DNA of 64,000 nt from Lebetimonas sp. JH292 (lineage in GTDB: Bacteria; Campylobacterota; Campylobacteria; Campylobacterales; Nautiliaceae). Position 1 is the first letter of the stretch. Every line of letters begins with the position of its first letter. Below the pieces are notes generated by a model. The model ran no database searches and was not told the DNA's origin. It saw only the letters and a list, made by a program, of their open reading frames with translations. The translations under genes and the position numbers were made by a program. The stretch lies in the NCBI RefSeq assembly GCF_000523275.1, contig NZ_ATHQ01000001.1, forward strand, positions 1,123,289-1,187,288, read 5' to 3'. Below, piece by piece: positions 1-64,000 of this stretch.

Positions 1-893
1 TATTCAACCAGCTCTTTTTCGTCTTTGTATCTTGCTTCATTGTTTTTTATTTCATACGGATACCATGTTACCTCGCTTAAATGAATCTTTTTAAGACGTT
101 TTAAAAATTCTTTATTCATCCTAAAAGCGCCTGTTTCTATATTGTTTATTTTATTTAAGTTTATATTTTCGTTTAAATATTTTATAAAATTTTTGTAAAT
201 TTCTTTGAAGTTTTCTGTTTTTATAACAGGGTCTATTGCAATTTCCACATTATACCCTTTGTTAAGGGCTAAATTCAGGGCTTTTATCCTTTTTTCAATA
301 TTCGGTGCTCTTTTTTCAAATTTTGTTATTTCATTAGGAGAAAGTGAAAACGTCAAAATAAAATTTTTTGGCGGATTATCCGGTAGTTTTGAAACATTTG
401 CCGATTTTGTGCGGCTTTCTATCAGTAAATCGTCTCTTTTTTCTGCAAGTTCAACCCATTTTTTATGAAACGGATATATTCCTTCAAACGCCGCCAAATC
501 GCTTTCATAACTTATGGGGATAAATGCGTTTTTCAGTTTTTCGGCTTCTTTTATAAAATCTTCTTCGTTTACAAAAATTACAGGATAACCGCTTGGATAC
601 ATCCCCCCTATATAGCAGTATTCGCAGTTATAAACGCATCCGAGAATCTGGGTGGAGTAATAAAAATTTTCATAACCTTTTGAATTGCAGAATTTGCTTC
701 CTTTATAAAAGGAAACATTCTCTTTTACTGCCAGAATCAGCCTGTTTTGGGATTTTTGCCAGTTAAAATTCTGACGGCTTCTGTTGAAAATATCTTTATA
801 ATGTGTGATTGTTATAACTTTCGGATTGTATTTTTTGATTATATGCTTCGTTATTTCATAATTTTCCGCTCTTTTTTCAAGATAAACAATCAT
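1..893 (-). CDS. SplB-family radical-SAM protein (spore photoproduct lyase-like), 3'-truncated by window
   Basis: The frame opens with ATG at 893 and stays open to the window edge, so about 297 N-terminal residues are visible and the C-terminus lies outside. Cys86, Cys90 and Cys93 (CVYNCEYC) form a C-x3-C-x2-C radical-SAM [4Fe-4S] motif. The sequence around it and the acidic ESDLAAFEG stretch resemble the SplB family, whose founding member reverses the UV spore photoproduct in DNA. In a non-sporulating bacterium the substrate is unknown; DNA photodamage repair is an inference. The gene is divergent from the decayed surface-protein gene, with about 65 bp between the starts. Confidence 0.75.
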   Translation of the reverse strand, partial: MIVYLEKRAENYEITKHIIKKYNPKVITITHYKDIFNRSRQNFNWQKSQNRLILAVKENVSFYKGSKFCNSKGYENFYYSTQILGCVYNCEYCYIGGMYPSGYPVIFVNEEDFIKEAEKLKNAFIPISYESDLAAFEGIYPFHKKWVELAEKRDDLLIESRTKSANVSKLPDNPPKNFILTFSLSPNEITKFEKRAPNIEKRIKALNLALNKGYNVEIAIDPVIKTENFKEIYKNFIKYLNENINLNKINNIETGAFRMNKEFLKRLKKIHLSEVTWYPYEIKNNEARYKDEKELVE

Positions 894-957
894 CCTTTTC
901 CTTAAATATATTAATAATTTATGTTATAATAATAGCATAACTTAAAAGGGGTGTGTT

Positions 958-2846
958 ATGAAAAGAATTGTTTATTTTAACTAAAAATAAATGATACTGT
1001 TACTTTAAAAGCTAGAGAATTATAGCAAAAAGACTTTTCAAAATAATAAAAATTGAAAAACAAATAAGTAAACTTAAATTGTTTAAATTAGCAATGATAA
1101 CCATATCCACATCTAAAAATTTAAGAGTTGAAGAATAAGGGTATATTTATATAAAAGAAATTGAATGTCTTTAAATTTAGAAATGGATATAGAAAAGATT
1201 TGCAGAAAATATAATGCGACAATTTTGCTATTCGTCCGTATGCATTTAGAGTTTTTGGAAACAACCAGTATAAAAGAGCGGGTGAAGATTTTAATATAAC
1301 AATAAAAGCGGTTGATAAAAATTATAATTCTATTAATTCTGGTACAGTTGATAATGTTAAAGGAGTTAAGGATTATAATGTTTCTTTAAATGATTTAAAA
1401 ATAAATTCTAAATTTTATGTTCCTACTGATGAAGAAATACGCCAAATGAATATAGATGTCAATGATAAAAATGACACAGATAGAAGCAGAGTGGCTTATT
1501 GTCCTGATAAAGGAAAATTTAGTGTTGTAGGAAATCCATCATTTAATAATGGTGAAGTAAATGCAACACTTCAATTTTCTGAAACAGGTGTTTTGGAAAT
1601 TAATGTAAGCGAAAAACCGGGAAGTGAATTTGCTAAAGTAGATGAAAAAGATACACCAGATAATCAAAGATATATTAAATCTGCTACAACAATTTACGAT
1701 ATAAATGATATAAATAAAACAGATTTATTAATGTTTATTCCTTATAAATTTGTAACTGACGGGGAATATTTAACAATTCCAAGTAATCAGGATAATTGGG
1801 TTTATATGTCAAATGAAGTAAATAAATCAAATACTACTTACCAAATACCGAAAATGGCAGCTTATATTAAATATATTATAAAAGCTGAAAATAAAAACGG
1901 TGATGTTGTTAAAAATTATACAAAAACATGTTTCCCAGATGTTGATGAAGCTCACGCTCCACGAAGAAACGGTTTAAAATTGAATACAACATTTGATTTA
2001 TTTTTAGATGCCGATTTAAATATAACAAAAGATGCGACTATTTCAGCTTATACAGCAGATAATTATGACACTGCTGTATGGACACCTAATAAAAAAATTA
2101 ATTTAACAGACGGTAATAATTCATTACAAGAGTGGATTGGCGCAACTAATTTTGAAAACGGGGAGGGTAATGCGAAGGTATATTTTAATATAAACAAAAA
2201 TTATAAAATTCCTGTGAATGAAATAAATATTACAATAAATGACATAAACACATCCACTTCTTGGATGAATAATCCGGGAGCTACAAATAAATTTATAGGA
2301 AAAGATATAAATAAAACTATTAAATTTTTATACGGAAGAATAAAAGTTAATGATGCTACAGGAATAGGTAGAGAAATAAATACAACTTTTAAATATGAAT
2401 ATTGGAATGAAAATAAAGGATGGGTTGAAAATAAAGAGCATAATGAAACTTTTGGAAAAGTTTATTTTGATAAAAGTTATATAAATACAACAAAACTCTC
2501 TGATTCTAAAATTTCTGCTAATGAACATAATATTGTAAACGGTGAGCAGAACATAACATTTTTAACTACTCACTCTTTACCTTATGGAGCTAAAATACAT
2601 TTATCAATTGACAGCTGGCTTTGGTATCATCCGTTGGCCAAACCGTATAAAGATCCAAGTTCTTCAAATTTAGACTGCTTAACACATCCTTGTATGAAAG
2701 TTAACTTTTTAACTAATTCTACCGGATGGGGAGGAGTAAATTCCAATGCTGTGGGAAATAAATTCAATGAGTCAAACAGAACCTCAAAAGTTGGCACATC
2801 AGAGAAAAATGTTTCTAAAAAAGAGGTTAAAAAATTAAACTGGTAA
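958..2846 (+). pseudogene. Remnant of a large Asn-rich surface or secreted protein gene
   Basis: A start-like site (AAAGGGG, then ATG at 958, with TATAAT at 925-930) leads into only eight codons before a stop. From 958 to 1214 all frames are interrupted, then one frame is open from 1215 to 2846. In that frame the first possible start is ATG 1446, yet the homologous-looking part begins upstream with FAIRPYAFRVFG and AGEDFNITIKAVD. Similar stretches occur, as I recall, in long repetitive extracellular proteins of Campylobacterota. The remaining part (at least 466 codons) is rich in Asn, Lys, Thr and Ile with no recognised catalytic motif. I read it as the 3' remnant of a bigger gene whose 5' end has decayed. 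It overlaps the convergent nucleosidase-like gene by 20 bp. Confidence 0.6.
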
Positions 2847-3546
2847 TAAATTCCTGAACCTCTTTTTTGTTTTTTAATACCGGAAAATCTGGAAAATTTT
2901 TTTCTTTGATTTTATAAAAGGTTAAAATTTGTTTTAATTTTTCTTTTTGTGATTTTGTAAGTTTCATTTTCTTTTCCGCTTCGCTGAGCGCTGTATAAAT
3001 ATCTTTAAAAAAATTTTCTTTTTTGGGAAGCGTATCAAGAATTTTTTCTATTGTAATCAGATGGCTTTTTATTAAAGACGGTATTTCTTTTTCATCAGGT
3101 TTTTTTAACGGCGTGTCGCTTACGATTTTGTAAAGCATTATTTCCTCAACATTTAAAAATTTGTAAGCCGCTTCGAAAAAACCGCTGCTTTCCATATCCA
3201 CAAGATTATAATAATCCCCTGTTTTATCTACACATATTATTTCAGAGGAGGGTTCTGAGAAGAAATCCGGATAATATTCTTTTTGAGAACATAAATCTTT
3301 GATTTTATAAATAAAAAAACCCCGGTTTATTTCGTAACAATTGCTTCCCGCAATACCGAAATTAATGCTTGGATAACGATTTTTTTGTAAAACAAGTGCT
3401 GTGGAAACAGCGGAATTTATTTTGCCGCTTCCTGTGACGGCAAGATTGATGTAACCGTTTCGAAACAAAGAGGAATCAGGCTTTAAACTGAAATGTTTTA
3501 TAATCTCTTTTGCCTCTATGTAAAGAGCGGTTATGATGTTGAGCAT
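2827..3546 (-). CDS. Nucleoside phosphorylase-fold protein (MTA/SAH nucleosidase-like)
   Basis: A 239-residue protein with the nucleoside phosphorylase / 5'-methylthioadenosine nucleosidase fold. Its features are an N-terminal NIITALYIEAKEI strand-helix, a glycine-rich VTGSGKINSA loop, the purine/ribose-binding segment VDMESSGFFEAA, and KIVSDTP, which corresponds to the catalytic-Asp strand of MTA/SAH nucleosidases. About 70 Lys-rich C-terminal residues are not part of the usual fold. Substrate specificity cannot be told from sequence. It lies on the same strand as the SplB-like gene, separated from it by the decayed surface gene on the other strand. The last 20 bp overlap that remnant. Confidence 0.7.
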   Translation of the reverse strand: MLNIITALYIEAKEIIKHFSLKPDSSLFRNGYINLAVTGSGKINSAVSTALVLQKNRYPSINFGIAGSNCYEINRGFFIYKIKDLCSQKEYYPDFFSEPSSEIICVDKTGDYYNLVDMESSGFFEAAYKFLNVEEIMLYKIVSDTPLKKPDEKEIPSLIKSHLITIEKILDTLPKKENFFKDIYTALSEAEKKMKLTKSQKEKLKQILTFYKIKEKNFPDFPVLKNKKEVQEFITSLIF

Positions 3547-3571
3547 TAAAAAACCTTTTTAAAGGAATTAT

Positions 3572-3853
3572 ATGGAAAAATTTGAAATTTTTAAAGAACT
3601 GATAATTAAAGAAAAATATTTCGAAGCACATGAAATACTGGAAGCTGAGTGGCATAAAATTAGAAAAAGTGATAATGATTTAAAATGGGCTTTAAAAGGG
3701 CTTATAAATGCGGCCGTGGCGATGGAGATTAAAAAAAGAAAAAGAGACGGATATAAACTGGTTTGGAAAAATTTTGAAAAATATGAAAAATATTATGATT
3801 TAGATGAAAATATAAAAAAAACTGCTGAATTTGTCAGAAAATATAAGCCTTAA
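3572..3853 (+). CDS. DUF309 domain protein
   Basis: A small 93-residue all-helical protein with the DUF309 signature: a YFEAHEILEAEWHKIR helix carrying the conserved EAHE and W, followed by LKGLINAAVAMEIKKRK. Members are widespread in bacteria and have no assigned biochemical function; the conserved His/Glu pattern suggests metal binding, but that is unproven. An AAAGGAATT Shine-Dalgarno precedes ATG 3572. The gene is divergent from the nucleosidase-like gene (25 bp apart) and its stop overlaps the stop of the convergent phosphoribosyltransferase gene. Confidence 0.75.
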   Translation: MEKFEIFKELIIKEKYFEAHEILEAEWHKIRKSDNDLKWALKGLINAAVAMEIKKRKRDGYKLVWKNFEKYEKYYDLDENIKKTAEFVRKYKP

Positions 3854-4272
3854 TATTTTTCCCAGAAAAATTCTATCCACTCTTTTGTTTCATGAAAATA
3901 AAAGTCAGGTTTGAATTTTGATGCAGGTTTATAAAAAATAGAAACAGATTTGAAAAATTTATCGGGATATTTTGTTTTTAATTTATTCATAACTTCCAAA
4001 AAAGTATCGCCGCTGTCGCTTATGTCGTCCACCACTAAAATATTTTTGTAATTTTCCAAATTTGGAATATTCCAGACTTTCGGGATAGAGAGTTTTGTTG
4101 TTTTATCGTAAGAACTTGCATTTATTGTAAAAACTTCTTTAAGATTGAAAATTTCAGCCAAATGATGAGCCAAAGTCATTCCGCCCCTGATGATTGCCAC
4201 TATTGCATCCGGTTTTGGTATTTGATTTTTTTGCAAATCAATTTTCATCTCTTCATAAGAATAAAATTTCAT
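3850..4272 (-). CDS. Purine-type phosphoribosyltransferase (Gpt/Hpt-like)
   Basis: A 140-residue type I phosphoribosyltransferase. The PRPP-binding loop is ILVVDDISDSGDTF at about residues 78-91 (two acidic residues followed by SDSGDT), and the pyrophosphate loop is IIRGGMTLA near residue 27. The short length and the C-terminal aromatic/acidic segment ETKEWIEFFWE match xanthine/guanine phosphoribosyltransferase-like salvage enzymes, so it probably converts a purine base plus PRPP to a nucleotide in the cytoplasm. The exact base is not determinable. It shares its terminal bases with DUF309 and is divergent from the tRNA pair. Confidence 0.75.
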   Translation of the reverse strand: MKFYSYEEMKIDLQKNQIPKPDAIVAIIRGGMTLAHHLAEIFNLKEVFTINASSYDKTTKLSIPKVWNIPNLENYKNILVVDDISDSGDTFLEVMNKLKTKYPDKFFKSVSIFYKPASKFKPDFYFHETKEWIEFFWEKY

Positions 4273-4308
4273 AAACTTCCTTTTTTTAAAATTATACTAT
4301 TTTTACCC

Positions 4309-4337
4309 TTGCATTTAAAAAAAAAAATCGATATAAT
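4309..4337 (+). promoter_or_regulatory. Sigma70-type promoter of the tRNA-Met/tRNA-Phe unit
   Basis: TTGCAT at 4309-4314 and a perfect TATAAT at 4332-4337 are separated by exactly 17 bp, and the -10 element ends 12 bp before the mature tRNA-Met 5' end. No other promoter lies between the two tRNAs, so they are probably cotranscribed. Confidence 0.75.
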
Positions 4338-4349
4338 TTCAATCCGTTT

Positions 4350-4505
<156 letters not shown>

Positions 4506-4553
4506 CCATTATGATGTAAAATGAAAAGTAAAAAAATGTAAAATTATTATTTA

Positions 4554-4574
4554 ATATAGTGTCAGACACTATAT
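4554..4574. repeat. Perfect palindrome ATATAGTGTC-A-GACACTATAT
   Basis: Two perfect 10-bp arms around a single central A, in the otherwise featureless 175 bp between tRNA-Phe and rodA. A degenerate copy lies 78 bp away (4632-4652) and the AGTGT/ACACT core returns at 62688-62700. No T-run follows, so it is not an ordinary terminator. It could be a REP-like element or an operator. Confidence 0.7.
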
Positions 4575-4631
4575 ATTAAATAATAAATAATTAATAATAG
4601 AAAATGAATAATATAAATCGAATTAGTATCA

Positions 4632-4652
4632 ATATAATGTTTGGCACTATAT
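4632..4652. repeat. Degenerate copy of the AGTGTcagACACT palindrome
   Basis: Aligned without gaps, 17 of 21 positions match the perfect palindrome at 4554-4574. The right arm (GCACTATAT) is better preserved than the left. It lies 28 bp beyond the rodA stop codon. Confidence 0.55.
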
Positions 4653-4680
4653 AATCAATGAATAATTGATAATCCATTCA

Positions 4681-5760
4681 CTATTTTACCCCGTATGTGT
4701 GAATAAATTCTTTTCTTGAGACCAGATTTTCAAGTATTGCAAAAAGTATCATAAAATTAATAAAACTTGTTCCCCCGTGACTTATAAGCGGAAGAGGGAC
4801 CCCTACCACGGGAGCCAGGTCCATAGTCATTGCCATATTGATAAAAGCATAGGTAAAAATCATTATTCCAACCCCTCCGTACATCACTTTTGCAAAATAA
4901 TCGTCTTTTAATTTTTCCGCTTTGTCAATAAAATAAGCCACAAGTAAAAAATATAAGCCGATTACAAACAGTGCGCCCAAAAATCCGAATCTTTCAACAA
5001 GATAGGCAAAAATAAAATCGCTGCTTACAATGGGTAGGAATTTTAAATTTGCCTGCGAGGCGTTTTTTTTGCTTTTGCCTTTAAGCCCTCCGCTTCCGAT
5101 GGCAATAATCGACTGTTTTACATGGTAACCGGGTTTATTTAGAAAATGTTCGATTCTTTCTTTTTGATAATCCTTCATAAAAAACTTATAATAAACAGGT
5201 GCAAATAAAATGCTGAAAATTCCAATGCCGAGCCACACTTTTTTATCTACCCCTATTATAAAAAGAACACCGAAACCTATTATTAAAGTAATAAGAGCGG
5301 TTCCCAAATCAGGCTCTTTTACAATTAAAATAAAAGGTATTATTATGTAAACGGACAGCCTTAAAAATTCTTTAAATGAATAAAGAGGCCTGGGCGGGTA
5401 TTTGTAAATTAAGTATCCCAGCATAAGCAAAAGTGTTGTTTTCATAAATTCTGCGGGTTGAATTGTCGCATTTACCAGTGGTATTCTCAGCCATCTTTTG
5501 GCTCCCAGAATTTTTACGCCGAAAATATCAACGGCAATAAGCAACACTACATTCAGCCAGTATATTACCGGGATAAGCCATAAAAGTTTTCTTATCGGTA
5601 TCAGATATACCGTTACGAACACCAAAAAACCTATTCCTATATAAATAAGCTCTTTATAAAAAAGTTTATGCGAAATTTCGTTTATTAAAACGAGGCTTAT
5701 TATTATAAAAGGCAGTATTAAAAAAAGAAGAAAAAAATCGAATTTTTTTAAGTATTGCAT
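4681..5760 (-). CDS. rodA: SEDS-family peptidoglycan polymerase RodA
   Basis: A 359-residue polytopic membrane protein of the SEDS family, the peptidoglycan glycosyltransferases that polymerise lipid II with a partner class B penicillin-binding protein. Seen directly are about ten hydrophobic segments, the GAKRW (86-90) and QPAEFMK (101-107) motifs, the catalytic-loop region EPDLGTALI (149-157), and HGGTSF near the C-terminus. Length and motif spacing fit RodA (elongation) better than FtsW (division), but no partner PBP gene is nearby to prove it. It is the last gene of a minus-strand operon and overlaps the chemoreceptor gene by 13 bp, an odd partner for an elongasome enzyme. Confidence 0.88.
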
Positions 5761-7172
5761 GGTTTTTCGGAATATTTCTCAAACAATATATCCATTGTTT
5801 TTTCGAGTGATTCGGAGGCATGTTCTATTTCTTTGAAAATTTCTATAATTCTGTCTTTTTGGTTTATGCATGAGTGTTCAGGAATACATTCCAAAGCTCT
5901 GTTTGTTAAATCGTGGATTTTTTTATGCAGTGTGTCTTTAATCTGTTTATATTCAGGATAACAGCCTATTTTGTTTACAGTGCCTTGCATTAGCAGCCAT
6001 CTTCCAAATTCACATTCATTATCTTTTGTTAAAGGAATCTCTTTCTCTTCTATAATTGAATCATGGGCATTTAACTTATATATCAAATGTGATAATTTGG
6101 CTAAATCCATCAATAATCTCAAACTTGCCAAATCCACATATTTTTTGTTTTCAAGCGATTTGTCCCTGAATCCTTCAATCATTGCGGAAACTTCATCCAC
6201 ATCGTCTTTTGACTCTATTGCCATAGATGTTATTTTTTCGGAATTTGACTGAATTTCGCTGGTTTCCTGCTGAAGAGTTTTGATTGTTATTGATATTTCG
6301 CTTGTCGCCTTTTGGGTTCTTTCCGCTAGTTTTCTGACTTCGTCGGCAACTACCGCAAAACCTCTTCCGTGTTCACCGGCTCTTGCCGCTTCTATTGCCG
6401 CATTGAGAGCAAGTAAATTTGTCTGGTCGGCAATGTCGGTAATCAGTTCAACAATTTTGCCTATTTCTTCCGTTCTGTTATAAAGCATATTAATGGCTTC
6501 GTTTGTATGGGAAATAAAATCAATTAATTCATTTAATACATTTGAAAGGTTAATTGTTTTTTGAGAGGATTTATCCGCTCCTTCATAAATTTCTGTTGAA
6601 AGGGAATCTATTTTTTGCATAAATTCTTTCAGTTTTTCATCAAGAGAGAGTTTGATTTCATTTAACTGTTTATTGATTCCTCCCCCTAAATTGTTAAGTT
6701 CTATTGCTAGTTCGTTTCTTTTGGTTTCTTTTATTGCCGTTGAAATGGATTTAATTGCCTTATTTACCTTTTCAACGGTAAATTTGAATTTTCCCTTATA
6801 TCCTTCAAGCGGAATATCCCTGTAATCTATTCCGTTTTCCGCCGCTTCTATGGAATATGAAAGATCTTTTTCAAAAGCTTCAAGCTGGTCAAGCAGATTG
6901 TTTAGTGCCCATGCCTCTTCAAAAAAACCGGATTCTTTGTTTATATTGGTGATTCTCGGCTGAAAGTTCCCGTTTTCGGCTTCTTTCAAAACTGATTTAA
7001 TTTTTTCTTTTAACGGGTCGGTTTTTTCTTTATTTAAGGTTGTAATGTAAATTGCAATAATTATTCCCACAACGGCGATACCAGTGTTTATGTAGTCATG
7101 ATAAACATATCCTATTATTCCCATTATCAAAAATAACAATGCGGCCAGATAATTTAATATTTTAGAGTTCAT
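5748..7172 (-). CDS. Methyl-accepting chemotaxis protein with C-terminal CZB zinc-binding domain
   Basis: A 474-residue chemoreceptor. Two closely spaced hydrophobic segments (about 7-24 and 30-45) leave almost no periplasmic part, so sensing is cytoplasmic or through a partner. The kinase-interacting hairpin tip with [20 protein letters not shown] is at about 247-266. The C-terminus carries a chemoreceptor zinc-binding (CZB) pattern: His362, Cys387 in NECEFGRWL, then His416 and His420. CZB domains are known to bind zinc and to respond to oxidants. The gene overlaps the upstream single-PAS gene by 11 bp, suggesting the Aer-like PAS protein is its sensor partner. Confidence 0.9.
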
Positions 7173-7695
7173 TTATTATTCCTTTTTGAATTTTTATCAT
7201 TAATTCATTGAAATTCATATTTTTTGAGCTCAAAAGTTCATTTACGGCATCGACTCCGGCTTCCATCCCGGAAGCAGCTTCTATGGAGAGCAGATTTTGA
7301 TACAGCGGCTCAATTATATTTTTAAATCCATCTCTTGGCTTTCTTCTTACGGAATAATATCCTATATGGCTTCCGTTATCGTCAAATGTCGGGGAAATAT
7401 TTGCCATTACCCAGTAATATCCTCCGTCTTTTCTTAGATTTTTAACATATCCGAACCATTCTTTTCCGTTTTGAATATGCTCATACAAAATTTTAAATGC
7501 ACATCTCGGCATATCCGGATGTCTCAGTATATTATGCGGTGAGCCCAATATGTCACTTTCATCATATCCGGACAGTTTTATAAATATTTCATTACCGTAT
7601 AAAATTCTGCTTTTTAAATCTGTTTTACTTACAATAAAATCCTCTTCTTTTAAGATATACTCTTTTTCTATAGGGGTAATTCTTGGCTTTTTCAT
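7162..7695 (-). CDS. Single PAS-domain, Aer-like sensor protein
   Basis: 177 residues with one PAS domain at about 20-120 resembling the FAD-binding PAS of the aerotaxis receptor Aer: [21 protein letters not shown], then [30 protein letters not shown] and GYYSVRRKP. It has no membrane segment and no output domain, only a helical tail. It lies directly before the CZB chemoreceptor gene and overlaps it by 11 bp. I infer a split two-protein redox receptor, as in other Campylobacterota where Aer-like PAS proteins pair with a separate MCP. A paralogue lies at 25455-25880. Confidence 0.85.
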
Positions 7696-8069
7696 TTTTC
7701 ATCCTTTACTTTGATTCCGTCTATTCGGTATTTTACCAAAACTTCTATTTTTTCAAGAGAATCTGCCAAAAAAATTATCTTTGTATCCAATAAATAATTT
7801 TCAGCGGTTTTCTGAAAAATTTCAGCTTTTTGTAAACTGTCTGTAAATGCGTATTTTGCATTTAAATTGGTAATAAAAATCAGCTCTTTTACCGAATTGA
7901 TTATAACGCCATAAGGAATATTATTATTTTTGCAAAAAACAAATGTGTCAATTAATTTATCGTTATATTGAAAAATTATTGTTGTGTTTGAAGGAGTGTT
8001 TTTTATTTCTTCAATTGAGTTTACTTTTATAAAATTTTCATTGCTAAACGGTTTTTCAAGAATCAGCAT
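7692..8069 (-). CDS. Conserved hypothetical protein
   Basis: 125 residues with alternating beta/alpha stretches (TTIIFQYND, IPYGVIINSVKELIFITNL, TKIIFLADSLEKIE, IDGIKV), a pattern that could form a small Rossmann-like fold. There is no signal peptide, membrane segment or cofactor motif that I recognise. It overlaps the zinc-ribbon gene upstream by 14 bp and the PAS gene downstream by 4 bp, so it is translated within the ribA-rodA operon. Function unknown. Confidence 0.7.
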   Translation of the reverse strand: MLILEKPFSNENFIKVNSIEEIKNTPSNTTIIFQYNDKLIDTFVFCKNNNIPYGVIINSVKELIFITNLNAKYAFTDSLQKAEIFQKTAENYLLDTKIIFLADSLEKIEVLVKYRIDGIKVKDEK

Positions 8070-8253
8070 CGCATTCCTTACAGTAATATTTTCCGTTTTT
8101 AAATTTTGCGTCTTTTTTTAATACAAATGTTTTACACTTTTCACACGGGACAAATTCATTTTCATCATTATTGTCTTTTTTAATTTTTTTATTTGGTCTA
8201 AACATATAATAAATTACACCTATTATAATTAAAAATATTATTATTTTTCCCAT
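8056..8253 (-). CDS. Small membrane-anchored zinc-ribbon protein (PP0621-like)
   Basis: 65 residues: an N-terminal membrane helix (IIIFLIIIGVIYYMF), a charged linker, then two CxxC pairs, CEKC and CKEC, that form a zinc ribbon. This matches the PP0621 family of small bacterial proteins of unknown role. It overlaps rsmG by 13 bp upstream and the hypothetical gene by 14 bp downstream. The domain may sit on the cytoplasmic face if the helix is a signal anchor. Confidence 0.75.
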   Translation of the reverse strand: MGKIIIFLIIIGVIYYMFRPNKKIKKDNNDENEFVPCEKCKTFVLKKDAKFKNGKYYCKECDADS

Positions 8254-8777
8254 TGCTTTGCCTTTATAAAAACATAATTTCTGTTTTTTTTATTAATAAT
8301 TTTAGCATTTATTCCCCCCAGTTCTTCCAAAGCATTGGAACCTTTATATAAAAGTATTGTACCATTTTTATCTAAAAAAGGATTTACCAAATTTAAAAAA
8401 TCGTCTGTTTTCATAACCGCCCGGCTTGTGATTAAATCCGCTTTGCCGATATCCGATTTTTCCACTCTTTTTGGAATTATTTCAACGTTGTTTAAATCTA
8501 AGAGTATTTTTATATAATTTAAAAAACTGTATCTTTTTTTTAAAGGTTCAATTAAATACCATTTTGTTTGAGGCAAGGCAATTGCTAAGACAAGTCCGGG
8601 AAATCCGGCTCCCGTGCCCACATCAGCAGCGGTTTTTGCATTTTTGATATATTCTAGTGGAAAAAGGGAATCTTCGATTTGGGCAAAAATTTCTTCTTTT
8701 GTGGTGTAATTGGTAAATTTATGTGTTTTGTTCCATTTTAACAGCTCATTTGCAAATATTTCGTATTTTTTATTCAT
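8241..8777 (-). CDS. rsmG: 16S rRNA (guanine527-N7)-methyltransferase RsmG
   Basis: 178 residues of the GidB/RsmG family, which methylates N7 of G527 of 16S rRNA using S-adenosylmethionine. The SAM-binding motif is ADVGTGAGFPGLVLAI at about 68-83, followed by YLIEPLKKRYSFL and SRAVMK. The protein is slightly shorter than the E. coli enzyme (207 aa). It is the second gene after ribA, an arrangement also found in Campylobacter. The 53-bp gap to ribA is filled by AT-rich repeats. Confidence 0.92.
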   Translation of the reverse strand: MNKKYEIFANELLKWNKTHKFTNYTTKEEIFAQIEDSLFPLEYIKNAKTAADVGTGAGFPGLVLAIALPQTKWYLIEPLKKRYSFLNYIKILLDLNNVEIIPKRVEKSDIGKADLITSRAVMKTDDFLNLVNPFLDKNGTILLYKGSNALEELGGINAKIINKKNRNYVFIKAKQWEK

Positions 8778-8833
8778 TTTTTATTCTCCATTTTTTCATT
8801 TTTCATTTTCCATTATCACCACTCACTATTTCA
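8778..8833. repeat. Intergenic low-complexity repeat between ribA and rsmG
   Basis: Read on the minus strand from the ribA stop codon, the gap begins TGAAATAGTGAGTGGTGATAATGG and then runs AAAATG AAAAATG AAAAAATGG up to the rsmG ATG. It combines the AGTGAG-type and ATGGAAAATG-type micro-repeats that recur elsewhere in the window. The first repeat includes the stop codon. Confidence 0.6.
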
Positions 8834-9388
8834 CAGTTTGTGTCCGAGTTTTTCTTTTTTTGTTTTTAAATAAAATTCGTTGTAAGGGTTTGGTTTTACA
8901 ATTATAGGAATTCTTTCAACCACCTCTATTTCTTTAAAAGCGAATTCTTTTTTTGGATTGTTTGTTAAAAGCCTTATTTTATTAATACCGAAATCTTTTA
9001 AGATTTTTTCCACTATACCAAAATCTCTCATATCCGCCTCAAATCCCAACTGATGATTGGCTTCCACGGTATCAAGTCCCGCATCCTGCAAGGCATAGGC
9101 GTTTACTTTGTTAAATAACCCTATTCCTCTTCCCTCCTGTCTTAGGTATATTACCATTCCCCCTTTTTCATTTATTGTTTTGAGAGCCTCTTCAAGCTGT
9201 TCTCCGCAGTCGCATTTAAGGCTTCCCAGCGCATCGCCTGTTAAACATTCGCTGTGAATCCTTACAATAGGTGTTTCGGGTAAATTCTCTGTGAAAATAA
9301 CCAGATGTTCTTTATCGTTTTCTATGAATGAGCGTATTTTAAATTTTCCGTATCTTGTCGGGAGATTGGCTGTTTGCGAAATTTTCAA
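8831..9388 (-). CDS. ribA: GTP cyclohydrolase II
   Basis: 185 residues, a stand-alone RibA without a DHBP-synthase domain. It converts GTP to 2,5-diamino-6-ribosylamino-pyrimidinone phosphate, formate and pyrophosphate, the first committed step of riboflavin synthesis. The zinc site is GDALGSLKCDCGEQL (the C-D-C, with the third Cys of the triad in SECLTGD just before it). The catalytic segment is YLRQEGRGIGL and the C-terminal substrate motif is RLLTNNPKK. It heads the minus-strand operon towards rodA and is divergent from argF. Confidence 0.93.
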   Translation of the reverse strand: MKISQTANLPTRYGKFKIRSFIENDKEHLVIFTENLPETPIVRIHSECLTGDALGSLKCDCGEQLEEALKTINEKGGMVIYLRQEGRGIGLFNKVNAYALQDAGLDTVEANHQLGFEADMRDFGIVEKILKDFGINKIRLLTNNPKKEFAFKEIEVVERIPIIVKPNPYNEFYLKTKKEKLGHKL

Positions 9389-9440
9389 AAAAACTCCTTT
9401 TTTTGATAAAATTATATCTTAATTCAGATAAAGGATAGAA

Positions 9441-10370
9441 ATGAGACATTTTTTGTGGTTTATAGATTATAAAAAAGAGGAAATAGAAGAAATAATAAAA
9501 CTGGCGTTTCAGATAAAAAAAGAGACAAAAGCCAAAATTTTTAAACCTTATTTAAAAAATACCCAGCTTGCTATGATTTTTGAAAAAAGTTCAACAAGAA
9601 CGAGGGTTTCTTTTGAAGCGGGAATAAACCAGCTCGGTGGAAACGGCCTTTTTTTAAGCAGCCGCGATATTCAGCTTGGACGGGGAGAGCCTATAAAAGA
9701 TACTGCAAGGGTTATTTCGAGAATGGTCGATTTGGTGATGATTAGAACATTCGGACAGGAAAGGCTTAGCGAATTTGCAAAATACTCACGTGTGCCGGTA
9801 ATAAACGGGCTTACGGACTTATGTCACCCTGTGCAGCTGCTGGCTGATTTAATGACTGTGATTGAATTTAAAAAATTTGATTTTCGCAGTCCTGAAAAAA
9901 CGTTGGTTTCTTATGTGGGGGACGGCAACAATATGGCACATTCCTGGGCAATTTTAGCGGGTATTTTAGGATTTAATTTGAATATAGCGACACCAAAAGG
10001 CTATGAAGTGGATAATTTTATTAAAAATAAAGCGCTTGAATTTGCCAAAGTCAGCGGTGCTTTGATTAATTTTTATAATGACCCTAAACTTGCCGTAAAA
10101 AATGCAGATGTTGTTACTACCGATACATGGGTCAGTATGGGTCAGGAACAGCAAAAAGAAAAAAGAATAAAAGATTTTAAAGGATATGAGGTAAATAATA
10201 AATTAATGACTATGGCTAAAAAAGACGCAATATTTTTACATTGTCTTCCGGCATACAGGGGATATGAAGTGAGCGAAGAAGTGTTTGAAAAATATGAAGA
10301 GGCAATATTTGCTGAAGCGGAAAACAGACTTCATGCACAAAAAGGTTTAATGGTATGGTTGAAAAAATAA
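9441..10370 (+). CDS. argF: Ornithine carbamoyltransferase
   Basis: 309 residues. Catalyses carbamoyl phosphate + ornithine to citrulline in arginine synthesis. The carbamoyl-phosphate motif is [10 protein letters not shown] (about 50-59), the second is [11 protein letters not shown] (about 132-142), and the ornithine-binding / catalytic-Cys motif is [10 protein letters not shown] (about 264-273). The SMG loop appears as WVSMGQE. Length and motifs are canonical. The stop codon overlaps the next gene by 16 bp, so argF and the UPF0763 gene are cotranscribed. Confidence 0.94.
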
Positions 10371-10726
10371 AAAAAATTTCTCCCAATCCGGCAATAATAA
10401 AATGTATGGATTATGAATTAAAAGAAGGGGATAAAAAAAGTTCTCTTTGGATTATAGAAATAGACGATAAAATAAAAGTGGCCCTGAATTTTGAAGAATA
10501 TATATCATTAATAGAGGGGATGAAAAAACTGTTAAAAGAAAATTTTGATTTAAAACTTGAAAAAGCCATTTTAAGCGAGTTTCCGATTGATTATGACGAT
10601 GTAAAAGCTGTAGTATTGGAAGAGATGAAGGAATATCCTGATAAAAATATTAATGATGTTGTTAGAAAAATAAAAACAGAACACCCGAATCTGTTTTATG
10701 ATATAAATGTAGATAATATCTTCTAA
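10355..10726 (+). CDS. UPF0763 (DUF2603) family protein
   Basis: 123 residues. The stretch [21 protein letters not shown] followed by [10 protein letters not shown] corresponds to the conserved part of a Campylobacter/Helicobacter-specific family (UPF0763/DUF2603), recalled from the C. jejuni member. It is shorter at the N-terminus than that protein (about 170 aa). No function is known. It starts inside argF with a 16-bp overlap, indicating translational coupling. Confidence 0.75.
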
Positions 10727-10759
10727 AAGAAAAATTTTTTCCTTTTTTTTATTTTTTCC

Positions 10760-10788
10760 TTGACAAATAAATATTTTTTAATTATAAT
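10760..10788 (+). promoter_or_regulatory. Consensus sigma70 promoter of the peroxiredoxin gene
   Basis: TTGACA at 10760-10765 and TATAAT at 10783-10788, separated by 17 bp, both perfect consensus. A transcript would begin near 10795, giving a leader of about 28 nt before ATG 10823. Confidence 0.85.
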
Positions 10789-10798
10789 TGCAATGTAA
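10782..10798. promoter_or_regulatory. Possible PerR/Fur-type operator over the -10 element
   Basis: TTATAAT-TGC-AATGTAA is an imperfect inverted repeat (5 of 7 arm positions) resembling the PerR box TTATAATnATTATAA. It covers the -10 element, and a PerR-like gene lies directly downstream of the regulated gene. Inference from similarity and position only. Confidence 0.4.
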
Positions 10799-10822
10799 CA
10801 AAAAGTAATAAAGGAGTGCCAA

Positions 10823-11578
10823 ATGGCATGCGAAAAAGATACAAAACAATTGGCTAAAGAAGCCGAAAATAAAACACAAAAAGAGGAGGTAAATATGGAA
10901 AATGTTCAAACACAAAGTGGAGTATTGGTATTAAAAGAAATGCCTGAATTTAAAGCGGAAGCTTATAATGCGGAGTCTGGTCATTATACAGAAGTCAGCA
11001 GCGAAGATTATAAAGGAAAATGGACAGTAGCATGCTTTTATCCGGCAGATTTTACATTTGTATGCCCAACTGAAATTGCGGCAATGAATGCGGCACTTCC
11101 GTTTTTAAAAGAACTTGGGGTAGAAGTATTGGCTGTTTCAACAGATACTAAATTTTCACATAAAAGATTTGTGGAAACCGAACCACTATTAAAAGATCTT
11201 AAACTTACAATTGCTCAGGACCCAACTGGTGAAATTACAAGAAAATTCGGTGTAATGATTGAAGGTGCGGGACTTGCACTTAGAGGTAGATTCTTAATCA
11301 ATCCAGATGGACAAATTGTAGCTGAAGAAGTTCAAGCTCCACCTGTAGGTAGAAGCGTAAAAGAATTTTTAAGACAAATTATTGCTCATCAGCATGCATA
11401 TAAAACTGGAGAAGTTTGCCCTGCAAACTGGAAACCTGGTAAAAAAACACTTCCTGTTAACACTGATGTAGAACCAATGACAGGAAATGTCGGAGGTTAT
11501 GTAACACTAGAAGATTTAATAGATGAAAATGATGTAAAAGAAATGGAAGAAATGGTAAAAACGTTTAAAAACGCTTAA
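10823..11578 (+). CDS. ahpC: AhpC/TSA-family 2-Cys peroxiredoxin
   Basis: A typical 2-Cys peroxiredoxin that reduces H2O2 and organic peroxides. Counted from the inner ATG at 10895 (227 aa), the peroxidatic Cys57 lies in DFTFVCPTE and the resolving Cys175 in GEVCPANWK. Two in-frame starts each have a strong Shine-Dalgarno: ATG 10823 (AAAGGAG) and ATG 10895 (GAGGAGGT). The outer start adds a charged 24-residue extension (MACEKDTKQLAKEAENK...) not usual for the family. The tail after the resolving Cys (GGYVTLEDLIDEND) is longer than in E. coli AhpC. Strong promoter upstream, PerR-like regulator downstream. No AhpF is present, so the reductant is probably thioredoxin. Confidence 0.9.
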   Translation: MACEKDTKQLAKEAENKTQKEEVNMENVQTQSGVLVLKEMPEFKAEAYNAESGHYTEVSSEDYKGKWTVACFYPADFTFVCPTEIAAMNAALPFLKELGVEVLAVSTDTKFSHKRFVETEPLLKDLKLTIAQDPTGEITRKFGVMIEGAGLALRGRFLINPDGQIVAEEVQAPPVGRSVKEFLRQIIAHQHAYKTGEVCPANWKPGKKTLPVNTDVEPMTGNVGGYVTLEDLIDENDVKEMEEMVKTFKNA

Positions 11579-11587
11579 TTTCTTCTT

Positions 11588-11637
11588 TTTCTGTTTTTTA
11601 AAAAATATTTCTTTATATGTTTTTTAAAAAACAGAAA
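11588..11637. terminator. Long AT-rich hairpin between ahpC and perR
   Basis: An 18-bp perfect inverted repeat (arms 11588-11605 and 11620-11637) with a 14-base loop. The left arm is T-rich and the right arm A-rich, so it lacks the GC stem plus T-run of a classic intrinsic terminator in the + direction. It may be a weak terminator, a transcript-stabilising 3' hairpin for ahpC, or a regulator site for perR, whose Shine-Dalgarno begins directly after it. Confidence 0.5.
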
Positions 11638-11648
11638 GAAAGGTTAAT

Positions 11649-12056
11649 ATGAAAAATATAAAAAATATTCTTGATAATTCCACTCTCAAGACAACACCTC
11701 AAAGACTCGCTATTTTAAAAGAACTTGAAAATCAGGGACATGCAAGTATTGAGGAAATTTATGAAAAAATAAAAGAGATGTTTCCAAGCATTTCTCTTGC
11801 AACTATTTATAAAAATATTACCTCTTTAAAAGAAGAGGGTATTATAAGCGAAGTTTGTCTGCATCAAAAGCCAAAATACGAATTAAGCAAAGAAGACCAT
11901 GCTCATTTTATATGTAAAAACTGCGGCAGAGTTATAGATGTGCCTTTGAATAAAAGTATTATAAACGATATAGAGGAAAAATTCCCTGATACACAAAAAG
12001 AGCTTTATATTTACGGTATTTGTGAAGAATGCAAAAAAGAAATGAAAAATAAATAA
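11649..12056 (+). CDS. perR: Fur-family peroxide regulator (PerR-like)
   Basis: 135 residues of the Fur family. Winged helix: LKTTPQRLAILKELE, then SLATIYKNITSLKEEGII as recognition helix. Metal sites: His-rich EDHAHFICKNCGR with the first CxxC (CKNC), and a second CxxC (CEEC) near the C-terminus; together they form the structural zinc site. The position behind ahpC and the operator-like repeat at its promoter point to PerR, the peroxide-sensing member, rather than Fur or Zur, but this rests on context. The hairpin upstream may set its expression relative to ahpC. Confidence 0.8.
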   Translation: MKNIKNILDNSTLKTTPQRLAILKELENQGHASIEEIYEKIKEMFPSISLATIYKNITSLKEEGIISEVCLHQKPKYELSKEDHAHFICKNCGRVIDVPLNKSIINDIEEKFPDTQKELYIYGICEECKKEMKNK

Positions 12057-12057
12057 A

Positions 12058-12183
12058 GCTTTTGCAATTGTTTATGCTTCCCATAATGAAAAATTAGCCG
12101 GAGAAATCAGAAAAACAATAGAAGAGTTTTTATATAAAAATTTTCCGGAAATAGAATTTTATTTTGATATTGAAATTATTTAA
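12058..12183 (+). CDS. Short open frame after perR without a canonical start
   Basis: Directly after the perR stop, in the +1 frame, a 41-codon frame is open: AFAIVYASHNEKLAGEIRK and so on, ending IEFYFDIEII. It looks protein-like (amphipathic helix, FYFDIEII strand) and its stop overlaps the pyk stop by 4 bp, as real neighbours here do. However there is no ATG, GTG or TTG in frame; only ATA or ATT could start it. It may be a truncated relic or a gene read through from perR by +1 frameshift. Not recognised. Confidence 0.3.
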   Translation, partial: AFAIVYASHNEKLAGEIRKTIEEFLYKNFPEIEFYFDIEII

Positions 12184-13562
12184 ATTTCAATAATCCTTAT
12201 CATATTTGTAGTTCCTTCTTTTCCTACAATACTTCCCATTGTGACAATAATTTTGTCTTTGGGTTTTAGAATGTTGTCTTGTAAGGCAATTTCACGGAAT
12301 TTACCAATCAATCTTTCAGGATTTTTTATTTTAGGGACTTCAATTATATTTTCAACCCCCCAGACAACTTTTAATTTTCTGCTTGTAACTCTACTGTGCG
12401 TTACAGCGATAATAGGGGATTTCGGCCTGTATTTTGCAATACTTTTTACAGTTGTTCCTGAACTTGTGAAACATACAATAGCCTTGGGGTTTATACCTTT
12501 GTCTAAATCAGAAATACTTGCCGCAATGGCGTCGATGTCTTGGATTTCGTATCTTTTATTATACGGATAAATATATTGGGTTTCAATTATTACTTTTTTC
12601 AATGTTTCAACCGCATTAACAGGATATTTCCCGACTGTGGTTTCATCACTGAGCATTACCGCATCGCTTCCGTCCATTACCGCATTTGCCACATCACTAA
12701 CCTCGGCTCTTGTCGGAAAAGGGGAATTTACCATCGATAAAAGCATTTGCGTTGCCGTTATTACAGGTTTTTTTAATTTATTTGCACGTCTTATTATTTT
12801 CTTTTGGATAACGGGGACTTTTTCAAGTCCCACTTCAATTCCCAAATCGCCTCTTGCCACCATAACTCCGTCTGCGACTTCGATTATTTCATCTATGTTT
12901 TCAACACCTTTTTTTGTTTCAATTTTTGCAAAAACCCAAGGAGAGGCATTGTTTTGTTTTAAAATCTGTTTTGCTTTTAATATATCTTCTTTAGAGTTTA
13001 CAAATGAAATGGCAACAATATCTACTTTATTTCTGGCACCAAAAACCAAATCTTTTTTATCTTTTTCGGTAATTGCAGAAATTTTAAGGTCGGAATGAGG
13101 AAAATTAACCCCTTTTCTGCTTGAAAGTACTCCTTCGTTTTTTACTTCCAGAGTAACGTAATTTTTATCTTTGTCTATTACTTTTGTACGTATGCTTCCG
13201 TCTGCAAAAAAAACATATTCTCCTGTTTTTACGTCATCGATTATTTGAGGATAGCTGATTGTTAAATCATAAACTGTTTTTGGGTTTTTTTTGACAAGTC
13301 TTATTTTATCGCCTCTTTTAAGTTCAAGCAAACCGTTTATTTCGCTAATTCTTATTTTGGGACCGCTTATGTCCTGAAGTATGGCTGTTTTAGAATTTAG
13401 TTTTTTTGCAATTTCCCTTATTTTTAAAATGGAATTTTTATGGGTTTTATGGTCGGCGTGGGAAAAATTAAGTCTGAAAACATCAACGCCCGCTTTTATT
13501 AAATCTTCGATTTTATCTATCGAAGCAGGGCCGAGCGTCGCTACTATCTTCGCTTTTTTCAT
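12180..13562 (-). CDS. pyk: Pyruvate kinase
   Basis: 460 residues. Catalyses phosphoenolpyruvate + ADP to pyruvate + ATP. The N-terminal ATLGPAS is followed by the substrate/metal loop DVFRLNFSHADH. The K and Mg ligands lie in VFAKIETKKGVENIDEI and VMVARGDLGIEVG, and the signature TATQMLLSM precedes PTRAEVSDVANAVMDG. Domain order A-B-A-C is complete. An autotroph with a reductive TCA cycle would use it mainly for anabolic balance. It is preceded by a 36-codon gene in the same transcript, 10 bp upstream. Confidence 0.94.
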   Translation of the reverse strand: MKKAKIVATLGPASIDKIEDLIKAGVDVFRLNFSHADHKTHKNSILKIREIAKKLNSKTAILQDISGPKIRISEINGLLELKRGDKIRLVKKNPKTVYDLTISYPQIIDDVKTGEYVFFADGSIRTKVIDKDKNYVTLEVKNEGVLSSRKGVNFPHSDLKISAITEKDKKDLVFGARNKVDIVAISFVNSKEDILKAKQILKQNNASPWVFAKIETKKGVENIDEIIEVADGVMVARGDLGIEVGLEKVPVIQKKIIRRANKLKKPVITATQMLLSMVNSPFPTRAEVSDVANAVMDGSDAVMLSDETTVGKYPVNAVETLKKVIIETQYIYPYNKRYEIQDIDAIAASISDLDKGINPKAIVCFTSSGTTVKSIAKYRPKSPIIAVTHSRVTSRKLKVVWGVENIIEVPKIKNPERLIGKFREIALQDNILKPKDKIIVTMGSIVGKEGTTNMIRIIEI

Positions 13563-13572
13563 TAAAGACCTT

Positions 13573-13683
13573 TCATTTGTAGATATTCTTTAATTTCTTT
13601 AAGAAGTATTTCTTTAGTTCAGGAGCTTTTTTCAGTGCTTCTTTTGCAGTGATTATTGAATCTGTTAAAATTTCCTTTTCCAT
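13573..13683 (-). CDS. 36-residue basic peptide gene upstream of pyk
   Basis: ATG 13683 to TGA 13573: MEKEILTDSIITAKEALKKA followed by PELKKYFLKKLKNIYK, predicted as one or two amphipathic Lys-rich helices. A strong Shine-Dalgarno (AAAGGAG, 6 bp before ATG) and a -10-like TATAAT in GTTATAATATC about 25 bp further upstream support expression. The stop is 10 bp before the pyk ATG. No known family is recognised. It could be a leader peptide coupling translation to pyk or a small structural or regulatory protein. Confidence 0.6.
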   Translation of the reverse strand: MEKEILTDSIITAKEALKKAPELKKYFLKKLKNIYK

Positions 13684-13771
13684 CACAGACTCCTTTACAT
13701 AACAGATATTATAACAAAAAATTTTAACAGATTGATATCAAAAAATTAATGAAAAAGAAGAAGAAAAAAAG

Positions 13772-14830
13772 TTATTTAACTTTTATGCAGTCTGTTTCTT
13801 TTTCGGCGTCAAATTCCCACCATTCTTTTTGGCTCCAAGGGATAAGGGTTTTTAGTTTTTTCATTAAAAATTCAAAATCCCTTGGTAATAAAGCCTGGTC
13901 TCCGTCGCTTAAGGCTTCTTTCGGGCAGTTGTGCATCTCTACAATAAGTCCGTCGGCTCCGACAGCCATACCCGCATAAGCAAGTGCGCTTACGAATTCC
14001 CTTTTTCCGGCCGCATGACTCGGGTCTACTATTATAGGCAAATGTGTCATTTTTTGCATAATTGGAACCAGTGTTACATCAATAGTGTTTCTAACACTGC
14101 CTTCATATGTTCTTGTTCCTCTAAGGCAAAGAATTACTTTTTCGTTTCCCTCGCTCATAATATATTCAGCACTCATTAAATGTTCTTTTAGAGTTGAAGC
14201 AATTCCGTTTTTAAGTATTACAGGTTTATCAAGCTTTCCAATTGCTTTAAGAAGCGGGAAATTTTGCATATTTCTAGCCCCTATTTGGATAACATCTGCA
14301 TATTTATATACAACATCTATATCTTCTATGCTCATAAGCTCAGTTACAATAGGAAGCCCTGTCTGCTGTTTTGCTTCCATAAGCATTTTAAGACCCTCAA
14401 CCCCATGTCCCTGGAACGAATATGGAGAAGTTCTCGGTTTATATGCTCCTCCTCTTAGCATATGTGCTCCGTTTTCTTTTGCTACTTTTGCTAAATATAC
14501 CACATTTTCTACCGTATCAACGCTGCAGGGTCCGGCTATAATTACTTTGTTTCCTCCGCCGACTTTTACGCCTTCAATGTCAAATACACTGTCTTCAGGA
14601 TGGAATTGTCTGCTTGCCCTTTTAAAAGGTGCCGATACTTCCAAAACTTTCGCAACACCCGGAAGTGTATTAAGAGGTTTTCCGGAAAGATTTGTCTTAT
14701 CCCCTATAATTCCTATAACCACCTGTTTTTCACCAGGGGCTACGCTTACCTCATGACCCCAGGTTTTAATCTGTTCAATTGTTTTATTAATCTCTTCTTC
14801 ACTGGCTCCCACCTTCATTACCAATACCAT
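13772..14830 (-). CDS. aroF: 3-deoxy-7-phosphoheptulonate synthase (DAHP synthase, Thermotoga-type)
   Basis: 352 residues from ATG 14830. First enzyme of the shikimate pathway: phosphoenolpyruvate + erythrose-4-phosphate to DAHP. An N-terminal ferredoxin-like regulatory domain (about 1-70, MVLVMKVGASEEEINK) is followed by a TIM barrel with VIIAGPCSVD, GGAYKPRTSPYSFQG, ILKNGIAST, CLRGTRTYEG and PIIVDPSHAAGKRE, the type I-beta pattern. A longer frame starts at 14887, but a perfect promoter occupies 14859-14887 and an AAAGGA Shine-Dalgarno precedes 14830, so the inner start is correct. The regulatory domain suggests feedback by aromatic amino acids. Confidence 0.92.
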   Translation of the reverse strand: MVLVMKVGASEEEINKTIEQIKTWGHEVSVAPGEKQVVIGIIGDKTNLSGKPLNTLPGVAKVLEVSAPFKRASRQFHPEDSVFDIEGVKVGGGNKVIIAGPCSVDTVENVVYLAKVAKENGAHMLRGGAYKPRTSPYSFQGHGVEGLKMLMEAKQQTGLPIVTELMSIEDIDVVYKYADVIQIGARNMQNFPLLKAIGKLDKPVILKNGIASTLKEHLMSAEYIMSEGNEKVILCLRGTRTYEGSVRNTIDVTLVPIMQKMTHLPIIVDPSHAAGKREFVSALAYAGMAVGADGLIVEMHNCPKEALSDGDQALLPRDFEFLMKKLKTLIPWSQKEWWEFDAEKETDCIKVK

Positions 14831-14858
14831 AAATATTCCTTTAAAAATAATTTTTGCA

Positions 14859-14887
14859 ATTATAATGAAGTTTTTCAGTATTGTCAA
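14859..14887 (-). promoter_or_regulatory. Consensus sigma70 promoter of aroF
   Basis: On the minus strand, TTGACA at 14887-14882 and TATAAT at 14864-14859 with a 17-bp spacer. The -10 ends 29 bp before ATG 14830, leaving a leader of about 20 nt. Confidence 0.85.
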
Positions 14888-14973
14888 TAAAAAAAACTAT
14901 TAATTAATAATTTTTTTCCAAATTAGTATTATTTTAATGTTTTAATTGATATAATTTCATAAAAAAGATAAAA

Positions 14974-15726
14974 ATGGATAAAATTAAATTGTTAAAAAAC
15001 GGAGTGAGTAAAGAAAAATTTTTGAGAATCTTTCAAGAAGATTATCCGGGGTTTGATTTTGAGAGTATGTTTGATATTTTAAAATTTCAAGGTCTACCTT
15101 TAACGATTATAGATGAAAAAATATTTTTAAAAACTGCTTTAATTTCTTTTAAAGATACTGAATATGTGGTTGTTGACATTGAAGTAAACAATTCAAAGCC
15201 CCAAAGAGGGCAGGTTATTGAAATAGGAGCGGTTAAAATTAAAAATTTAAAAATAACCGACAGTTTTGATTTTTTAATTTATGCGGATGATGTTCCTGTT
15301 TTTGTGGAAAGAGTGACGGGAATCAGCCAAAAAATGCTTGAAAATGAAATGTCTCAAAAAGAAATTTTAAAAAAATTCAGACTTTTTTTGGGAGATTCTG
15401 TTTTTGTTGCACATCCTGCGGATTTCGATTTTAATTTTTTGGTTTATCAATTTGAAAAAGAGAATTTAGGCAAACTTCTTAATAGATGTGTATGTACGCT
15501 GAGTTTGTCTCAAAAAACCATTAAAGCCAGCCGTTACGGTCTTAAATATTTGATGGAAGAGCTTGATTTGCCTGAAGAAACCCACCACAGGGCTCTTGGA
15601 GATGCCAGGACAACCGCGAGGGTGTTTTTAAAATGTTTGGAAAATCTGCCAAAGGAGATACTCAGTGCGGAAGATTTGATTGAATTTGCAAAACCAAGAA
15701 AAAATAAAAATAAATCTAAGAGTTAA
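14974..15726 (+). CDS. DnaQ-family 3'-5' exonuclease (Pol III epsilon-like)
   Basis: 250 residues. About 55 N-terminal residues of unknown fold precede a DEDDh exonuclease domain. Exo I is VVVDIEVNN (Asp and Glu as D-x-E, with Val instead of the usual Thr), Exo II is FVAHPADFDFNFL, and Exo III is HHRALGDARTT with the catalytic His and Asp. It is probably the proofreading subunit-like exonuclease of DNA polymerase III; an independent repair nuclease is possible. A TATAAT at 14950-14955 could be its -10. Its end overlaps the convergent diguanylate-cyclase gene by 11 bp. Confidence 0.85.
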   Translation: MDKIKLLKNGVSKEKFLRIFQEDYPGFDFESMFDILKFQGLPLTIIDEKIFLKTALISFKDTEYVVVDIEVNNSKPQRGQVIEIGAVKIKNLKITDSFDFLIYADDVPVFVERVTGISQKMLENEMSQKEILKKFRLFLGDSVFVAHPADFDFNFLVYQFEKENLGKLLNRCVCTLSLSQKTIKASRYGLKYLMEELDLPEETHHRALGDARTTARVFLKCLENLPKEILSAEDLIEFAKPRKNKNKSKS

Positions 15727-17235
15727 TATAATTTTGATATTCTTTTATTTCTTTGTTGAATAATACAACTTTGTTTCGTCCTGTATTTTTGGCTTCATAA
15801 AGGGCAATGTCGGCTAATTTTATACATTCCCATCCTTGTTTGCATTGGTCAGGATAAATACTGGTTCCTATACTTACGGTTTTTATGATACTTTTTCCGT
15901 TATCAAGTTCAATTTCTGTTTTTTCCATAGTGTTTTTTATTTTTTCGGCAATTTTTTTTGCATCATCGATAGATTTTATGTTTTGTAAAATAATTAAAAA
16001 TTCTTCACCTCCATAACGAATGGCTATATCGCTTTTTCTTATTGATTTTTTTAAAATTTCTGATAACTTTTTCAATGTTATATCTCCTGATTTATGTCCG
16101 TAAGTATCGTTTACCTGTTTGAAATGATCTATGTCTATCATTAAAAATCCAAGCTTTGTATTTTCCCTGTTTGCAGAAGCTATTAAAATAGGAAGCGTAT
16201 TTTCTAAATATCTTCTGTTAAATAGTCCTGTTAATGGGTCTTTTATAGTTTGCTGATGTAAAAGCTCTAATGTATATTTTGATTCAATAATAGATGATAT
16301 TTCGTTTAAATAAGCTTTTATAAAAGGAATTATATTTTTTATGCTCTTTATTTCATTTTCATTATTTATCATTATTTTTAATATTCCGTTAAAATTGCCG
16401 CTGTTTGAAAAAGGGATGCAGATATAATCATTTTCACAAAAATGTCTTTGGCAGATCTTTGGATATGTTAAGGAATTTATCTCTTTTTTTGTTCTATAAG
16501 CTCTGCATAAAGTAAAATTTTCTTCTACATCACAGCATTCTTCCCCTTCAGCTTTATAATAAATTATTTCTTTTTTATTATTGTCTATTCCTATTAAGAT
16601 AAAATTATTAATTCCGTGATTTTTAATTACATTAATTAATCTGTTTAATACACTTTTGATATTTAAATCTTCTTCTATTAATCTTTTGAATTTAAAAATT
16701 TCACTCAACTGTTCAATTGTCTCTTTTGCGTCGTTTAAAGGGTCGGAACTTTTCTCTTTTTCTATTAGTGTTGTATATTTGTTTTCTATAACGCCGAAAC
16801 TTTCTTTGAGTTTATTTAAAAAATAATTATAAGAATTTACAAAATCTTTTGCTTCTCCACCTAATTTTGTAGATATTTGTTGGTCAAATTTACCTTTTAA
16901 AATTTCTTTTGTGCTTTTATTTATATTTTCAAAAATTTCCAGATACGGATTTAAATAATAATTAACAATTAAAATTATAATTATTAAAGAAATTAAGGCA
17001 ATAAATAATTTTTCATAATTTTCTTTTGCATCGTATGTAATTTTTATAATATTTTTTTTGTTTAATTTAATGTAAGAAGGGGTTTTGAATTTAGAAACAG
17101 ACTTTTAATAAAAGAATTTTCATTTTGAATAACAGTGTTTGAAAAATTTAAAAACGAGTAAGTAATCGCAATGGTTCTTAAAGCGGTGGTAATAATCATA
17201 ATTAAAGCAATAATAAGTAAAATTCTTTTTTTCAT
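15716..17235 (-). pseudogene. Membrane diguanylate cyclase with GAF-like domain, one frameshift
   Basis: Starts at ATG 17235 (ATGA overlap with the glnD stop). Order: TM1, a short periplasmic part, then, after a frame change near 17105-17115, TM2 (LFIALISLIIIILIVNYY), a HAMP-like linker, a Cys-rich GAF-like segment and a GGDEF domain. The active site is RYGGEEF, and an RxxD inhibitory site (RKSD) precedes it, so the enzyme would make c-di-GMP with product inhibition. The span is 1520 nt, two more than a multiple of three, consistent with one lost base. In the second frame KSVSKFKTPSYIKLN continues smoothly. Apart from this one lesion the gene is intact, so it may be a recent mutation, a phase-variable locus or a sequencing error. 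Confidence 0.8.
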
Positions 17236-19664
17236 GTTAACGCCTTTAATATATTTTCTTTTTTTTCGCAAAAGCCGTTTTCTTTGGAAATTATAAACAA
17301 ATCTCTTGCTATATTCTTTTGTGTGGATATTTTAAGATCTTCCACCCTTATTTTAAAATCGTCCAAAACCTGTAAAATTGTAGAGACTATTCCTTTTTTA
17401 TCTTCTGTTTTTATTTTCATCGAGGCGTAATTGGGGGAATGAAAGCAGTCTATTTTTATTTCCCTTTTTTTAAATTTTACTTTTGTTTTAATTTGCTGAT
17501 TTTCTTCAAAAGCTTTTTTTATGTAATTTTCAATTAAAGGGATATCAAAATCTTCCACATTATCGTTAAATTCTATTTTGAAATATTTAATTTCTCCTAT
17601 TTTATATATGCTCATGTGATTAAGCGGCAGTTTTATTTTTTCCAAAAACCACCCGATGGAAAAATTTAATTTGTCTTCTTTTGCCAAATGAATTGTCAAA
17701 TGTGTTTTGTTTTCGATTTTATACTTAAAATTTTGTGTATCTTTGAGCCACAGGGCTGTTAATAAAATTTCATTAATGCCATTTTGTAAAAATAGCTGAT
17801 TAGACGGGGAAGTCAAAAGCTGAATTTGAAAAGATTTTGGGAGTTTTTTAAATTCTTCTTTATTTTTAAGAATATTTTCTTTTCTTTTTCTTATGGCTAT
17901 TTCATTAATTAATTCTTTATGCTTTAGTGCAGTTAATGTATTTTCATAAAGGCTTTTAAGCAGGCTTGCTTTAAAAGGGGTGTATATATCTTTACCCACG
18001 GCCTTAATGTCGGCAACGGTTAAAATATATAAAAGTTTTAAAAAACGTTCGTTTTCCATTGTTTGGGCAAAAGAAAGGATTACTTTGTCGTTATATATGT
18101 CTTCTCTTTGGGCTACGTTTGACATTAATGTATGATATTTTACAAGTTTGGAAACAGTGTCGGATTCAAATCCTATATTTTGGGCAAAATTTTTGGCTAT
18201 TTTGGCACCTGTTATAGAGTGGTCTGCGCTTCTTCCTTTTCCTAGGTCGTGAAAAAATGCACTGAATCTCAAAATTGCCCTGTCTTTACTTGAAAGCTTT
18301 TTAAATTCATCCAGACATTCTATTTCTTTTAATGTGTATAATGAATGGATATCCACAGGATAGTGATGATATCCGTCAAACTGTGCTAAAAATTTTACTT
18401 TTTCAAAAGGCGGAAAAATTTTTCTCAGTTTTTCCGCTTTATAAAGTGCAAAAAACAGCGGATATAAATTTTCTTTGTAAAAAAGTTTTTTTATATTTAT
18501 TTTTTGAAATTTTGTTTCTTTTAAAAGTGAAATTAACGAAATATCCCATTTTTTAAAATCTGTATCAATCAGAGTTTTCATTAAATCATTAAATTTTATT
18601 TTTACATTAAACCTTGTATATAAGGTTTCTTCACATAAATAAAAATTTTTTTTAATTCTTGTTTCTTTGATTTTCGAAACAGGATATTTATATAAATAAG
18701 GTTTTATAAGTTTTTTTATTGTTATGTTGGTAATAAGATTTATTTTCCATAAAGCTTTTAACAAATCTTTTATAAATTTTCTTTCCGCTTTTAACCTTGG
18801 GGAATCGGTATATCCCAAATTCAGGGCTATTTCTCTTTGATATTCCAAAATAACATTATCGGTTTTTTTCTTGGCTGTTAAATGAAGGTATACTCTTGTT
18901 TTAAATAAAAATTCAAGCGAGCTTCTGTAATCTTTGAAGTCATTTTCATTAATATATTTCGGTATTAAATATGATGTATTGGGATAATTAAAAAGTACTT
19001 TGGTTATCCACAAAAGGGTGTTTGAATCCCTTATTCCACCGAATCCGTCTTTTATATTCGGTTCCATCGTAATCGGATATTTTTTATGGCGCTCCAGCAT
19101 TTCCTCGTATTTGGCCAGAATATAATCTTTTTTGTTGTAATTTTTTATTTTATTTAATTCATTTTGGGTTTCAACCCATAAAAATTTGCTCCCTGTTATA
19201 AATCTGCTTTCAAGCATTGCGGTTTTAATGGTTATATCTTCGTTGCTTGCAGGAAATAAATCTTTTATTTCATGAACCCTGTGTCCTATTTTTAGCCCCA
19301 AATCCCAAAGCATTATAATGAAATTTTCTATTATAGAATTTATATTGTAGCCTTTGATATTCTTATAAACTATCATTATATCTATATCGGAATAAATGGA
19401 GAGCTGTTCCCTTCCGTAGCTTCCGAGCGCTATGATTGTAATAGGAATTGAATTCACAGGGGGTGAATAATCATCGAAAGTTTTTTTCATTAAATATTTA
19501 TAAATCAGCGAGATATAATAATCCATTTTTTTTGTGTGTTTTACAAAGAAATCTTTCCCGCCTTCAATTTTTATATTTTGAAGATAATTTTTTATCTCTT
19601 TTTTTAAAATTTTTGATATTTCAAAATCATCGTTACTTGAATAAATCAGCTCTTCCAGTTGCAT
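17232..19664 (-). CDS. glnD: [Protein-PII] uridylyltransferase/uridylyl-removing enzyme GlnD
   Basis: 810 residues, full length. The nucleotidyltransferase motif is GSYGREQLSIYSDIDIMI at about residue 90, the HD hydrolase domain is at about 430-560 (YHHYPVDIHSLYTL and FFHDLGKGRSADH), and C-terminal ACT modules include MKIKTEDKKGIVSTILQVL. GlnD senses glutamine and modifies PII proteins to control nitrogen assimilation. Its last bases overlap the start of the diguanylate cyclase gene (ATGA), and it is divergent from mqnE with about 45 bp between them. Confidence 0.92.
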   Translation of the reverse strand: MQLEELIYSSNDDFEISKILKKEIKNYLQNIKIEGGKDFFVKHTKKMDYYISLIYKYLMKKTFDDYSPPVNSIPITIIALGSYGREQLSIYSDIDIMIVYKNIKGYNINSIIENFIIMLWDLGLKIGHRVHEIKDLFPASNEDITIKTAMLESRFITGSKFLWVETQNELNKIKNYNKKDYILAKYEEMLERHKKYPITMEPNIKDGFGGIRDSNTLLWITKVLFNYPNTSYLIPKYINENDFKDYRSSLEFLFKTRVYLHLTAKKKTDNVILEYQREIALNLGYTDSPRLKAERKFIKDLLKALWKINLITNITIKKLIKPYLYKYPVSKIKETRIKKNFYLCEETLYTRFNVKIKFNDLMKTLIDTDFKKWDISLISLLKETKFQKINIKKLFYKENLYPLFFALYKAEKLRKIFPPFEKVKFLAQFDGYHHYPVDIHSLYTLKEIECLDEFKKLSSKDRAILRFSAFFHDLGKGRSADHSITGAKIAKNFAQNIGFESDTVSKLVKYHTLMSNVAQREDIYNDKVILSFAQTMENERFLKLLYILTVADIKAVGKDIYTPFKASLLKSLYENTLTALKHKELINEIAIRKRKENILKNKEEFKKLPKSFQIQLLTSPSNQLFLQNGINEILLTALWLKDTQNFKYKIENKTHLTIHLAKEDKLNFSIGWFLEKIKLPLNHMSIYKIGEIKYFKIEFNDNVEDFDIPLIENYIKKAFEENQQIKTKVKFKKREIKIDCFHSPNYASMKIKTEDKKGIVSTILQVLDDFKIRVEDLKISTQKNIARDLFIISKENGFCEKKENILKALT

Positions 19665-19712
19665 TTTTGCCTTTTTTGTGATATTTTAACAAAAAAATAA
19701 AAAGGATTGGTG

Positions 19713-20774
19713 TTGATTTTGAAAAAATTGAAAAATCGTGAAAAATTGTCTTTAAAAGAAGCGGCTAAATTATATGATATGGACCTTTTTACCTTAGGGG
19801 AAACGGCTAATACAATAAGGGAAAAAAAATTTGGCAAAAAAACATATTTTAATATCAACAGGCATATAAATCCGAGCAATATTTGTAAAGATGTCTGTAA
19901 ATTCTGTGCTTTTTCCGCCCATAGAAAAAATCCCAATCCCTATACGTTAAGTATTGAAGAATGTGTTGAAATTGCTAAAAACGCTTATGCCAAAGGGGCA
20001 AAAGAGGTTCATATAGTTTCAGCCCATAATCCGTATGTGGGGTATGAGTATTATATGAATATAGTAAAAGCCATAAGAGGGGAACTTCCAGATATTCATA
20101 TAAAAGCGTTTACGGCCGCTGAGGTTAATTTTTTTAGCGGACTAAGTGGAAAAAGTTATGAAAAAGTGCTTGATGATATGATTGAAGCCGGTGTGGATTC
20201 TATGCCCGGGGGCGGGGCTGAAATATTTGATGAAAAAATTAGGGCTAAAATCTGCAAAGACAAAGTGGGCAGTGAAAACTGGCTTAAAATTCACGAACTT
20301 TGGCACAAACGCGGAAAAAAATCAAATGCAACCATGTTGTTCGGACATATTGAAAACAGAGCCCATAGGATTGATCATATATTAAGAATAAGGGATTTAC
20401 AGGAAAAAACAGGCGGTTTTAACGCATTTATACCTCTTGTTTATCAGCGAAAAAATAATTATTTAAATGTAAAAAAATTTTTAAGCGGGGTGGAAATTTT
20501 AAAAACTATGGCAATAAGCAGAATTTTACTTGAAAATATTCCTAATATTAAAGCGTATTGGGTCACTACAACACTTAATTTGTCTCTTGTGGCGCAAAAT
20601 TACGGGGCAAACGATATTGACGGAACGATTGAAAAAGAATCAATTAATTCAGCGGCCGGCGCTAATTCGGCAAACGGTTTGAAACTTGACGAACTTGTGC
20701 ATCTTATAAAAGACAGCGGATATATCCCTGTAGAAAGGGATAGTTTATATAACGAATTGAAAATTTATAAATAA
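19713..20774 (+). CDS. mqnE: Aminofutalosine synthase MqnE
   Basis: About 353 residues. Radical-SAM enzyme of the futalosine pathway that builds aminofutalosine from 3-enolpyruvoyl-benzoate and SAM, towards menaquinone, the quinone of anaerobic Campylobacterota. The cluster motif is CKDVCKFCAF; further signatures are VHIVSAHNPYVGYEYY, IKAFTAAEV and DSMPGGGAEIFDEKIRAKIC. There is no ATG near the start. TTG 19707 directly abuts the AAAGGA Shine-Dalgarno, so TTG 19713 (6 bp spacing) is preferred. Its end overlaps the convergent response-regulator gene by 10 bp. Confidence 0.9.
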   Translation: MILKKLKNREKLSLKEAAKLYDMDLFTLGETANTIREKKFGKKTYFNINRHINPSNICKDVCKFCAFSAHRKNPNPYTLSIEECVEIAKNAYAKGAKEVHIVSAHNPYVGYEYYMNIVKAIRGELPDIHIKAFTAAEVNFFSGLSGKSYEKVLDDMIEAGVDSMPGGGAEIFDEKIRAKICKDKVGSENWLKIHELWHKRGKKSNATMLFGHIENRAHRIDHILRIRDLQEKTGGFNAFIPLVYQRKNNYLNVKKFLSGVEILKTMAISRILLENIPNIKAYWVTTTLNLSLVAQNYGANDIDGTIEKESINSAAGANSANGLKLDELVHLIKDSGYIPVERDSLYNELKIYK

Positions 20775-21121
20775 GAGGCGATTTTATCTAAAAGAAGTGC
20801 AGGATTAACAGGTTTTATTATTACTTCCTTTGCACCTTTGTTTAACGCTTCAACTCTTTTTGAATCGTCTGTAGTTAAAACTATCACAGGTATGTTTATA
20901 CATTCCGGTTTTTTGGAAGGGAGGACTTCCAGAAAATCAAGTCCACCCATTAATGGCATAATTAAATCTAAAAGAATCAAATCAATATCGGAAGTGAGTT
21001 TATGCAAAGCGTCAATACCGTTTTCAGCTTCAATTACTTCATAATCGCCCTTTTTTAATATGGCTTCTAATAATTTTCTGTTTGTGGCGTCATCATCCAC
21101 TATAAGAATTTTTTTTGGCAT
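20765..21121 (-). CDS. CheY-like single-domain response regulator
   Basis: 118 residues, receiver domain only. The acidic pair is Asp9/Asp10 (ILIVDDD), the phospho-acceptor Asp52 lies in LILLDLIMPLMGG, the conserved Thr in VIVLTTDD and the Lys in IIKPVNP. With no output domain it probably acts by protein contact or as a phosphorelay intermediate. Its ATG overlaps the stop of the broken hybrid kinase gene (TAATG), making it the last gene of a five-gene signalling operon. Confidence 0.88.
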   Translation of the reverse strand: MPKKILIVDDDATNRKLLEAILKKGDYEVIEAENGIDALHKLTSDIDLILLDLIMPLMGGLDFLEVLPSKKPECINIPVIVLTTDDSKRVEALNKGAKEVIIKPVNPALLLDKIASYL

Positions 21122-24100
21122 TATCTAACCTTTTTTATAGAATTTAGAATATTTTCTGGTAATAAATCGTTTAAAATTATATCAGATTTTATCTTTTTAT
21201 CTGTTAATGCAATAGATTTTACTATTATTGTTTTTTAACGTTTATATTAAATTTTTAATATCATTTGAATTAAGTAAATTTGACAATTCTTTAATACTTT
21301 TTGCAATTTTAGCTTCAGGAATTATTAAATACTGGGCAAGTAAATCTGTATCCGAAGCAATTATAATATTTTCTTCTTTTTGAATGTTTTGTGGATTTTC
21401 CTCAATATTTTTTTCATTTGTTTTTTCTGTTTCCAAACCTTTATAATTAAATTTTCTTCTTTTTCAAAATTTTGGAATATTTATTTTTAGAAATATTTTC
21501 AAGAACTCTTAATAACTCTTCTTTTTTAATTGGTTTTGAAATATAATCATCCATACCGGCACCTAAAAATCTTTCCCTGTCTCCTTTTAAAACATTAGCG
21601 GTAACTACAATAATCGGAATGTGATTTATTCCTTCTTCCTCTTCAAATTCAAGTATTTCCTGAGTTGCTTCTATTCCGTCCATTACAGGCATTTGTGCGT
21701 CCATAAAAATTACATCGTATTTTTGAGGATTTGAAGAATATTTATTAAATGCTTCCAATCCGTTATGGGCCTCATCGGCCTCAATTCCCCATATTTTTCA
21801 ATGTTGTTTTTAAAAGTTTCATATTTATCGGATTGTCTTCTGCAATTAATGCATGTAATTCATAAATTTCTTTTTTATGTTCCGCTTTTTTTACTTCCCT
21901 TTTTATTTCTTCTTTTGTAAACAGTATGGCATTATAGAATTTTGAAGGAACGTTAGGGTCATAAATATTAAACTGTTTAAAATCAAGATTATCTATTTCT
22001 TTTTTATAAACCAGGGAAGAAATTAATATTACTGGATAATCAATATTTTGTAAATTTTTAATTTTATCTTTTTCACTTTCTTCATAAAATACGATTACTC
22101 CATTTATAATTTCATTTTTTGATAATTTGTTAAGTTCACTTGCTTCATTAAAACCTATTTTATTTATTCCAAAGAAGTTTAAATATTCAAGGCTTAAATC
22201 TTTTCTTTTTGTGTCTTTAAAAGTGTTAAGAATAGCAAATGTTAAATTTGAGAAGCTATTTTTTCTGTATTTAGGTGTTGCATCTACAATATTAAACCAT
22301 AAATCAAAATAAAATTTACTTCCTTTGTTTATTTCACTCTCAACTTTAATATTTCCGCCCATCATTTCAATATAGGATTTAACAATGGTAAGACCGAGTC
22401 CCGTTCCCCCGTATTTTCTTGTTACGCTTTCGTCAGCCTGGGCAAATGCCTCAAATATTTTGTTTTTTTGCTCTTCGCTCATTCCTATACCGGTGTCTTT
22501 TACTTCAAAATAAATATTTGCCCTGTTTTCTTTGATTTCTTGGAGTTTGACATTTACTTCAATAGTTCCGTTTTTATGTGTAAATTTAATGGCGTTGTTT
22601 ATTAAGTTAGTTAAAATTTCTTTTATTTTTAATACGTCTCCTCTTACAACGGAAGGAATGTCAGGCGAAATATATGATACATATTCGATTTCTTTTTGTG
22701 CGCAAGGGGTTGCAAATACTTCCAATGTATTTTCTATTTCGTCTTCTATTTTAAAATCTATTTCTTCGAGGGTTAATTTATTGCTTTCGATTTTTGAAAC
22801 ATCCAGAATGTTGTTTACTATTTGTAACAAGTTTTCGGCGCTTTGAGCGATAGTGTTGATATAATCCTGTTGTTCGGGTGTGATTTCTGTTGTTTTAAGA
22901 AGTTCCAAAAATCCCAAAATACCGTTAAGAGGCGTTCTAATTTCATGAGACATATTTGCAAGGAATAAGGATTTTGCTTTTGAAGCTTCTTCGGATTTTT
23001 TAACAGCTTCTTGTGTAATTGCGATGGCTTCTTCTGTAATTTTCAAAGCTTCATTCATACCTTTAGGGCTGTTGATGTCTATTTGAACATTTTCACCTGT
23101 AATCGGTGCCAATTTATTTAATGTGTTTGATAACTCTTTAATATGTGTCCTTATAGTTTTATAAATATAAAAACCTAAAATTAGAATCAGGATGGCAATA
23201 ATAAAAATAACTATTGCAATATTTCTTTTTTGTATTGAATTTGAAAGCAGATTGTCAATTTGTTTATTAATGTCACTGTTTATCATATTTGCACTGTTTT
23301 TAAAATAAGAAATTCTTTTTGTGAAAAGTGAAAAATAATCCAAAGCATCAATAGGATAACCTTCAAATTTTTTGGTTGTGTAATAACCCATATTGGCCTG
23401 TTCAATATAAAAAATTAGAATCTTTAATTGAATTTTCTATTTTTATAAATTTTGGATTTTCAAAAAATATTTTAGCCTGAAGATTTTTACTCAAACTGGT
23501 AATTAAAATATTTGAATCGTGATAGTATTTCATTAATACATATTCATAATCCTTTTGACTCATAGGTAAGTCAGCGGTAATAAAATAAGATACAAATCCT
23601 CTTGTAATACCTGAATAAGCTATTATTTTATCGAGTTCGAGTTTTAACGCAAAATTCGGTTTTACTGTTTGAGGGAAATGTTGAAATATTTTAGCTTCAG
23701 TGTTTAATATCTGATTTTCCAAAACCGTATAATATGTAAAGAAATATTTATGAACATAATCTTCTTCAAAGCTGTCTATTTTTTTTCTAATTTGAGGTAA
23801 TTTGTTTAATGTGTTTAAAACACGTTTTGTAATATTGTAAAATTCGGGATTTTTATTTAAAAATTTCTTCAAATCATATATTGCCGTATCAAAAAGTTTT
23901 CTTTTTTGCATTAAAAGTTCTTTTGATTTAGGATAATTACCTTTTGACACAGAATAAATAGAGCTGATACCTCTTTCCTGGCCTAAATAAACGAGTAAAT
24001 TTTCCAGTTTATTTCCCAATTTAAGATATTTAACTACTTTTTGTTCGGACTGATATGTTTGAAATTGCTCATAAAGATTGAATCCACTCCATCCTATTAA

Positions 24101-24157
24101 AATTAAAGATGGGAGCCATATTGCAATTGCCAATAGTTTTGATAATGATAGTTTCAT
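21121..24157 (-). pseudogene. NIT-domain hybrid sensor histidine kinase with several frameshifts
   Basis: Reading through frame changes gives one long kinase of about 1010 residues. It has TM1, a periplasmic NIT (nitrate/nitrite-sensing type) domain with GQERGISSIYSVSKG (frame 24157-23402), TM2 ([20 protein letters not shown]), an H-box ([14 protein letters not shown]), an ATPase with [17 protein letters not shown] and GGTGLGL, a degenerate receiver-like part, then a receiver with IFMDAQMPVMDG, and a Glu/Lys-rich tail. Breaks: near 23400 (one extra T in a T6 run), near 21785 (one extra G in GGGG), near 21450 (A-rich) and near 21235 (A6 region). Each break restores an evidently homologous frame. 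No nonsense codons occur inside the pieces. Confidence 0.8.
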
Positions 24158-24537
24158 TGTTTTAACTCCTTAAGATTAATTTTTGCAGGGCATTTTAAAC
24201 TGTTTTTTTTAATTAGCATTTGTGCTCTGAAGTTACCTAAATTTCTGGCAGCGCATAATAAAAGTCTTGCTTTTTTTATGTTTTTCTCAACACCCCAGCC
24301 GTTCAAATATAGTTCACCGAGTAAATTCAGTGCCTGCGAGGAAGGTTTGTCAGAATTTATGGATGAATTAATTATTTGTTTTAAAAAACTGCCTGCTTCA
24401 ATAAATAAAGCATTTGCTTTTTGTGGGTCTGAATTTAGCAGACGTTTTGCTTTTTGAATATCTTTAAATGCGTTAAAATATAAACTTTGGGATAAAAGAA
24501 ACGTGACTACAAAGAAGAATAAAATGACTTTTTTCAT
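24154..24537 (-). CDS. Secreted Sel1-like repeat protein
   Basis: 127 residues: an N-terminal signal peptide (KKVILFFFVVTFLLSQ), then helices containing a Sel1-like motif, LGELYLNGWGVEKNIKKARLL, followed by a partial second repeat. It is probably periplasmic. ATGA overlaps join it to the Hpt-like gene upstream and the kinase gene downstream, so it may serve as an accessory to the NIT periplasmic sensor. There is one Cys in the repeat and one near the end, and no lipobox. Confidence 0.7.
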   Translation of the reverse strand: MKKVILFFFVVTFLLSQSLYFNAFKDIQKAKRLLNSDPQKANALFIEAGSFLKQIINSSINSDKPSSQALNLLGELYLNGWGVEKNIKKARLLLCAARNLGNFRAQMLIKKNSLKCPAKINLKELKQ

Positions 24538-25455
24538 TTGTTTTCCTTTAATATGTTTTGTAAATCATTTAATGAATTAATTTTTGTATTTAGCAGTTTT
24601 TCAATAAATTTTTTATCTTTTTGAAATTTTTGTTCATCTTGTGTTTCCAGATAAACTCTTATAGTGTTTAAGACTATATTTTTAATTTTCGGGTCTATTT
24701 CAATATTTTTATTTGCAGATTTTTGATTCTCTTTTTTTGTATTTCTATCGTTTATCAAGGGTGAAATAAAATTATAAAATTTATCAGCAAGATTTTTAAT
24801 AATACTGATATCTGTTTCTTTCTTGGCTTCTTCATCGATGGTTTTAAAAATTAAAGCAAGATTTGAAAGTCGTAGATTTAAAGAGGCTCCTTTTAAAAAG
24901 TGGGCTATTTCGTGTATTTCTTTGTAATTTTGTTTTTCAATAGCTTTATATAAAGTGTCTTTTTTTTCTTCATATTGTTTTAACAAATCGTTAAATAGTT
25001 CATCGGTCATGTTTTGGTCTATGCCCAAATCTTCCATAGCGGTATTTAATTCTTTTTCAATTATTTCATCAATATCATCTTTTTGTGAAAATATTTTTTC
25101 ACATTCGCTTATGTTGTCTTCAAAATTAAGTTCAATAGGTTGCTCTTTTTCTTCTGTCTTCGATAATGTTTACTTCCGGCGTTTGTAAAGCCTCCATTAT
25201 TTCTTCTTTTGGGGAAATTTCTTTTTCTTCATTTTTTTCCAATTGAAATATATCCAAATTTTTTAATGTTATCAGATTTTCTTTTGTAATTTTGAAAATA
25301 TTGTTTTTTATCTGAATGGATTTTTTATTTAAAACGGCCATTTCAAGTTCGAGTCGCGTTATAACCTGTGACATTTCTTCCAAAGTTATATTTAACGTGT
25401 TTAACAAATTTTTGCCAAGTGCAATTATTTTTCCGTTTTCATAGACAATTAGCAT
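24534..25455 (-). pseudogene. Hpt phosphotransfer protein with novel N-terminus, one frameshift
   Basis: ATG 25455 begins about 107 codons (MLIVYENGKIIALGKNLLNT and so on) that end prematurely at 25132. In the next frame the protein continues as KTEEKEQPIELNFEDNISEC into an Hpt domain with phospho-accepting His in HEIAHFLKGASLNL. The span is 922 nt, one more than a multiple of three, consistent with one inserted base in the A-rich stretch near 25150. The N-terminal part (about 100 residues) is not a family I recognise. The Hpt would relay phosphate between the hybrid kinase and the single-domain regulator of the same operon. Confidence 0.7.
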
Positions 25456-25880
25456 TACTGTTCCTTTTCTCTCATTTCTTTATAAATTTTTTCATATTTT
25501 TCTTTATCCTCTTTTGAAACAGGTCTTCTTGCGGCAATATAACCCGTTTTTACACCGTTTTCATCAAATACCGGTTCAATAAAAGCTTCCACCCAGTAAT
25601 ATTTGCCGTCTTTTCTCAAATTTTTAATAAATCCCCTGAATTTTTCATTTCTTTCAATTGTATCCCACATCTGTTTAAAAACGGCTTTTGGCATATCCGG
25701 ATGTCTTATAATGTTGTGGGGCTGGCCTATCAATTCCTGTTTTGAATATCCTGCTAATTTACAAAAAGGAGTGTTAGCATATGTAATTATACCTTTTAAA
25801 TCTGTTTTACTTATTATGGGTCTTCCTAAAACTCCTACATCTTCAAATGTAACTTCTTCATTGATTGGGGTAGGTTTCAT
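25455..25880 (-). CDS. Single PAS-domain, Aer-like sensor protein (paralogue)
   Basis: 141 residues: one PAS domain with ITYANTPFCKLAGYSKQELIG, NIIRHPDMPKAVF, NLRKDGKYYWVEAFIEP and GYIAARRP, closely similar to the protein at 7162-7695. There is no output domain or membrane segment. It is first in the signalling operon and overlaps the Hpt gene (TAATG). Pairing with either the Hpt protein or an MCP is possible. A redox (FAD) role is inferred from the Aer resemblance only. It is divergent from rplI and shares a symmetric promoter region with it. Confidence 0.85.
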   Translation of the reverse strand: MKPTPINEEVTFEDVGVLGRPIISKTDLKGIITYANTPFCKLAGYSKQELIGQPHNIIRHPDMPKAVFKQMWDTIERNEKFRGFIKNLRKDGKYYWVEAFIEPVFDENGVKTGYIAARRPVSKEDKEKYEKIYKEMREKEQ

Positions 25881-25905
25881 TATTAAACCTTTATTAATTT
25901 TATTT

Positions 25906-25939
25906 TTGCTATTTTAACTAAAATTTAGTAAAATAGCAA
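25906..25939. promoter_or_regulatory. Symmetric divergent promoter pair (rplI operon and PAS operon)
   Basis: On the + strand TTGCTA (25906-25911), 17 bp, TAAAAT (25929-25934). On the - strand the same TTGCTA (25939-25934), 17 bp, TAAAAT (25916-25911). The -35 of each promoter overlaps the -10 of the other, and the whole is an almost perfect inverted repeat. The gaps to rplI and the PAS ATG are 22 and 25 bp. Confidence 0.65.
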
Positions 25940-25956
25940 TAAAAAAAGGAAAATTT

Positions 25957-26397
25957 ATGAAAATTTTGTTAATAAAAGATGTAAAAGGACTTGGAAAAGC
26001 GGGGGAAATTAAAAATGCTAAAGACGGATATGCAAGAAACTTTTTAATTCCAAAAGGTTTTGCAAAACTTGCGACTCCTGAAGTTATAAAAGAGTGGGAA
26101 GAAGAACAGAAAATAAAAGAAGAAGCTTTAAAAGAGGAGCTTGAAAAATTAAGAGAATTAAAGAAAAAAATAGAAAACACACCTGTTGTTATTAAACATA
26201 AATTAGGTGCTAACGGACAGCTTTACGGGGCTATAACAAATAAAGAAATTTCTGAAGTTTTAAAAGAAAAAGGAATAGACGTGGATAAAAAAGATATAGA
26301 AGCCAAACAGATTAAAAGTGCAGGGGAATTTAATGTTAAAATAAAATTGGGGCACGGTATAAATGCCAATTTAAAACTTATTGTTGAAGGCGAATAA
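25957..26397 (+). CDS. rplI: 50S ribosomal protein L9
   Basis: 146 residues, canonical bL9: N-terminal [18 protein letters not shown], the rRNA-binding [18 protein letters not shown], a long charged helix (about 47-75), and a C-terminal domain with [11 protein letters not shown] and the end [17 protein letters not shown]. An AAAGGA Shine-Dalgarno precedes ATG 25957. Its stop overlaps the hslV start by one base, beginning the rplI-hslV-hslU-era operon that is conserved in Campylobacter. Confidence 0.95.
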
Positions 26398-26948
26398 TGG
26401 AAATAAACTTAAAAGCTACCACAATACTTGGGTACAAAAAAAACGGTGTGGCCGTAATAGGCGGGGACGGACAGGTTACATTCGGACATACGGTATTAAA
26501 AGGAAATGCAACAAAAATAAGAACGCTTTACAACGGTAAAATTCTGGCAGGTTTTGCTGGAAGTACGGCTGACGCTTTTATTTTATTTGATATGTTTGAA
26601 AACAACCTTCAAAACAGAAAAGGGGATTTGGTAAAATCTGTAATAGATTTTGGAAAAGCCTGGAGAAAAGATAAATACCTAAGGCGTCTCGAAGCAATGA
26701 TGATAGTGCTTAACCCTGAACATATTTTTATTTTAAGCGGAAATGGAGACGTGGTTGAGCCTGAAGACGGGGAACTCGCAGCTATAGGAAGCGGGGGCAA
26801 TTACGCCCTCTCTGCTGCAAGGGCTCTAACAAAACACTCAAAATTGTCCCCTGAAGAGATTGTAAAAGAATCTCTGAGTATTGCAGCGGACATTTGTATT
26901 TATACAAACCATAACATTAAAATATTAAAAATAGAAGGGCAAAAATGA
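26397..26948 (+). CDS. hslV: ATP-dependent protease peptidase subunit HslV
   Basis: 183 residues. Threonine protease of the HslVU (ClpQY) complex. The short propeptide MEINLKA precedes [10 protein letters not shown], so Thr8 would be the mature N-terminal nucleophile. Further family signatures are [23 protein letters not shown] and [14 protein letters not shown]. It forms the two-ring dodecamer chamber that receives substrates unfolded by HslU, whose gene follows with a 4-bp ATGA overlap. Confidence 0.95.
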
Positions 26949-28258
26949 ATTTGACACCAAAAGAGACAGTAAAATACCTTGACGAATATATTGTAGGACA
27001 AAAAGATGCCAAAAAAACAATAGCAATCGCTCTTAGAAACAGATACAGAAGAATACAGCTTCCAAAAGAATGGCAGGATGATATTATGCCTAAAAATATA
27101 ATGATGATAGGTCCAACAGGAGTCGGTAAAACAGAAATAGCCAGAAGAATGGCAAAAATGATGAAACTTCCGTTTGTAAAAGTGGAAGCGAGTAAATACA
27201 CAGAAGTCGGATTTGTAGGGCGTGATGTTGAAAGTATGATTAGGGATTTGGTTAATAATTCTTTTAATTTGGTAAGAGAGGAAATGCAGGAGGCTTCCAA
27301 GGAGTTGATAGAAGAAAATATTATTGAGGAAATTACAAAAAAACTTTTGCCTCCTCTTCCCAAAAATGCGCCCGAATCCAAACAGATGGAATATCAAAAC
27401 ACATTTGAAAAAATGAAACAGAAAGTAAAAAACGGTGATGTCGATCATTTAAAAATAACTATTGAGGTTGAAGAAGGCATTGACGGGGATGATAATTTAC
27501 CTCCAGAAATGGTTAAGGCACAGGAGAGCATTGTTAAAATTATAGGGATTTTTAATAAGAATAAAGAAAAAAAGGAAGTAACGGTTAAAGAGGCAAAAAA
27601 GCTTTTAAAAAAAGAGGCTGCCGAAAAAGTAATAAGTAAAGAAGAACTTAAAAAAGAAGCTCTAAAAAGAGCGGAAAACGGAATCATTTTTATAGATGAA
27701 ATCGATAAAATAGCAGCCACCGGGAACCAGAGGCAGGATCCTAGCAAAGAAGGTGTCCAGAGGGATTTGCTCCCGATAGTCGAAGGCTCAACCGTAAATA
27801 CAAAATACGGATATGTTAAAACAGACCATATTTTATTTATTGCAGCCGGTGCTTTTCATGTAAGCAAACCTAGTGATTTGATTCCGGAACTTCAGGGAAG
27901 ATTTCCTCTGAGGGTTGAACTTCAAAGTCTTGATGAGGAAGCTTTGTATCAGATTTTGATGAAACCTAAACATTCATTAATCAAGCAGTATGAGAAACTT
28001 CTTGAAGTTGAAGGGGTTGAACTTAAATTTAACGAAAGTGCTTTAAGAGAAATTGCGAAATATGCCTTTTTGGCAAATGAAAAAACGGAAGACATAGGCG
28101 CCAGAAGACTTCATACTGTAGTGGAAAAAGTTTTAGAAGAGATTAATTTCAGCGCCGATGAATACAAAGGAAGGGAATTTATTGTAGATGAAGCTTATGT
28201 TAAAAGTAAATTGGACGATATAGTAGAAAATGAAGAAATAACAAAATATATATTATAA
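26945..28258 (+). CDS. hslU: ATP-dependent protease ATPase subunit HslU
   Basis: 437 residues, AAA+ unfoldase of HslVU. N-terminal [21 protein letters not shown], Walker [14 protein letters not shown], pore segment [13 protein letters not shown], an intermediate I-domain (about 110-230, charged), Walker [13 protein letters not shown], and the sensor region [12 protein letters not shown]. The C-terminal [13 protein letters not shown] is canonical, and the end EEITKYIL fits the HslV-docking tail. Full length. Confidence 0.95.
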
Positions 28259-28266
28259 GGAATTTT

Positions 28267-29148
28267 ATGCCAAAAAGCGGCTTCGTAGGTATTATAGGGA
28301 AACCGAATGCCGGAAAATCAACATTGCTTAATTGGCTTTTAGGAGAAAAAATAGCTTTGGTTTCCCCTAAGGCCAATGCTTCGAGAAAAAGAGTAAATGC
28401 AATTGTTATGTATAAAGACAATCAGATAATTCTTCTTGATACACCCGGACTTCATGAAAAAGAAAAACTTCTTAATAAATTTATGTTAAATGAAGCGCTT
28501 AAAGCTTTAAGTGACAGTGATTTAATACTTTTTTTAGTCGACATCAGAGACGATATAAAAGGTTATGAATGGTTTTTGGAATTAAATAAAAAAAATATAC
28601 CGCATATTTTAGTTCTTACAAAAACTGATTTAGTTTCAAAAGAAGATATTGCAAAAAAAATAAAAGATTATGAAAAAATTTCAAAAGCTCTTAAAATTAT
28701 CACTGTAAGTGCCGCTCTTGGAAATGGAAGAGAGGAATTATTAGACGCTATTGTTGAATATTTACCGGAACATCCTTATTATTACGACCCGGAAATTATT
28801 TCAACAGAAAATATCAGGGATATATATAAAGAACTGATAAGAGAAGCGCTTTTTGAAAAACTCGGTGATGAAATTCCTTATGAAGCAGATATTTTAATAG
28901 AGAAATTAGACGAATATGAAAATTTGGATAAAATTTATGCTACAATTATTGTTGAAAGAGAATCCCAAAAAGGAATGGTTATTGGCAAAAAAGGCAAAAA
29001 AATAAAAGAAATTGGGATTTATGCCCGAAATCTTTTAGAAGAATTCAGCTCCAAGAAGATTTATTTAGAGCTTTTTGTAAAAGTTGTGAGAGGATGGAGT
29101 AAAAATAAAAAAATGCTTGAAGAACTTGGATATGAGGTAGAAACATGA
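28267..29148 (+). CDS. era: GTPase Era
   Basis: 293 residues. Ribosome-assembly GTPase that binds 16S rRNA 3' end. G1 GKPNAGKSTLLNWL, G2/effector region with SRKRVNAI, G3 DTPGLHE, G4 TKTD, G5 SAA, then a C-terminal KH domain with IIVERESQKGMVIGKKGKKIKEIG. The 8-bp gap after hslU and ATGA overlap with the next gene keep it in the operon. Confidence 0.95.
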   Translation: MPKSGFVGIIGKPNAGKSTLLNWLLGEKIALVSPKANASRKRVNAIVMYKDNQIILLDTPGLHEKEKLLNKFMLNEALKALSDSDLILFLVDIRDDIKGYEWFLELNKKNIPHILVLTKTDLVSKEDIAKKIKDYEKISKALKIITVSAALGNGREELLDAIVEYLPEHPYYYDPEIISTENIRDIYKELIREALFEKLGDEIPYEADILIEKLDEYENLDKIYATIIVERESQKGMVIGKKGKKIKEIGIYARNLLEEFSSKKIYLELFVKVVRGWSKNKKMLEELGYEVET

Positions 29149-30710
29149 AATTAAAAGAAAAAATAAAAAATTTTACATCTAATATTAAGTTTTTAAAAAA
29201 ATACAATTATGATGTTGATAAAGTTGTCGGTATAAAAGACGAAGAAGCTTATATATTATATGCAGACAAAAAATTATTAAGAATATATAGAGACAGCTTA
29301 AAATCCACTCCTTTATTAAATACATATATTCCGATTGAAAATGCCATATTTTATAATTTTGAAATTGATAAAAATATTTTGGAAAAAATAGAACTGGATA
29401 AATTTATTGAAACTAAAGTATATGAAGAAACAGGTATTGACGAAACAGAAAAATATGTAATTAAATATAAAATTGTAGATTTGTTAAAAGATGATAAAAA
29501 AGTAATAGTTGAAACGATAATTGTTTCGCAGACTTTAATAGAAAATCATTTTAAAGCAATTTTAAATAAAGTAGGTTATATAGATTATGTTTCTTTTCCT
29601 GCATTTTCCTATAAATCTTTATATGAGGAAAAAATTCTTACATTGGCAAATGATATGTTTGTCGTAATTCTTGATGACAAAATATTTATTACATTCTATT
29701 CGGAAGGTAAAATTGTAAAAATTGTTACAATTTCCGGCGGATTAAATAAAATATATGAAAAAATATCAAAATTAAATATTGCAAATTTTGATATGAAAAT
29801 TTTTATAAAATTATTACATCAAAAAGGAGTCGATCAGAGTAAATATAATCCAAAAGAATTTGTTGTTTACAATGAGCTTATTAAAGAATTTAATATATTT
29901 GCAGGCATAATTGAGGATCAGATAAAAAAATTAATAGATATATATAATATAGATAATATAGATAGGCTTTTTATAACTACCAAATATGGTAATGTTGAAG
30001 GGTTAAATAGATATTTTTATAAGTATATAAATATAGATACATTCGATTTTGAATTTTATGAAAATTACAATCTGGACAGACTGCCAATTGACCCGCTTTT
30101 ATTTTTGGGAATGCTTGAAACACATTATGCTTATAAATATAATGTTTTTACGTATAATTTTTCTTTATTCTTAAGAGAACCAACGTTTTTTTACAGACCG
30201 AGCGGCCAATTCGTATTGAGTGTAAGCGTTGCTACCGTTATTTTTGCAGCCGCCCCGTTATATCTTTATATCGACGGTCTGATTTATCATCATAAAAACA
30301 ATGTGTTAAATTCACATATTAATAAATTAAATAAAGAAATTTCTGCCCTTATAATACAAAAAAACGGATTGGATAATAAAAAGAAATCCATTGAAACCGT
30401 AATAAAAAAATTAAGCCATGATATAAAAGAAGATAAAAAATTAATAAACGAAGTTTATAAATTCAAATACTCCTATATTCCTAAATCTCAGGAATTAACA
30501 GATATAACACTGTTTATAAATAAAAATAAAGTATATATAAAAAATTTATCATATAAAGAAAATGAATTTATTTTTAACGTTTTTGCCGATAAAGATTCCA
30601 ATATTGCCAATTTGATAAACGATTTGACAAACAACGGATTTAATGTTTATACAGGGGGTATTGTTTTGAAAAATAAAAAATATATTTCTGAAATTAGGAT
30701 AAAAGAATGA
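29145..30710 (+). CDS. MshI/PilM-PilN-like pilus assembly protein
   Basis: 521 residues. The N-terminal about 350 residues look like an actin-like PilM/MshI cytoplasmic domain (repeated FVVILDDKIFITFY and KIVTISGGLNKIY strands; no clear nucleotide motif). A single membrane helix follows at about 360-380 (LSVSVATVIFAAAPLYLYI), then a coiled-coil and a PilN-like alpha/beta C-terminus. PilM and PilN functions are thus fused, as in MshI. The assignment rests mainly on order: era, this gene, then PilO-, secretin- and ATPase-like genes in the MSHA order. It is extremely AT-rich. Confidence 0.6.
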   Translation: MKLKEKIKNFTSNIKFLKKYNYDVDKVVGIKDEEAYILYADKKLLRIYRDSLKSTPLLNTYIPIENAIFYNFEIDKNILEKIELDKFIETKVYEETGIDETEKYVIKYKIVDLLKDDKKVIVETIIVSQTLIENHFKAILNKVGYIDYVSFPAFSYKSLYEEKILTLANDMFVVILDDKIFITFYSEGKIVKIVTISGGLNKIYEKISKLNIANFDMKIFIKLLHQKGVDQSKYNPKEFVVYNELIKEFNIFAGIIEDQIKKLIDIYNIDNIDRLFITTKYGNVEGLNRYFYKYINIDTFDFEFYENYNLDRLPIDPLLFLGMLETHYAYKYNVFTYNFSLFLREPTFFYRPSGQFVLSVSVATVIFAAAPLYLYIDGLIYHHKNNVLNSHINKLNKEISALIIQKNGLDNKKKSIETVIKKLSHDIKEDKKLINEVYKFKYSYIPKSQELTDITLFINKNKVYIKNLSYKENEFIFNVFADKDSNIANLINDLTNNGFNVYTGGIVLKNKKYISEIRIKE

Positions 30711-31321
30711 AAAATAAAAATTTTTTAGACAAATTTTTTGAAAACAAAACAAAAAAAGATGTTTTATATATTCATATAATTACTATATTTTTGCTTGGAT
30801 TTATAATTTATTATTTTATTTATCCGTTGGCTTCTTCTTTTAAGACAAAAGAGGAAAAAAACCATCAAAACAACGTCCAGACTTTAAATCATTTAAAAAT
30901 ACAAAAAAATGTTTATATTACCCAAATTGCAAATTTGCGTAAAACAATAAAAAAACTGGAATTAAGCAAAAATTCTTTACATAAACAAAAGACTTTTTTC
31001 GATGATTTAATTTCATTGCTGGATTTTGCAGAATTTAATAAATACAAATGGGCAGAATATGTCAGAAATATTGTATATGATGCAAAAAATGAAGGTCTTA
31101 AACTGATGAATTTTGCAAATAGTTTATATAAAGACACAAAACACAGTTATATTAATAAAAAGATGGATATTATAGTGAATGTAAAAGGCGAATATAAAAA
31201 TTTGATTTACTATATTTACAAATATGAAAATACAAAAGAACTTTTAAGGGTTAATGAATTAAATGCAACCGATAAAGGCGAATATATGATAAAATATACA
31301 CTGTACGGATATGGAAAATGA
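30707..31321 (+). CDS. MshJ/PilO-like pilus assembly protein
   Basis: 204 residues: one N-terminal membrane helix (IITIFLLGFIIYYFIYPLA, about 24-42), a coiled-coil (about 48-95) and a small alpha/beta domain ending in LYGYGK. This is the PilO/MshJ layout, a bitopic inner-membrane protein that aligns the motor platform with the secretin. Sequence similarity alone is weak. ATGA overlaps on both sides tie it to the MshI-like and MshK-like genes. Confidence 0.55.
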   Translation: MKNKNFLDKFFENKTKKDVLYIHIITIFLLGFIIYYFIYPLASSFKTKEEKNHQNNVQTLNHLKIQKNVYITQIANLRKTIKKLELSKNSLHKQKTFFDDLISLLDFAEFNKYKWAEYVRNIVYDAKNEGLKLMNFANSLYKDTKHSYINKKMDIIVNVKGEYKNLIYYIYKYENTKELLRVNELNATDKGEYMIKYTLYGYGK

Positions 31322-31740
31322 AAAAGATATTATTATTGACAATAGCGGTTTTAGCGTTTGCTTCAAAGCAGGAATATTTGGAATATACAAATAAACTGGT
31401 CACTTATAATTTTAAATTAAATAATATAGATAAAATAAAATCGCCTTTTTTTAAACCTAAAAAGTTATTGTTTATGAATAAAAAAATAAACAAAAATGTT
31501 AAAAAAATAGTGCATATTACTTTGCTTTCTTTACTGAATAACAGTGCATTTATAAAAATAGAAGAATTTATGGGTGATGAAAAGATAAAAGAGTATAAAA
31601 AATGGGTGAAAAAAAACAGTAAAGTTGAAAACTGTAATGTGGAAAATATTTGCAGTGATAAAATTATTTTAAACTGTAACAATAAAAAACTTGTAAAAAG
31701 ACTAAATGAAAAAACATTAAAAATAAGGATTGAAAAATGA
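31318..31740 (+). CDS. MshK/PilP-position periplasmic protein
   Basis: 140 residues with an N-terminal signal peptide (KKILLLTIAVLAFAS), then a Lys/Asn-rich part and a small domain with two Cys close together (NCNVENIC) and another in LNCNNK. No family is recognised from sequence. Its position between the PilO-like and secretin genes is that of MshK (or PilP), which contacts the secretin in the periplasm. The Cys could form a disulfide. Confidence 0.5.
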   Translation: MKKILLLTIAVLAFASKQEYLEYTNKLVTYNFKLNNIDKIKSPFFKPKKLLFMNKKINKNVKKIVHITLLSLLNNSAFIKIEEFMGDEKIKEYKKWVKKNSKVENCNVENICSDKIILNCNNKKLVKRLNEKTLKIRIEK

Positions 31741-33089
31741 AAAAATTAATAATTATAGTGTTTATTGCTTTAAGTGTTTTTGCAAATGCAAATGAATGTA
31801 ATAATAAATTTTTTTCATATTCAAACAGCATTAATCAAAATGAAAGAATGAGTATAAAAGATTTTTTAAATTTATTGGTCACCCAAAAATGCGGTATAAA
31901 TATTGTGTATGATGATGAGGAAGCCAAAAAAATTGTTTCAGAGAAAATGCCTTTTGTTAAAATAAAACATTATACATTAAAACAAATACTGGATTTGCTT
32001 CTTTCAAAAAGGGATCTGTTTTATACAATGGATAATGATACATTGGAAATAAGTTTTTATAAAACAAAAACTTACAAACTGGATTTTCTCACATCTTCAA
32101 GAACAGGTGAATCTAATTTGGACGCAACAGACAGTAAGGTAAAAAATACATACAGTTTTGATTTCTGGGACAAAATAGAAGACAACATAAAAACAATTTT
32201 AAAAAATACATCTATAGATTTTAAACCTCCGGTAATAGATAAAGCTGCAGGTCTTATAACTGTAACAGGTACAAAAAAACAGATTAAAGAAATTGACAAA
32301 TATGTTAATAATCTAATGAACAGACTTACAAAAGAAGTTTTAATAGATGTAAAAATTTATACTGTTGAACTTTCCCGTTCTCATAAAACTGGTATTGATT
32401 GGTCAAAACTAAATATATCATTAAATAATGCAGCAGTGCCTATGAATCATTTTGCTAGCCAACTTGTTGGAAAAGAATCTATTTTTAATTCTGCAACTTT
32501 TAATTTAGATGGATTATTAAATTTCCTTGCTCAAAACGGAAACGTAAATTCACTCTCAAATCCTAAAATAGTAACACTAAATAATCAAAAAGCTATTATC
32601 AGTGTAGGGGATACAATAAACTATAAATATGCTTCGAGTGTAGTAAACAGCCCTAATGCTGCGCCTTCAATACAATATACAATAGGTTCTAAATTTGTGG
32701 GTGTTGTACTTGACATTACACCCCAGATTAATGACAACGGAGATATTATTCTCAGTATTGCACCGAGAATAAGCTCTTTTAAAAATCCTAATCAGTTAAC
32801 TAATCCTAACAGAGACATGCCTCCGGACACAAGAGACAACACAATGCTTAGCATTGTAAAATTAAAAGATAATGACACATTGGTTCTTGGAGGTTTAATT
32901 ACAAAAGATGATACATTAAGTGTAAACGGGGTACCTGTTTTAAAAGAAATACCTTTAATTAAATATCTGTTTTCTTCAAGAGAAAAAATTACCAACAGAA
33001 AAGAACTTGTATTTGTAATAACTCCACATATAATTGACTTTAGTAAGAAAAAAACGCTCAGGGATTTAGGTTTTGGTCAAATTAAGTGA
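31737..33089 (+). CDS. mshL: Secretin of MSHA/type IV pilus or competence system (MshL-like)
   Basis: 450 residues. Signal peptide, an N0/N1-like region (DFLNLLVTQKCGINIVYDD), a KH-type N-domain, then the secretin channel domain: NGNVNSLSNPKIVTLNNQKA, VGVVLDITPQINDNGDI, LVLGGLITKD, and the end VPVLKEIPLIKYLF with ELVFVITPHII. It resembles MshL and the Campylobacter competence secretin CtsD. It would form the outer-membrane pore for a pilus or DNA-uptake machine. Its 3' end overlaps the ATPase gene by 17 bp. Confidence 0.85.
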   Translation: MKKLIIIVFIALSVFANANECNNKFFSYSNSINQNERMSIKDFLNLLVTQKCGINIVYDDEEAKKIVSEKMPFVKIKHYTLKQILDLLLSKRDLFYTMDNDTLEISFYKTKTYKLDFLTSSRTGESNLDATDSKVKNTYSFDFWDKIEDNIKTILKNTSIDFKPPVIDKAAGLITVTGTKKQIKEIDKYVNNLMNRLTKEVLIDVKIYTVELSRSHKTGIDWSKLNISLNNAAVPMNHFASQLVGKESIFNSATFNLDGLLNFLAQNGNVNSLSNPKIVTLNNQKAIISVGDTINYKYASSVVNSPNAAPSIQYTIGSKFVGVVLDITPQINDNGDIILSIAPRISSFKNPNQLTNPNRDMPPDTRDNTMLSIVKLKDNDTLVLGGLITKDDTLSVNGVPVLKEIPLIKYLFSSREKITNRKELVFVITPHIIDFSKKKTLRDLGFGQIK

Positions 33090-33798
33090 AGCAAAAGAAT
33101 TATTTAGAGATGTGGTTGATGTAAATAATTATATTCCTCTGGCAAGCAGCGAAAAATTAAAGATTGATTTATTGAATGCCCTTAATCAGAAAGAGAAGAT
33201 GATTTTTATCTCAGGCCAGGCAGGCAGCGGTAAGAGTATGGTCTTAAAATCGATATATGAAGAATTGAAAAATGATAAAAATCTTTTTTATATATCAAAT
33301 CCTTATCTGGAAATAAATGCTATTTTAAATATCCTTAAAACGTTGGATATAAATGAACATTATTTTTTGTTTATAGACGAAGCGCAGTTATTGGAAGATT
33401 CTGTATTGGAAAATTTAAGAATTTATACTGATAAAGGCAATTTAACAGTTGTTTTTGCCACACACGATACAGATTTGAATAAACTACTGCAAAAAAAACA
33501 TTTTAAAACGAGAATTAATTATCTGTTTAAAACTGTTCCAATTAATATGTTTGAAATAGAATATTTTATTAATACTAAATTAATAAAGGCGGATTTAATA
33601 CCGATTGTTGAAAAATTTAATACAAAACATTATAAAAAGATTTATAAATATACAAAAGGCTCTTTAAGAGGTGTTAATCAATTTATGTTTAAATTATTTG
33701 ATGTAATGGAATTTTTTTATAATAAATATAATGATGAGATTTTTAAAAATATAAATAAATATATAGAAATAACGTATATGGATTTAAAAGGCATTTAA
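33073..33798 (+). CDS. mshM: MshM/ExeA-like AAA ATPase
   Basis: 241 residues. Walker A SGQAGSGKSMV (about 49-59), Walker B YFLFIDEAQLL, followed by FATHDTDLNKLL, as in ExeA/MshM ATPases that assist secretin assembly or pilus biogenesis. It lacks the C-terminal peptidoglycan-binding domain of GspA. The start is TTG inside mshL, preceded by AGG; translation is probably coupled. In Campylobacter the CtsP protein holds the same position next to the secretin. Confidence 0.7.
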   Translation: MVKLSEAKELFRDVVDVNNYIPLASSEKLKIDLLNALNQKEKMIFISGQAGSGKSMVLKSIYEELKNDKNLFYISNPYLEINAILNILKTLDINEHYFLFIDEAQLLEDSVLENLRIYTDKGNLTVVFATHDTDLNKLLQKKHFKTRINYLFKTVPINMFEIEYFINTKLIKADLIPIVEKFNTKHYKKIYKYTKGSLRGVNQFMFKLFDVMEFFYNKYNDEIFKNINKYIEITYMDLKGI

Positions 33799-34565
33799 TG
33801 CATAAATATGAAAGACTGGAAAAATTATATTATAAAAAAAAATATGTAAAAATTTTTTTTATTTTTTTATTTATATTAATTATTTTGTTAATTTTAATAT
33901 TTTTTCTAAAAAGAAATAAAAAACCGGAAAAATCACCCGTGTTTAATATAAATGTTTTAAAAAAAGAAGAAAACAATACTTATGGTCAGAAAAATATAAC
34001 AGAAAAAAATTTAACTAATAAAAAAACGGTTTTTTATGAAAAGAATCTAACTCTTAAGAAAGAAAAAAAAGACAAAAACACAACATTAAAAACAAATAAT
34101 ACCAATACTAAAAAAGAAGTTCTCTCTTTTATAGTCCCAAAAGTAAATCTTAATGAAAACAATATTACAACAAAACAAAAAAAAACTGAATCAAAAGTGA
34201 AAAAAAATGATAAAAAGAAACTTAAAAATGAAATAAAAGCGAAAATAAAAGAAAAACCTTTAATAATCGAAGAAAAAGCAAATATCAACGATTTAATTAA
34301 ATCTTATAATCAAAATCCGGATTATGACATTGCAATTCAGATTTCGAATTTATATTTAAATAAAAATATGTTGGATTTGGCTAAATTATGGGCATTGAAA
34401 GCAAATAATTTGAATCCTTCCAAATATGAAAGCTGGAAAATATTTGCTATTATTTTGTTAAAGAAGAATCAAAAGCAAAAAGCAAAAGAAGTGTTAAAAA
34501 CATATTTAAATGATTACGGGGATAATGATGAAATAGAAAAATTATTAAGGAGTATTGATGAATGA
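33798..34565 (+). CDS. Membrane-anchored TPR protein (MshN-like)
   Basis: 255 residues: a basic N-terminus, one membrane helix at about 18-37 (FFIFLFILIILLILIFFL), a very Lys/Asn/Glu-rich, probably disordered linker (about 40-160), and two or three TPR-like helical repeats at the C-terminus. MshN has the same anchor-linker-TPR design and the same place after mshM. The linker is probably periplasmic. One-base overlap with mshM (TAATG). Confidence 0.6.
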   Translation: MHKYERLEKLYYKKKYVKIFFIFLFILIILLILIFFLKRNKKPEKSPVFNINVLKKEENNTYGQKNITEKNLTNKKTVFYEKNLTLKKEKKDKNTTLKTNNTNTKKEVLSFIVPKVNLNENNITTKQKKTESKVKKNDKKKLKNEIKAKIKEKPLIIEEKANINDLIKSYNQNPDYDIAIQISNLYLNKNMLDLAKLWALKANNLNPSKYESWKIFAIILLKKNQKQKAKEVLKTYLNDYGDNDEIEKLLRSIDE

Positions 34566-35355
34566 ACATATTTTTAAAGAAATAAAATCACTTCCGCCTT
34601 TGCCAAAAAGTATAATGGAAATTCAGAGAATCACAAATGACGCAAATTCTTCAATTTCTGATTTGGTAAAAGTTGTAAAAGAAGACCCTATGCTTACGGC
34701 AAATTTGCTTAAAGCCGCAAATTCCCCGCTTTACGGATTTACAAAACAGATAAAAAGTGTTGATCAAGCTGTTTCGTTATTCGGTATGGCAACAGTTAAA
34801 GGCTTCGCCGTTTCTTTCGCAATAAAAAATACACTGAAATTTGATTTGAGTGCATATGGAGTGGATGAAAATAGATTTCATGATGTTTCAACAAAAAGAA
34901 ACGCCCTGGTTCTTTACTGGTATAAAAAAAATAGAAAATATTTAGATATATTGGCTACTAATTCATTTTTAATAGACCTGGGTGCCGTTGTTATATCTTT
35001 GGTATTAAAAAAACTTGGAAAAGATAATGAATTCAAATCAAAATTAACTATTGACAACAGAAATGAAATAGAAAAAGAATTTGTTGGAATGACAACAGCG
35101 GAAGTAAACGCAAAAATTTTTACTCATTGGGGATTTAGTGAAGATTTAACCCTTTCTATGAAAAATATTGATGCTCCAAACGGTACTTATGAAAAAGAAA
35201 GTGCATCACTCCTGAGCTTAAAAACATTAATAAATCTCTTAAATGGATTTAATGAAGAAAATGAAAAAAAAGCGATAAAAATCGCCAACAAATATAATTT
35301 AGATACAGATTCTTTAAATGTTGCTATTGCTTTAATTTTAAAAGGAAATGATTGA
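34558..35355 (+). CDS. HDOD-domain signalling protein
   Basis: 265 residues from ATG 34558 (Shine-Dalgarno AAGGAG; a TTG directly before it is less likely). HDOD domain at about 5-200: SLPPLPKSIMEIQRI, NLLKAANSPLYGF, VSLFGMATVKGFAVSF. HDOD proteins lack the catalytic metal residues of HD hydrolases and act as regulatory scaffolds. It takes the place where mshE would follow in an MSHA operon, and overlaps both neighbours. Role unknown; the position suggests control of the pilus. Confidence 0.75.
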   Translation: MNEHIFKEIKSLPPLPKSIMEIQRITNDANSSISDLVKVVKEDPMLTANLLKAANSPLYGFTKQIKSVDQAVSLFGMATVKGFAVSFAIKNTLKFDLSAYGVDENRFHDVSTKRNALVLYWYKKNRKYLDILATNSFLIDLGAVVISLVLKKLGKDNEFKSKLTIDNRNEIEKEFVGMTTAEVNAKIFTHWGFSEDLTLSMKNIDAPNGTYEKESASLLSLKTLINLLNGFNEENEKKAIKIANKYNLDTDSLNVAIALILKGND

Positions 35356-37287
35356 GGGAATTTATATACAAACTTATAAAAGGAATTGACAGAAAAGATA
35401 TTCCAAGGGATAAAAGAGATATAGTTAATGATTTACTAACTTTAAAAATAGTGACAAACAAAAAAACAATAAAATTAAAGTCCAAATATATACCTGGCAA
35501 AGTTGATATCACACAAAAAGGTTACGGTTTTTTAATTCCCCTTTCAAAAGGAAAAGATTTATTAATAGAATCTTATCATTTAAATTCGGCCTCTAAAGGC
35601 GATTTAGTAATTGCGGAAAAACTTTTCAATAAAAAAGGTAGGCCTAAAGCAAAAGTTGTTTATATTATTGAAAAAGCTTTTGCTTATACTGTCGGATATT
35701 TGACTTTTGAAATTAAAAACGGAAAAAAAATTCCATTAATTAGAAATATAAAAACCAATCTGCCGATTTGTGTAAATGTTACTAAGAAAGCCCTAAAAAA
35801 ACTTCCTCCAAATGCGGTGTTTAAAATTATACATCTACAATCGAGGAAATTCTAGGTGTGTTGGATGATCCATGGGTTGATGAAAAAATTTCACTTGCTC
35901 TTTATAATAAAAAAGAAGAGTTTTCGAAATTTGCCATACTTGAAGCTGAATCTTATGGTGATTTTGTAGATAAAAGTATGTATCCGCAAAGGATTGATTT
36001 AACAGAAAAATATTTTTGTACCATAGACCCTGTGAGCGCAAAAGATCATGACGATGCAATTTATTTTGATAAAGATGAAAATGCTCTTTATGTTGCTATT
36101 GCAGATGTGAGCGAATATGTATATTTAAATGGAAATATAGACAAAGAAGCAAAAGAAAGAGGGTTTAGTATTTATTTTCCGCATAAATCTGTTCCTATGC
36201 TACCTCGTGCACTTAGTGAAAACATTTGCTCACTTAAAGAAAATGAAGATAGAATAAAGTTTACTTTTAAAATAGTTTTAGATAAAAATAATAATGTAAT
36301 TAAAGAAGAATTATTTGAAGCAATTATAAATTCAAAAAGAAAATATTCTTATGAAAGAGTAGATGAATTTTTAGCCGGAAAATTGGAAAATATTGACAAA
36401 ACAGATGAAGAAATACTTTCATGGTTATTACCTTTGTGGAAGAAAATTAAACATATAAGATATGAGAGATTAAAAACGGGTCTTGATTTTGAAAGCGATG
36501 AAATCAGAATGAGTCTTGATGAAAATAGGAATGATTAAAGATGTAACAATAGAAGAAGAGACACCGTCTCATTCATTAATAGAAGATTGTATGCTGTCTT
36601 GCAAATAAAGCTGCAGCTAAAATGATTGATTACGGAATTTTCAGAGTGCATGAAAAACCATCAACAACTACAATCAAATGAACTTTATAATAATTTATTA
36701 TCCCTTAGGAATTGAAATAAATGAAAAAGAAGATTTTGTAAAAAACGTAAAAAATATTACAAATACAGGCAAAAAAACTTAGAATAAAAAAAGAGATGGA
36801 TAAATTAATAATCAAATCTCAGCAGCAGGCCAGTTACGATGCCGAAAATTTAGGACATTACGCTTTGGGATTTGATAAATATACGCATTTTACTTCACCA
36901 ATTAGAAGGTATTCTGATTTAACCCTGCACAGATTGCTTAAATCAATTATAAAAAATGATGAAAAAATGAAAAATTTTATTTTAAGAAATATTGAAGCAC
37001 TGGTTGTTAAAATCAGTGAGCTTGAGAGAGAAGCTATGAAAGTAGAATGGGATTTTTATGACAGAAAATATGCAAGAGTTGCTAAAATGAATATTGGACA
37101 GATTTATAAAGGCATAATTGAAGATACTGAAATTCCGCCAATTGCAAAAATCTTGGAAGATAAACTTCTTGGAAGCAGGGTGTTTTTAAAAGATAAAAAA
37201 CAATTTAATTTGTTTGAAAAAGTGGATATTGAAATAATTGATTCAAATATTGCAACTGCAAAAATAAGAGGAAAAGTAAAAGATTAG
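35352..37287 (+). pseudogene. rnr: Ribonuclease R (rnr/vacB), multiple one-base frameshifts
   Basis: Homology runs through the whole span: cold-shock-type N-domain (VDITQKGYGFLIPLSKG), catalytic RNB domain with CTIDPVSAKDHDDAIYF (the Asp cluster), HKSVPMLPRALSENICSL, and after the breaks [18 protein letters not shown]. It would be a 3'-5' exoribonuclease. The first break is near 35840. Five more lie between about 36525 and 36760, each a one-base change (twice an extra A giving AGGA), after which the next frame continues the RNase R sequence. The usual S1 domain looks shortened at the C-terminus. No in-frame nonsense codons are seen. The start is TTG overlapping the HDOD stop. Confidence 0.8.
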
Positions 37288-38521
37288 AAACTATAATCTA
37301 ATCCGAATGCCATCAACAATGCTCCTCCGTCTTTAAATGTTCCATTTACAATAGTTCCGTCTGATTATTTTTTAAAGTACCATTTCTTTCTTTTTGTTTT
37401 GCATAAAGTACAGAAAATCCTAGACTCATTCTATCATCCATTTTATATTTAAAACCACCTGAGAATATATTTTTATCACTGTCAGGCAGTGAAAAATCTA
37501 TGGTATCATCAGGTACTGGAGTTTCATCATAAGTATATCCAAGCATTGCAGTAAGTTTTTCGGTGCATTGATGTGTAAGTCCTATTCTGTAAGTGTTCGC
37601 ATCCTTCCAATTTTTAGGAATTGGCGTACCGAAAATGGCTTCTACATATGGATTATTAAAATTAAAATCAAGTTCTTTATAATCAGACCAAAATGTTCTC
37701 TCAAGTACAAATTCCAATGTAGTTTTATTAAATGTTTTTGCAAATGCTAAATTCAATGCTGCAGGCAAAGGAATCTTTACTTTTCCATTTGTATTGAACG
37801 AAATTAATGTTGATAAATCTGCGGGATTATGTGTTAATAAATATTTACTGTAATACCCGCTTGCATCTCCGTTTAGGCTCATGTTTATTTTGGAGCGGTA
37901 AGTAAGTGCAAGTTTAATATCTCTGCTGTCGTTTTGATAAGAAGCAGCAGCGTTCCATCCAAAATCCATAGAATCCCCGTTTAAATACTGGGAATATAAT
38001 CCGGCTTTAAAAGCATTTGCCGTCCCTTCACTTCTGAGTGCCCTTACACCAAACGCAACTGCCAGGTTGTTATTTATTTTATAGGCAATATTCGGATTAA
38101 TTTCAAGTGTTTTCAGTGTAAATTCTTTTGCTCCTAATTCCGGAACTGTATCATCCCATTTTTTTGAAAGTCCGGCCGGGGTTGTTATTGAAATACCCCA
38201 TCTGAAACTGTTATAATCTTTTGAGCTGAAATGAAACAGAGGAATAAAATAATCTTCTTTTCTTGATTTATAAACGTCTCCGTTATTGTTGTCAAATTCT
38301 ATCTGGTATAAATGAATATAACTCATTAAAAATTCATAATGATTTTTATTGTCATTAAATGCCATATTGGCAGGATTGTAATAATTGGCATCAGCCCCGT
38401 TTGCGTCAGCCACGTTTGCAGCACTTAAAGCCATACCGTCAATGGATTGTTCCGGTATTTTATAACCGTTTGCCAAAAGTAAAACAGATGAAATTAATGA
38501 GAATGCTACAATTTTTTTCAT
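37284..38521 (-). pseudogene. FadL/OmpP1-family outer-membrane channel, frameshifted near the 3' end
   Basis: 391 codons in the first frame: signal peptide, then the family hallmark NGYKIPEQSIDGMALSAANVA with GADANYYNPANMAF, and beta-barrel strands up to GFSVLYAKQKERNG. After LKNN the frame breaks. One base later the other frame reads SDGTIVNGTFKDGGALLMAF and ends GLDYSF with a terminal Phe, the normal barrel end. The span is 1238 nt, two over a multiple of three, so one base (a T in TTCAGAC) seems lost. FadL proteins import long-chain fatty acids or other hydrophobic compounds. As it stands the last strand and C-terminal Phe are missing, which should impair BAM assembly. Confidence 0.8.
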
Positions 38522-38567
38522 TTAATCTCCTTTTGAGTTATTGTATAATTTTAAAAAAGAGGATTAA

Positions 38568-39485
38568 ATGAATAAAAAAGAGTTTGATTTATTAAAAGAG
38601 ATTCCAAATTTTGTTGTGTTTTACGGTAATGAATTTTATCTGGAAATGTATCAAAAAAAGTTGGAGGAAAAATTTAAAAATGAAAATATATTAAAACTCT
38701 ATTTTGATGAATTTGATAAAAACACTGCAAAAACACATTTATTGGAAAATTCTTTGTTCGGCGGTAAAAATATTTTGATTGTAAAAACAAATAAATGGAA
38801 TAAAGAAATAGAAGAGCTTAAAAAGTATTCAAAAAACAACTACTGTTTTATTTTTTATACGGGAAATAAAAAAATAAAACTCTCTAAAAACGACTTTGTA
38901 AGGTTTTTTTCACCTTCTTATAAAGAAATTATAGAATATATTAATTTGTTATCAAAAAAAGAAAATGTTCTTCTTTCAAATGAAGCAAAAAATTTTTTGG
39001 CCAAAAGTATTGAACCTCTGTTTTTAGCCCAGGAAATAAAAAAACTAGCATCATTTAAAAATGAGATATCTTTAAATGACGTAACTGATTTGGTGTTTTT
39101 ATACAAAGAGGAATCTTTTGAAGATTTGTTTGTAAAGATTTTGAGCGGAGCTGATTTTTTTGATGATTTGAAAAGCATATTGGAAACCGCAGATTTTAAA
39201 AGAATAATACCGGCTCTTGTAAACTATATCACCAATCTTTATCAATACAATCTTTATATAAAAAAAACAGGCTCTTCAAACCTGAAAAACTTTTTGGGTT
39301 ATCAGCTCCCTTTTGATATTGAAAAGAATCGGGTCAATATAGCAATTAAATTAAAAGAAAATGATTATAAAAAATTGCTTGATTATTTATTAAATAAAGA
39401 ATTGTCAATAAGAAACTCTGATAAAGAAAAAGAAGCTCTTTTTTGGGAAGCAATGATTTGGCTTAAGAATTACCACTCTTTTTAA
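38568..39485 (+). CDS. holA: DNA polymerase III subunit delta (HolA)
   Basis: 305 residues, clamp-loader delta family: N-terminal NFVVFYGNEFYLEMY (the delta-type modified P-loop region), the ILKLYFDEFD strand, NSLFGGKNILIVKTN, and a C-terminal helical domain with FWEAMIWLKNY. Divergent, as is typical in Campylobacterota. In Campylobacter the gene lies beside rnr, as here except for the inserted fadL. It overlaps the convergent YgbA-like gene by 23 bp. Confidence 0.8.
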   Translation: MNKKEFDLLKEIPNFVVFYGNEFYLEMYQKKLEEKFKNENILKLYFDEFDKNTAKTHLLENSLFGGKNILIVKTNKWNKEIEELKKYSKNNYCFIFYTGNKKIKLSKNDFVRFFSPSYKEIIEYINLLSKKENVLLSNEAKNFLAKSIEPLFLAQEIKKLASFKNEISLNDVTDLVFLYKEESFEDLFVKILSGADFFDDLKSILETADFKRIIPALVNYITNLYQYNLYIKKTGSSNLKNFLGYQLPFDIEKNRVNIAIKLKENDYKKLLDYLLNKELSIRNSDKEKEALFWEAMIWLKNYHSF

Positions 39486-39825
39486 ATATGTTTTTAAATT
39501 TTTTAGCAGCTTTTGTAAGCCCCAGTTTCATTCCTGCATATCTCATCATTTTTGCCATTTGTCTGTATTTTTCTTTTTCATAGCAGGGATTGGGGCATTT
39601 TCTGCATCTTGGCTTTGGATTATTAGGGCATTCAGTCAATCTTTCTATTGCATAAGAGAGCAGATTATGACATTCTTCACATAAATTTATTTCAAAATTT
39701 AATTCTAAATCTTTGTAATTGACATTATATTTTTTTATAAACTGGCCAGTATGTTTATCATTACAATAAATAGGAAAAAATTTTTTTAATGTTTCGACTT
39801 CATTTTTAAATTTTTCTTCAGTCAT
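39463..39825 (-). CDS. YgbA-like protein (nitrous-oxide-stimulated promoter family)
   Basis: 120 residues with the YgbA pattern: PIYCNDKHTG, CEECHNLLSYAIERLTECP, then PRCRKCPNPCYEKEKYRQMA and MMRYAGMKLGL. Ten Cys are present; several are conserved in the family and could bind a metal or Fe-S cluster. In E. coli ygbA belongs to the NsrR regulon and responds to nitrosative stress. Here a role in NO handling in a nitrate-reducing bacterium is plausible but inferred. Confidence 0.75.
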   Translation of the reverse strand: MTEEKFKNEVETLKKFFPIYCNDKHTGQFIKKYNVNYKDLELNFEINLCEECHNLLSYAIERLTECPNNPKPRCRKCPNPCYEKEKYRQMAKMMRYAGMKLGLTKAAKKFKNIFKKSGNS

Positions 39826-39863
39826 AAGAACCCTTTTTATTTATTATATAAAAAGAGTCTGTT

Positions 39864-40361
39864 TTATTCATTGATACCAGTCAATTTTCCATTTTCCATT
39901 CTCAATTTTCCATTAATAAAATTTTGCCTTATGGCTTCATAAAGTACAATTCCACTGCTGACGGCCAAATTTAGGCTTCTGCCTTCTTTTGTCATTGGAA
40001 TGGTAATACATCTGTTTTTATATTTATTTAATATATTTTCATCAATTCCTTTTGTCTCGCTTCCGAAAATGATATAATCTCCCATATTAAATTTTGCCTT
40101 AAAATATGGTTTATCTGTTTTAGTAGTGGCAAAATGGCATTTGTCAATATCAATATTTTTTAAAAAATCATCTGTGTTTTCCCATACGGTTAAATCTAAT
40201 TTGTCCCAGTAATCAAGCCCGGCTCTTTTTACGGCTTTTTCCCCGATATCAAATCCAATAGGTTTTACTATATGAAGCTTTGCCCCGGCATTTACACAAA
40301 GTCTTCCTATATTTCCCGTATTGGGCGGAATTTGAGGGTTAAAAAGTACAATATTAAACAT
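39864..40361 (-). CDS. trmL: tRNA (cytidine/uridine34-2'-O)-methyltransferase TrmL
   Basis: 165 residues, SPOUT fold: NIVLFNPQIPPNTGNIGRLC at the N-terminus, the knot with IIFGSETKGID, IPMTKEGRSLNLAVSSGIVLYE. It methylates the wobble ribose of tRNA-Leu isoacceptors. The last about 15 residues (NGKLRMENGKLTGINE) are encoded by an intergenic-type ATGGAAAAT repeat and look like an accidental extension. Start ATG 40361 is overlapped by a small open frame upstream. Confidence 0.92.
   Translation of the reverse strand: MFNIVLFNPQIPPNTGNIGRLCVNAGAKLHIVKPIGFDIGEKAVKRAGLDYWDKLDLTVWENTDDFLKNIDIDKCHFATTKTDKPYFKAKFNMGDYIIFGSETKGIDENILNKYKNRCITIPMTKEGRSLNLAVSSGIVLYEAIRQNFINGKLRMENGKLTGINE
39866..39914. 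repeat. ATGGAAAATTGAG-type repeat inside the trmL 3' end
   Basis: On the minus strand AATGGAAAATTGAGAATGG continues as AAAATGGAAAATTGAC. The ATGGAAAAT unit occurs at least twice with GAAAATTGA. The same word is used between ribA and rsmG. Here it is translated as NGKLRMENGKL. Confidence 0.55.
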
Positions 40362-40509
40362 CTTTTTGCCTTTTGATTAAATAACTTAAAATTTTTGCTA
40401 CAGCTTTTGGTTTTTTTGAAAAAATGTTTTTTAACCTCTCTTTTATAATTTGTGTCTTGATTTCTTCTATATTTTTATTTCTAACTTGGCAACTTGGATA
40501 CTTGACTAC
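40354..40509 (-). CDS. Short open frame upstream of trmL, no canonical start
   Basis: A 51-codon frame, open from 40509, ends at TAA 40354, overlapping the trmL ATG by 8 bp as coupled genes do. The core IEEIKTQIIKERLKNIFSKK followed by PKAVAKILSYLIKRQKDV is strongly helical and protein-like. No ATG, GTG or TTG lies in frame. Its upstream part (VVKYPSCQV) comes from the AACTTGG/TAGTGAG repeat block. It may be a real gene whose start was overwritten by repeats, a non-canonical start, or a relic. Not recognised. Confidence 0.35.
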   Translation of the reverse strand, partial: VVKYPSCQVRNKNIEEIKTQIIKERLKNIFSKKPKAVAKILSYLIKRQKDV

Positions 40510-40566
40510 TCACAACTCACCACCCCGCCGCTTTGCAAGCGGCCGGGCAAGCTCACTACTCACTAT
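40483..40566. repeat. Mixed intergenic repeat block with GC-rich hairpin between trmL and purU
   Basis: Contains an AACTTGGCAACTTGG double word, two blocks of the ACTACTCAC type (minus strand GTGAGTAGT), and between them a GC-rich hairpin at 40523-40547: arms CCCCGCCGCTT and AAGCGGCCGGG (10 of 11 pairs) with loop TGC. The hairpin is strikingly GC-rich for this genome. Read on the minus strand, purU ends TATAGTGAGTAGTGAG, so the TAG stop is part of the repeat. Confidence 0.6.
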
Positions 40567-41390
40567 AATATTATTGTTTTGTTTGCATAAACAAAAATTC
40601 TATCTTCTATAGCTTTTTTTATTGCACGTGAGAGAACTATTTTTTCAATATCTCTTCCCTGGATTCTCATCTCTTCCCAGCTCATTTCATGGTCTACCCT
40701 TATTATGTCCTGTTCTATTATCGGACCGTCGTCAAGATTGTTATTTACGAAATGTGCCGTTGCCCCTATAATTTTCACACCTCTGTCGTAAGCCTGTTTG
40801 TAAGGGTTTGCACCTATAAATGCAGGTAAAAACGAATGGTGAATGTTTATTATTTTGTTTGGAAATTTTTCAACAAAATTTGGAGTCAGTATTCTCATAA
40901 ATTTTGCCAAAATTATATAATCCGGATTTGTTGGCATAATAATTTCAAGCATTTTATTTTCATGCTCGGTTCTGTTTAAATTTTCCGCAGGTACATAATA
41001 AAAAGGAATATTGAATTTTTCAACCAAATCTTTTAAATTGTTTCTGTTTGCGATAACCCCGATAATTTCTATATCCAAATCCCCTGAATACTGTTTTATT
41101 AAAATATCCCCCAACGCATGTGCCTCTTTAGTAGCCAGTAGGAAAACTCTTTTTTTTCTTTTTTTATATATTCTGACATTGGCACAGGAAACTTCTTTTA
41201 AAATTTCTTCTTTTAAATTTTCTTTGTCTATTTTTCCGGTTATTACAGCCCTAAAGAAAAATTTGTTGTTTTCTTTATCCACAAATTCCTGTTGCGATTC
41301 GATATTGAAATCATTTTTATATAAAATTTTTGATATTTTATAAATAAGACCTTTTTCATCATTACAGTCAATTAATAATGTATATTGCAT
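40563..41390 (-). CDS. purU: Formyltetrahydrofolate deformylase
   Basis: 275 residues. N-terminal ACT domain (YTLLIDCNDEKGLIYKISKI) and C-terminal formyltransferase domain with NIHHSFLPAFIGANPY and GATAHFVNNNLDDGPIIEQD. It hydrolyses 10-formyl-THF to formate and THF. Formate can feed PurT-type purine synthesis or balance C1 folates. The last gene of a cca-purU pair, 2 bp apart; in Campylobacter the two are also neighbours. Confidence 0.93.
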   Translation of the reverse strand: MQYTLLIDCNDEKGLIYKISKILYKNDFNIESQQEFVDKENNKFFFRAVITGKIDKENLKEEILKEVSCANVRIYKKRKKRVFLLATKEAHALGDILIKQYSGDLDIEIIGVIANRNNLKDLVEKFNIPFYYVPAENLNRTEHENKMLEIIMPTNPDYIILAKFMRILTPNFVEKFPNKIINIHHSFLPAFIGANPYKQAYDRGVKIIGATAHFVNNNLDDGPIIEQDIIRVDHEMSWEEMRIQGRDIEKIVLSRAIKKAIEDRIFVYANKTIIL

Positions 41391-41392
41391 TT

Positions 41393-42457
41393 TTAACCTT
41401 TTTTTATAATTATTTTATCATAACTTCTTATTTCGTTTAATATTGAAAATCTCGGATTGTCCGGGTTTATGTTTTTTGGTTTGTATTTTTTATTCCATAA
41501 ATTTTCTTTTTTCAACCATTTTTCACAGCAGTTAAAGTTTAATATGCTGAATGTATTTAGCGGATATTTCAAAGCCAGGGCGTATAAAAACCTGTTGGTA
41601 ACGGTTTTTGGACACTTTTTGATTTTTATTTCCCTTTTTAATTTATTTGGCGGATTTAGCTGTTTTATTATAAATTTATTATTTAAATGTTTGTAATAAA
41701 GAAGATGATACAAAAAATATCCTTCAAGGGGGTTTGATTTATAAATTTTTGCCAAATGGAAAAATTCTTTTTTTGAAAAATCTAAATTAAATAATTTTTT
41801 TGCAATTTTTAATATTATAAAATAATAAAATCCGTAGTATAAAAATTTTGAATTAAACATTTTTTCAAATTCTCTGTATATTCTTTCTTTGCTCAAATCG
41901 TTTAATTTTATTTCTTGACACAGTTTTACAGTTTCAAAAGCCACTTTAAATTTTAATCTTGAGGCAAACTGCATGGCTCTTAAAACCCTCAAGGAATCTT
42001 CTTTGAATTTTTCATTATTTATGTGTCTTATTGTTTTGTTTTTAATATCTTCAATTCCGCCCCAGAAATCCAAAATTTTTCCGCTGAAAATATTTTTCAT
42101 CAATGCATTCATAGTGAAATCGCGTCTTGAACTTGCTTCTTTTTCATTTTGGATTAAATTTACTTCAAAACCCCTGTGGCCTGGTGATGTTTTCGTTTCC
42201 ATGCGGGGCAGGGCAATATCGAAATTTTTCCATTTGTATACAAAAAAACTTTTACCTACTCCTTTTGCCCCGAGTTTTTGCATTAATTTATCAAATTCAA
42301 GAGGTTTTATATCATAAACTTCTAAATCAAATTCTTTTGGAGCTTTGCCCAGAATCTCATCCCTTACGGCGCCGCCTACAATGTAAACTCTTTTAGTGTA
42401 AGGTGCAAAAAATTTTTTTAAAAATTCTAAATCCTTATATAAATCTTCACTCCTCAC
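41393..42457 (-). CDS. cca: CCA tRNA nucleotidyltransferase / poly(A) polymerase family protein
   Basis: 354 residues. The class II nucleotidyltransferase head YIVGGAVRDEILG, the catalytic DxD in FDLEVYD, RRDFTMNALMKN, and RVLRAMQFASRLKF are all present. CCA ends are encoded in the two tRNAs seen here, so the enzyme may mainly repair CCA ends. It starts with GTG 42457 inside a TAGTGAGGAGTGA-type repeat, so the first codons (MRSED) derive from repeat DNA. Confidence 0.9.
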   Translation of the reverse strand: MRSEDLYKDLEFLKKFFAPYTKRVYIVGGAVRDEILGKAPKEFDLEVYDIKPLEFDKLMQKLGAKGVGKSFFVYKWKNFDIALPRMETKTSPGHRGFEVNLIQNEKEASSRRDFTMNALMKNIFSGKILDFWGGIEDIKNKTIRHINNEKFKEDSLRVLRAMQFASRLKFKVAFETVKLCQEIKLNDLSKERIYREFEKMFNSKFLYYGFYYFIILKIAKKLFNLDFSKKEFFHLAKIYKSNPLEGYFLYHLLYYKHLNNKFIIKQLNPPNKLKREIKIKKCPKTVTNRFLYALALKYPLNTFSILNFNCCEKWLKKENLWNKKYKPKNINPDNPRFSILNEIRSYDKIIIKKG

Positions 42458-42486
42458 TACTTACTGCTCACTATTTTCACTATTTC
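42448..42486. repeat. TAGTGA-type repeat spanning the CiaD-like stop and the cca start
   Basis: On the minus strand the upstream gene ends AAATAGTGAAAATAGTGAGC, continuing AGTAAGTAGTGAGGAGTGA. The first TAG is the stop codon and a TGA follows at once; the GTG of a later unit serves as the cca start. Confidence 0.65.
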
Positions 42487-42725
42487 AGTTTTTCATCGAT
42501 TTTTACCAATAAATATTCCAGAAAATTTAATGTTACATCAAGTTTGACATCAAGATTTTGGGTGTTTGGAGATTGAAGCCCTTCAAATAGAATAAGCAGT
42601 CTTTCTTTAATGTGCGAAAGAAATTTTTTATCTTCGCAACTGTTTTTATTTGCATTATCTTCCACAACTATTGAATTTTCTTCAAGTTCCTGCAATGTTT
42701 CAAGTATTGTTTCTTTTATATCCAT
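42480..42725 (-). CDS. CiaD-like conserved Campylobacterota protein
   Basis: 81 residues from ATG 42725 (AAGGT Shine-Dalgarno); an upstream TTG would add ten residues of repeat-like DNA. The C-terminal half, HIKERLLILFEGLQSPNTQN then LDVKLDVTLNFLEYLL, resembles the conserved end of the protein next to cca and purU in Campylobacter, where Cj0788 was named CiaD. The order CiaD-like-cca-purU is the same. Being conserved outside pathogens, the basic role is probably housekeeping. N-terminal half low-complexity acidic. Confidence 0.6.
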   Translation of the reverse strand: MDIKETILETLQELEENSIVVEDNANKNSCEDKKFLSHIKERLLILFEGLQSPNTQNLDVKLDVTLNFLEYLLVKIDEKLK

Positions 42726-42771
42726 TTTTTTTACCTTGTTTAATCCAACATTCAAGATTTAACATTTAAAA

Positions 42772-43014
42772 TTAAAATATAAGCCATTTTTCAAATTCGA
42801 ATCTGTTTTTTTGATTTATTTCGTTAAATTCTTTTAATTTCAAAATATTTACACCTTTAAATTTTTTTCTTTTTTTCAGTCTTTTAATGGCTTCTATTAT
42901 TTCCTGGTCTTTTTTTTCTAAGCTTTCATAAATCTCCAGGGCTTCTTTTTTAAAACCCTGTGATTCAAGTATTTTTGCATATGTTTTTGTTTTAATCTTT
43001 AACGTATTCGGCAA
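42772..43014 (-). CDS. Small conserved hypothetical protein
   Basis: 80 residues, helical: [20 protein letters not shown] followed by [12 protein letters not shown] resembles a single TPR-like helix pair. Then a basic stretch KRLKKRKKF and an acidic/aromatic C-terminus. It starts 23 bp inside leuB. Probably a Campylobacterota-specific gene that accompanies the CiaD-like gene; function unknown. Confidence 0.65.
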
Positions 43015-44056
43015 TTAAATCCCCCATTTTTGATGTATTTACCACTTCTTTTGCGTCAAATTCGGCTAAATCCGGTGTTCTGTAACCTAAGGCCAATACT
43101 TTTTTTATTGCTTTTTTAATTCTTCCGGCGGCATTTAATTCGTTTAAATATTCCATCATCATAGCGGCACTTAAAATTGTAGCAATAGGATTTGCTATCC
43201 CTTTTCCCGCAATATCAGGGGCACTTCCGTGTATAGGTTCGAAAAGTCCGACTTTTCCTCCAATGCTTGCACTTGGAAGAAGTCCGATGCTTCCTATAAT
43301 CATACTTGATTCATCGCTTAAAATATCTCCGAAAATATTTCCTGTTAAGATTATATCAAACTGTTTAGGGTTTCTTACAATCTGCATTGCCGCATTGTCC
43401 ACATACATATGGTTTAAACTGACTTCAGGATATTCTTTTGCAATTTCTTCCACTATTTCTCTCCAAAATTCGCTTACTTCGAGGACGTTTGCTTTATCGA
43501 TAGAGGTTACCCTTTTGTTTCTTTTCATTGCTTCTTTAAATGCAACGTGTGCTATTCTTTCAACCTCTTTTTTTGTATAAATCATTGTATTATAGGCTTT
43601 TTCATTATCTTTATATCTCGGCTGGCCAAAATAAATTCCGCCGGTGAGTTCTCTTACAACTACAAAATCCACACCTTTGACAATTTCACTTTTCAGGGTT
43701 GAAGCATTTATCAGTTCGTCAAATATCATGGCAGGGCGTATATTGGCAAAAAGTCCCAGTTCTTTTCTAAGTCTTAGCAGTCCGCTTTCCGGTCTTTTTT
43801 CTTTTGGCAAATTTTCCCATTTATATCCTCCGATAGAACCAAATAAGACGGCGTCGCTTTCAAGGCTTCCTTTTATTGTTTCATCGGGGCAGGGAGTCCC
43901 GGTTGCGTCATATGCACTTCCGCCGAGCAGATATTCTTTATAATTAAATTTTATATTTTCCGCTTCACCGAGCGCATTTAATACTTTTATGGCTTCATTC
44001 ACTATTTCAGGGCCGATTCCGTCGCCTTTGATAACTGCAATATTATATGTTTTCAT
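42992..44056 (-). CDS. leuB: 3-isopropylmalate dehydrogenase
   Basis: 354 residues. NAD-dependent oxidative decarboxylation of 3-isopropylmalate in leucine synthesis. [12 protein letters not shown] at the N-terminus, the substrate-binding [28 protein letters not shown], and the metal-binding [19 protein letters not shown] followed by [14 protein letters not shown]. Overlaps leuD by 14 bp. Confidence 0.95.
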
Positions 44057-44549
44057 TATTTTCCTTTATTTCCCTTGCATAATTGATAAGCCCCCCCGCG
44101 GCAATTAAATTTTGCATAAAATCAGGAATTGGCGTAAATTTATAAACTTTGCCTGTATCAATGTTGCTTATTATCCCCTTATCCATTTCTATTTTGATTA
44201 AATCGCCTTCGTTTATTTCGTCACTTTCAAGCAGTTCAAAAATAGGAAGTCCCATATTAAAACTGTTTCTATAAAATATTCTTGCAAAACTTTTGGCTAT
44301 CACTGCAGCAATTCCTGCTGCTTTTAATGCTATTGGGGCGTGTTCCCTGCTGCTTCCGCTTCCGAAATTCCATCCTGCCACAATAATATCGCCCGGCCTT
44401 ACTTTAGCCGGAAATTCAGGGTCAGCATCTTCCATTACATGTTTGGCAAGTTCATGAGGGTCTGACGTATTGAGATATCTTGCCGGAATAATCAAATCTG
44501 TATCTATATTGTCTCCGAATTTCCATACTTTTCCAGTTATTACATTCAT
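44043..44549 (-). CDS. leuD: 3-isopropylmalate dehydratase small subunit
   Basis: 168 residues. Swivelling subunit of isopropylmalate isomerase: [28 protein letters not shown] (the substrate loop), [15 protein letters not shown]. The length fits the archaeal/thermophile-type LeuD. The large subunit leuC is not in the window. ATG 44549 is followed directly by the family start [10 protein letters not shown]. Confidence 0.94.
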
Positions 44550-44587
44550 AAAAATCCCTTTTTTTCAAAATTTTACCAAATCTCAGT

Positions 44588-45829
44588 TTAAATTGCTATT
44601 AAATATCCTATTCCAAGCCCTGCAAAAGATAATAAAAAAAAGAAAAAAAGCTCCTTTGTTAATTTTCTTGCTATAAAAACGGCAATAAAAAATTTTACAA
44701 TAGAATTTGTTATACTTGCGATAATAATACCGTTTAGAGCACTGATGGAAGAAATTTTATTATGGGCAAGAGAGCTTAACGAAAGAGTTATTGCATCTAC
44801 ATCGGTAATTCCGGAAAAAAACGATAAAATATAAATTCCTATATTTCCGTATCTATTATTGACCAGTTCTGCGGCTGCGTAAATAACCGCAAAAATAATT
44901 GCAAATTTAATAGCTTCGTCAATTTCAAGTGGATTTTTTGATTTCAGCTGCATTGTCAGTTTTTCAGAAATTGATTTTTTATATAAATTATATGAATAGG
45001 AAAGTCCGAAAAGCGTGGCAAGGAGATAGGGAATCAAGATTTTTTTTGACAAATCCTGATTTACAATTAATGTTTCGATATAAACCCTTGCAAACATTAT
45101 AGCATTTGCTATTGAAATACCTGCCGCATAAAGATAATGGTTTTTTTTATTTTCTCTAAACATTCTGCTAAGTGTGAAAGTAACAGCGGTTGAGCTGAAA
45201 AGGCCTCCCGCCGTTGCTGTTATTAAAATGCCTTTGTTTCCTAAAATTTTAAGGGAAATATAGCCTAAAAACGATAATGCAGATATTAATACGGCCATAA
45301 GCCAGGTTTTATACGGATTGAATAAATTATAAGGGTCTATTGTTTTATTTGGCAGTATGGGAAGTATCAAAAATGTCATAACCAAAAGTAAAACCGCCGC
45401 ATTGATGTCATTTACGGAAATTTTTGCCTCTAATTCTTCCAATTTTGGTTTTAAAGACAAAACAACAATTATTATAACGCCTATAAAAATGGCGTATTCC
45501 ACTTTTCCAGCATAAACCAGAATTCCCAGAAAATAAGAAATAATGGCGGCAAAATGTGTGGTTGAACCCTGTTTTTTATAATGAATAACTTTTAATAAAT
45601 AAGCACTTACAGTGAGGCTTCCTATAATAATTAAACTGATATATAAAAAATAAGGATATCTGTCATTTAACCATGCGCTTATAAATCCTGCAAGAGAAAT
45701 AAGGGCAAAAGTTCTGCTCCCTGCAAATGAATTTATGTTTTTGGAATTAAATCTAATACTTCTTTCAAGCCCTATACTGAAACCTATAATAATGGAAATT
45801 AATAAAAGTTTTAAAAATTTCAAATCCAA
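44588..45829 (-). CDS. MgtC/DUF4010-family membrane protein
   Basis: 413 residues with about 12 hydrophobic segments. The N-terminal half carries an MgtC-like domain (SIIIGFSIGLERS, AGSRTFALISLAGF) and the C-terminal half a DUF4010 domain (GGLFSSTAVTFTLSRM, FFSGITDVDAITLSLSSLA). It is a predicted inner-membrane transporter or regulator; MgtC proteins affect Mg2+ and phosphate physiology, but the substrate of this fusion is unknown. Single-gene unit between leuD and mobB. Confidence 0.82.
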   Translation of the reverse strand: MDLKFLKLLLISIIIGFSIGLERSIRFNSKNINSFAGSRTFALISLAGFISAWLNDRYPYFLYISLIIIGSLTVSAYLLKVIHYKKQGSTTHFAAIISYFLGILVYAGKVEYAIFIGVIIIVVLSLKPKLEELEAKISVNDINAAVLLLVMTFLILPILPNKTIDPYNLFNPYKTWLMAVLISALSFLGYISLKILGNKGILITATAGGLFSSTAVTFTLSRMFRENKKNHYLYAAGISIANAIMFARVYIETLIVNQDLSKKILIPYLLATLFGLSYSYNLYKKSISEKLTMQLKSKNPLEIDEAIKFAIIFAVIYAAAELVNNRYGNIGIYILSFFSGITDVDAITLSLSSLAHNKISSISALNGIIIASITNSIVKFFIAVFIARKLTKELFFFFLLSFAGLGIGYLIAI

Positions 45830-45891
45830 AATTAAGCCTTTTTTATTATTATATTAAAATTTTGCTAAAATTATAAAAAAAAAGGCGTATT

Positions 45892-46377
45892 TTGAGAAAA
45901 GCGGTTGCATTTACAGGTCCGAGTAATTCGGGAAAAACAACATTGATTGAAAAAATTGCCAAAAGGCTTATTGGCTCATACAAAATAGCGATTATTAAAA
46001 ATGATCCGGCCGACAAGGCAAAATTTGACAAAGTCGGCAAAGACAGTTACAGATTTTATTCAACCGGAGCGGAGGTTGTTGTAACATCTCCCACCAGAAC
46101 CACTTATTTTTCTCACAGACAAAAATCACTTGATGAAATTATAAATATGATAAACGATTTTGATATTTTGCTTGTTGAAGGGCTTAAATATTTGCCTCTT
46201 CCGAGAATTGGGATATTCAGGGGTGATGTTGATGAAAGTTATTTCAGATATATAAAAGCCGTGGCCATTGATGAGAGTGTGGATAAAAGTAAAATACCTC
46301 AAAATATAGAAATACTGAATTTAAATGATACGGATCAGATAATCGAATGGGTATTGAATAATGCAAAAGAAGTGTAA
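45892..46377 (+). CDS. mobB: Molybdopterin-guanine dinucleotide biosynthesis adapter MobB
   Basis: 161 residues. P-loop FTGPSNSGKTTLIEKIAKRL at the N-terminus, then AIIKNDPADK, VTSPTRTTYF and LLVEGLKYLPLPRI. MobB binds GTP and assists delivery of molybdopterin guanine dinucleotide to enzymes such as nitrate reductase and formate dehydrogenase. The start is TTG 45892 with AAGGCG ahead. The order mobB-fbp-metG is conserved in Campylobacter. Confidence 0.88.
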   Translation: MRKAVAFTGPSNSGKTTLIEKIAKRLIGSYKIAIIKNDPADKAKFDKVGKDSYRFYSTGAEVVVTSPTRTTYFSHRQKSLDEIINMINDFDILLVEGLKYLPLPRIGIFRGDVDESYFRYIKAVAIDESVDKSKIPQNIEILNLNDTDQIIEWVLNNAKEV

Positions 46378-46380
46378 AAA

Positions 46381-46417
46381 TAGTGAGTAGTGAAAGGTGA
46401 GTAGTGAGTAGTGAAAA
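46381..46417. repeat. TAGTGAGTAGTGA repeat after mobB
   Basis: TAGTGAGTAGTGAAAGGTGA followed by GTAGTGAGTAGTGAAAA, starting 3 bp after the mobB TAA and in the mobB reading frame (TAG-TGA first). It ends about 10 bp before the fbp Shine-Dalgarno. No other feature is seen in this gap. Confidence 0.65.
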
Positions 46418-46435
46418 TAATAAAAAGGAGCGGGT

Positions 46436-47284
46436 ATGACCGAAATAATGGATAGAATAAAAAATATAGCCATTGAAATAAGCAGTGCTATTAAAACACA
46501 GGATACCGGTAAAGTGGACACATGTAATATAAGCGGGGATGTGCAGGCAAAACTTGATGTAATAAGCGATGAAATTGTTGAAAAACATTTAAGCTGCACT
46601 TCAAGTGTGGCACAGATAATAAGCGAAGAAAAAGAAGACGCCCTTACTTTAAATGAAAACGGTAAATATTTTGTTGCTTATGACCCGCTTGACGGGAGCA
46701 GTTTAATAGACGTCAATTTAAGTGTCGGAAGTATTTTCGGAATTTATAAAGGGGATTATGCAGGGGAAAATATTGTTGCTGCCGCATATATTGTATACGG
46801 TCCGAGATTGGAGCTTGTTGTAGCCAGGGACACGGTGGAACTTTTCAGATTTAATGAAGAAAAAAAAGAATTTGAATATATAAAAGAATTAAGACTTTCT
46901 GAAAAAGGAAAAATATTGGGGCCCGGGGGCACTCAAAAATGCTGGTATCCATATCATAAAAAAATGATTGATAATTGTTTTAAAAAAGGTTACAGACTCA
47001 GATATTCCGGAGGAATGGTGCCGGATTTACATCAGATTTTATTAAAAGGAGGGGGGCTTTTTGCTTATCCTGCCGCAACCGATAAACCGAAAGGCAAACT
47101 CAGAAAACTTTTTGAAGTGTTTCCTTTTGCATATGTGTTTGAGCGTGCAGGAGGTCTTGCGACAGACGGGGAAAATAATATTTTAACTCTGGGGTATGAG
47201 CATTATCATGACACCACTCCTTGCTTTCTTGGAAGTAATTATGAAATAGAAAAAGTTTTAAATACTTATAAAGGAAAAAAATGA
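46436..47284 (+). CDS. fbp: Class I fructose-1,6-bisphosphatase
   Basis: 282 residues. Key gluconeogenic enzyme of an autotroph. Metal-binding YDPLDGSSLIDVNLSVG (about 82-98), then the substrate region RYSGGMVPDLHQILLKGGG and ATDKPKGKLRKLFEVFPFAY. It is shorter than the E. coli enzyme (332) mainly at the N-terminus. AAGGAG precedes ATG 46436. Ends in an ATGA overlap with metG. Confidence 0.94.
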   Translation: MTEIMDRIKNIAIEISSAIKTQDTGKVDTCNISGDVQAKLDVISDEIVEKHLSCTSSVAQIISEEKEDALTLNENGKYFVAYDPLDGSSLIDVNLSVGSIFGIYKGDYAGENIVAAAYIVYGPRLELVVARDTVELFRFNEEKKEFEYIKELRLSEKGKILGPGGTQKCWYPYHKKMIDNCFKKGYRLRYSGGMVPDLHQILLKGGGLFAYPAATDKPKGKLRKLFEVFPFAYVFERAGGLATDGENNILTLGYEHYHDTTPCFLGSNYEIEKVLNTYKGKK

Positions 47285-49182
47285 GCGACTGCAGTACATA
47301 TTATTTAACAACGCCTATTTATTATGTAAACGATGTGCCCCACATTGGGCATGCGTATACGACTATAATTGCTGATTCCATTGCAAGATATGCAAGGCTC
47401 AAGGGAATTGACACCTTTTTTTTAACAGGTACTGACGAGCATGGGCAAAAAATTGAGGAAGCAGCCAGAAAAAGAGGCAAGAGTCCAAAAGAATATGCGG
47501 ATGAAATAAGTGCAAAATTTAAAGAGTTGTGGGATGAATTTGAAATAAGCTATGATAAATTTATTCGTACAACAGACCCTGGGCATATAAAAGGTGTTCA
47601 AAAAGCATTTTTAACGATGTATGAAAACGGGGATATTTATAAAGATTATTATGAAGGGCATTATTGTGTGGGGTGTGAAAGTTTTGTGGCCCCTAGCCAG
47701 CTTGTGAATGATGAACTGTGCCCGGATTGCGGCAGGCCTACAAGAATTATAAAAGAAGAAAGTTATTTTTTCAGGCTCTCTAAGTATCAGGATAAAATTT
47801 TAGAGTGGCTAAAAACAAAAAAACCTATTTTGCCTGAAGCAAAAGCGAATGAAATTATAAGGTTTGTCGAAGACGGTTTAAAAGACCTTTCCATTACAAG
47901 AACTTCCTTTGAATGGGGCATTAAACTTCCAAAAGAGGTTAATGACCCAAAACATGTTGTTTATGTATGGCTTGATGCATTGTTTAATTATTTAACGGCA
48001 CTTGGATACGGCAGCGGGGATGAAAGTTTGGTGAAAAAATACTGGCCTGCAAAGCTTCATATAGTAGGGAAAGATATACTTAAATTTCATGCTGTTTACT
48101 GGCCGGCGTTTCTGATGAGTATAGGATACTCCCTTCCGAAAGTAATAGCTGCTCACGGATGGTGGACAAGAGACGGAGAAAAAATGAGCAAAAGTAAAGG
48201 AAATGTAATTAACCCCAAAGAAGTCGCCGATGCATACGGAATTGAAAATTTCAGATATTTTATGCTAAGAGAAGTGCCGTTCGGGGCAGACGGTGATTTT
48301 AGTGAAAAAGCGTTAATAGACAGAATCAATAACGACCTCGGAAATGATCTCGGAAATTTGCTAAATAGAATTATAGGAATGGCATATAAATATTTTGACG
48401 GGAAAATAACTTCCCAAAATGTCGAAAAATATTTTTCAGGGGAATTAAATGAAGCGAGAAATATACTCAAAGATTTGGAAAAAACATATTTGTGGAAAAT
48501 GCAGATACATAAATTTTTAGAAGAGTTATGGAAAGTTTTAAGTATCGGAAATAAAGCAATAGATACATACAAACCTTGGGATTTGATGAAAACGGGAGAA
48601 AATGAAAAAGCAGGCGCACTTCTTGGGCTTATTGCCAATTTATTGGCGCTTGTGGCGGTAAATCTGCATGCATTTATGCCAAAAACCACTCAAAAAATTG
48701 CCTCAACACTCGGATTTGAAATAAATGAAAAAAGTTTTAAAGAAATAATGGACGGGAAATTGATTGGAGATTTTATTATAGAAAAAATTCCTCCACTTTT
48801 TCCTAAAATAGAAAAACCTTTAATGAAAAAATCTGAAATTAAGCAAAAACCCCAAAATTTGGTAACAATAGACGAATTTTTTAAAACCGAGCTAAGAATT
48901 GGAAAAGTTGTTCAGGCTGAAGAGGTTAAAAAATCCAAAAAACTGCTTAGGCTGGAAGTTGATTTGGGAGAAGGTAAACCTCGTCAGATTATTGCCGGAA
49001 TTAAAGAATATTACACGCCAGAAGAGCTGATTGATACTTATGTGTGTGTTGTAAGTAATTTAAAACCCGCTAAACTTATGGGAATGATTAGTGAGGGAAT
49101 GCTTCTCGGGGCTAAAGATGAAAACGGTTTTTCCCTTATCAGACCTGAAAAACCTAAAAAAGTCGGAACGCAGATAAAATAG
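47281..49182 (+). CDS. metG: Methionyl-tRNA synthetase
   Basis: 633 residues. Class I catalytic core with the HIGH-type PHIGHAYTTI, a Cys4 zinc knuckle (CVGC and CPDC), and the KMSKS motif GEKMSKSKGNVINP. The anticodon-binding helical domain includes NDLGNDLGNLLNR, and a C-terminal EMAP/tRNA-binding domain (TELRIGKVVQAEEV through GMLLGAKDENG) supports homodimerisation. The TAG stop is the first unit of a TAGTGAAAA repeat. Confidence 0.96.
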   Translation: MSDCSTYYLTTPIYYVNDVPHIGHAYTTIIADSIARYARLKGIDTFFLTGTDEHGQKIEEAARKRGKSPKEYADEISAKFKELWDEFEISYDKFIRTTDPGHIKGVQKAFLTMYENGDIYKDYYEGHYCVGCESFVAPSQLVNDELCPDCGRPTRIIKEESYFFRLSKYQDKILEWLKTKKPILPEAKANEIIRFVEDGLKDLSITRTSFEWGIKLPKEVNDPKHVVYVWLDALFNYLTALGYGSGDESLVKKYWPAKLHIVGKDILKFHAVYWPAFLMSIGYSLPKVIAAHGWWTRDGEKMSKSKGNVINPKEVADAYGIENFRYFMLREVPFGADGDFSEKALIDRINNDLGNDLGNLLNRIIGMAYKYFDGKITSQNVEKYFSGELNEARNILKDLEKTYLWKMQIHKFLEELWKVLSIGNKAIDTYKPWDLMKTGENEKAGALLGLIANLLALVAVNLHAFMPKTTQKIASTLGFEINEKSFKEIMDGKLIGDFIIEKIPPLFPKIEKPLMKKSEIKQKPQNLVTIDEFFKTELRIGKVVQAEEVKKSKKLLRLEVDLGEGKPRQIIAGIKEYYTPEELIDTYVCVVSNLKPAKLMGMISEGMLLGAKDENGFSLIRPEKPKKVGTQIK

Positions 49183-49211
49183 TGAAAATAGTGAAAACGG
49201 TGAGTAGTGAA
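49180..49211. repeat. TAGTGAAAA repeat beginning at the metG stop codon
   Basis: TAGTGAAAATAGTGAAAACG followed by GTGAGTAGTGAA. Three in-frame stops (TAG, TGA, then TAG-TGA again) follow one another directly after metG. The unit matches the one after the CiaD-like gene. Confidence 0.65.
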
Positions 49212-49222
49212 AGTAAAAATAA

Positions 49223-50104
49223 ATGAAAATAGAAACATTAGTTAATTTAATAAAAGGGGAACTTCTAAACCGTCCCTTTATCAGTGAAGTTACTTCTTTT
49301 ACAGAAAATCCCAAAGAAGTTTTGAGAGGAAGCTGTTTTTTTTCGAATAATTTTGATGATATAAAAAAAGCTGTTAAAAACGGGGCTTATGCCATAATAA
49401 GTGAAAAAGAATTTGAAATAATAGATAAAGAGATAGCCTGGATTTTAGTCTCTTCTATAAAAAAGGCCGTTTTTGACATATTCAAATATGAAAATATAAA
49501 AACTAAAATTTATTTTACTGATAAAATTACCGCCCATATTATAAAAAAAATGAATATAGATAAAAAAGTTGTTGTTTTGGAAAATGAAAAATCTTTTTTA
49601 ACGGCACTTAATAAAAATGAAAGTTTTTTAATAAGTTCTAATCCAGAATTTAAAAAAATTTTTATAAATTCTGAAGAATTAAAACCTGTAAATATTAAGT
49701 TAGAACAAATTTCTCTGTTTAAATCCAGATATAATCAGATAGATATAAATCTGCCTTTTGTATATAAAAAAAATTTTGCAAAAGCGCTTATGTTTTTTGA
49801 AAATAAAAATTTAAAATATTCCCTTGATTTTGAACTGGAGAGGTTTAAACCCGTTTTTGTAAATAAATTTTTAGAAAAAGTAGAATATGGGCAAAGTGAT
49901 AAAGTATTGATTTTAGGTATTGAAAATGATGAAAATTTTTTTAATGAACTAAATTACTTAATAGAAAACACTAAATATGCCAAAACTATAATTGTAGGTA
50001 AATATAATAAAAAAATTTTAAACGGATATTTTAATTTTGCAATGCTGGTGGATATGGAAATTGAAATGAAAACAAAAGAAAAAGAAAGGAAACTTTTTGA
50101 TTGA
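49223..50104 (+). CDS. Hypothetical protein with Mur-ligase-like N-terminus
   Basis: 293 residues. The N-terminal region (LVNLIKGELLNRPFISEVTS then RGSCFFSNNFDDIKKAVKNG and AYAIISEKE) is like the substrate-entry domain of MurE/MurF-type ligases, where SCFFA-like and YAIIS-like strands surround the UDP-sugar site. However no ATP-binding GTxGKT motif follows, so it cannot be an active ligase. The rest is alpha/beta without recognised motifs. It sits between metG and the Nudix gene, overlapping the latter by 8 bp. Function unknown. Confidence 0.6.
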   Translation: MKIETLVNLIKGELLNRPFISEVTSFTENPKEVLRGSCFFSNNFDDIKKAVKNGAYAIISEKEFEIIDKEIAWILVSSIKKAVFDIFKYENIKTKIYFTDKITAHIIKKMNIDKKVVVLENEKSFLTALNKNESFLISSNPEFKKIFINSEELKPVNIKLEQISLFKSRYNQIDINLPFVYKKNFAKALMFFENKNLKYSLDFELERFKPVFVNKFLEKVEYGQSDKVLILGIENDENFFNELNYLIENTKYAKTIIVGKYNKKILNGYFNFAMLVDMEIEMKTKEKERKLFD

Positions 50105-50657
50105 AATAGAAAAAATAGAAAATCTCTGCTCCGGCAGGTTTTTATCTTTGAAAAAAGTTTTCTTTAAATATAAAAACAGAGACAGATTTTGGGAAGTCTG
50201 TGTGGGAAATAACAGTGTGGCAATACTTTTGTATCATAAAAGTTTTGATTCTTTTTTAGTAGTCAAACAGTTTAGAATGCCGGTTTTTTTAAAAAACGGC
50301 GACGGTTGTACCTATGAACTTTGTGCTGGATTAATAGATAAAGAAAAATCCCCTGTAGAAATTGCAAAAGAAGAGATTTTGGAAGAATGCGGATATGATG
50401 TAGATATAAAAAATATTAAAAAAATTACAGAATTTTACAGCAGTGTGGGAAGCAGCGGCTCTAAACAGATACTTTATTATGCCGTAATTGACGAAAATAT
50501 GAAAATAAGTGAGGGCGGCGGAATAGATGATGAAGATATTGAGCCTGTTTTTATAAAAGTAGATGATGCTGAAAAAATAATTTTTAATGATAAATTTACA
50601 ACAACCCCTGGGCTTAAATTTGCCTTTCTTTGGTGGCTTCAAAATAATGAAAAATGA
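50097..50657 (+). CDS. Nudix hydrolase (NudF/ADP-ribose pyrophosphatase-like)
   Basis: 186 residues. Nudix box at 78-100, GLIDKEKSPVEIAKEEILEE then CGY, in the AGLID setting typical of ADP-ribose or UDP-sugar pyrophosphatases. The catalytic glutamates Glu93, Glu96 and Glu97 are kept, but the consensus Glu84 is Lys and the Arg at 92 is Glu. TTG 50097 is the start. VKQFRMP upstream is the substrate-pairing strand seen in NudF. Probable cytoplasmic hydrolase of a nucleoside-diphosphate sugar. Confidence 0.85.
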   Translation: MIEIEKIENLCSGRFLSLKKVFFKYKNRDRFWEVCVGNNSVAILLYHKSFDSFLVVKQFRMPVFLKNGDGCTYELCAGLIDKEKSPVEIAKEEILEECGYDVDIKNIKKITEFYSSVGSSGSKQILYYAVIDENMKISEGGGIDDEDIEPVFIKVDDAEKIIFNDKFTTTPGLKFAFLWWLQNNEK

Positions 50658-50740
50658 GCGAAAATAAGCAAAGCGAATTAAGCTCATCTGGCTATCAAAA
50701 GTGGCCATGATGAAAAATTATATTAGGTTTTTTAAAAATA

Positions 50741-50774
50741 ATTGATTGACATTGACTCAAATTTATTATAAAAT
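50741..50774 (+). promoter_or_regulatory. Promoter and HAIR-like HspR operator of cbpA-hspR
   Basis: TTGACA (50746-50751), 17 bp, TAAAAT (50769-50774). Over the -35 lies ATTGATT-N7-ACTCAAA (50741-50761), which matches the HspR target CTTGAGT-N7-ACTCAAG at 5 of 7 and 6 of 7 positions. The operon encodes HspR itself, so negative autoregulation is likely. Confidence 0.6.
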
Positions 50775-50838
50775 ATTATAAAAATAAACTGTTTTTTTAA
50801 TTTTAAACTTTTAATTTTTCACTTTTAAAGGAGGGGAT

Positions 50839-51681
50839 ATGGCAAAAAGTTTATACGAAGTTTTAGGTGTCTCTGAAAGCGCCTCTCAGGATGAAATTAA
50901 AAAAGCGTATAGAAAATTGGCGCGAAAATATCATCCTGATATTTGTAAAAAGCCCGAATGTGAAGAAAAATTTAAAGAAATAAATACAGCTTATGAAATT
51001 TTGGGTGATTCCCAAAAAAGAAAGCAGTATGATGCAATGGGCGACAATATGTTTAACGGTCAAAACTTCCAGGATTTTTACAGACAGCATAAAGATGTTG
51101 ATTTGGAAGAAATTCTTTCACAGATTTTCGGAGGCGGTTTTGGTGCAAGTCGAGGTTTTGGAGGCTTCGGCGGCTTTGGATTCGAAGGTTTCGGCGGGTT
51201 TGAGCCGGATTTGGATGTTCATGCAAGAATTCAGATTCCTTTTGATTTAGCCATTAAAGGTGGTGTTTATACCATTAATTACAATGGAGAGGCTATAAAA
51301 GTAAAAATTCCCTCAGGACTTAAATCCGGGCAAAAACTAAGAATCAGGGGAAAGGGTAAATCTCATCAGGGTAAAAGAGGTGATTTGATTTTAGAAGTGG
51401 AAGTTACCCCAAATCCTAACTGGGAAAGAAAAGGTGACGATTTATATACAAAAGTCCAGGTCCCTTTAAAAACTATGATTTTTGGCGGAAAAGTAGGTGT
51501 AGATACATTTAAAGGGCATATTAATGTAAAAGTTCCCGAAAATTCCAAATGCTGTCAAAAATTAAGGGTTAAAGGTTATGGTGTGAATAACGGTAATTTA
51601 TATATAGAACTTATTCCAAAACTGCCTAAAGTTGAAGAACTGGACCCAGAACTTGCTAAAATGATGCAGGAAAAATTATAA
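50839..51681 (+). CDS. cbpA: DnaJ-family co-chaperone CbpA
   Basis: 280 residues. N-terminal J domain (about 1-67) with the HPD triad at 32-34 ([11 protein letters not shown]), then a Gly/Phe-rich linker (about 90-125), then two DnaJ C-terminal substrate-binding domains without the zinc-finger, as in CbpA. It stimulates DnaK ATPase. The order cbpA-hspR is the same as in Helicobacter pylori. Strong AGGAGG-like Shine-Dalgarno. Confidence 0.92.
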
Positions 51682-51694
51682 AAGGAGGTGTAAA

Positions 51695-52060
51695 ATGCAC
51701 AGTTATGACGAACCGGTATATCTAATAAGTGTTGTCAGTAAAATGTTAAACATCCATCCGCAGACCCTTAGACAATATGAAAGGGAAGGTTTAATTAAAC
51801 CTAACAGAACAGAAGGTAAAATGAGACTTTATTCTCAAAGAGACATAGACAGGTTAAAACTGATATTATCATTGGTCAGGGATTTAGGGGTTAATCTGGC
51901 CGGTGTTGAAATAGTGCTTCAGTTAAAAGAAGAGATAGAAGCCTTGCAAGAAGAAATGGAAGCATTAAAAAAAGCTCAGGGACAGATTCCGAGAAACAGA
52001 AGCGTCGTTATAAAAAAAGATACTTATCAGCTTATTTTGGTTCCTGATAAAGAGATTTAA
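51695..52060 (+). CDS. hspR: MerR-type heat-shock repressor HspR
   Basis: 121 residues. MerR winged helix (YLISVVSKMLNIHPQTLRQY, EREGLIKPNRTEGKMRLYSQ), a dimerisation coiled-coil (EALQEEMEALKKA) and a C-terminal segment. HspR represses chaperone operons by binding HAIR sites, and one is visible upstream of cbpA. The stop overlaps the convergent AsmA-like gene by 4 bp. AAAGGAGGTG precedes ATG. Confidence 0.9.
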   Translation: MHSYDEPVYLISVVSKMLNIHPQTLRQYEREGLIKPNRTEGKMRLYSQRDIDRLKLILSLVRDLGVNLAGVEIVLQLKEEIEALQEEMEALKKAQGQIPRNRSVVIKKDTYQLILVPDKEI

Positions 52061-54918
52061 AATATATTAAACGGCAGGGTTAACACTCTTTTAAACAGAT
52101 TAAACGGATTTGGAAGAAGTGCTTTTCCTATATCTTTTGTGATTTTAGGATTGTCTAAATCTCCTTTTATTATCATTTTAACTTCTATACTGCCGTCTTT
52201 GCCAAGTAGCAGATAACTTAAACCTTTTCCTATAACAGGTATTTTTTTAAGTTTTAATTTTAATTTTGCCGCAGTTTTTAAATTGATATAATTTTTATTG
52301 AAATCTATATATCCTTTTGAAAAAAAATCTATATTTTCTCCTTCAATATCTGATTTTTTAATATATAAAATTTTATTGAAAAGAAGATATTGGATATTTC
52401 CTTTTTTTATTTTATATCCTTTTGAAGAAAAACCGGGACTTGAAAGGGAAAGTATTGAAGGAATTGTGTTTAAAAAAGCCAATACATTGTTTAGTGCCCT
52501 TAATTTTGTAATTACTGCACTGTTTATATAAATATTTCCTATATAATAATCATCCGGGGATTTAACTAGCGTAAAATCAAGATTTATTTTTTTAAAAAAG
52601 TTAAATTTAGGTAAAAACGCCCCGAATTCTTCTTTTGAAAAATTTTTACCTTCCAATAAAAAATAACCGTTTTTTGTATAGCCTGTTAATTTTGAATTTT
52701 TATATGTTGAATTAAGCGAAACGGAATTGTTAATCTCTTTTAATGATGCTTTTTGAGAGAGAAATTTATGTGTTTTATATAAAATATTGGAATTTTTCAA
52801 ATTAATTATTATATTTTTGTTTTCAGTGTTTTTTTGATTAAAATTTTTATAATAAAATTGTTCCAGAGGGAAAAGATTTATATCTATATTTTTCAAACTT
52901 AAAAACAAGTCGTTATTATTCATAAAAAATTGTATGAAATTATTATAAAGTATAATTTTATTTTTGTTAAGCTCAAGATTTAACGTGATTTTATTAAAAG
53001 CAAATTTTGATAAATTACTTTCTACAGGTAGGTTGCTGTGTCTGTAAAGAATAGAAAGTTTTGGTTTTATATAGGTTAAAGCTTTAATATTTTTTGCAAA
53101 ATAGATAAATAATATACCGTTGTCAATCATATCTTTAAAAGGGGTGTAAGGCAGTAACGGCTTTAAATTATTGATAATAATATTGTCTTTATCCAAATTT
53201 ATATAAACATGAGAATTTTTTAAAAACAGCTCAAGAGTATTTAAATCCATTGTTGCTTCTTCTTTGAAATTCTTAACATCTAAAATAGGATAAACAATAA
53301 AATTGTCTATTACACCTTTTAATGTTAAAATAAGAGGTTCATAACTGACTTTGCCGACACCCGTAAAAAACAGATCAATCCCTCTTGCTATTTCCAAAAA
53401 TGATTTTTTTATTTTAAAGGAGGTATAATCCGGCGTAACGGTTATATTGGCTTCTTGGGTCTGAAGTGGAAGCGAATCAAGCATTAAAATAGGATTTTTA
53501 GAAATTACATCTATATTGAATGAAATGTTTTTATCAAACTTGACAATTCCTCTTATATCGTTTTCCCCTCCTGTCTGTTTTAGAGGAATAGATATATTTA
53601 ATTCTTTTTTTAAAATATTGTTTATCTTTTCATTGAAATATTCTTTAGAGCTGAAAAGTGCATATTTCTTATTAAAATCTATTTTCAGATTATTAATTTT
53701 TACTCCGTTAAGAACGATTTTTTCGGAAGTGAAAGTTTTATTTATAATATCGAATTTGTTATTTTCTATTTTAAAGTCAAAATTATCAGCTATACCTGAA
53801 ATTATTTTGTTTAAAACTGTTTTTTTATCCCCTTTTATGTTTGAAGAAACCGCTTTTATTCTTTTTGAAACAAAATTTGTAGAATTTATATCATAAGAAA
53901 TTTTATCGTTGTTTTTTATAATGTATATTTTATTTAATAAAAAAGAAAAAACGCTGTTTCTAATATCTCCTTTTTGAATATTTATTAAAGCGGATGTTTT
54001 ATCAGGAATTTTTATTTTAATGTTTTTTAAAACTATTGATAAGTTTTTATAATATGCTTTTAAAGCTTTGGATGTTATCTGTGTATAATAATTTAGAAAG
54101 TTTGTGTTTATTTCGATATTATAGGCATAAATATTTTTTAATGTTTTAAACTTTTTAATATGCAGTTGTTTTATGAAAATCTGGGAGTTTTCATTATTTT
54201 GTGATATTGTTGAAGAATTGGTATCTATTGATATATTGTTATATTTTATTTTGGAATTTTTAACATAGGTTGTGGAAAAAATTTTATTTTTATTTAAATT
54301 TATATTTATTTTGGAATTTAAATCATTTAAAGAGATAATAAAATTTTTTTGTGTTATTAATAAATTATCGGAATTTAAAACAAGTTTTATTCTGTTTGAT
54401 ACTGGGTAAAGTTTACCTTTAAAATAGATTAATGAATTTTTATAATTAAAAAAACCTTTTATATAAAAATATTTTAAATAGTTTCTTAAACTCAGGTTTA
54501 TGTTTTTTATTTCAATATTGCTGTATTTCAGTGAATAAACAACAATTTTTGATTTTGGAAATATGTTTTTTATATATGCTTTTAGGTTTAAATTATTGTA
54601 TTTTATATTTAAAAAATGATTGTTATATACAATATTGAGATAAGGGGCGGAAATTTTCAGTTTTTTTATATATTTTAAAAATTTTACAAATCCGATAATT
54701 TTATATAATTTTATTTTTTCATTTTTAGGAACAGATGAAATGTCGATATTACTTTGAAGTCTGTTTTGTTCTATTTTAAAAAAAATTTTTTTAATATGCA
54801 TGTTTTGAAAATTAATATTATATAATGTTATACCTTTGAATAAGGATATGAAGAATATGAATAAAAATAAAAAAATTGTAAGAATCGCAGCCTGGATTGA
54901 AGTTTTGATAATATTCAT
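52057..54918 (-). CDS. AsmA/DUF3971-like membrane-anchored protein
   Basis: 953 residues, extremely AT-rich. N-terminal membrane helix (AAILTIFLFLFIFFISLF), then a very long stretch of beta-strand-rich repeats with no cysteines, and a C-terminal part with KGYIDFNKNYINLKTAAKLK and KIPVIGKGLSYLLLGKDGSI typical of AsmA-like/DUF3971 (YhdP) proteins. These form periplasm-spanning grooves that help phospholipids reach the outer membrane. The first 62 bp of the gene are also the start of mltG on the other strand. An inner start (ATG 54799) would lose the anchor. Confidence 0.75.
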   Translation of the reverse strand: MNIIKTSIQAAILTIFLFLFIFFISLFKGITLYNINFQNMHIKKIFFKIEQNRLQSNIDISSVPKNEKIKLYKIIGFVKFLKYIKKLKISAPYLNIVYNNHFLNIKYNNLNLKAYIKNIFPKSKIVVYSLKYSNIEIKNINLSLRNYLKYFYIKGFFNYKNSLIYFKGKLYPVSNRIKLVLNSDNLLITQKNFIISLNDLNSKININLNKNKIFSTTYVKNSKIKYNNISIDTNSSTISQNNENSQIFIKQLHIKKFKTLKNIYAYNIEINTNFLNYYTQITSKALKAYYKNLSIVLKNIKIKIPDKTSALINIQKGDIRNSVFSFLLNKIYIIKNNDKISYDINSTNFVSKRIKAVSSNIKGDKKTVLNKIISGIADNFDFKIENNKFDIINKTFTSEKIVLNGVKINNLKIDFNKKYALFSSKEYFNEKINNILKKELNISIPLKQTGGENDIRGIVKFDKNISFNIDVISKNPILMLDSLPLQTQEANITVTPDYTSFKIKKSFLEIARGIDLFFTGVGKVSYEPLILTLKGVIDNFIVYPILDVKNFKEEATMDLNTLELFLKNSHVYINLDKDNIIINNLKPLLPYTPFKDMIDNGILFIYFAKNIKALTYIKPKLSILYRHSNLPVESNLSKFAFNKITLNLELNKNKIILYNNFIQFFMNNNDLFLSLKNIDINLFPLEQFYYKNFNQKNTENKNIIINLKNSNILYKTHKFLSQKASLKEINNSVSLNSTYKNSKLTGYTKNGYFLLEGKNFSKEEFGAFLPKFNFFKKINLDFTLVKSPDDYYIGNIYINSAVITKLRALNNVLAFLNTIPSILSLSSPGFSSKGYKIKKGNIQYLLFNKILYIKKSDIEGENIDFFSKGYIDFNKNYINLKTAAKLKLKLKKIPVIGKGLSYLLLGKDGSIEVKMIIKGDLDNPKITKDIGKALLPNPFNLFKRVLTLPFNIF

Positions 54919-55780
54919 TATATTTACCCTTTTTTATCTGAGCCTGCCTTTACATTCCGATAGAGTTGTATATATTCCAAAAGGCAGTGTAAATCATACA
55001 ATCGATTATTTAGAAAAAAATAATTTTAATACCGGAATAATAGATAAAATTATACTTTATCTTTTGGGTAAACCGCAAGCAGGCTGGATAGATTTAAAAA
55101 AAACAAAAATGAGTAAATTAGATTTTTTATATAAATTAACGACATCTAAAGCTGCTCTTGCAAAAATAACAATTATTCCCGGTGAAACAAATTATTTTAT
55201 ATTCAAACAGATAGAAAACAAATTGCGTTTAAAAAATTTTTACTGTAATATTGACGAGGGCTTTTTAAAACCTGATACCTATTTTTTACCTATTGGTATG
55301 AGTCCTAAAAAGGTTTGTGATTATTTATATAATGTTTCTTTAAATTATCATAAACAGATTTCAGATAAAATTTTTGGAAAATTTGAATACAGCAAATATA
55401 AAAAATATTTAATTATTGCGTCAATAATACAAAAAGAAGCCGCAAATGCAAATGAAATGAAATATATTTCCTCTGTAATATATAACAGGCTTTTAAAACA
55501 TATGAAACTTCAAATGGACGGAGCATTAAATTACGGAAAATATTCTCATATGAAAGTTACCCCTGAAATGATTAAAAACGACAAATCTTCATTTAATACT
55601 TATAAATTTTACGGTCTTCCTAAAGTAGCTGTATGTATTCCCTCAAAATATGCAATAATAGCCGCAATTTTTCCCGCACATGTGAAATATCTTTATTTTG
55701 TAAAATGCGGAAACCATCATCTTTTTGCCACAAATTATAAAGCACATTTGCGAAATATTAAAAAATGCAAAAAAAAATGA
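54857..55780 (+). CDS. mltG: Endolytic murein transglycosylase MltG
   Basis: 307 residues from ATG 54857. Membrane anchor (VLIIFIIFTLFYLSLPL), a LysM-like part, then the YceG domain: IIASIIQKEAAN with the catalytic Glu, YNRLLKHMKLQMDGALNYG, SSFNTYKFYGLP and CIPSKYAIIAA. It cuts nascent glycan strands near the inner membrane, setting their length. TTG 54836 and ATG 54848 are alternative starts. TATAAT at 54821-54826, inside the opposite gene, may be its -10. Confidence 0.88.
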   Translation: MNKNKKIVRIAAWIEVLIIFIIFTLFYLSLPLHSDRVVYIPKGSVNHTIDYLEKNNFNTGIIDKIILYLLGKPQAGWIDLKKTKMSKLDFLYKLTTSKAALAKITIIPGETNYFIFKQIENKLRLKNFYCNIDEGFLKPDTYFLPIGMSPKKVCDYLYNVSLNYHKQISDKIFGKFEYSKYKKYLIIASIIQKEAANANEMKYISSVIYNRLLKHMKLQMDGALNYGKYSHMKVTPEMIKNDKSSFNTYKFYGLPKVAVCIPSKYAIIAAIFPAHVKYLYFVKCGNHHLFATNYKAHLRNIKKCKKK

Positions 55781-55821
55781 AAAATTAAAAACTGCAAAAT
55801 GTAAAATTAACAAAAATTTTA

Positions 55822-55852
55822 CTGTTTTCACGATTTCACTGTTTTCACTTTT
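55822..55852. repeat. GTGAAAAC-type repeat between mltG and icd
   Basis: ACTGTTTTCACGATTTCACT then GTTTTCACTTT; on the minus strand GTGAAAACAGTGAAATCGTGAAAAC. It is the same kind of word as after metG but in the opposite orientation to both flanking genes, so the orientation rule is not absolute. The 43 bp before it are A-rich without recognisable structure. Confidence 0.5.
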
Positions 55853-55855
55853 TAT

Positions 55856-55903
55856 TGTTACTTAATGTTACAATGGTTTTTAAAACGGAATAAAAACTGT
55901 TAC
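55856..55903. promoter_or_regulatory. Three phased TGTTAC boxes upstream of icd
   Basis: TGTTAC at 55856-55861, 55866-55871 and 55898-55903, spaced 10 and 32 bp, that is on one face of the helix. They lie 50-95 bp before the icd ATG, where an activator would bind. -10-like TATAAA (55910) and TAAAAT (55922) are downstream. No known regulator consensus is matched. Confidence 0.4.
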
Positions 55904-55951
55904 TTTTCGTATAAACTTGGTTAAAATTTAAAATAAAAAAAAGGAGAATAT

Positions 55952-58168
55952 ATGAAACCTACGATTGTATGGACAAAAGTTGACGAGGCCCCGTATCTTG
56001 CCACGTTTAGCCTGTTACCTATTGTTGAAGCATTTACCAAAGATGCAGATGTAAATATAGAGCTTAGAGATATATCACTGGCTGGCAGGATAATAGCGGA
56101 GTTTTCCGATATTTTACCTGATAACCTAAAGCAGTCTAACGATTTGGCTTATTTGGGAGAACTTGTAAACAAACCGGAAGCAAATGTAATAAAACTGCCT
56201 AATATTTCAGCTTCGGTGGTTCAGCTTAAAAATGCTGTAAAAGAACTTCAATCACAAGGCTATCCTTTGCCTGATTATCCTGAAGAGCCTAAAAATGCAG
56301 AAGAGGAAAAAATTAAACTCAAATACGCTAAATGTATAGGGAGTAATGTAAATCCGGTATTAAGACAGGGGAATTCCGACAGAAGACTGGCCGAACCTGT
56401 AAAAGAATATGCAAAAAATCATCCTCACAGAATGAGGGATGTGAGTGAAAATTGCAAAAGTTATGTCACCCATATGGATGATAATGATTTTTATCAAAAC
56501 GAGCAAAGTTTTGTTTCACCTGAAAATCAAACGGTAAATATAATTTTTGAAGATAAAAAGGGAAATAAAAAATTATTAAAAGAACTTGCCGTTGAAAAAA
56601 ATGAGATTTTAAGTTCAAGTTTTATAAACAGAAACTCTTTAAAAGATTTTTATGCCAAAACTATGAAAGAGGCGAAAGAAAAAGATATTTTGTTTTCACT
56701 TCATTTGAAAGCGACAATGATGAAAGTAAGCGATCCTGTTATGTTCGGGGATGCAATCAGGGTATATTATAAAGAACTTTTTGAAAAATTTGGGGAAGCT
56801 TTAGAAGAAATCGGATTTAATCCAAATAACGGATTAAGTGATTTGGAAGCAAAATTAAATAAACTTACGGCCGATAAACAGGAAAGCATAAAAAAAGAAA
56901 TAAACGAAATTTATGCAAAAAATCCGGAACTATATATGGTTGATTCAGATAAGGGTATTACAAATTTACACAAACCAAACGATGTAATTATCGACGCTTC
57001 CATTCCGGCGGTTATAAAAAACGGACTTCAGGGATGGGGGCCTGACGGTGAAACCAAAGATTTGGTTATCACAGTACCTGATAGAACATATGCAAGAATG
57101 TATAAAGAGGTTGTAAAAGATTTGGTTGAAAAAGGGCAGTTTGACCCTACAAAAGTAGGAACTGTGCAAAATGTCGGTCTTATGGCAAAAAAAGCTGAAG
57201 AATACGGAAGTCACGATAAAACATTTTTTGCCCCTGACGACGGAAAAATTTATATAGAAGATGAAGGCGGCAACAAAATAATGGAACATAAAGTCCAAAA
57301 AGGCGATATCTGGAGAGCATACAGCGCAAAAGACGATGCCGTTAAAGACTGGATAAAATTAGCTGTAAACAGGGCAAAAGAGAGTGGATATCCTATTGTT
57401 TTCTGGCTTGATTCCAACAGGGCGCATGAAGCAAATTTAATTAAAAAAGTTATTGAAGAATTGGCAAAATATGATTTAAGCGATGTTGAATATTATTTAA
57501 TGGCGCCTGAAAAAGCCATGAGATATACATTAAGAAGATTCAGGGCGGGGGAAAATACAATTTCAGTAACCGGAAATATTTTAAGAGATTATTTAACAGA
57601 CCTTTTCCCTATTATTGAAGTCGGTACGAGTGCAAGAACACTTTCAATTGTTCCGTTGCTTGCAGGTGGAGGGCTTTATGAAACAGGTGCAGGCGGAAGT
57701 GCTCCTAAACATGTGGATCAGTTTATCAGGCATGGTCATTTAAGATGGGACAGCCTTGGTGAATTTTTGGCTTTGGCAGAGAGTTTAAAACTTGCAAAAA
57801 AACAGGGTGGAAAAGAAGAAATTACAATAATTGCGGACGCTTTAAACAGGGCTGTAGCAAAATATCTTGACGAAGACAGGACACCGAAAAGAAAAGTCGG
57901 AGAGCTTGATAACAAAGGAAGTCATTTCTTTTTGGCTAAATTTTGGGCGGAAGAGCTTGCAAATTGCGGTAATAAAATTTTAGAGGAAAAATTTGCACCT
58001 GTTGCGAAAGAATTGGCTAAAAATGAAGAGAAAATTCTTTCAGAAATTGCGGCAAATGAAGGTAATTCTTGTGAAATTGACGGATATTATCATCCAAATG
58101 AAGAAAAATTAGCTAATTGTATGAGACCTAGTAATACTTTTAATAAAATTATAGATGCACTCAGATAA
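55952..58168 (+). CDS. icd: NADP-dependent isocitrate dehydrogenase, monomeric type
   Basis: 738 residues, length and sequence of monomeric IDH. Signatures: KPTIVWTKVDEAPYLATFSL, GSNVNPVLRQGNSDRR (substrate-binding), SLHLKATMMKVSDPVMFG, and VFWLDSNRAHEANLIKKV with GGLYETGAGGSAPKHVDQF. It interconverts isocitrate and 2-oxoglutarate + CO2 with NADPH; in a reductive TCA cycle it would run as carboxylase. First gene of an icd-mdh-fumarase-sucCD cluster. Confidence 0.96.
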   Translation: MKPTIVWTKVDEAPYLATFSLLPIVEAFTKDADVNIELRDISLAGRIIAEFSDILPDNLKQSNDLAYLGELVNKPEANVIKLPNISASVVQLKNAVKELQSQGYPLPDYPEEPKNAEEEKIKLKYAKCIGSNVNPVLRQGNSDRRLAEPVKEYAKNHPHRMRDVSENCKSYVTHMDDNDFYQNEQSFVSPENQTVNIIFEDKKGNKKLLKELAVEKNEILSSSFINRNSLKDFYAKTMKEAKEKDILFSLHLKATMMKVSDPVMFGDAIRVYYKELFEKFGEALEEIGFNPNNGLSDLEAKLNKLTADKQESIKKEINEIYAKNPELYMVDSDKGITNLHKPNDVIIDASIPAVIKNGLQGWGPDGETKDLVITVPDRTYARMYKEVVKDLVEKGQFDPTKVGTVQNVGLMAKKAEEYGSHDKTFFAPDDGKIYIEDEGGNKIMEHKVQKGDIWRAYSAKDDAVKDWIKLAVNRAKESGYPIVFWLDSNRAHEANLIKKVIEELAKYDLSDVEYYLMAPEKAMRYTLRRFRAGENTISVTGNILRDYLTDLFPIIEVGTSARTLSIVPLLAGGGLYETGAGGSAPKHVDQFIRHGHLRWDSLGEFLALAESLKLAKKQGGKEEITIIADALNRAVAKYLDEDRTPKRKVGELDNKGSHFFLAKFWAEELANCGNKILEEKFAPVAKELAKNEEKILSEIAANEGNSCEIDGYYHPNEEKLANCMRPSNTFNKIIDALR

Positions 58169-58186
58169 TCCCTTTTGGGATTTTTT
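58167..58186 (+). terminator. Rho-independent terminator or attenuator between icd and mdh
   Basis: Stem AATCCC / GGGATT with a TTTT loop, followed by a T run up to 58186. It begins at the icd stop codon and ends directly before the mdh Shine-Dalgarno. The 6-bp stem is weak enough to allow partial read-through, which would set icd above the downstream genes. Confidence 0.65.
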
Positions 58187-58197
58187 AAAGGAAAAAA

Positions 58198-59148
58198 ATG
58201 ACAAATAAAGTCTCAATTGTAGGTGCCGGGAATGTCGGAAGCATAGTCGGATATTCCCTTGCAATGCAAGGGCTTGCTCATGAAGTTATATTGGTTGACA
58301 GAGATACCGACAGGGCAAAAGGGAAGGCGCTTGACATGAGCCAGGCTGCAAGCGCTGTGAGAAGCCATTCCATTGTGAGGGCGGCTGATAGTTATGAAGA
58401 TGTAAAAGGAAGCAAAGTTGTTGTAATAACTGCCGGATTTCCGAGAAAGCCTGGAATGACAAGGGAAGATTTGCTTTTAAAAAATGCGGAAATTATGAAA
58501 GATGTTATCGATAATTTAAAAAGTGTTGCTCCGGATGCTATAATAATAGTTGTATCCAATCCTCTTGACGCTATGACTTATACAGCCTTGAAAGTAGGTA
58601 ATTTTAAAAGAAATCAGGTACTGGGAATGGCCGGAATACTTGACAGTGCAAGAATGGCGTATTTTATTTATGAAAAATTAGGTTACGGTGCAGGACAGAT
58701 AAGGGCAAGTGTAATAGGCGGACACGGGGATTTTATGGTTCCGCTTCCAAAATATTCCACTGTTGCAGGTGTCCCTCTCAGTGATTTACTCTCTCAAAAA
58801 GAAATTGATGAGGTTGTCGAAAAAACAAAGAAAGCGGGAGCTGAAATAGTGGGATATTTAAAAACGGGAAGCGCATACTTTGCCCCTGGAAAATCAACGG
58901 CTATTATGGTTGAGGCAATACTTAAAGATTCCAAACAGATTTTTCCGTGTGCGGTTCTTCTGGAGGGTGAATACAACGTTAACGGTGTTGTTAACGGAGT
59001 GCCTGTAATGCTTGGAAGCAACGGGGCTGAGAAAGTGATTGAAGTTACACTTGATCCGTGTGAAAGAGAGCTTTTCAGACGTTCAAGCGATACCGTAAAA
59101 GAAATGATAGATATATTAGATAAAGATTTTTTTAAGGAGAAAAAATGA
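58198..59148 (+). CDS. mdh: Malate dehydrogenase
   Basis: 316 residues of the LDH-like malate dehydrogenase group. NAD-binding VGAGNVGSIVGYSLA, VITAGFPRKPGMTREDLL (arginine-bearing substrate loop), VVSNPLDAMTY, and the catalytic His in VIGGHGDFMVPL. Reduces oxaloacetate to malate in the reductive direction. ATGA overlap with the fumarase alpha gene. Confidence 0.95.
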   Translation: MTNKVSIVGAGNVGSIVGYSLAMQGLAHEVILVDRDTDRAKGKALDMSQAASAVRSHSIVRAADSYEDVKGSKVVVITAGFPRKPGMTREDLLLKNAEIMKDVIDNLKSVAPDAIIIVVSNPLDAMTYTALKVGNFKRNQVLGMAGILDSARMAYFIYEKLGYGAGQIRASVIGGHGDFMVPLPKYSTVAGVPLSDLLSQKEIDEVVEKTKKAGAEIVGYLKTGSAYFAPGKSTAIMVEAILKDSKQIFPCAVLLEGEYNVNGVVNGVPVMLGSNGAEKVIEVTLDPCERELFRRSSDTVKEMIDILDKDFFKEKK

Positions 59149-60005
59149 GAGTAGTAAAATATGAAGATATTGTCAAATCAATAAGGGATACAATAATATA
59201 TTCCACAACACATTTAGCACCTGATATGCTTGAAGCCCTAAAAAAAGCTTATGAAGAAGAAAAGAGCGAAGTAAGCAGGGCTGTTCTTGCCCAGATACTT
59301 GAAAATGCCGAAATTGCAAAAAATGAAACAAAACCTTTATGTCAGGATACAGGGCTTGCCATTTATTTTGTAAAAGTGGGCGAAGATGTAAAGGTTGACG
59401 GCGGAACATTAAGAGAAGCTATTTATGAGGGAACTAAAAAAGGTTATGAAGAAGGGTACTTAAGAGCCAGTACATGTGATTGTTTTACAAGGGCTAATTT
59501 AAAAGATACAGTAGGTTATAACCTTCCTCCTATTATTTATCTTGATATTGTCCCGGGCGATAAAATAGATATTGAATTTGCAGCAAAAGGCGGAGGAAGC
59601 GAAAATGTAAGCCGCGCAACTGTTTTGGCACCTGCTGCCGGAAAAGAAGGAATTAAAGAATTTGTTAAAAAAGTTGTAAGCGATGCAGGTCCTAATCCAT
59701 GTCCGCCGCTTGTGGTAGGTGTTGGAATAGGCGGAAGTTTTGATATGTCTGCGGTAATGAGTAAACATGCGTTATTTAGAAATATCGGAACTCCAAATCC
59801 AGACCCGGAATTAGATCAGCTTGAAAAAGAACTTAAAGTTGAACTTAATAAACTTGGAATTGGCGCTATGGGTATGGGAGGAACTGAAACAGTCCTTGCA
59901 GTTCATATAGAAACATATGAAAACAGAATGTGTCATATTGCATCACTTCCTGTGGCTGTAAATATTCAATGTCACTCATCAAGACATGCTCATATAATTA
60001 TTTAA
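59145..60005 (+). CDS. Class I fumarate hydratase, alpha subunit
   Basis: 286 residues, the N-terminal half of a class I [4Fe-4S] fumarase, here as a separate subunit. Cluster cysteines are in KPLCQDTGLAIYF and STCDCFTRANL (and a third near the C-terminus, IQCHSSRHA). GGGSENVSR and GVGIGGSFD are typical. Converts malate and fumarate. Alternatively L-tartrate dehydratase alpha, but the mdh-sucCD context favours fumarase. Confidence 0.92.
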   Translation: MRVVKYEDIVKSIRDTIIYSTTHLAPDMLEALKKAYEEEKSEVSRAVLAQILENAEIAKNETKPLCQDTGLAIYFVKVGEDVKVDGGTLREAIYEGTKKGYEEGYLRASTCDCFTRANLKDTVGYNLPPIIYLDIVPGDKIDIEFAAKGGGSENVSRATVLAPAAGKEGIKEFVKKVVSDAGPNPCPPLVVGVGIGGSFDMSAVMSKHALFRNIGTPNPDPELDQLEKELKVELNKLGIGAMGMGGTETVLAVHIETYENRMCHIASLPVAVNIQCHSSRHAHIII

Positions 60006-60014
60006 GGAGAAAAA

Positions 60015-60569
60015 ATGGCTGAATATAAATTGACTACCCCATTAACTGATGAAGATGTAAGTAAATTAAAATCAGGCGATTTGGTCTATTTAAGCGGAAC
60101 TATGTATACAGCAAGAGATGCGGCTCACAAAAGAATTGTAGATTTGATTTTAAACGGGGAAGAACCTCCGTTTGATTTAAAAGGTGCCGTTATTTATTAT
60201 GTAGGGCCTACCCCTCCAAAACCGGGTGAACCTATTGGAAGTGCAGGACCAACCACAAGTTACAGAATGGACCCTTATGCTCCTACTTTAATAGAGCACG
60301 GTCTAAAGGGAATGATTGGTAAAGGAAAAAGAAATAAAGATGTAATAGATGCGTGTAAAAAATATAAAGCAGTATATTTCGGTGCTACAGGAGGAGCGGC
60401 GGCACTTATTGCAAAAGCCATTAAAAAAGCTGAAATCATCGCTTATCCTGAACTTGGACCTGAGGCCGTAAGAAGAATAGAAGTGGAAGATTTTCCTGTG
60501 GTTGTTATAAATGATATTTACGGAAATGATTTATATGAAGAAGGAAGAAAACTTTGGGAGCAAAAATAA
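60015..60569 (+). CDS. Class I fumarate hydratase, beta subunit
   Basis: 184 residues, the C-terminal half of class I fumarase: LKSGDLVYLSGTMYTARDAA, YYVGPTPPKPGEPIGSAGPT followed by TSYRMD, and GATGGAAALIAKAI. It completes the active site of the alpha subunit encoded 9 bp upstream. Shine-Dalgarno AAGGAGA. Confidence 0.93.
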   Translation: MAEYKLTTPLTDEDVSKLKSGDLVYLSGTMYTARDAAHKRIVDLILNGEEPPFDLKGAVIYYVGPTPPKPGEPIGSAGPTTSYRMDPYAPTLIEHGLKGMIGKGKRNKDVIDACKKYKAVYFGATGGAAALIAKAIKKAEIIAYPELGPEAVRRIEVEDFPVVVINDIYGNDLYEEGRKLWEQK

Positions 60570-60600
60570 TTAATAAAGTAAATAACTGAAAGGAGAATAA

Positions 60601-61773
60601 ATGAATATTCATGAATATCAGGCAAAAGAAATATTTAAAAAATACGGTGTTCCGACCCCAAGAGGGGGAGTTGCATTCAGCGGTCCCGAAGCCAAAAAAG
60701 TAGCTCAGGAACTTGGTGGAAATTTATGGGTTGTTAAAGCTCAGATTCACGCAGGCGGAAGAGGAAAAGCCGGTGGTGTGAAATTGGCAAAAAGTCTTGA
60801 TGAAGTTGAAAAATTAGCTGAAGAGATGATTGGAATGACACTTGTAACCCATCAGACAGGGCCTGAAGGAAAGGTTGTTAAAAAAGTTTATATTGAAGAA
60901 GGCGCTGATATCAAGGCTGAATATTATCTTGGAATGGTTCTTGATAGGGCTCTTGAAATGCCTGTTATGATGGCTTCAACAGAGGGCGGTATGGAAATAG
61001 AAGAAGTTGCAGCCAAAACACCTGAAAAGATTGTAAAAGTATCAATTGACCCAACAATCGGTTTTCAGGGATTTCATGCAAGAAAATTAGCTTTCGGACT
61101 TGGTCTTAATAAAGAAGAACAAAAAGAATTTATAAAATTTGCAAAAGCACTTTATAATGTTTATGTGGATAATGATGCTGAAATGATTGAAATTAATCCT
61201 CTTATTAAAACTGGAGATAATAAATTTTTAGCACTTGACGCAAAAATGGGATTTGACGATAACGCACTATACAGACACCCTGATATTGCCGAAATGAGAG
61301 ATTTAGACGAAGAAGAACCGACTGAAATTGAAGCCAAAAAATACGGATTAAGTTATATTAAACTTGACGGAAATGTCGGATGTATGGTAAATGGTGCAGG
61401 ACTTGCAATGGCTACAATGGATATTATCAAACACGAAGGCGGGGAGCCTGCGAATTTCCTTGATGTTGGTGGTGGAGCAAATCCTGATACGGTTGCAAAA
61501 GGATTTGAAATAATTTTAAGCGACCCTAATGTAAAAAGTATTTTTGTAAATATTTTCGGTGGAATTGTAAGATGTGACAGAATCGCTAACGGTATTTTAC
61601 AGGCTACTGAAAAAGTGGAAGTGAATGTGCCATTGGTTGTAAGGCTTGATGGAACAAATGCCGCTGAAGCTGCCCAAATTCTTAAAAATGCAAATATCAA
61701 AAATATTATTACTGCGACTGATTTGAAAGACGGAGCTAAAAAAGCCGTGAAGTTAGCGAAAGGAGAGTTATAA
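60601..61773 (+). CDS. sucC: Succinyl-CoA synthetase beta subunit
   Basis: 390 residues. ATP-grasp domain: [46 protein letters not shown] and [14 protein letters not shown]-terminal [17 protein letters not shown] and [16 protein letters not shown]. Makes succinyl-CoA from succinate, CoA and ATP in the reductive cycle. Overlaps sucD by one base (TAATG). Confidence 0.97.
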
Positions 61774-62648
61774 TGAGTATTTTGGTAAATAAAGATACAA
61801 AAGTAATTGTTCAAGGTTTTACAGGAAAAGAAGGAACTTTTCATTCAGAGCAATGTATGGCATATGGAACTAAAATAGTTGGCGGGGTTACTCCAAACAA
61901 AGGCGGTATGACTCATTTAGGAAAACCCGTATTTAATACAGTTGAAGATGCCCTAAAAGCTACAGGTGCTACTGTTAGTATGATTTTTGTTCCGCCAGCA
62001 TTTGTTGCTGATGCCGTTATGGAAGCGGCTGACGCAGGAATTGAACTTGCTGTTATTATTACTGAAGGTGCTCCTGTAAAAGACATGATGATGGCTAAAC
62101 ATTATGCTCTTAAGAAAGGCATGAAAACAATAGGGCCAAACTGTCCTGGAATTGTGACTGCGGAAGAATGTAAAATAGGTATTATGCCAGCAAGTATTTT
62201 CAAAAAAGGAAATGTAGGACTTATTTCCAAATCAGGTACTCTAACTTATGAAGCAAGTAATCAGGTTGTAAAAGCCGGATTTGGAATAACTACCGCCATT
62301 GGTATCGGGGGAGACCCTATTATCGGGCTTAGTTATAAAGAACTTTTACCGATGTTTGAAGAAGACCCTGAAACTGAAGCTATTGTAATGATTGGCGAGA
62401 TTGGAGGGGATTTGGAAATTCAGTCGGCAAAACTTATTAAAGAAAAAATTACAAAACCTGTAGTTGCATTTATCGCCGGACAAACGGCTCCTAAGGGAAA
62501 AAGAATGGGGCACGCCGGTGCAATTATCAGCGGAAGTAAAGGAACTGCGGCAGAAAAAATGGCTGCGCTTAAAGAAGCCGGAGCTTATGTGGTTGAATCT
62601 CCTGCTGATATCGGTGTTACCGTAGCTAAAGCTTTAAAAAATAAATAA
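61773..62648 (+). CDS. sucD: Succinyl-CoA synthetase alpha subunit
   Basis: 291 residues. CoA-binding N-terminal domain ([20 protein letters not shown]), GPNCPGIV, and the phosphohistidine site [13 protein letters not shown]. The family end [20 protein letters not shown] is present. It is the last gene of the TCA cluster; the following hairpin region probably ends transcription. Confidence 0.97.
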
Positions 62649-62687
62649 TAACTTTTTTTCTTTTCTTTCTTTTTTGTTTTATAATTT

Positions 62688-62700
62688 AGTGTTTGACACT
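62688..62700. repeat. AGTGT-TTG-ACACT palindrome, third copy of the core
   Basis: Same arms as the palindromes near the tRNAs; 11 of 13 bases agree with the perfect core. Directly followed by TTTTT, so here it could double as a short terminator stem after sucD. Confidence 0.5.
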
Positions 62701-62705
62701 TTTTA

Positions 62706-62726
62706 TCTTATTTGTTAAAAATAAGA
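62706..62726. terminator. Bidirectional hairpin between sucD and the hydrogenase-like operon
   Basis: TCTTATTT / AAATAAGA, a perfect 8-bp stem with a 5-base loop, flanked by T5 on the left and A5 on the right, so a T run follows the stem for minus-strand transcripts. It is AT-rich, which makes it weak; for plus-strand transcripts it lacks the T run. It lies in the convergent gap of 87 bp. Confidence 0.5.
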
Positions 62727-62735
62727 AAAAGAAAA

Positions 62736-63251
62736 TTAATTTTTAGATTCTGTTTCTATTTTTTCTAAAAATTCAATCAGTCCTTTAATGATATCTTTTG
62801 GCGTTGGAGGGCATCCGGGGATATGATAATCCACTTTTAAATCAATTCCTTTTATAGCGTATGTTTTTTCAAAAATTCCCAAATCTTTTGTACAGTCTCC
62901 CAGGGTTATTACCCATTTTGGATTTGGCACCTGATTATAAGCATCCCATACATGATGATACATATTCATAGTCATTACACCACTTACAAATAGAACATCC
63001 GCATGTCTCGGGCTTGCAACAAAATGGATTCCAAGTCTTTCAAGGTCGTAATAAGGATTGCTTAAGGCGTTGCATTCGGTTTCGCATGCATTGCAGCTTC
63101 CGCTGTCAACCATTCTTATTCCCAGGCTTCCTGCAAACAGTTTTTTTATTTTATCTTTCAAATTTTTCCTGAGGGTTTCTAATTCTTTGTCTATTTCGAT
63201 ATTTTCTGTGACTATACCTCTTTTAAATCTCTCTTTCCAAAACCTTAGCAT
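62736..63251 (-). CDS. Hydrogenase small subunit / NuoB-like 4Fe-4S protein
   Basis: 171 residues. Group 4 [NiFe] hydrogenase small-subunit / NuoB family with one [4Fe-4S] cluster: Cys53 and Cys56 (SGSCNACETE), Cys120 (LGDC) and Cys147 (PGCPPTP). YDLERLGIHFVASPRHADVL is highly typical of HycG/HyfI. About 40 extra charged residues at the N-terminus. It is the electron-entry partner of the large subunit encoded next. Membrane subunits must lie outside the window. Confidence 0.88.
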   Translation of the reverse strand: MLRFWKERFKRGIVTENIEIDKELETLRKNLKDKIKKLFAGSLGIRMVDSGSCNACETECNALSNPYYDLERLGIHFVASPRHADVLFVSGVMTMNMYHHVWDAYNQVPNPKWVITLGDCTKDLGIFEKTYAIKGIDLKVDYHIPGCPPTPKDIIKGLIEFLEKIETESKN

Positions 63252-63273
63252 TCATTTTTCATAATTAATTAAA

Positions 63274-64000
63274 TCAAAGGTCATTTCCAGCATAGCTTAA
63301 ATCGAAACTTTTATTAATAAGCGGAAAATCTGCAATAATATCTTTATAAATACAGGTATGAAAAGCCTGCCAGTTTATATGAGACGGATCTCTTACATAA
63401 AATCTGTCTATTAAACCGTTTTTAATATTTATATACATAAAAAGCTCGCCTATGCTGCTTTCTGTAAATGAGTAATATTCACCGTCTTTAAAATAATTAA
63501 ATTCTATTTTTTTATTTTCATTGTTTATTTTACAGTTTCTTATTATTTCAATTGAATTTTTAATTTCTTTAATTCTTTGTAAAAACCTGTCACTGACTTC
63601 ACCTTTTTTGCCAAGCTGAATTTCAAAGCCGTGTAATTTGTACCATTCGTTATCTCTTCTATCTATTTTAATTCCGCTGCTTCTTGCCCCAACCCCTACA
63701 ACACCGTATTTTACGGCTTTTTCTTTAGTTAAGGTTCCTGTGGTGTCAAATCTGTCCCAAAGAGAAGGAATGTCAATTATCCAGTTTTCAAAGAAGTTCA
63801 TTTTTTCTTCTAAATAATTTAAAAATTCAAATACAGGTTTAAAATCATAATTCATCTCTTCATTTATTGCACCAAATCCGAATCTGTGACCTGTAACTTT
63901 TGCCAAAACTCTTCTTGCGTCTTCTGCTAATTGGCTCATAAACGCTAAAGCCGGAGAAAAACCTGTATCGTTTGGAATAAAACCCAAATCGTTTAAATGA
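63274..64000 (-). CDS. NuoD/group 4 hydrogenase large-subunit-like protein, 5'-truncated
   Basis: The frame runs in from the right edge (HLNDLGFIPNDTGFSPALAF) and ends at 63274. About 241 C-terminal residues are visible. They match the large subunit of membrane-bound hydrogenases and NuoD: RRVLAKVTGHRFGFGAINEE, SLWDRFDTTGTLTKEKAVKY. The C-terminus reads RDPSHINWQAF and ends DLSYAGNDL. The hydrogenase nickel-ligand motif DPCxxC is replaced by DPSHIN, as in NuoD. The N-terminal CxxC lies outside, so a hydrogenase function cannot be confirmed; an energy-converting hydrogenase-related (Ehr-type) or complex I-like role is possible. Confidence 0.8.
   Translation of the reverse strand, partial: HLNDLGFIPNDTGFSPALAFMSQLAEDARRVLAKVTGHRFGFGAINEEMNYDFKPVFEFLNYLEEKMNFFENWIIDIPSLWDRFDTTGTLTKEKAVKYGVVGVGARSSGIKIDRRDNEWYKLHGFEIQLGKKGEVSDRFLQRIKEIKNSIEIIRNCKINNENKKIEFNYFKDGEYYSFTESSIGELFMYINIKNGLIDRFYVRDPSHINWQAFHTCIYKDIIADFPLINKSFDLSYAGNDL

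Follow-up and report, generated by a model that had tools for sequence, protein, structure and literature searches.

The window analysed here is a 64,000-nucleotide stretch of DNA from Lebetimonas sp. JH292 (contig NZ_ATHQ01000001.1, positions 1,123,289 to 1,187,288). On its minus strand, from 25880 to 20765, it carries a five-gene operon, A-B-C-D-E, in which every gene lies where an earlier note, made from the sequence alone, had placed it (Table 1). Pfam domains at these positions confirm the five-gene composition proposed there. The note knew of no described system of this kind, and our search, which covered open-licence papers in PMC, likewise found no description of the operon.

Table 1. 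Features of the operon in the window
Feature	Position	Strand	Description	Basis
Gene A	25455..25880	-	141-aa stand-alone PAS protein, Aer (aerotaxis, flavin) type	Pfam, PDB match
Gene B, 5' open piece	25132..25455	-	Shortened PAS-like N-terminus and start of linker	ORF, profile similarity
Gene B, 3' open piece	24534..25037	-	Hpt with phospho-acceptor histidine (AHFLKGASLNLRL) and helical-looking C-terminus	Pfam Hpt
Gene C	24154..24537	-	127-aa Sel1-repeat protein, hydrophobic signal-like N-terminus	Pfam Sel1
Gene D, piece 1	23402..24157	-	First transmembrane segment and most of periplasmic NIT domain	Pfam NIT
Gene D, piece 2	21781..23391	-	Rest of NIT, second transmembrane segment, HisKA (SHEIRTPL) and HATPase_c, then receiver-like segment and start of receiver	Pfam, alignment of intact relatives
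Gene D, piece 3	21447..21758	-	Receiver with phospho-acceptor Asp (VIFMDAQMPVMDG)	Pfam Response_reg
Gene D, remnants	21127..21436	-	C-terminal receiver-like segment, more than one frame	tblastn with G001
Gene E	20765..21121	-	118-aa stand-alone receiver, no output domain	Pfam Response_reg

Domains of the five proteins

Gene A matches Pfam PAS_3 (E 2e-19) as well as PAS and PAS_9, and its best solved match in the PDB comparison is the PAS domain of Aer (8dik, E 1.2e-32), which bears out its description as Aer-like. Unlike Aer, or CetB, a flavin PAS protein grouped with Aer, it is a single PAS domain inside a kinase operon and lacks a receptor signalling domain. Gene C is a small Sel1 protein (Pfam Sel1, E 1.3e-7) that is kept in relatives; its N-terminus reads MKK followed by a hydrophobic stretch, and the protein is, judging by inspection of the sequence, apparently exported, as the earlier note proposed.

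Gene B contains the expected Hpt domain (Pfam E 1.6e-5), whose motif is kept in intact relatives, and its helical-looking C-terminus is conserved within the window's family. The N-terminus, previously called unrecognised, is a PAS fold in homologues, according to structural modelling, and is shortened in the window's family. The model of this region from the homologue L187 has a pLDDT of 92 and its listed structural matches are PAS-type domains, at a modest best Z of 8.8 and a best Foldseek E of 4.4e-3 (none below 0.001). By profile similarity only, the short N-terminus of the window's family aligns with the Sulfurovum-type N-terminus at an hhalign probability of 94%, and with the long form directly at 35%. 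When the N-terminal profile was compared with PDB sequences the sole match was Alba (E 0.38), which we judged to be due to chance.

Gene D encodes a NIT-domain hybrid kinase, as claimed, with Pfam matches to NIT (E 2e-7 for the window piece, above the cut-off there and in two homologues), HisKA (E 5e-24), HATPase_c (E 4e-28) and Response_reg (E 1e-18). To the domain list given previously we add receiver-like segments that flank the true receiver; remnants of the C-terminal one are matched by tblastn pieces of the intact G001 protein at 21433-21206 and 21222-21127. Gene E, rightly described as a stand-alone receiver, matches Response_reg (E 1e-23), has no output domain, and possesses the acidic pocket, Asp-52, Thr-84 and Lys-103.

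Interruptions of the reading frames

In the window the reading frame of D falls into four or more open pieces and that of B into two, while A, C and E are open, so that the earlier statement that the kinase and Hpt genes are frameshifted and the other three intact holds as a description of the sequence. Its conclusion that the operon is partly broken fares less well, the breaks being probably for the most part assembly errors in a normal operon. Among the ORFs compared, 21 of 265 are split in the window's assembly, against 2 of 273 in the reverse direction, which makes assembly error the default explanation. The split ORFs are scattered through the 464 kb compared and some read as housekeeping genes; on this ground we rejected a special decay of the operon.

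That the operon is a true pseudogene cluster in the species we consider improbable. In favour of such a cluster, 4 of 30 breaks counted by hand fall in D and 1 in B, within 1.5% of the compared protein length, and gaps of 56, 13 and 23 bases occur in B and at the end of D, the last two jointly preserving the frame. Relative rates, taken as changes unique to the window versus its intact sister, give 4-5:1 for the small receiver piece of D, a further point for decay, but 17:16 for the NIT piece and 22-25:24-25 for the kinase piece, which thus evolve no faster than those of the sister; the control gene rplI gives 16-17:7-8. The open frames of A, C and E and the distribution of split ORFs over the 464 kb, housekeeping-like genes included, also speak against a pseudogene cluster. 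We have no explanation for the excess of breaks in D or for the count in its receiver piece.

Gene order and phosphotransfer residues

The operon is intact in relatives of the bacterium, and the conservation of gene order in other genomes, which the earlier note had named as the test of its proposal, is borne out: among 102 distinct loci with enough flank, all five genes occur in 14 and the core B-D-E in 98. Since the order recurs, intact, in relatives, it is not due to chance. Shorter forms exist in many related genera. Genes A and C lie outside the core: in the 103 distinct loci whose upstream 4 kb were available, A was not found in 40 and C not in 75. Gene D was found under eight Campylobacterota family labels, the operon occurs in named records of Sulfurimonas, Sulfurovum, Sulfurospirillum, Hydrogenimonas and Nautiliaceae, and outside the window's family it usually lies after uvrC. 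Downstream of D, gene E is present in 129 of the 131 distinct loci, and in 68 of the 70 that were not retrieved through E (L016-L119). A strict recount had missed E in 12 loci, the model for E also matching the receiver of D; ten were restored from other searches, and E is absent after D in L098 and L107. Regions without a kinase ORF that exceeded the score threshold were dropped (3 of 60 fetched regions, L099, L110 and L112, and 12 of 80 named loci).

The residues of phosphotransfer are strongly conserved in D and E. The HisKA histidine of D and the aspartate, acidic pair, threonine and lysine of its receiver are present in 135/135 aligned kinases, some from duplicate loci; with duplicates removed, the histidine and aspartate are found in 128/128. 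Each key residue of E is kept by 119 or all of the 120 aligned relatives (the aspartate by 119). The Hpt histidine of B is present in 102 of 128 proteins, or 97 of 121 distinct ones; within the window's family, no B that spans the domain lacks it. Where B has two or three Hpt-like motifs, in most cases one or more of these carry the histidine.

It is missing from 24 of the 121 distinct proteins, and in those loci the relay cannot run through B. Among them is L109, whose B is probably a mis-called ORF. In a clade comprising Sulfurospirillum and some Campylobacteraceae, gene A is lacking and B has no Hpt histidine, with the kinase and receivers intact. On a tree of the kinase domains of 110 loci, histidine loss is confined to this single clade plus L109, so we treat it as one event and reject a statistical association between the losses of gene A and of the histidine. 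The complete phosphorelay of the earlier note thus stands, by domains and residues, in the window's family but not in this clade, which offers a natural experiment on the need for the relay step.

Where the relay is complete, phosphate would pass from the HisKA histidine to the receiver aspartate of D, on to the Hpt histidine of B and finally to the aspartate of E. A different and rather unlikely route has D phosphorylating E directly, B serving mainly as a PAS scaffold or phosphate sink and not as an obligatory relay step. The Sulfurospirillum/Campylobacteraceae clade, which retains B, D and E without the Hpt histidine, would fit direct transfer, as would L103, where D and E are present without a recognised B; retention of the histidine in 97 of 121 distinct B proteins, and in at least one motif of most multi-motif proteins, argues for the passage through B. 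The long Campylobacteraceae kinases might have been fusions with B, a proposal we rejected from one case read by eye: the 1402-aa L103 kinase, in which we saw a long low-complexity linker and no Hpt motif.

Sensor domain, ligand and output

The periplasmic domain of D resembles that of a known nitrate receptor. Pfam NIT matches the homologue L062 over nearly its full length (E 9e-33), and a profile of 54 sensor sequences, compared with the PDB to a limit of E 0.1, matches NasR of Klebsiella oxytoca alone (4akk, E 1.1e-7). A model of the L160 homologue (pLDDT 95) superposes on NasR with Z 26.4 over 269 residues (rmsd 3.6; Foldseek E 1.2e-5), the next fold match being far lower (Z 11.1). NasR and D share the fold over the whole domain, as well as the conserved Glu-Arg and second Arg of a candidate nitrate pocket. 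Of these candidate nitrate arginines, Arg-62 is present in 118/124 and Arg-186 in 122/126 aligned kinases, nine kinases having another residue at one or both positions; Glu-61, Arg-62, Arg-124 and Arg-186 rank among the most conserved periplasmic residues. Profile alignment places Arg-186 opposite NasR Arg-176, a residue that PMC7496416 gives as part of the predicted pocket. The two proteins differ in architecture. NasR is an antiterminator that binds RNA and has an ANTAR output, whereas in D the NIT domain is flanked by two transmembrane segments and controls a hybrid kinase.

The domains, the conserved catalytic residues, the gene order, the fold match to NasR and the PAS-type model for B are directly supported, and around them we infer the transfer steps, the ligand, the role of C and the target of E. 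We lean slightly towards a multi-step phosphorelay with a NIT input, most likely of nitrate or nitrite, and the CheY-like E as last receiver. In the membrane, the kinase D would by analogy with NasR form a dimer and bind a small oxyanion through its periplasmic NIT domain, nitrate or nitrite being the most likely; autophosphorylation of the HisKA histidine would change with the ligand state. The Sel1 protein C, apparently exported, may dock on or near the NIT domain and tune it, somewhat as in TorT-TorS and ExoR-ExoS. A cytoplasmic input, of redox or energy state, may come from the flavin-type PAS protein A and from B through its PAS domain, and phosphorylated E would act by binding a target protein.

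The earlier note linked the NIT domain to nitrate respiration, a link that was not borne out: we found no association between napA and the operon, napA being about equally frequent in genomes with the kinase (108/133) and without it (222/264), where the 25 napA-negative genomes with the kinase were picked by eye from two tables. A simple sensor of nitrate respiration is weakened accordingly. Both arginines are kept in 8/8 napA-negative genomes with an aligned kinase (10 have a locus, of 25 in total), and for the four variant kinases, among the nine, whose genomes have known napA status, all four genomes are napA-positive. These arginine losses in napA-positive genomes, together with the report that Nap of Sulfurospirillum multivorans is not nitrate-regulated (PMC6682613), lower our confidence in a nitrate-sensing relay.

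A little short of an even chance must be given to a kinase whose signal is neither nitrate nor nitrite but, for example, a different small anion or the state of C, in a general envelope or redox response. The absence of a napA association and the distribution of the arginines agree with such a kinase, and PMC6381276 reports a NIT domain, in another protein, as not binding nitrate. Against it stand the strong conservation of Glu-61 and the three arginines, and the fact that the closest fold by far is that of a nitrate receptor.

Other known systems share some features with the operon and differ in others. In TorT-TorS-TorR, too, a separate periplasmic partner goes with a hybrid kinase whose periplasmic sensor is helical, and the folds listed for the L160 model include the TorS sensor (Z 9.5-10.4), values that unrelated helical bundles also reach. 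TorT, however, is no Sel1 protein, the Hpt lies inside TorS and TorR binds DNA, whereas in this operon B supplies the Hpt as a protein of its own and E has no output domain. With ExoR-ExoS-ChvI (the RSI system) the common point is a periplasmic Sel1-type protein, ExoR, working with a sensor kinase, as C, putatively exported, might with D; ExoS is no NIT hybrid kinase and the system is not known to have an Hpt step. NarX and NarQ are described in PMC8199190 as membrane kinases with a helical nitrate-binding sensor and nitrate-binding arginines; they differ from D in sensor family and have no separate Hpt.

As to output, an action of E on the flagellar motor would make the operon a branch of nitrate or energy taxis separate from the chemoreceptor arrays. 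E is of CheY size, its closest PDB entries are PleD and CheY-type receivers, and gene A is of the aerotaxis PAS type; we nevertheless find a motor target distinctly unlikely, as receiver similarity is uninformative on the target and the flanking genes identified, a minority of the neighbours (uvrC, lon, rplI, hslV and a few others), include no chemotaxis genes.

For respiration itself, the review PMC6682613 describes regulation in Campylobacterota as poorly understood, with classical nitrate regulators lacking, NarPL-type ones reported missing, and NssA known in Wolinella. It is tempting, if speculative and on balance unlikely, to see in the phosphorelay the missing nitrate/nitrite pathway of mostly free-living Campylobacterota, joining periplasmic nitrate to the internal redox state, with an output by protein contact and not DNA binding because E lacks an output domain. 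Were this so, a widely inherited relay, its NIT domain tuned by a Sel1 partner and its redox input provided by the flavin PAS and PAS-Hpt proteins, would serve bacteria reported to be without NarXL-type regulators. The conserved NIT kinase relay is a defined and testable candidate sensor in Campylobacterota.

Conservation and spread of the operon

All five genes of the operon proposed in the earlier note are present in the window, encoding an Aer-type PAS protein (A), an Hpt protein (B), a Sel1 protein (C), a NIT hybrid kinase (D) and a stand-alone receiver (E). One flank is an rplI-hslV-hslU run and the opposite flank a gene reading as mqnE, then a glnD-like gene (all recognised by eye). The signalling operon is real and conserved and is built of known parts; none of the open-licence papers listed in our literature searches appeared to describe this combination of them. 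In the Nautilia profundicola genome paper (PMC2628731), whole-word searches for 'NIT' and 'histidine kinase' found no match. The operon most likely encodes a phosphorelay that takes its input from an oxyanion sensor in the periplasm.

Features in the window (G001: a relative with an intact operon)
Feature	Position	Strand	Length	Type	State
Operon A-B-C-D-E	25880 to 20765	minus			five genes, one direction
A			141 aa	PAS	open
B				Hpt	split once
C			127 aa	Sel1	open
D				NIT hybrid kinase	at least 4 open pieces, further frame changes near its end
E			118 aa	receiver	open
RNase R-like gene	35352-37287		645 aa in G001		three pieces
GGDEF-type protein	15716-17235		552 aa in G001	GGDEF	N-terminal 48 residues out of frame, with a gap

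Intact copies do exist in related genomes. Protein C was found in 15 of the 41 genomes searched, the window's own included, and the other 14 loci (L016-L029; contig ends truncate L027 and L028) have the order A-B-C-D-E wherever the contig reaches, with B (331-619 aa) and D (1008-1069 aa) open. Within the window's family, all 13 loci share the same flanks as far as their contigs extend; L029, from another family, carries all five genes at a different genomic place. Outside the window's family, uvrC usually precedes the operon (Pfam), a small gene that is weakly dciA-like (17.5 bits, under the cut-off of 24) often stands before it, and the operon often faces lon.

Of 397 genomes in the class, 133 match a profile of D at E 1e-150, and these bear eight family labels (f1, f4, f6, f7, f11, f16, f18 and f20); with at most two candidates scored per genome, two were present in 15 of the 133 by our own count. 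The f6 genomes G025, G084, G241, G243, G246, G255, G259, G285 and others have a second D-like kinase, whose profile match starts at about residue 264 and which hence lacks the NIT domain. Sixty of the 133 genomes, picked non-randomly for family coverage, were retrieved as regions, and a scan of named records added at least 80 loci, including Nautiliaceae, Hydrogenimonas, Sulfurovum, Sulfurimonas, Sulfurospirillum and Campylobacteraceae; no such kinase was recovered from four of the named-record loci, which lie in other phyla or classes. D is present in at least 139 loci, at least 132 of them distinct.

Among the matches listed, gene order was tallied in the 102 distinct loci whose sequence extends far enough to either side: AB-DE in 47, -B-DE in 24, ABCDE in 14, -BCDE in 13, -B-D- in two, and ---DE and A--DE in one each, the core B-D-E being found in 98. 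Named loci were retrieved via E and are hence uninformative on its presence; loci that were retrieved without recourse to E, through D or C (L016-L119), show B-D-E in 57 of 61 cases and E behind D in 68 of 70. The gene order, on whose conservation the earlier note had staked its proposal, thus holds in other genomes.

Origin of the breaks

D and B are broken and the other three genes open, as had been described; assembly error is the default explanation of the breaks. A 464-kb stretch of the window's genome contains matches to 265 G001 ORFs. Of these, 21 are split over frames, including genes reading by eye as rnr, truB, purN, pgi and hemN, versus 2 of 273 in the reverse comparison, which suggests frameshift errors in much of the window's assembly. 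In relative-rate counts (window to intact sister), the two genomes show similar amounts of change in the NIT piece of D (17 to 16) and in its kinase piece (22-25 to 24-25), which likewise argues for assembly error; the remaining counts were 4-5 to 1 for the receiver piece, 7-8 to 3-4 for A, 14-15 to 9-10 for C and 16-17 to 7-8 for the control gene rplI. In the window's whole genome napA gives two matches that score weaker than in relatives, and it may be split too. D and B make up 1.5% of the compared length but carry 5 of 30 breaks (hand count), and some of the gaps are long, so the window's operon may also be truly decaying.

The NIT sensor and nitrate

The identification of D as a NIT-domain hybrid kinase is borne out. 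The sensor of the homologue L062 matches nearly the whole Pfam NIT model (115 bits), the window's D matching more weakly; a profile of 54 D sensor regions has NasR as its single PDB sequence match at E up to 0.1 (E 1.1e-7), and a sensor model of the homologue L160 (pLDDT 95) has NasR as its best structural match, at Z 26.4; the nitrate receptor McpN follows at Z 11.1, a range into which unrelated helical bundles among the listed structures also fall. Residues of the kinase and the receiver are retained in 135 of 135 D proteins, and two more stretches, one separating the ATPase from the receiver and one C-terminal, appear by eye in the alignment to be receiver-like without the acidic pocket.

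Arg-124, Glu-61, Arg-186 and Arg-62 (G001 numbering) are among the most conserved periplasmic residues. Arg-186 aligns to NasR chain residue 203, or Arg-176 by an offset of 27, and Arg-62 falls by the same alignment and offset on residue 50, which would be the second nitrate arginine. Arg-62 and/or Arg-186 are absent in nine D kinases. NasR Arg-176 and Glu-175 are named as predicted pocket residues (PMC7496416).

The suggested tie to nitrate respiration finds no support in the distribution of napA: 108 of the 133 genomes that carry D have this gene, against 222 of the 264 that lack D, so the presence of the operon does not mark a genome as capable of periplasmic nitrate reduction. One published NIT domain is reported not to bind nitrate (PMC6381276), and a review reports the Nap of Sulfurospirillum multivorans as not nitrate-regulated (PMC6682613). 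Pointing the other way, this review describes Campylobacterota as without classical nitrate regulators, and NssA as reported for Wolinella.

Partner proteins and the Hpt histidine

A is indeed closest to the Aer PAS domain, and E is a stand-alone receiver as proposed, with receiver residues, no output domain, and PleD and CheY-type receivers as nearest solved relatives. At its N-terminus, C is basic over a short stretch and then hydrophobic, and Pfam finds one Sel1 repeat in it. The N-terminus of B, called unrecognised, has no Pfam match in the window, but a model of the Hydrogenimonas form (L187, pLDDT 92) matches PAS-type domains (best Z 8.8, Foldseek E 4.4e-3). This region spans about 110 aa in many homologues and about 75 aa in the window's family, whose profile matches the Sulfurovum form (probability 94%); the latter in turn aligns with 31 residues of the long form (82%), while the direct match of the window's family to the long form is weak (35%). 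By this chain of profile matches, the N-terminus in the window's family is likely a shortened PAS.

Among the matches listed, 102 of 128 B proteins have the Hpt histidine, or 97 of 121 once duplicates are set aside. The 24 distinct proteins without it belong to Sulfurospirillum-type and Campylobacteraceae-type loci, L098 (f7) and L109; L109 aside, these loci also lack A, and the loss forms one clade in a kinase tree of 110 loci. In the Sulfurospirillum-type loci L068, L075, L077, L078, L080, L083, L085, L088, L115, L206, L212, L219, L221 and L222, B ends in an Hpt-like region without the histidine and retains, where read, its PAS-type N-terminus.
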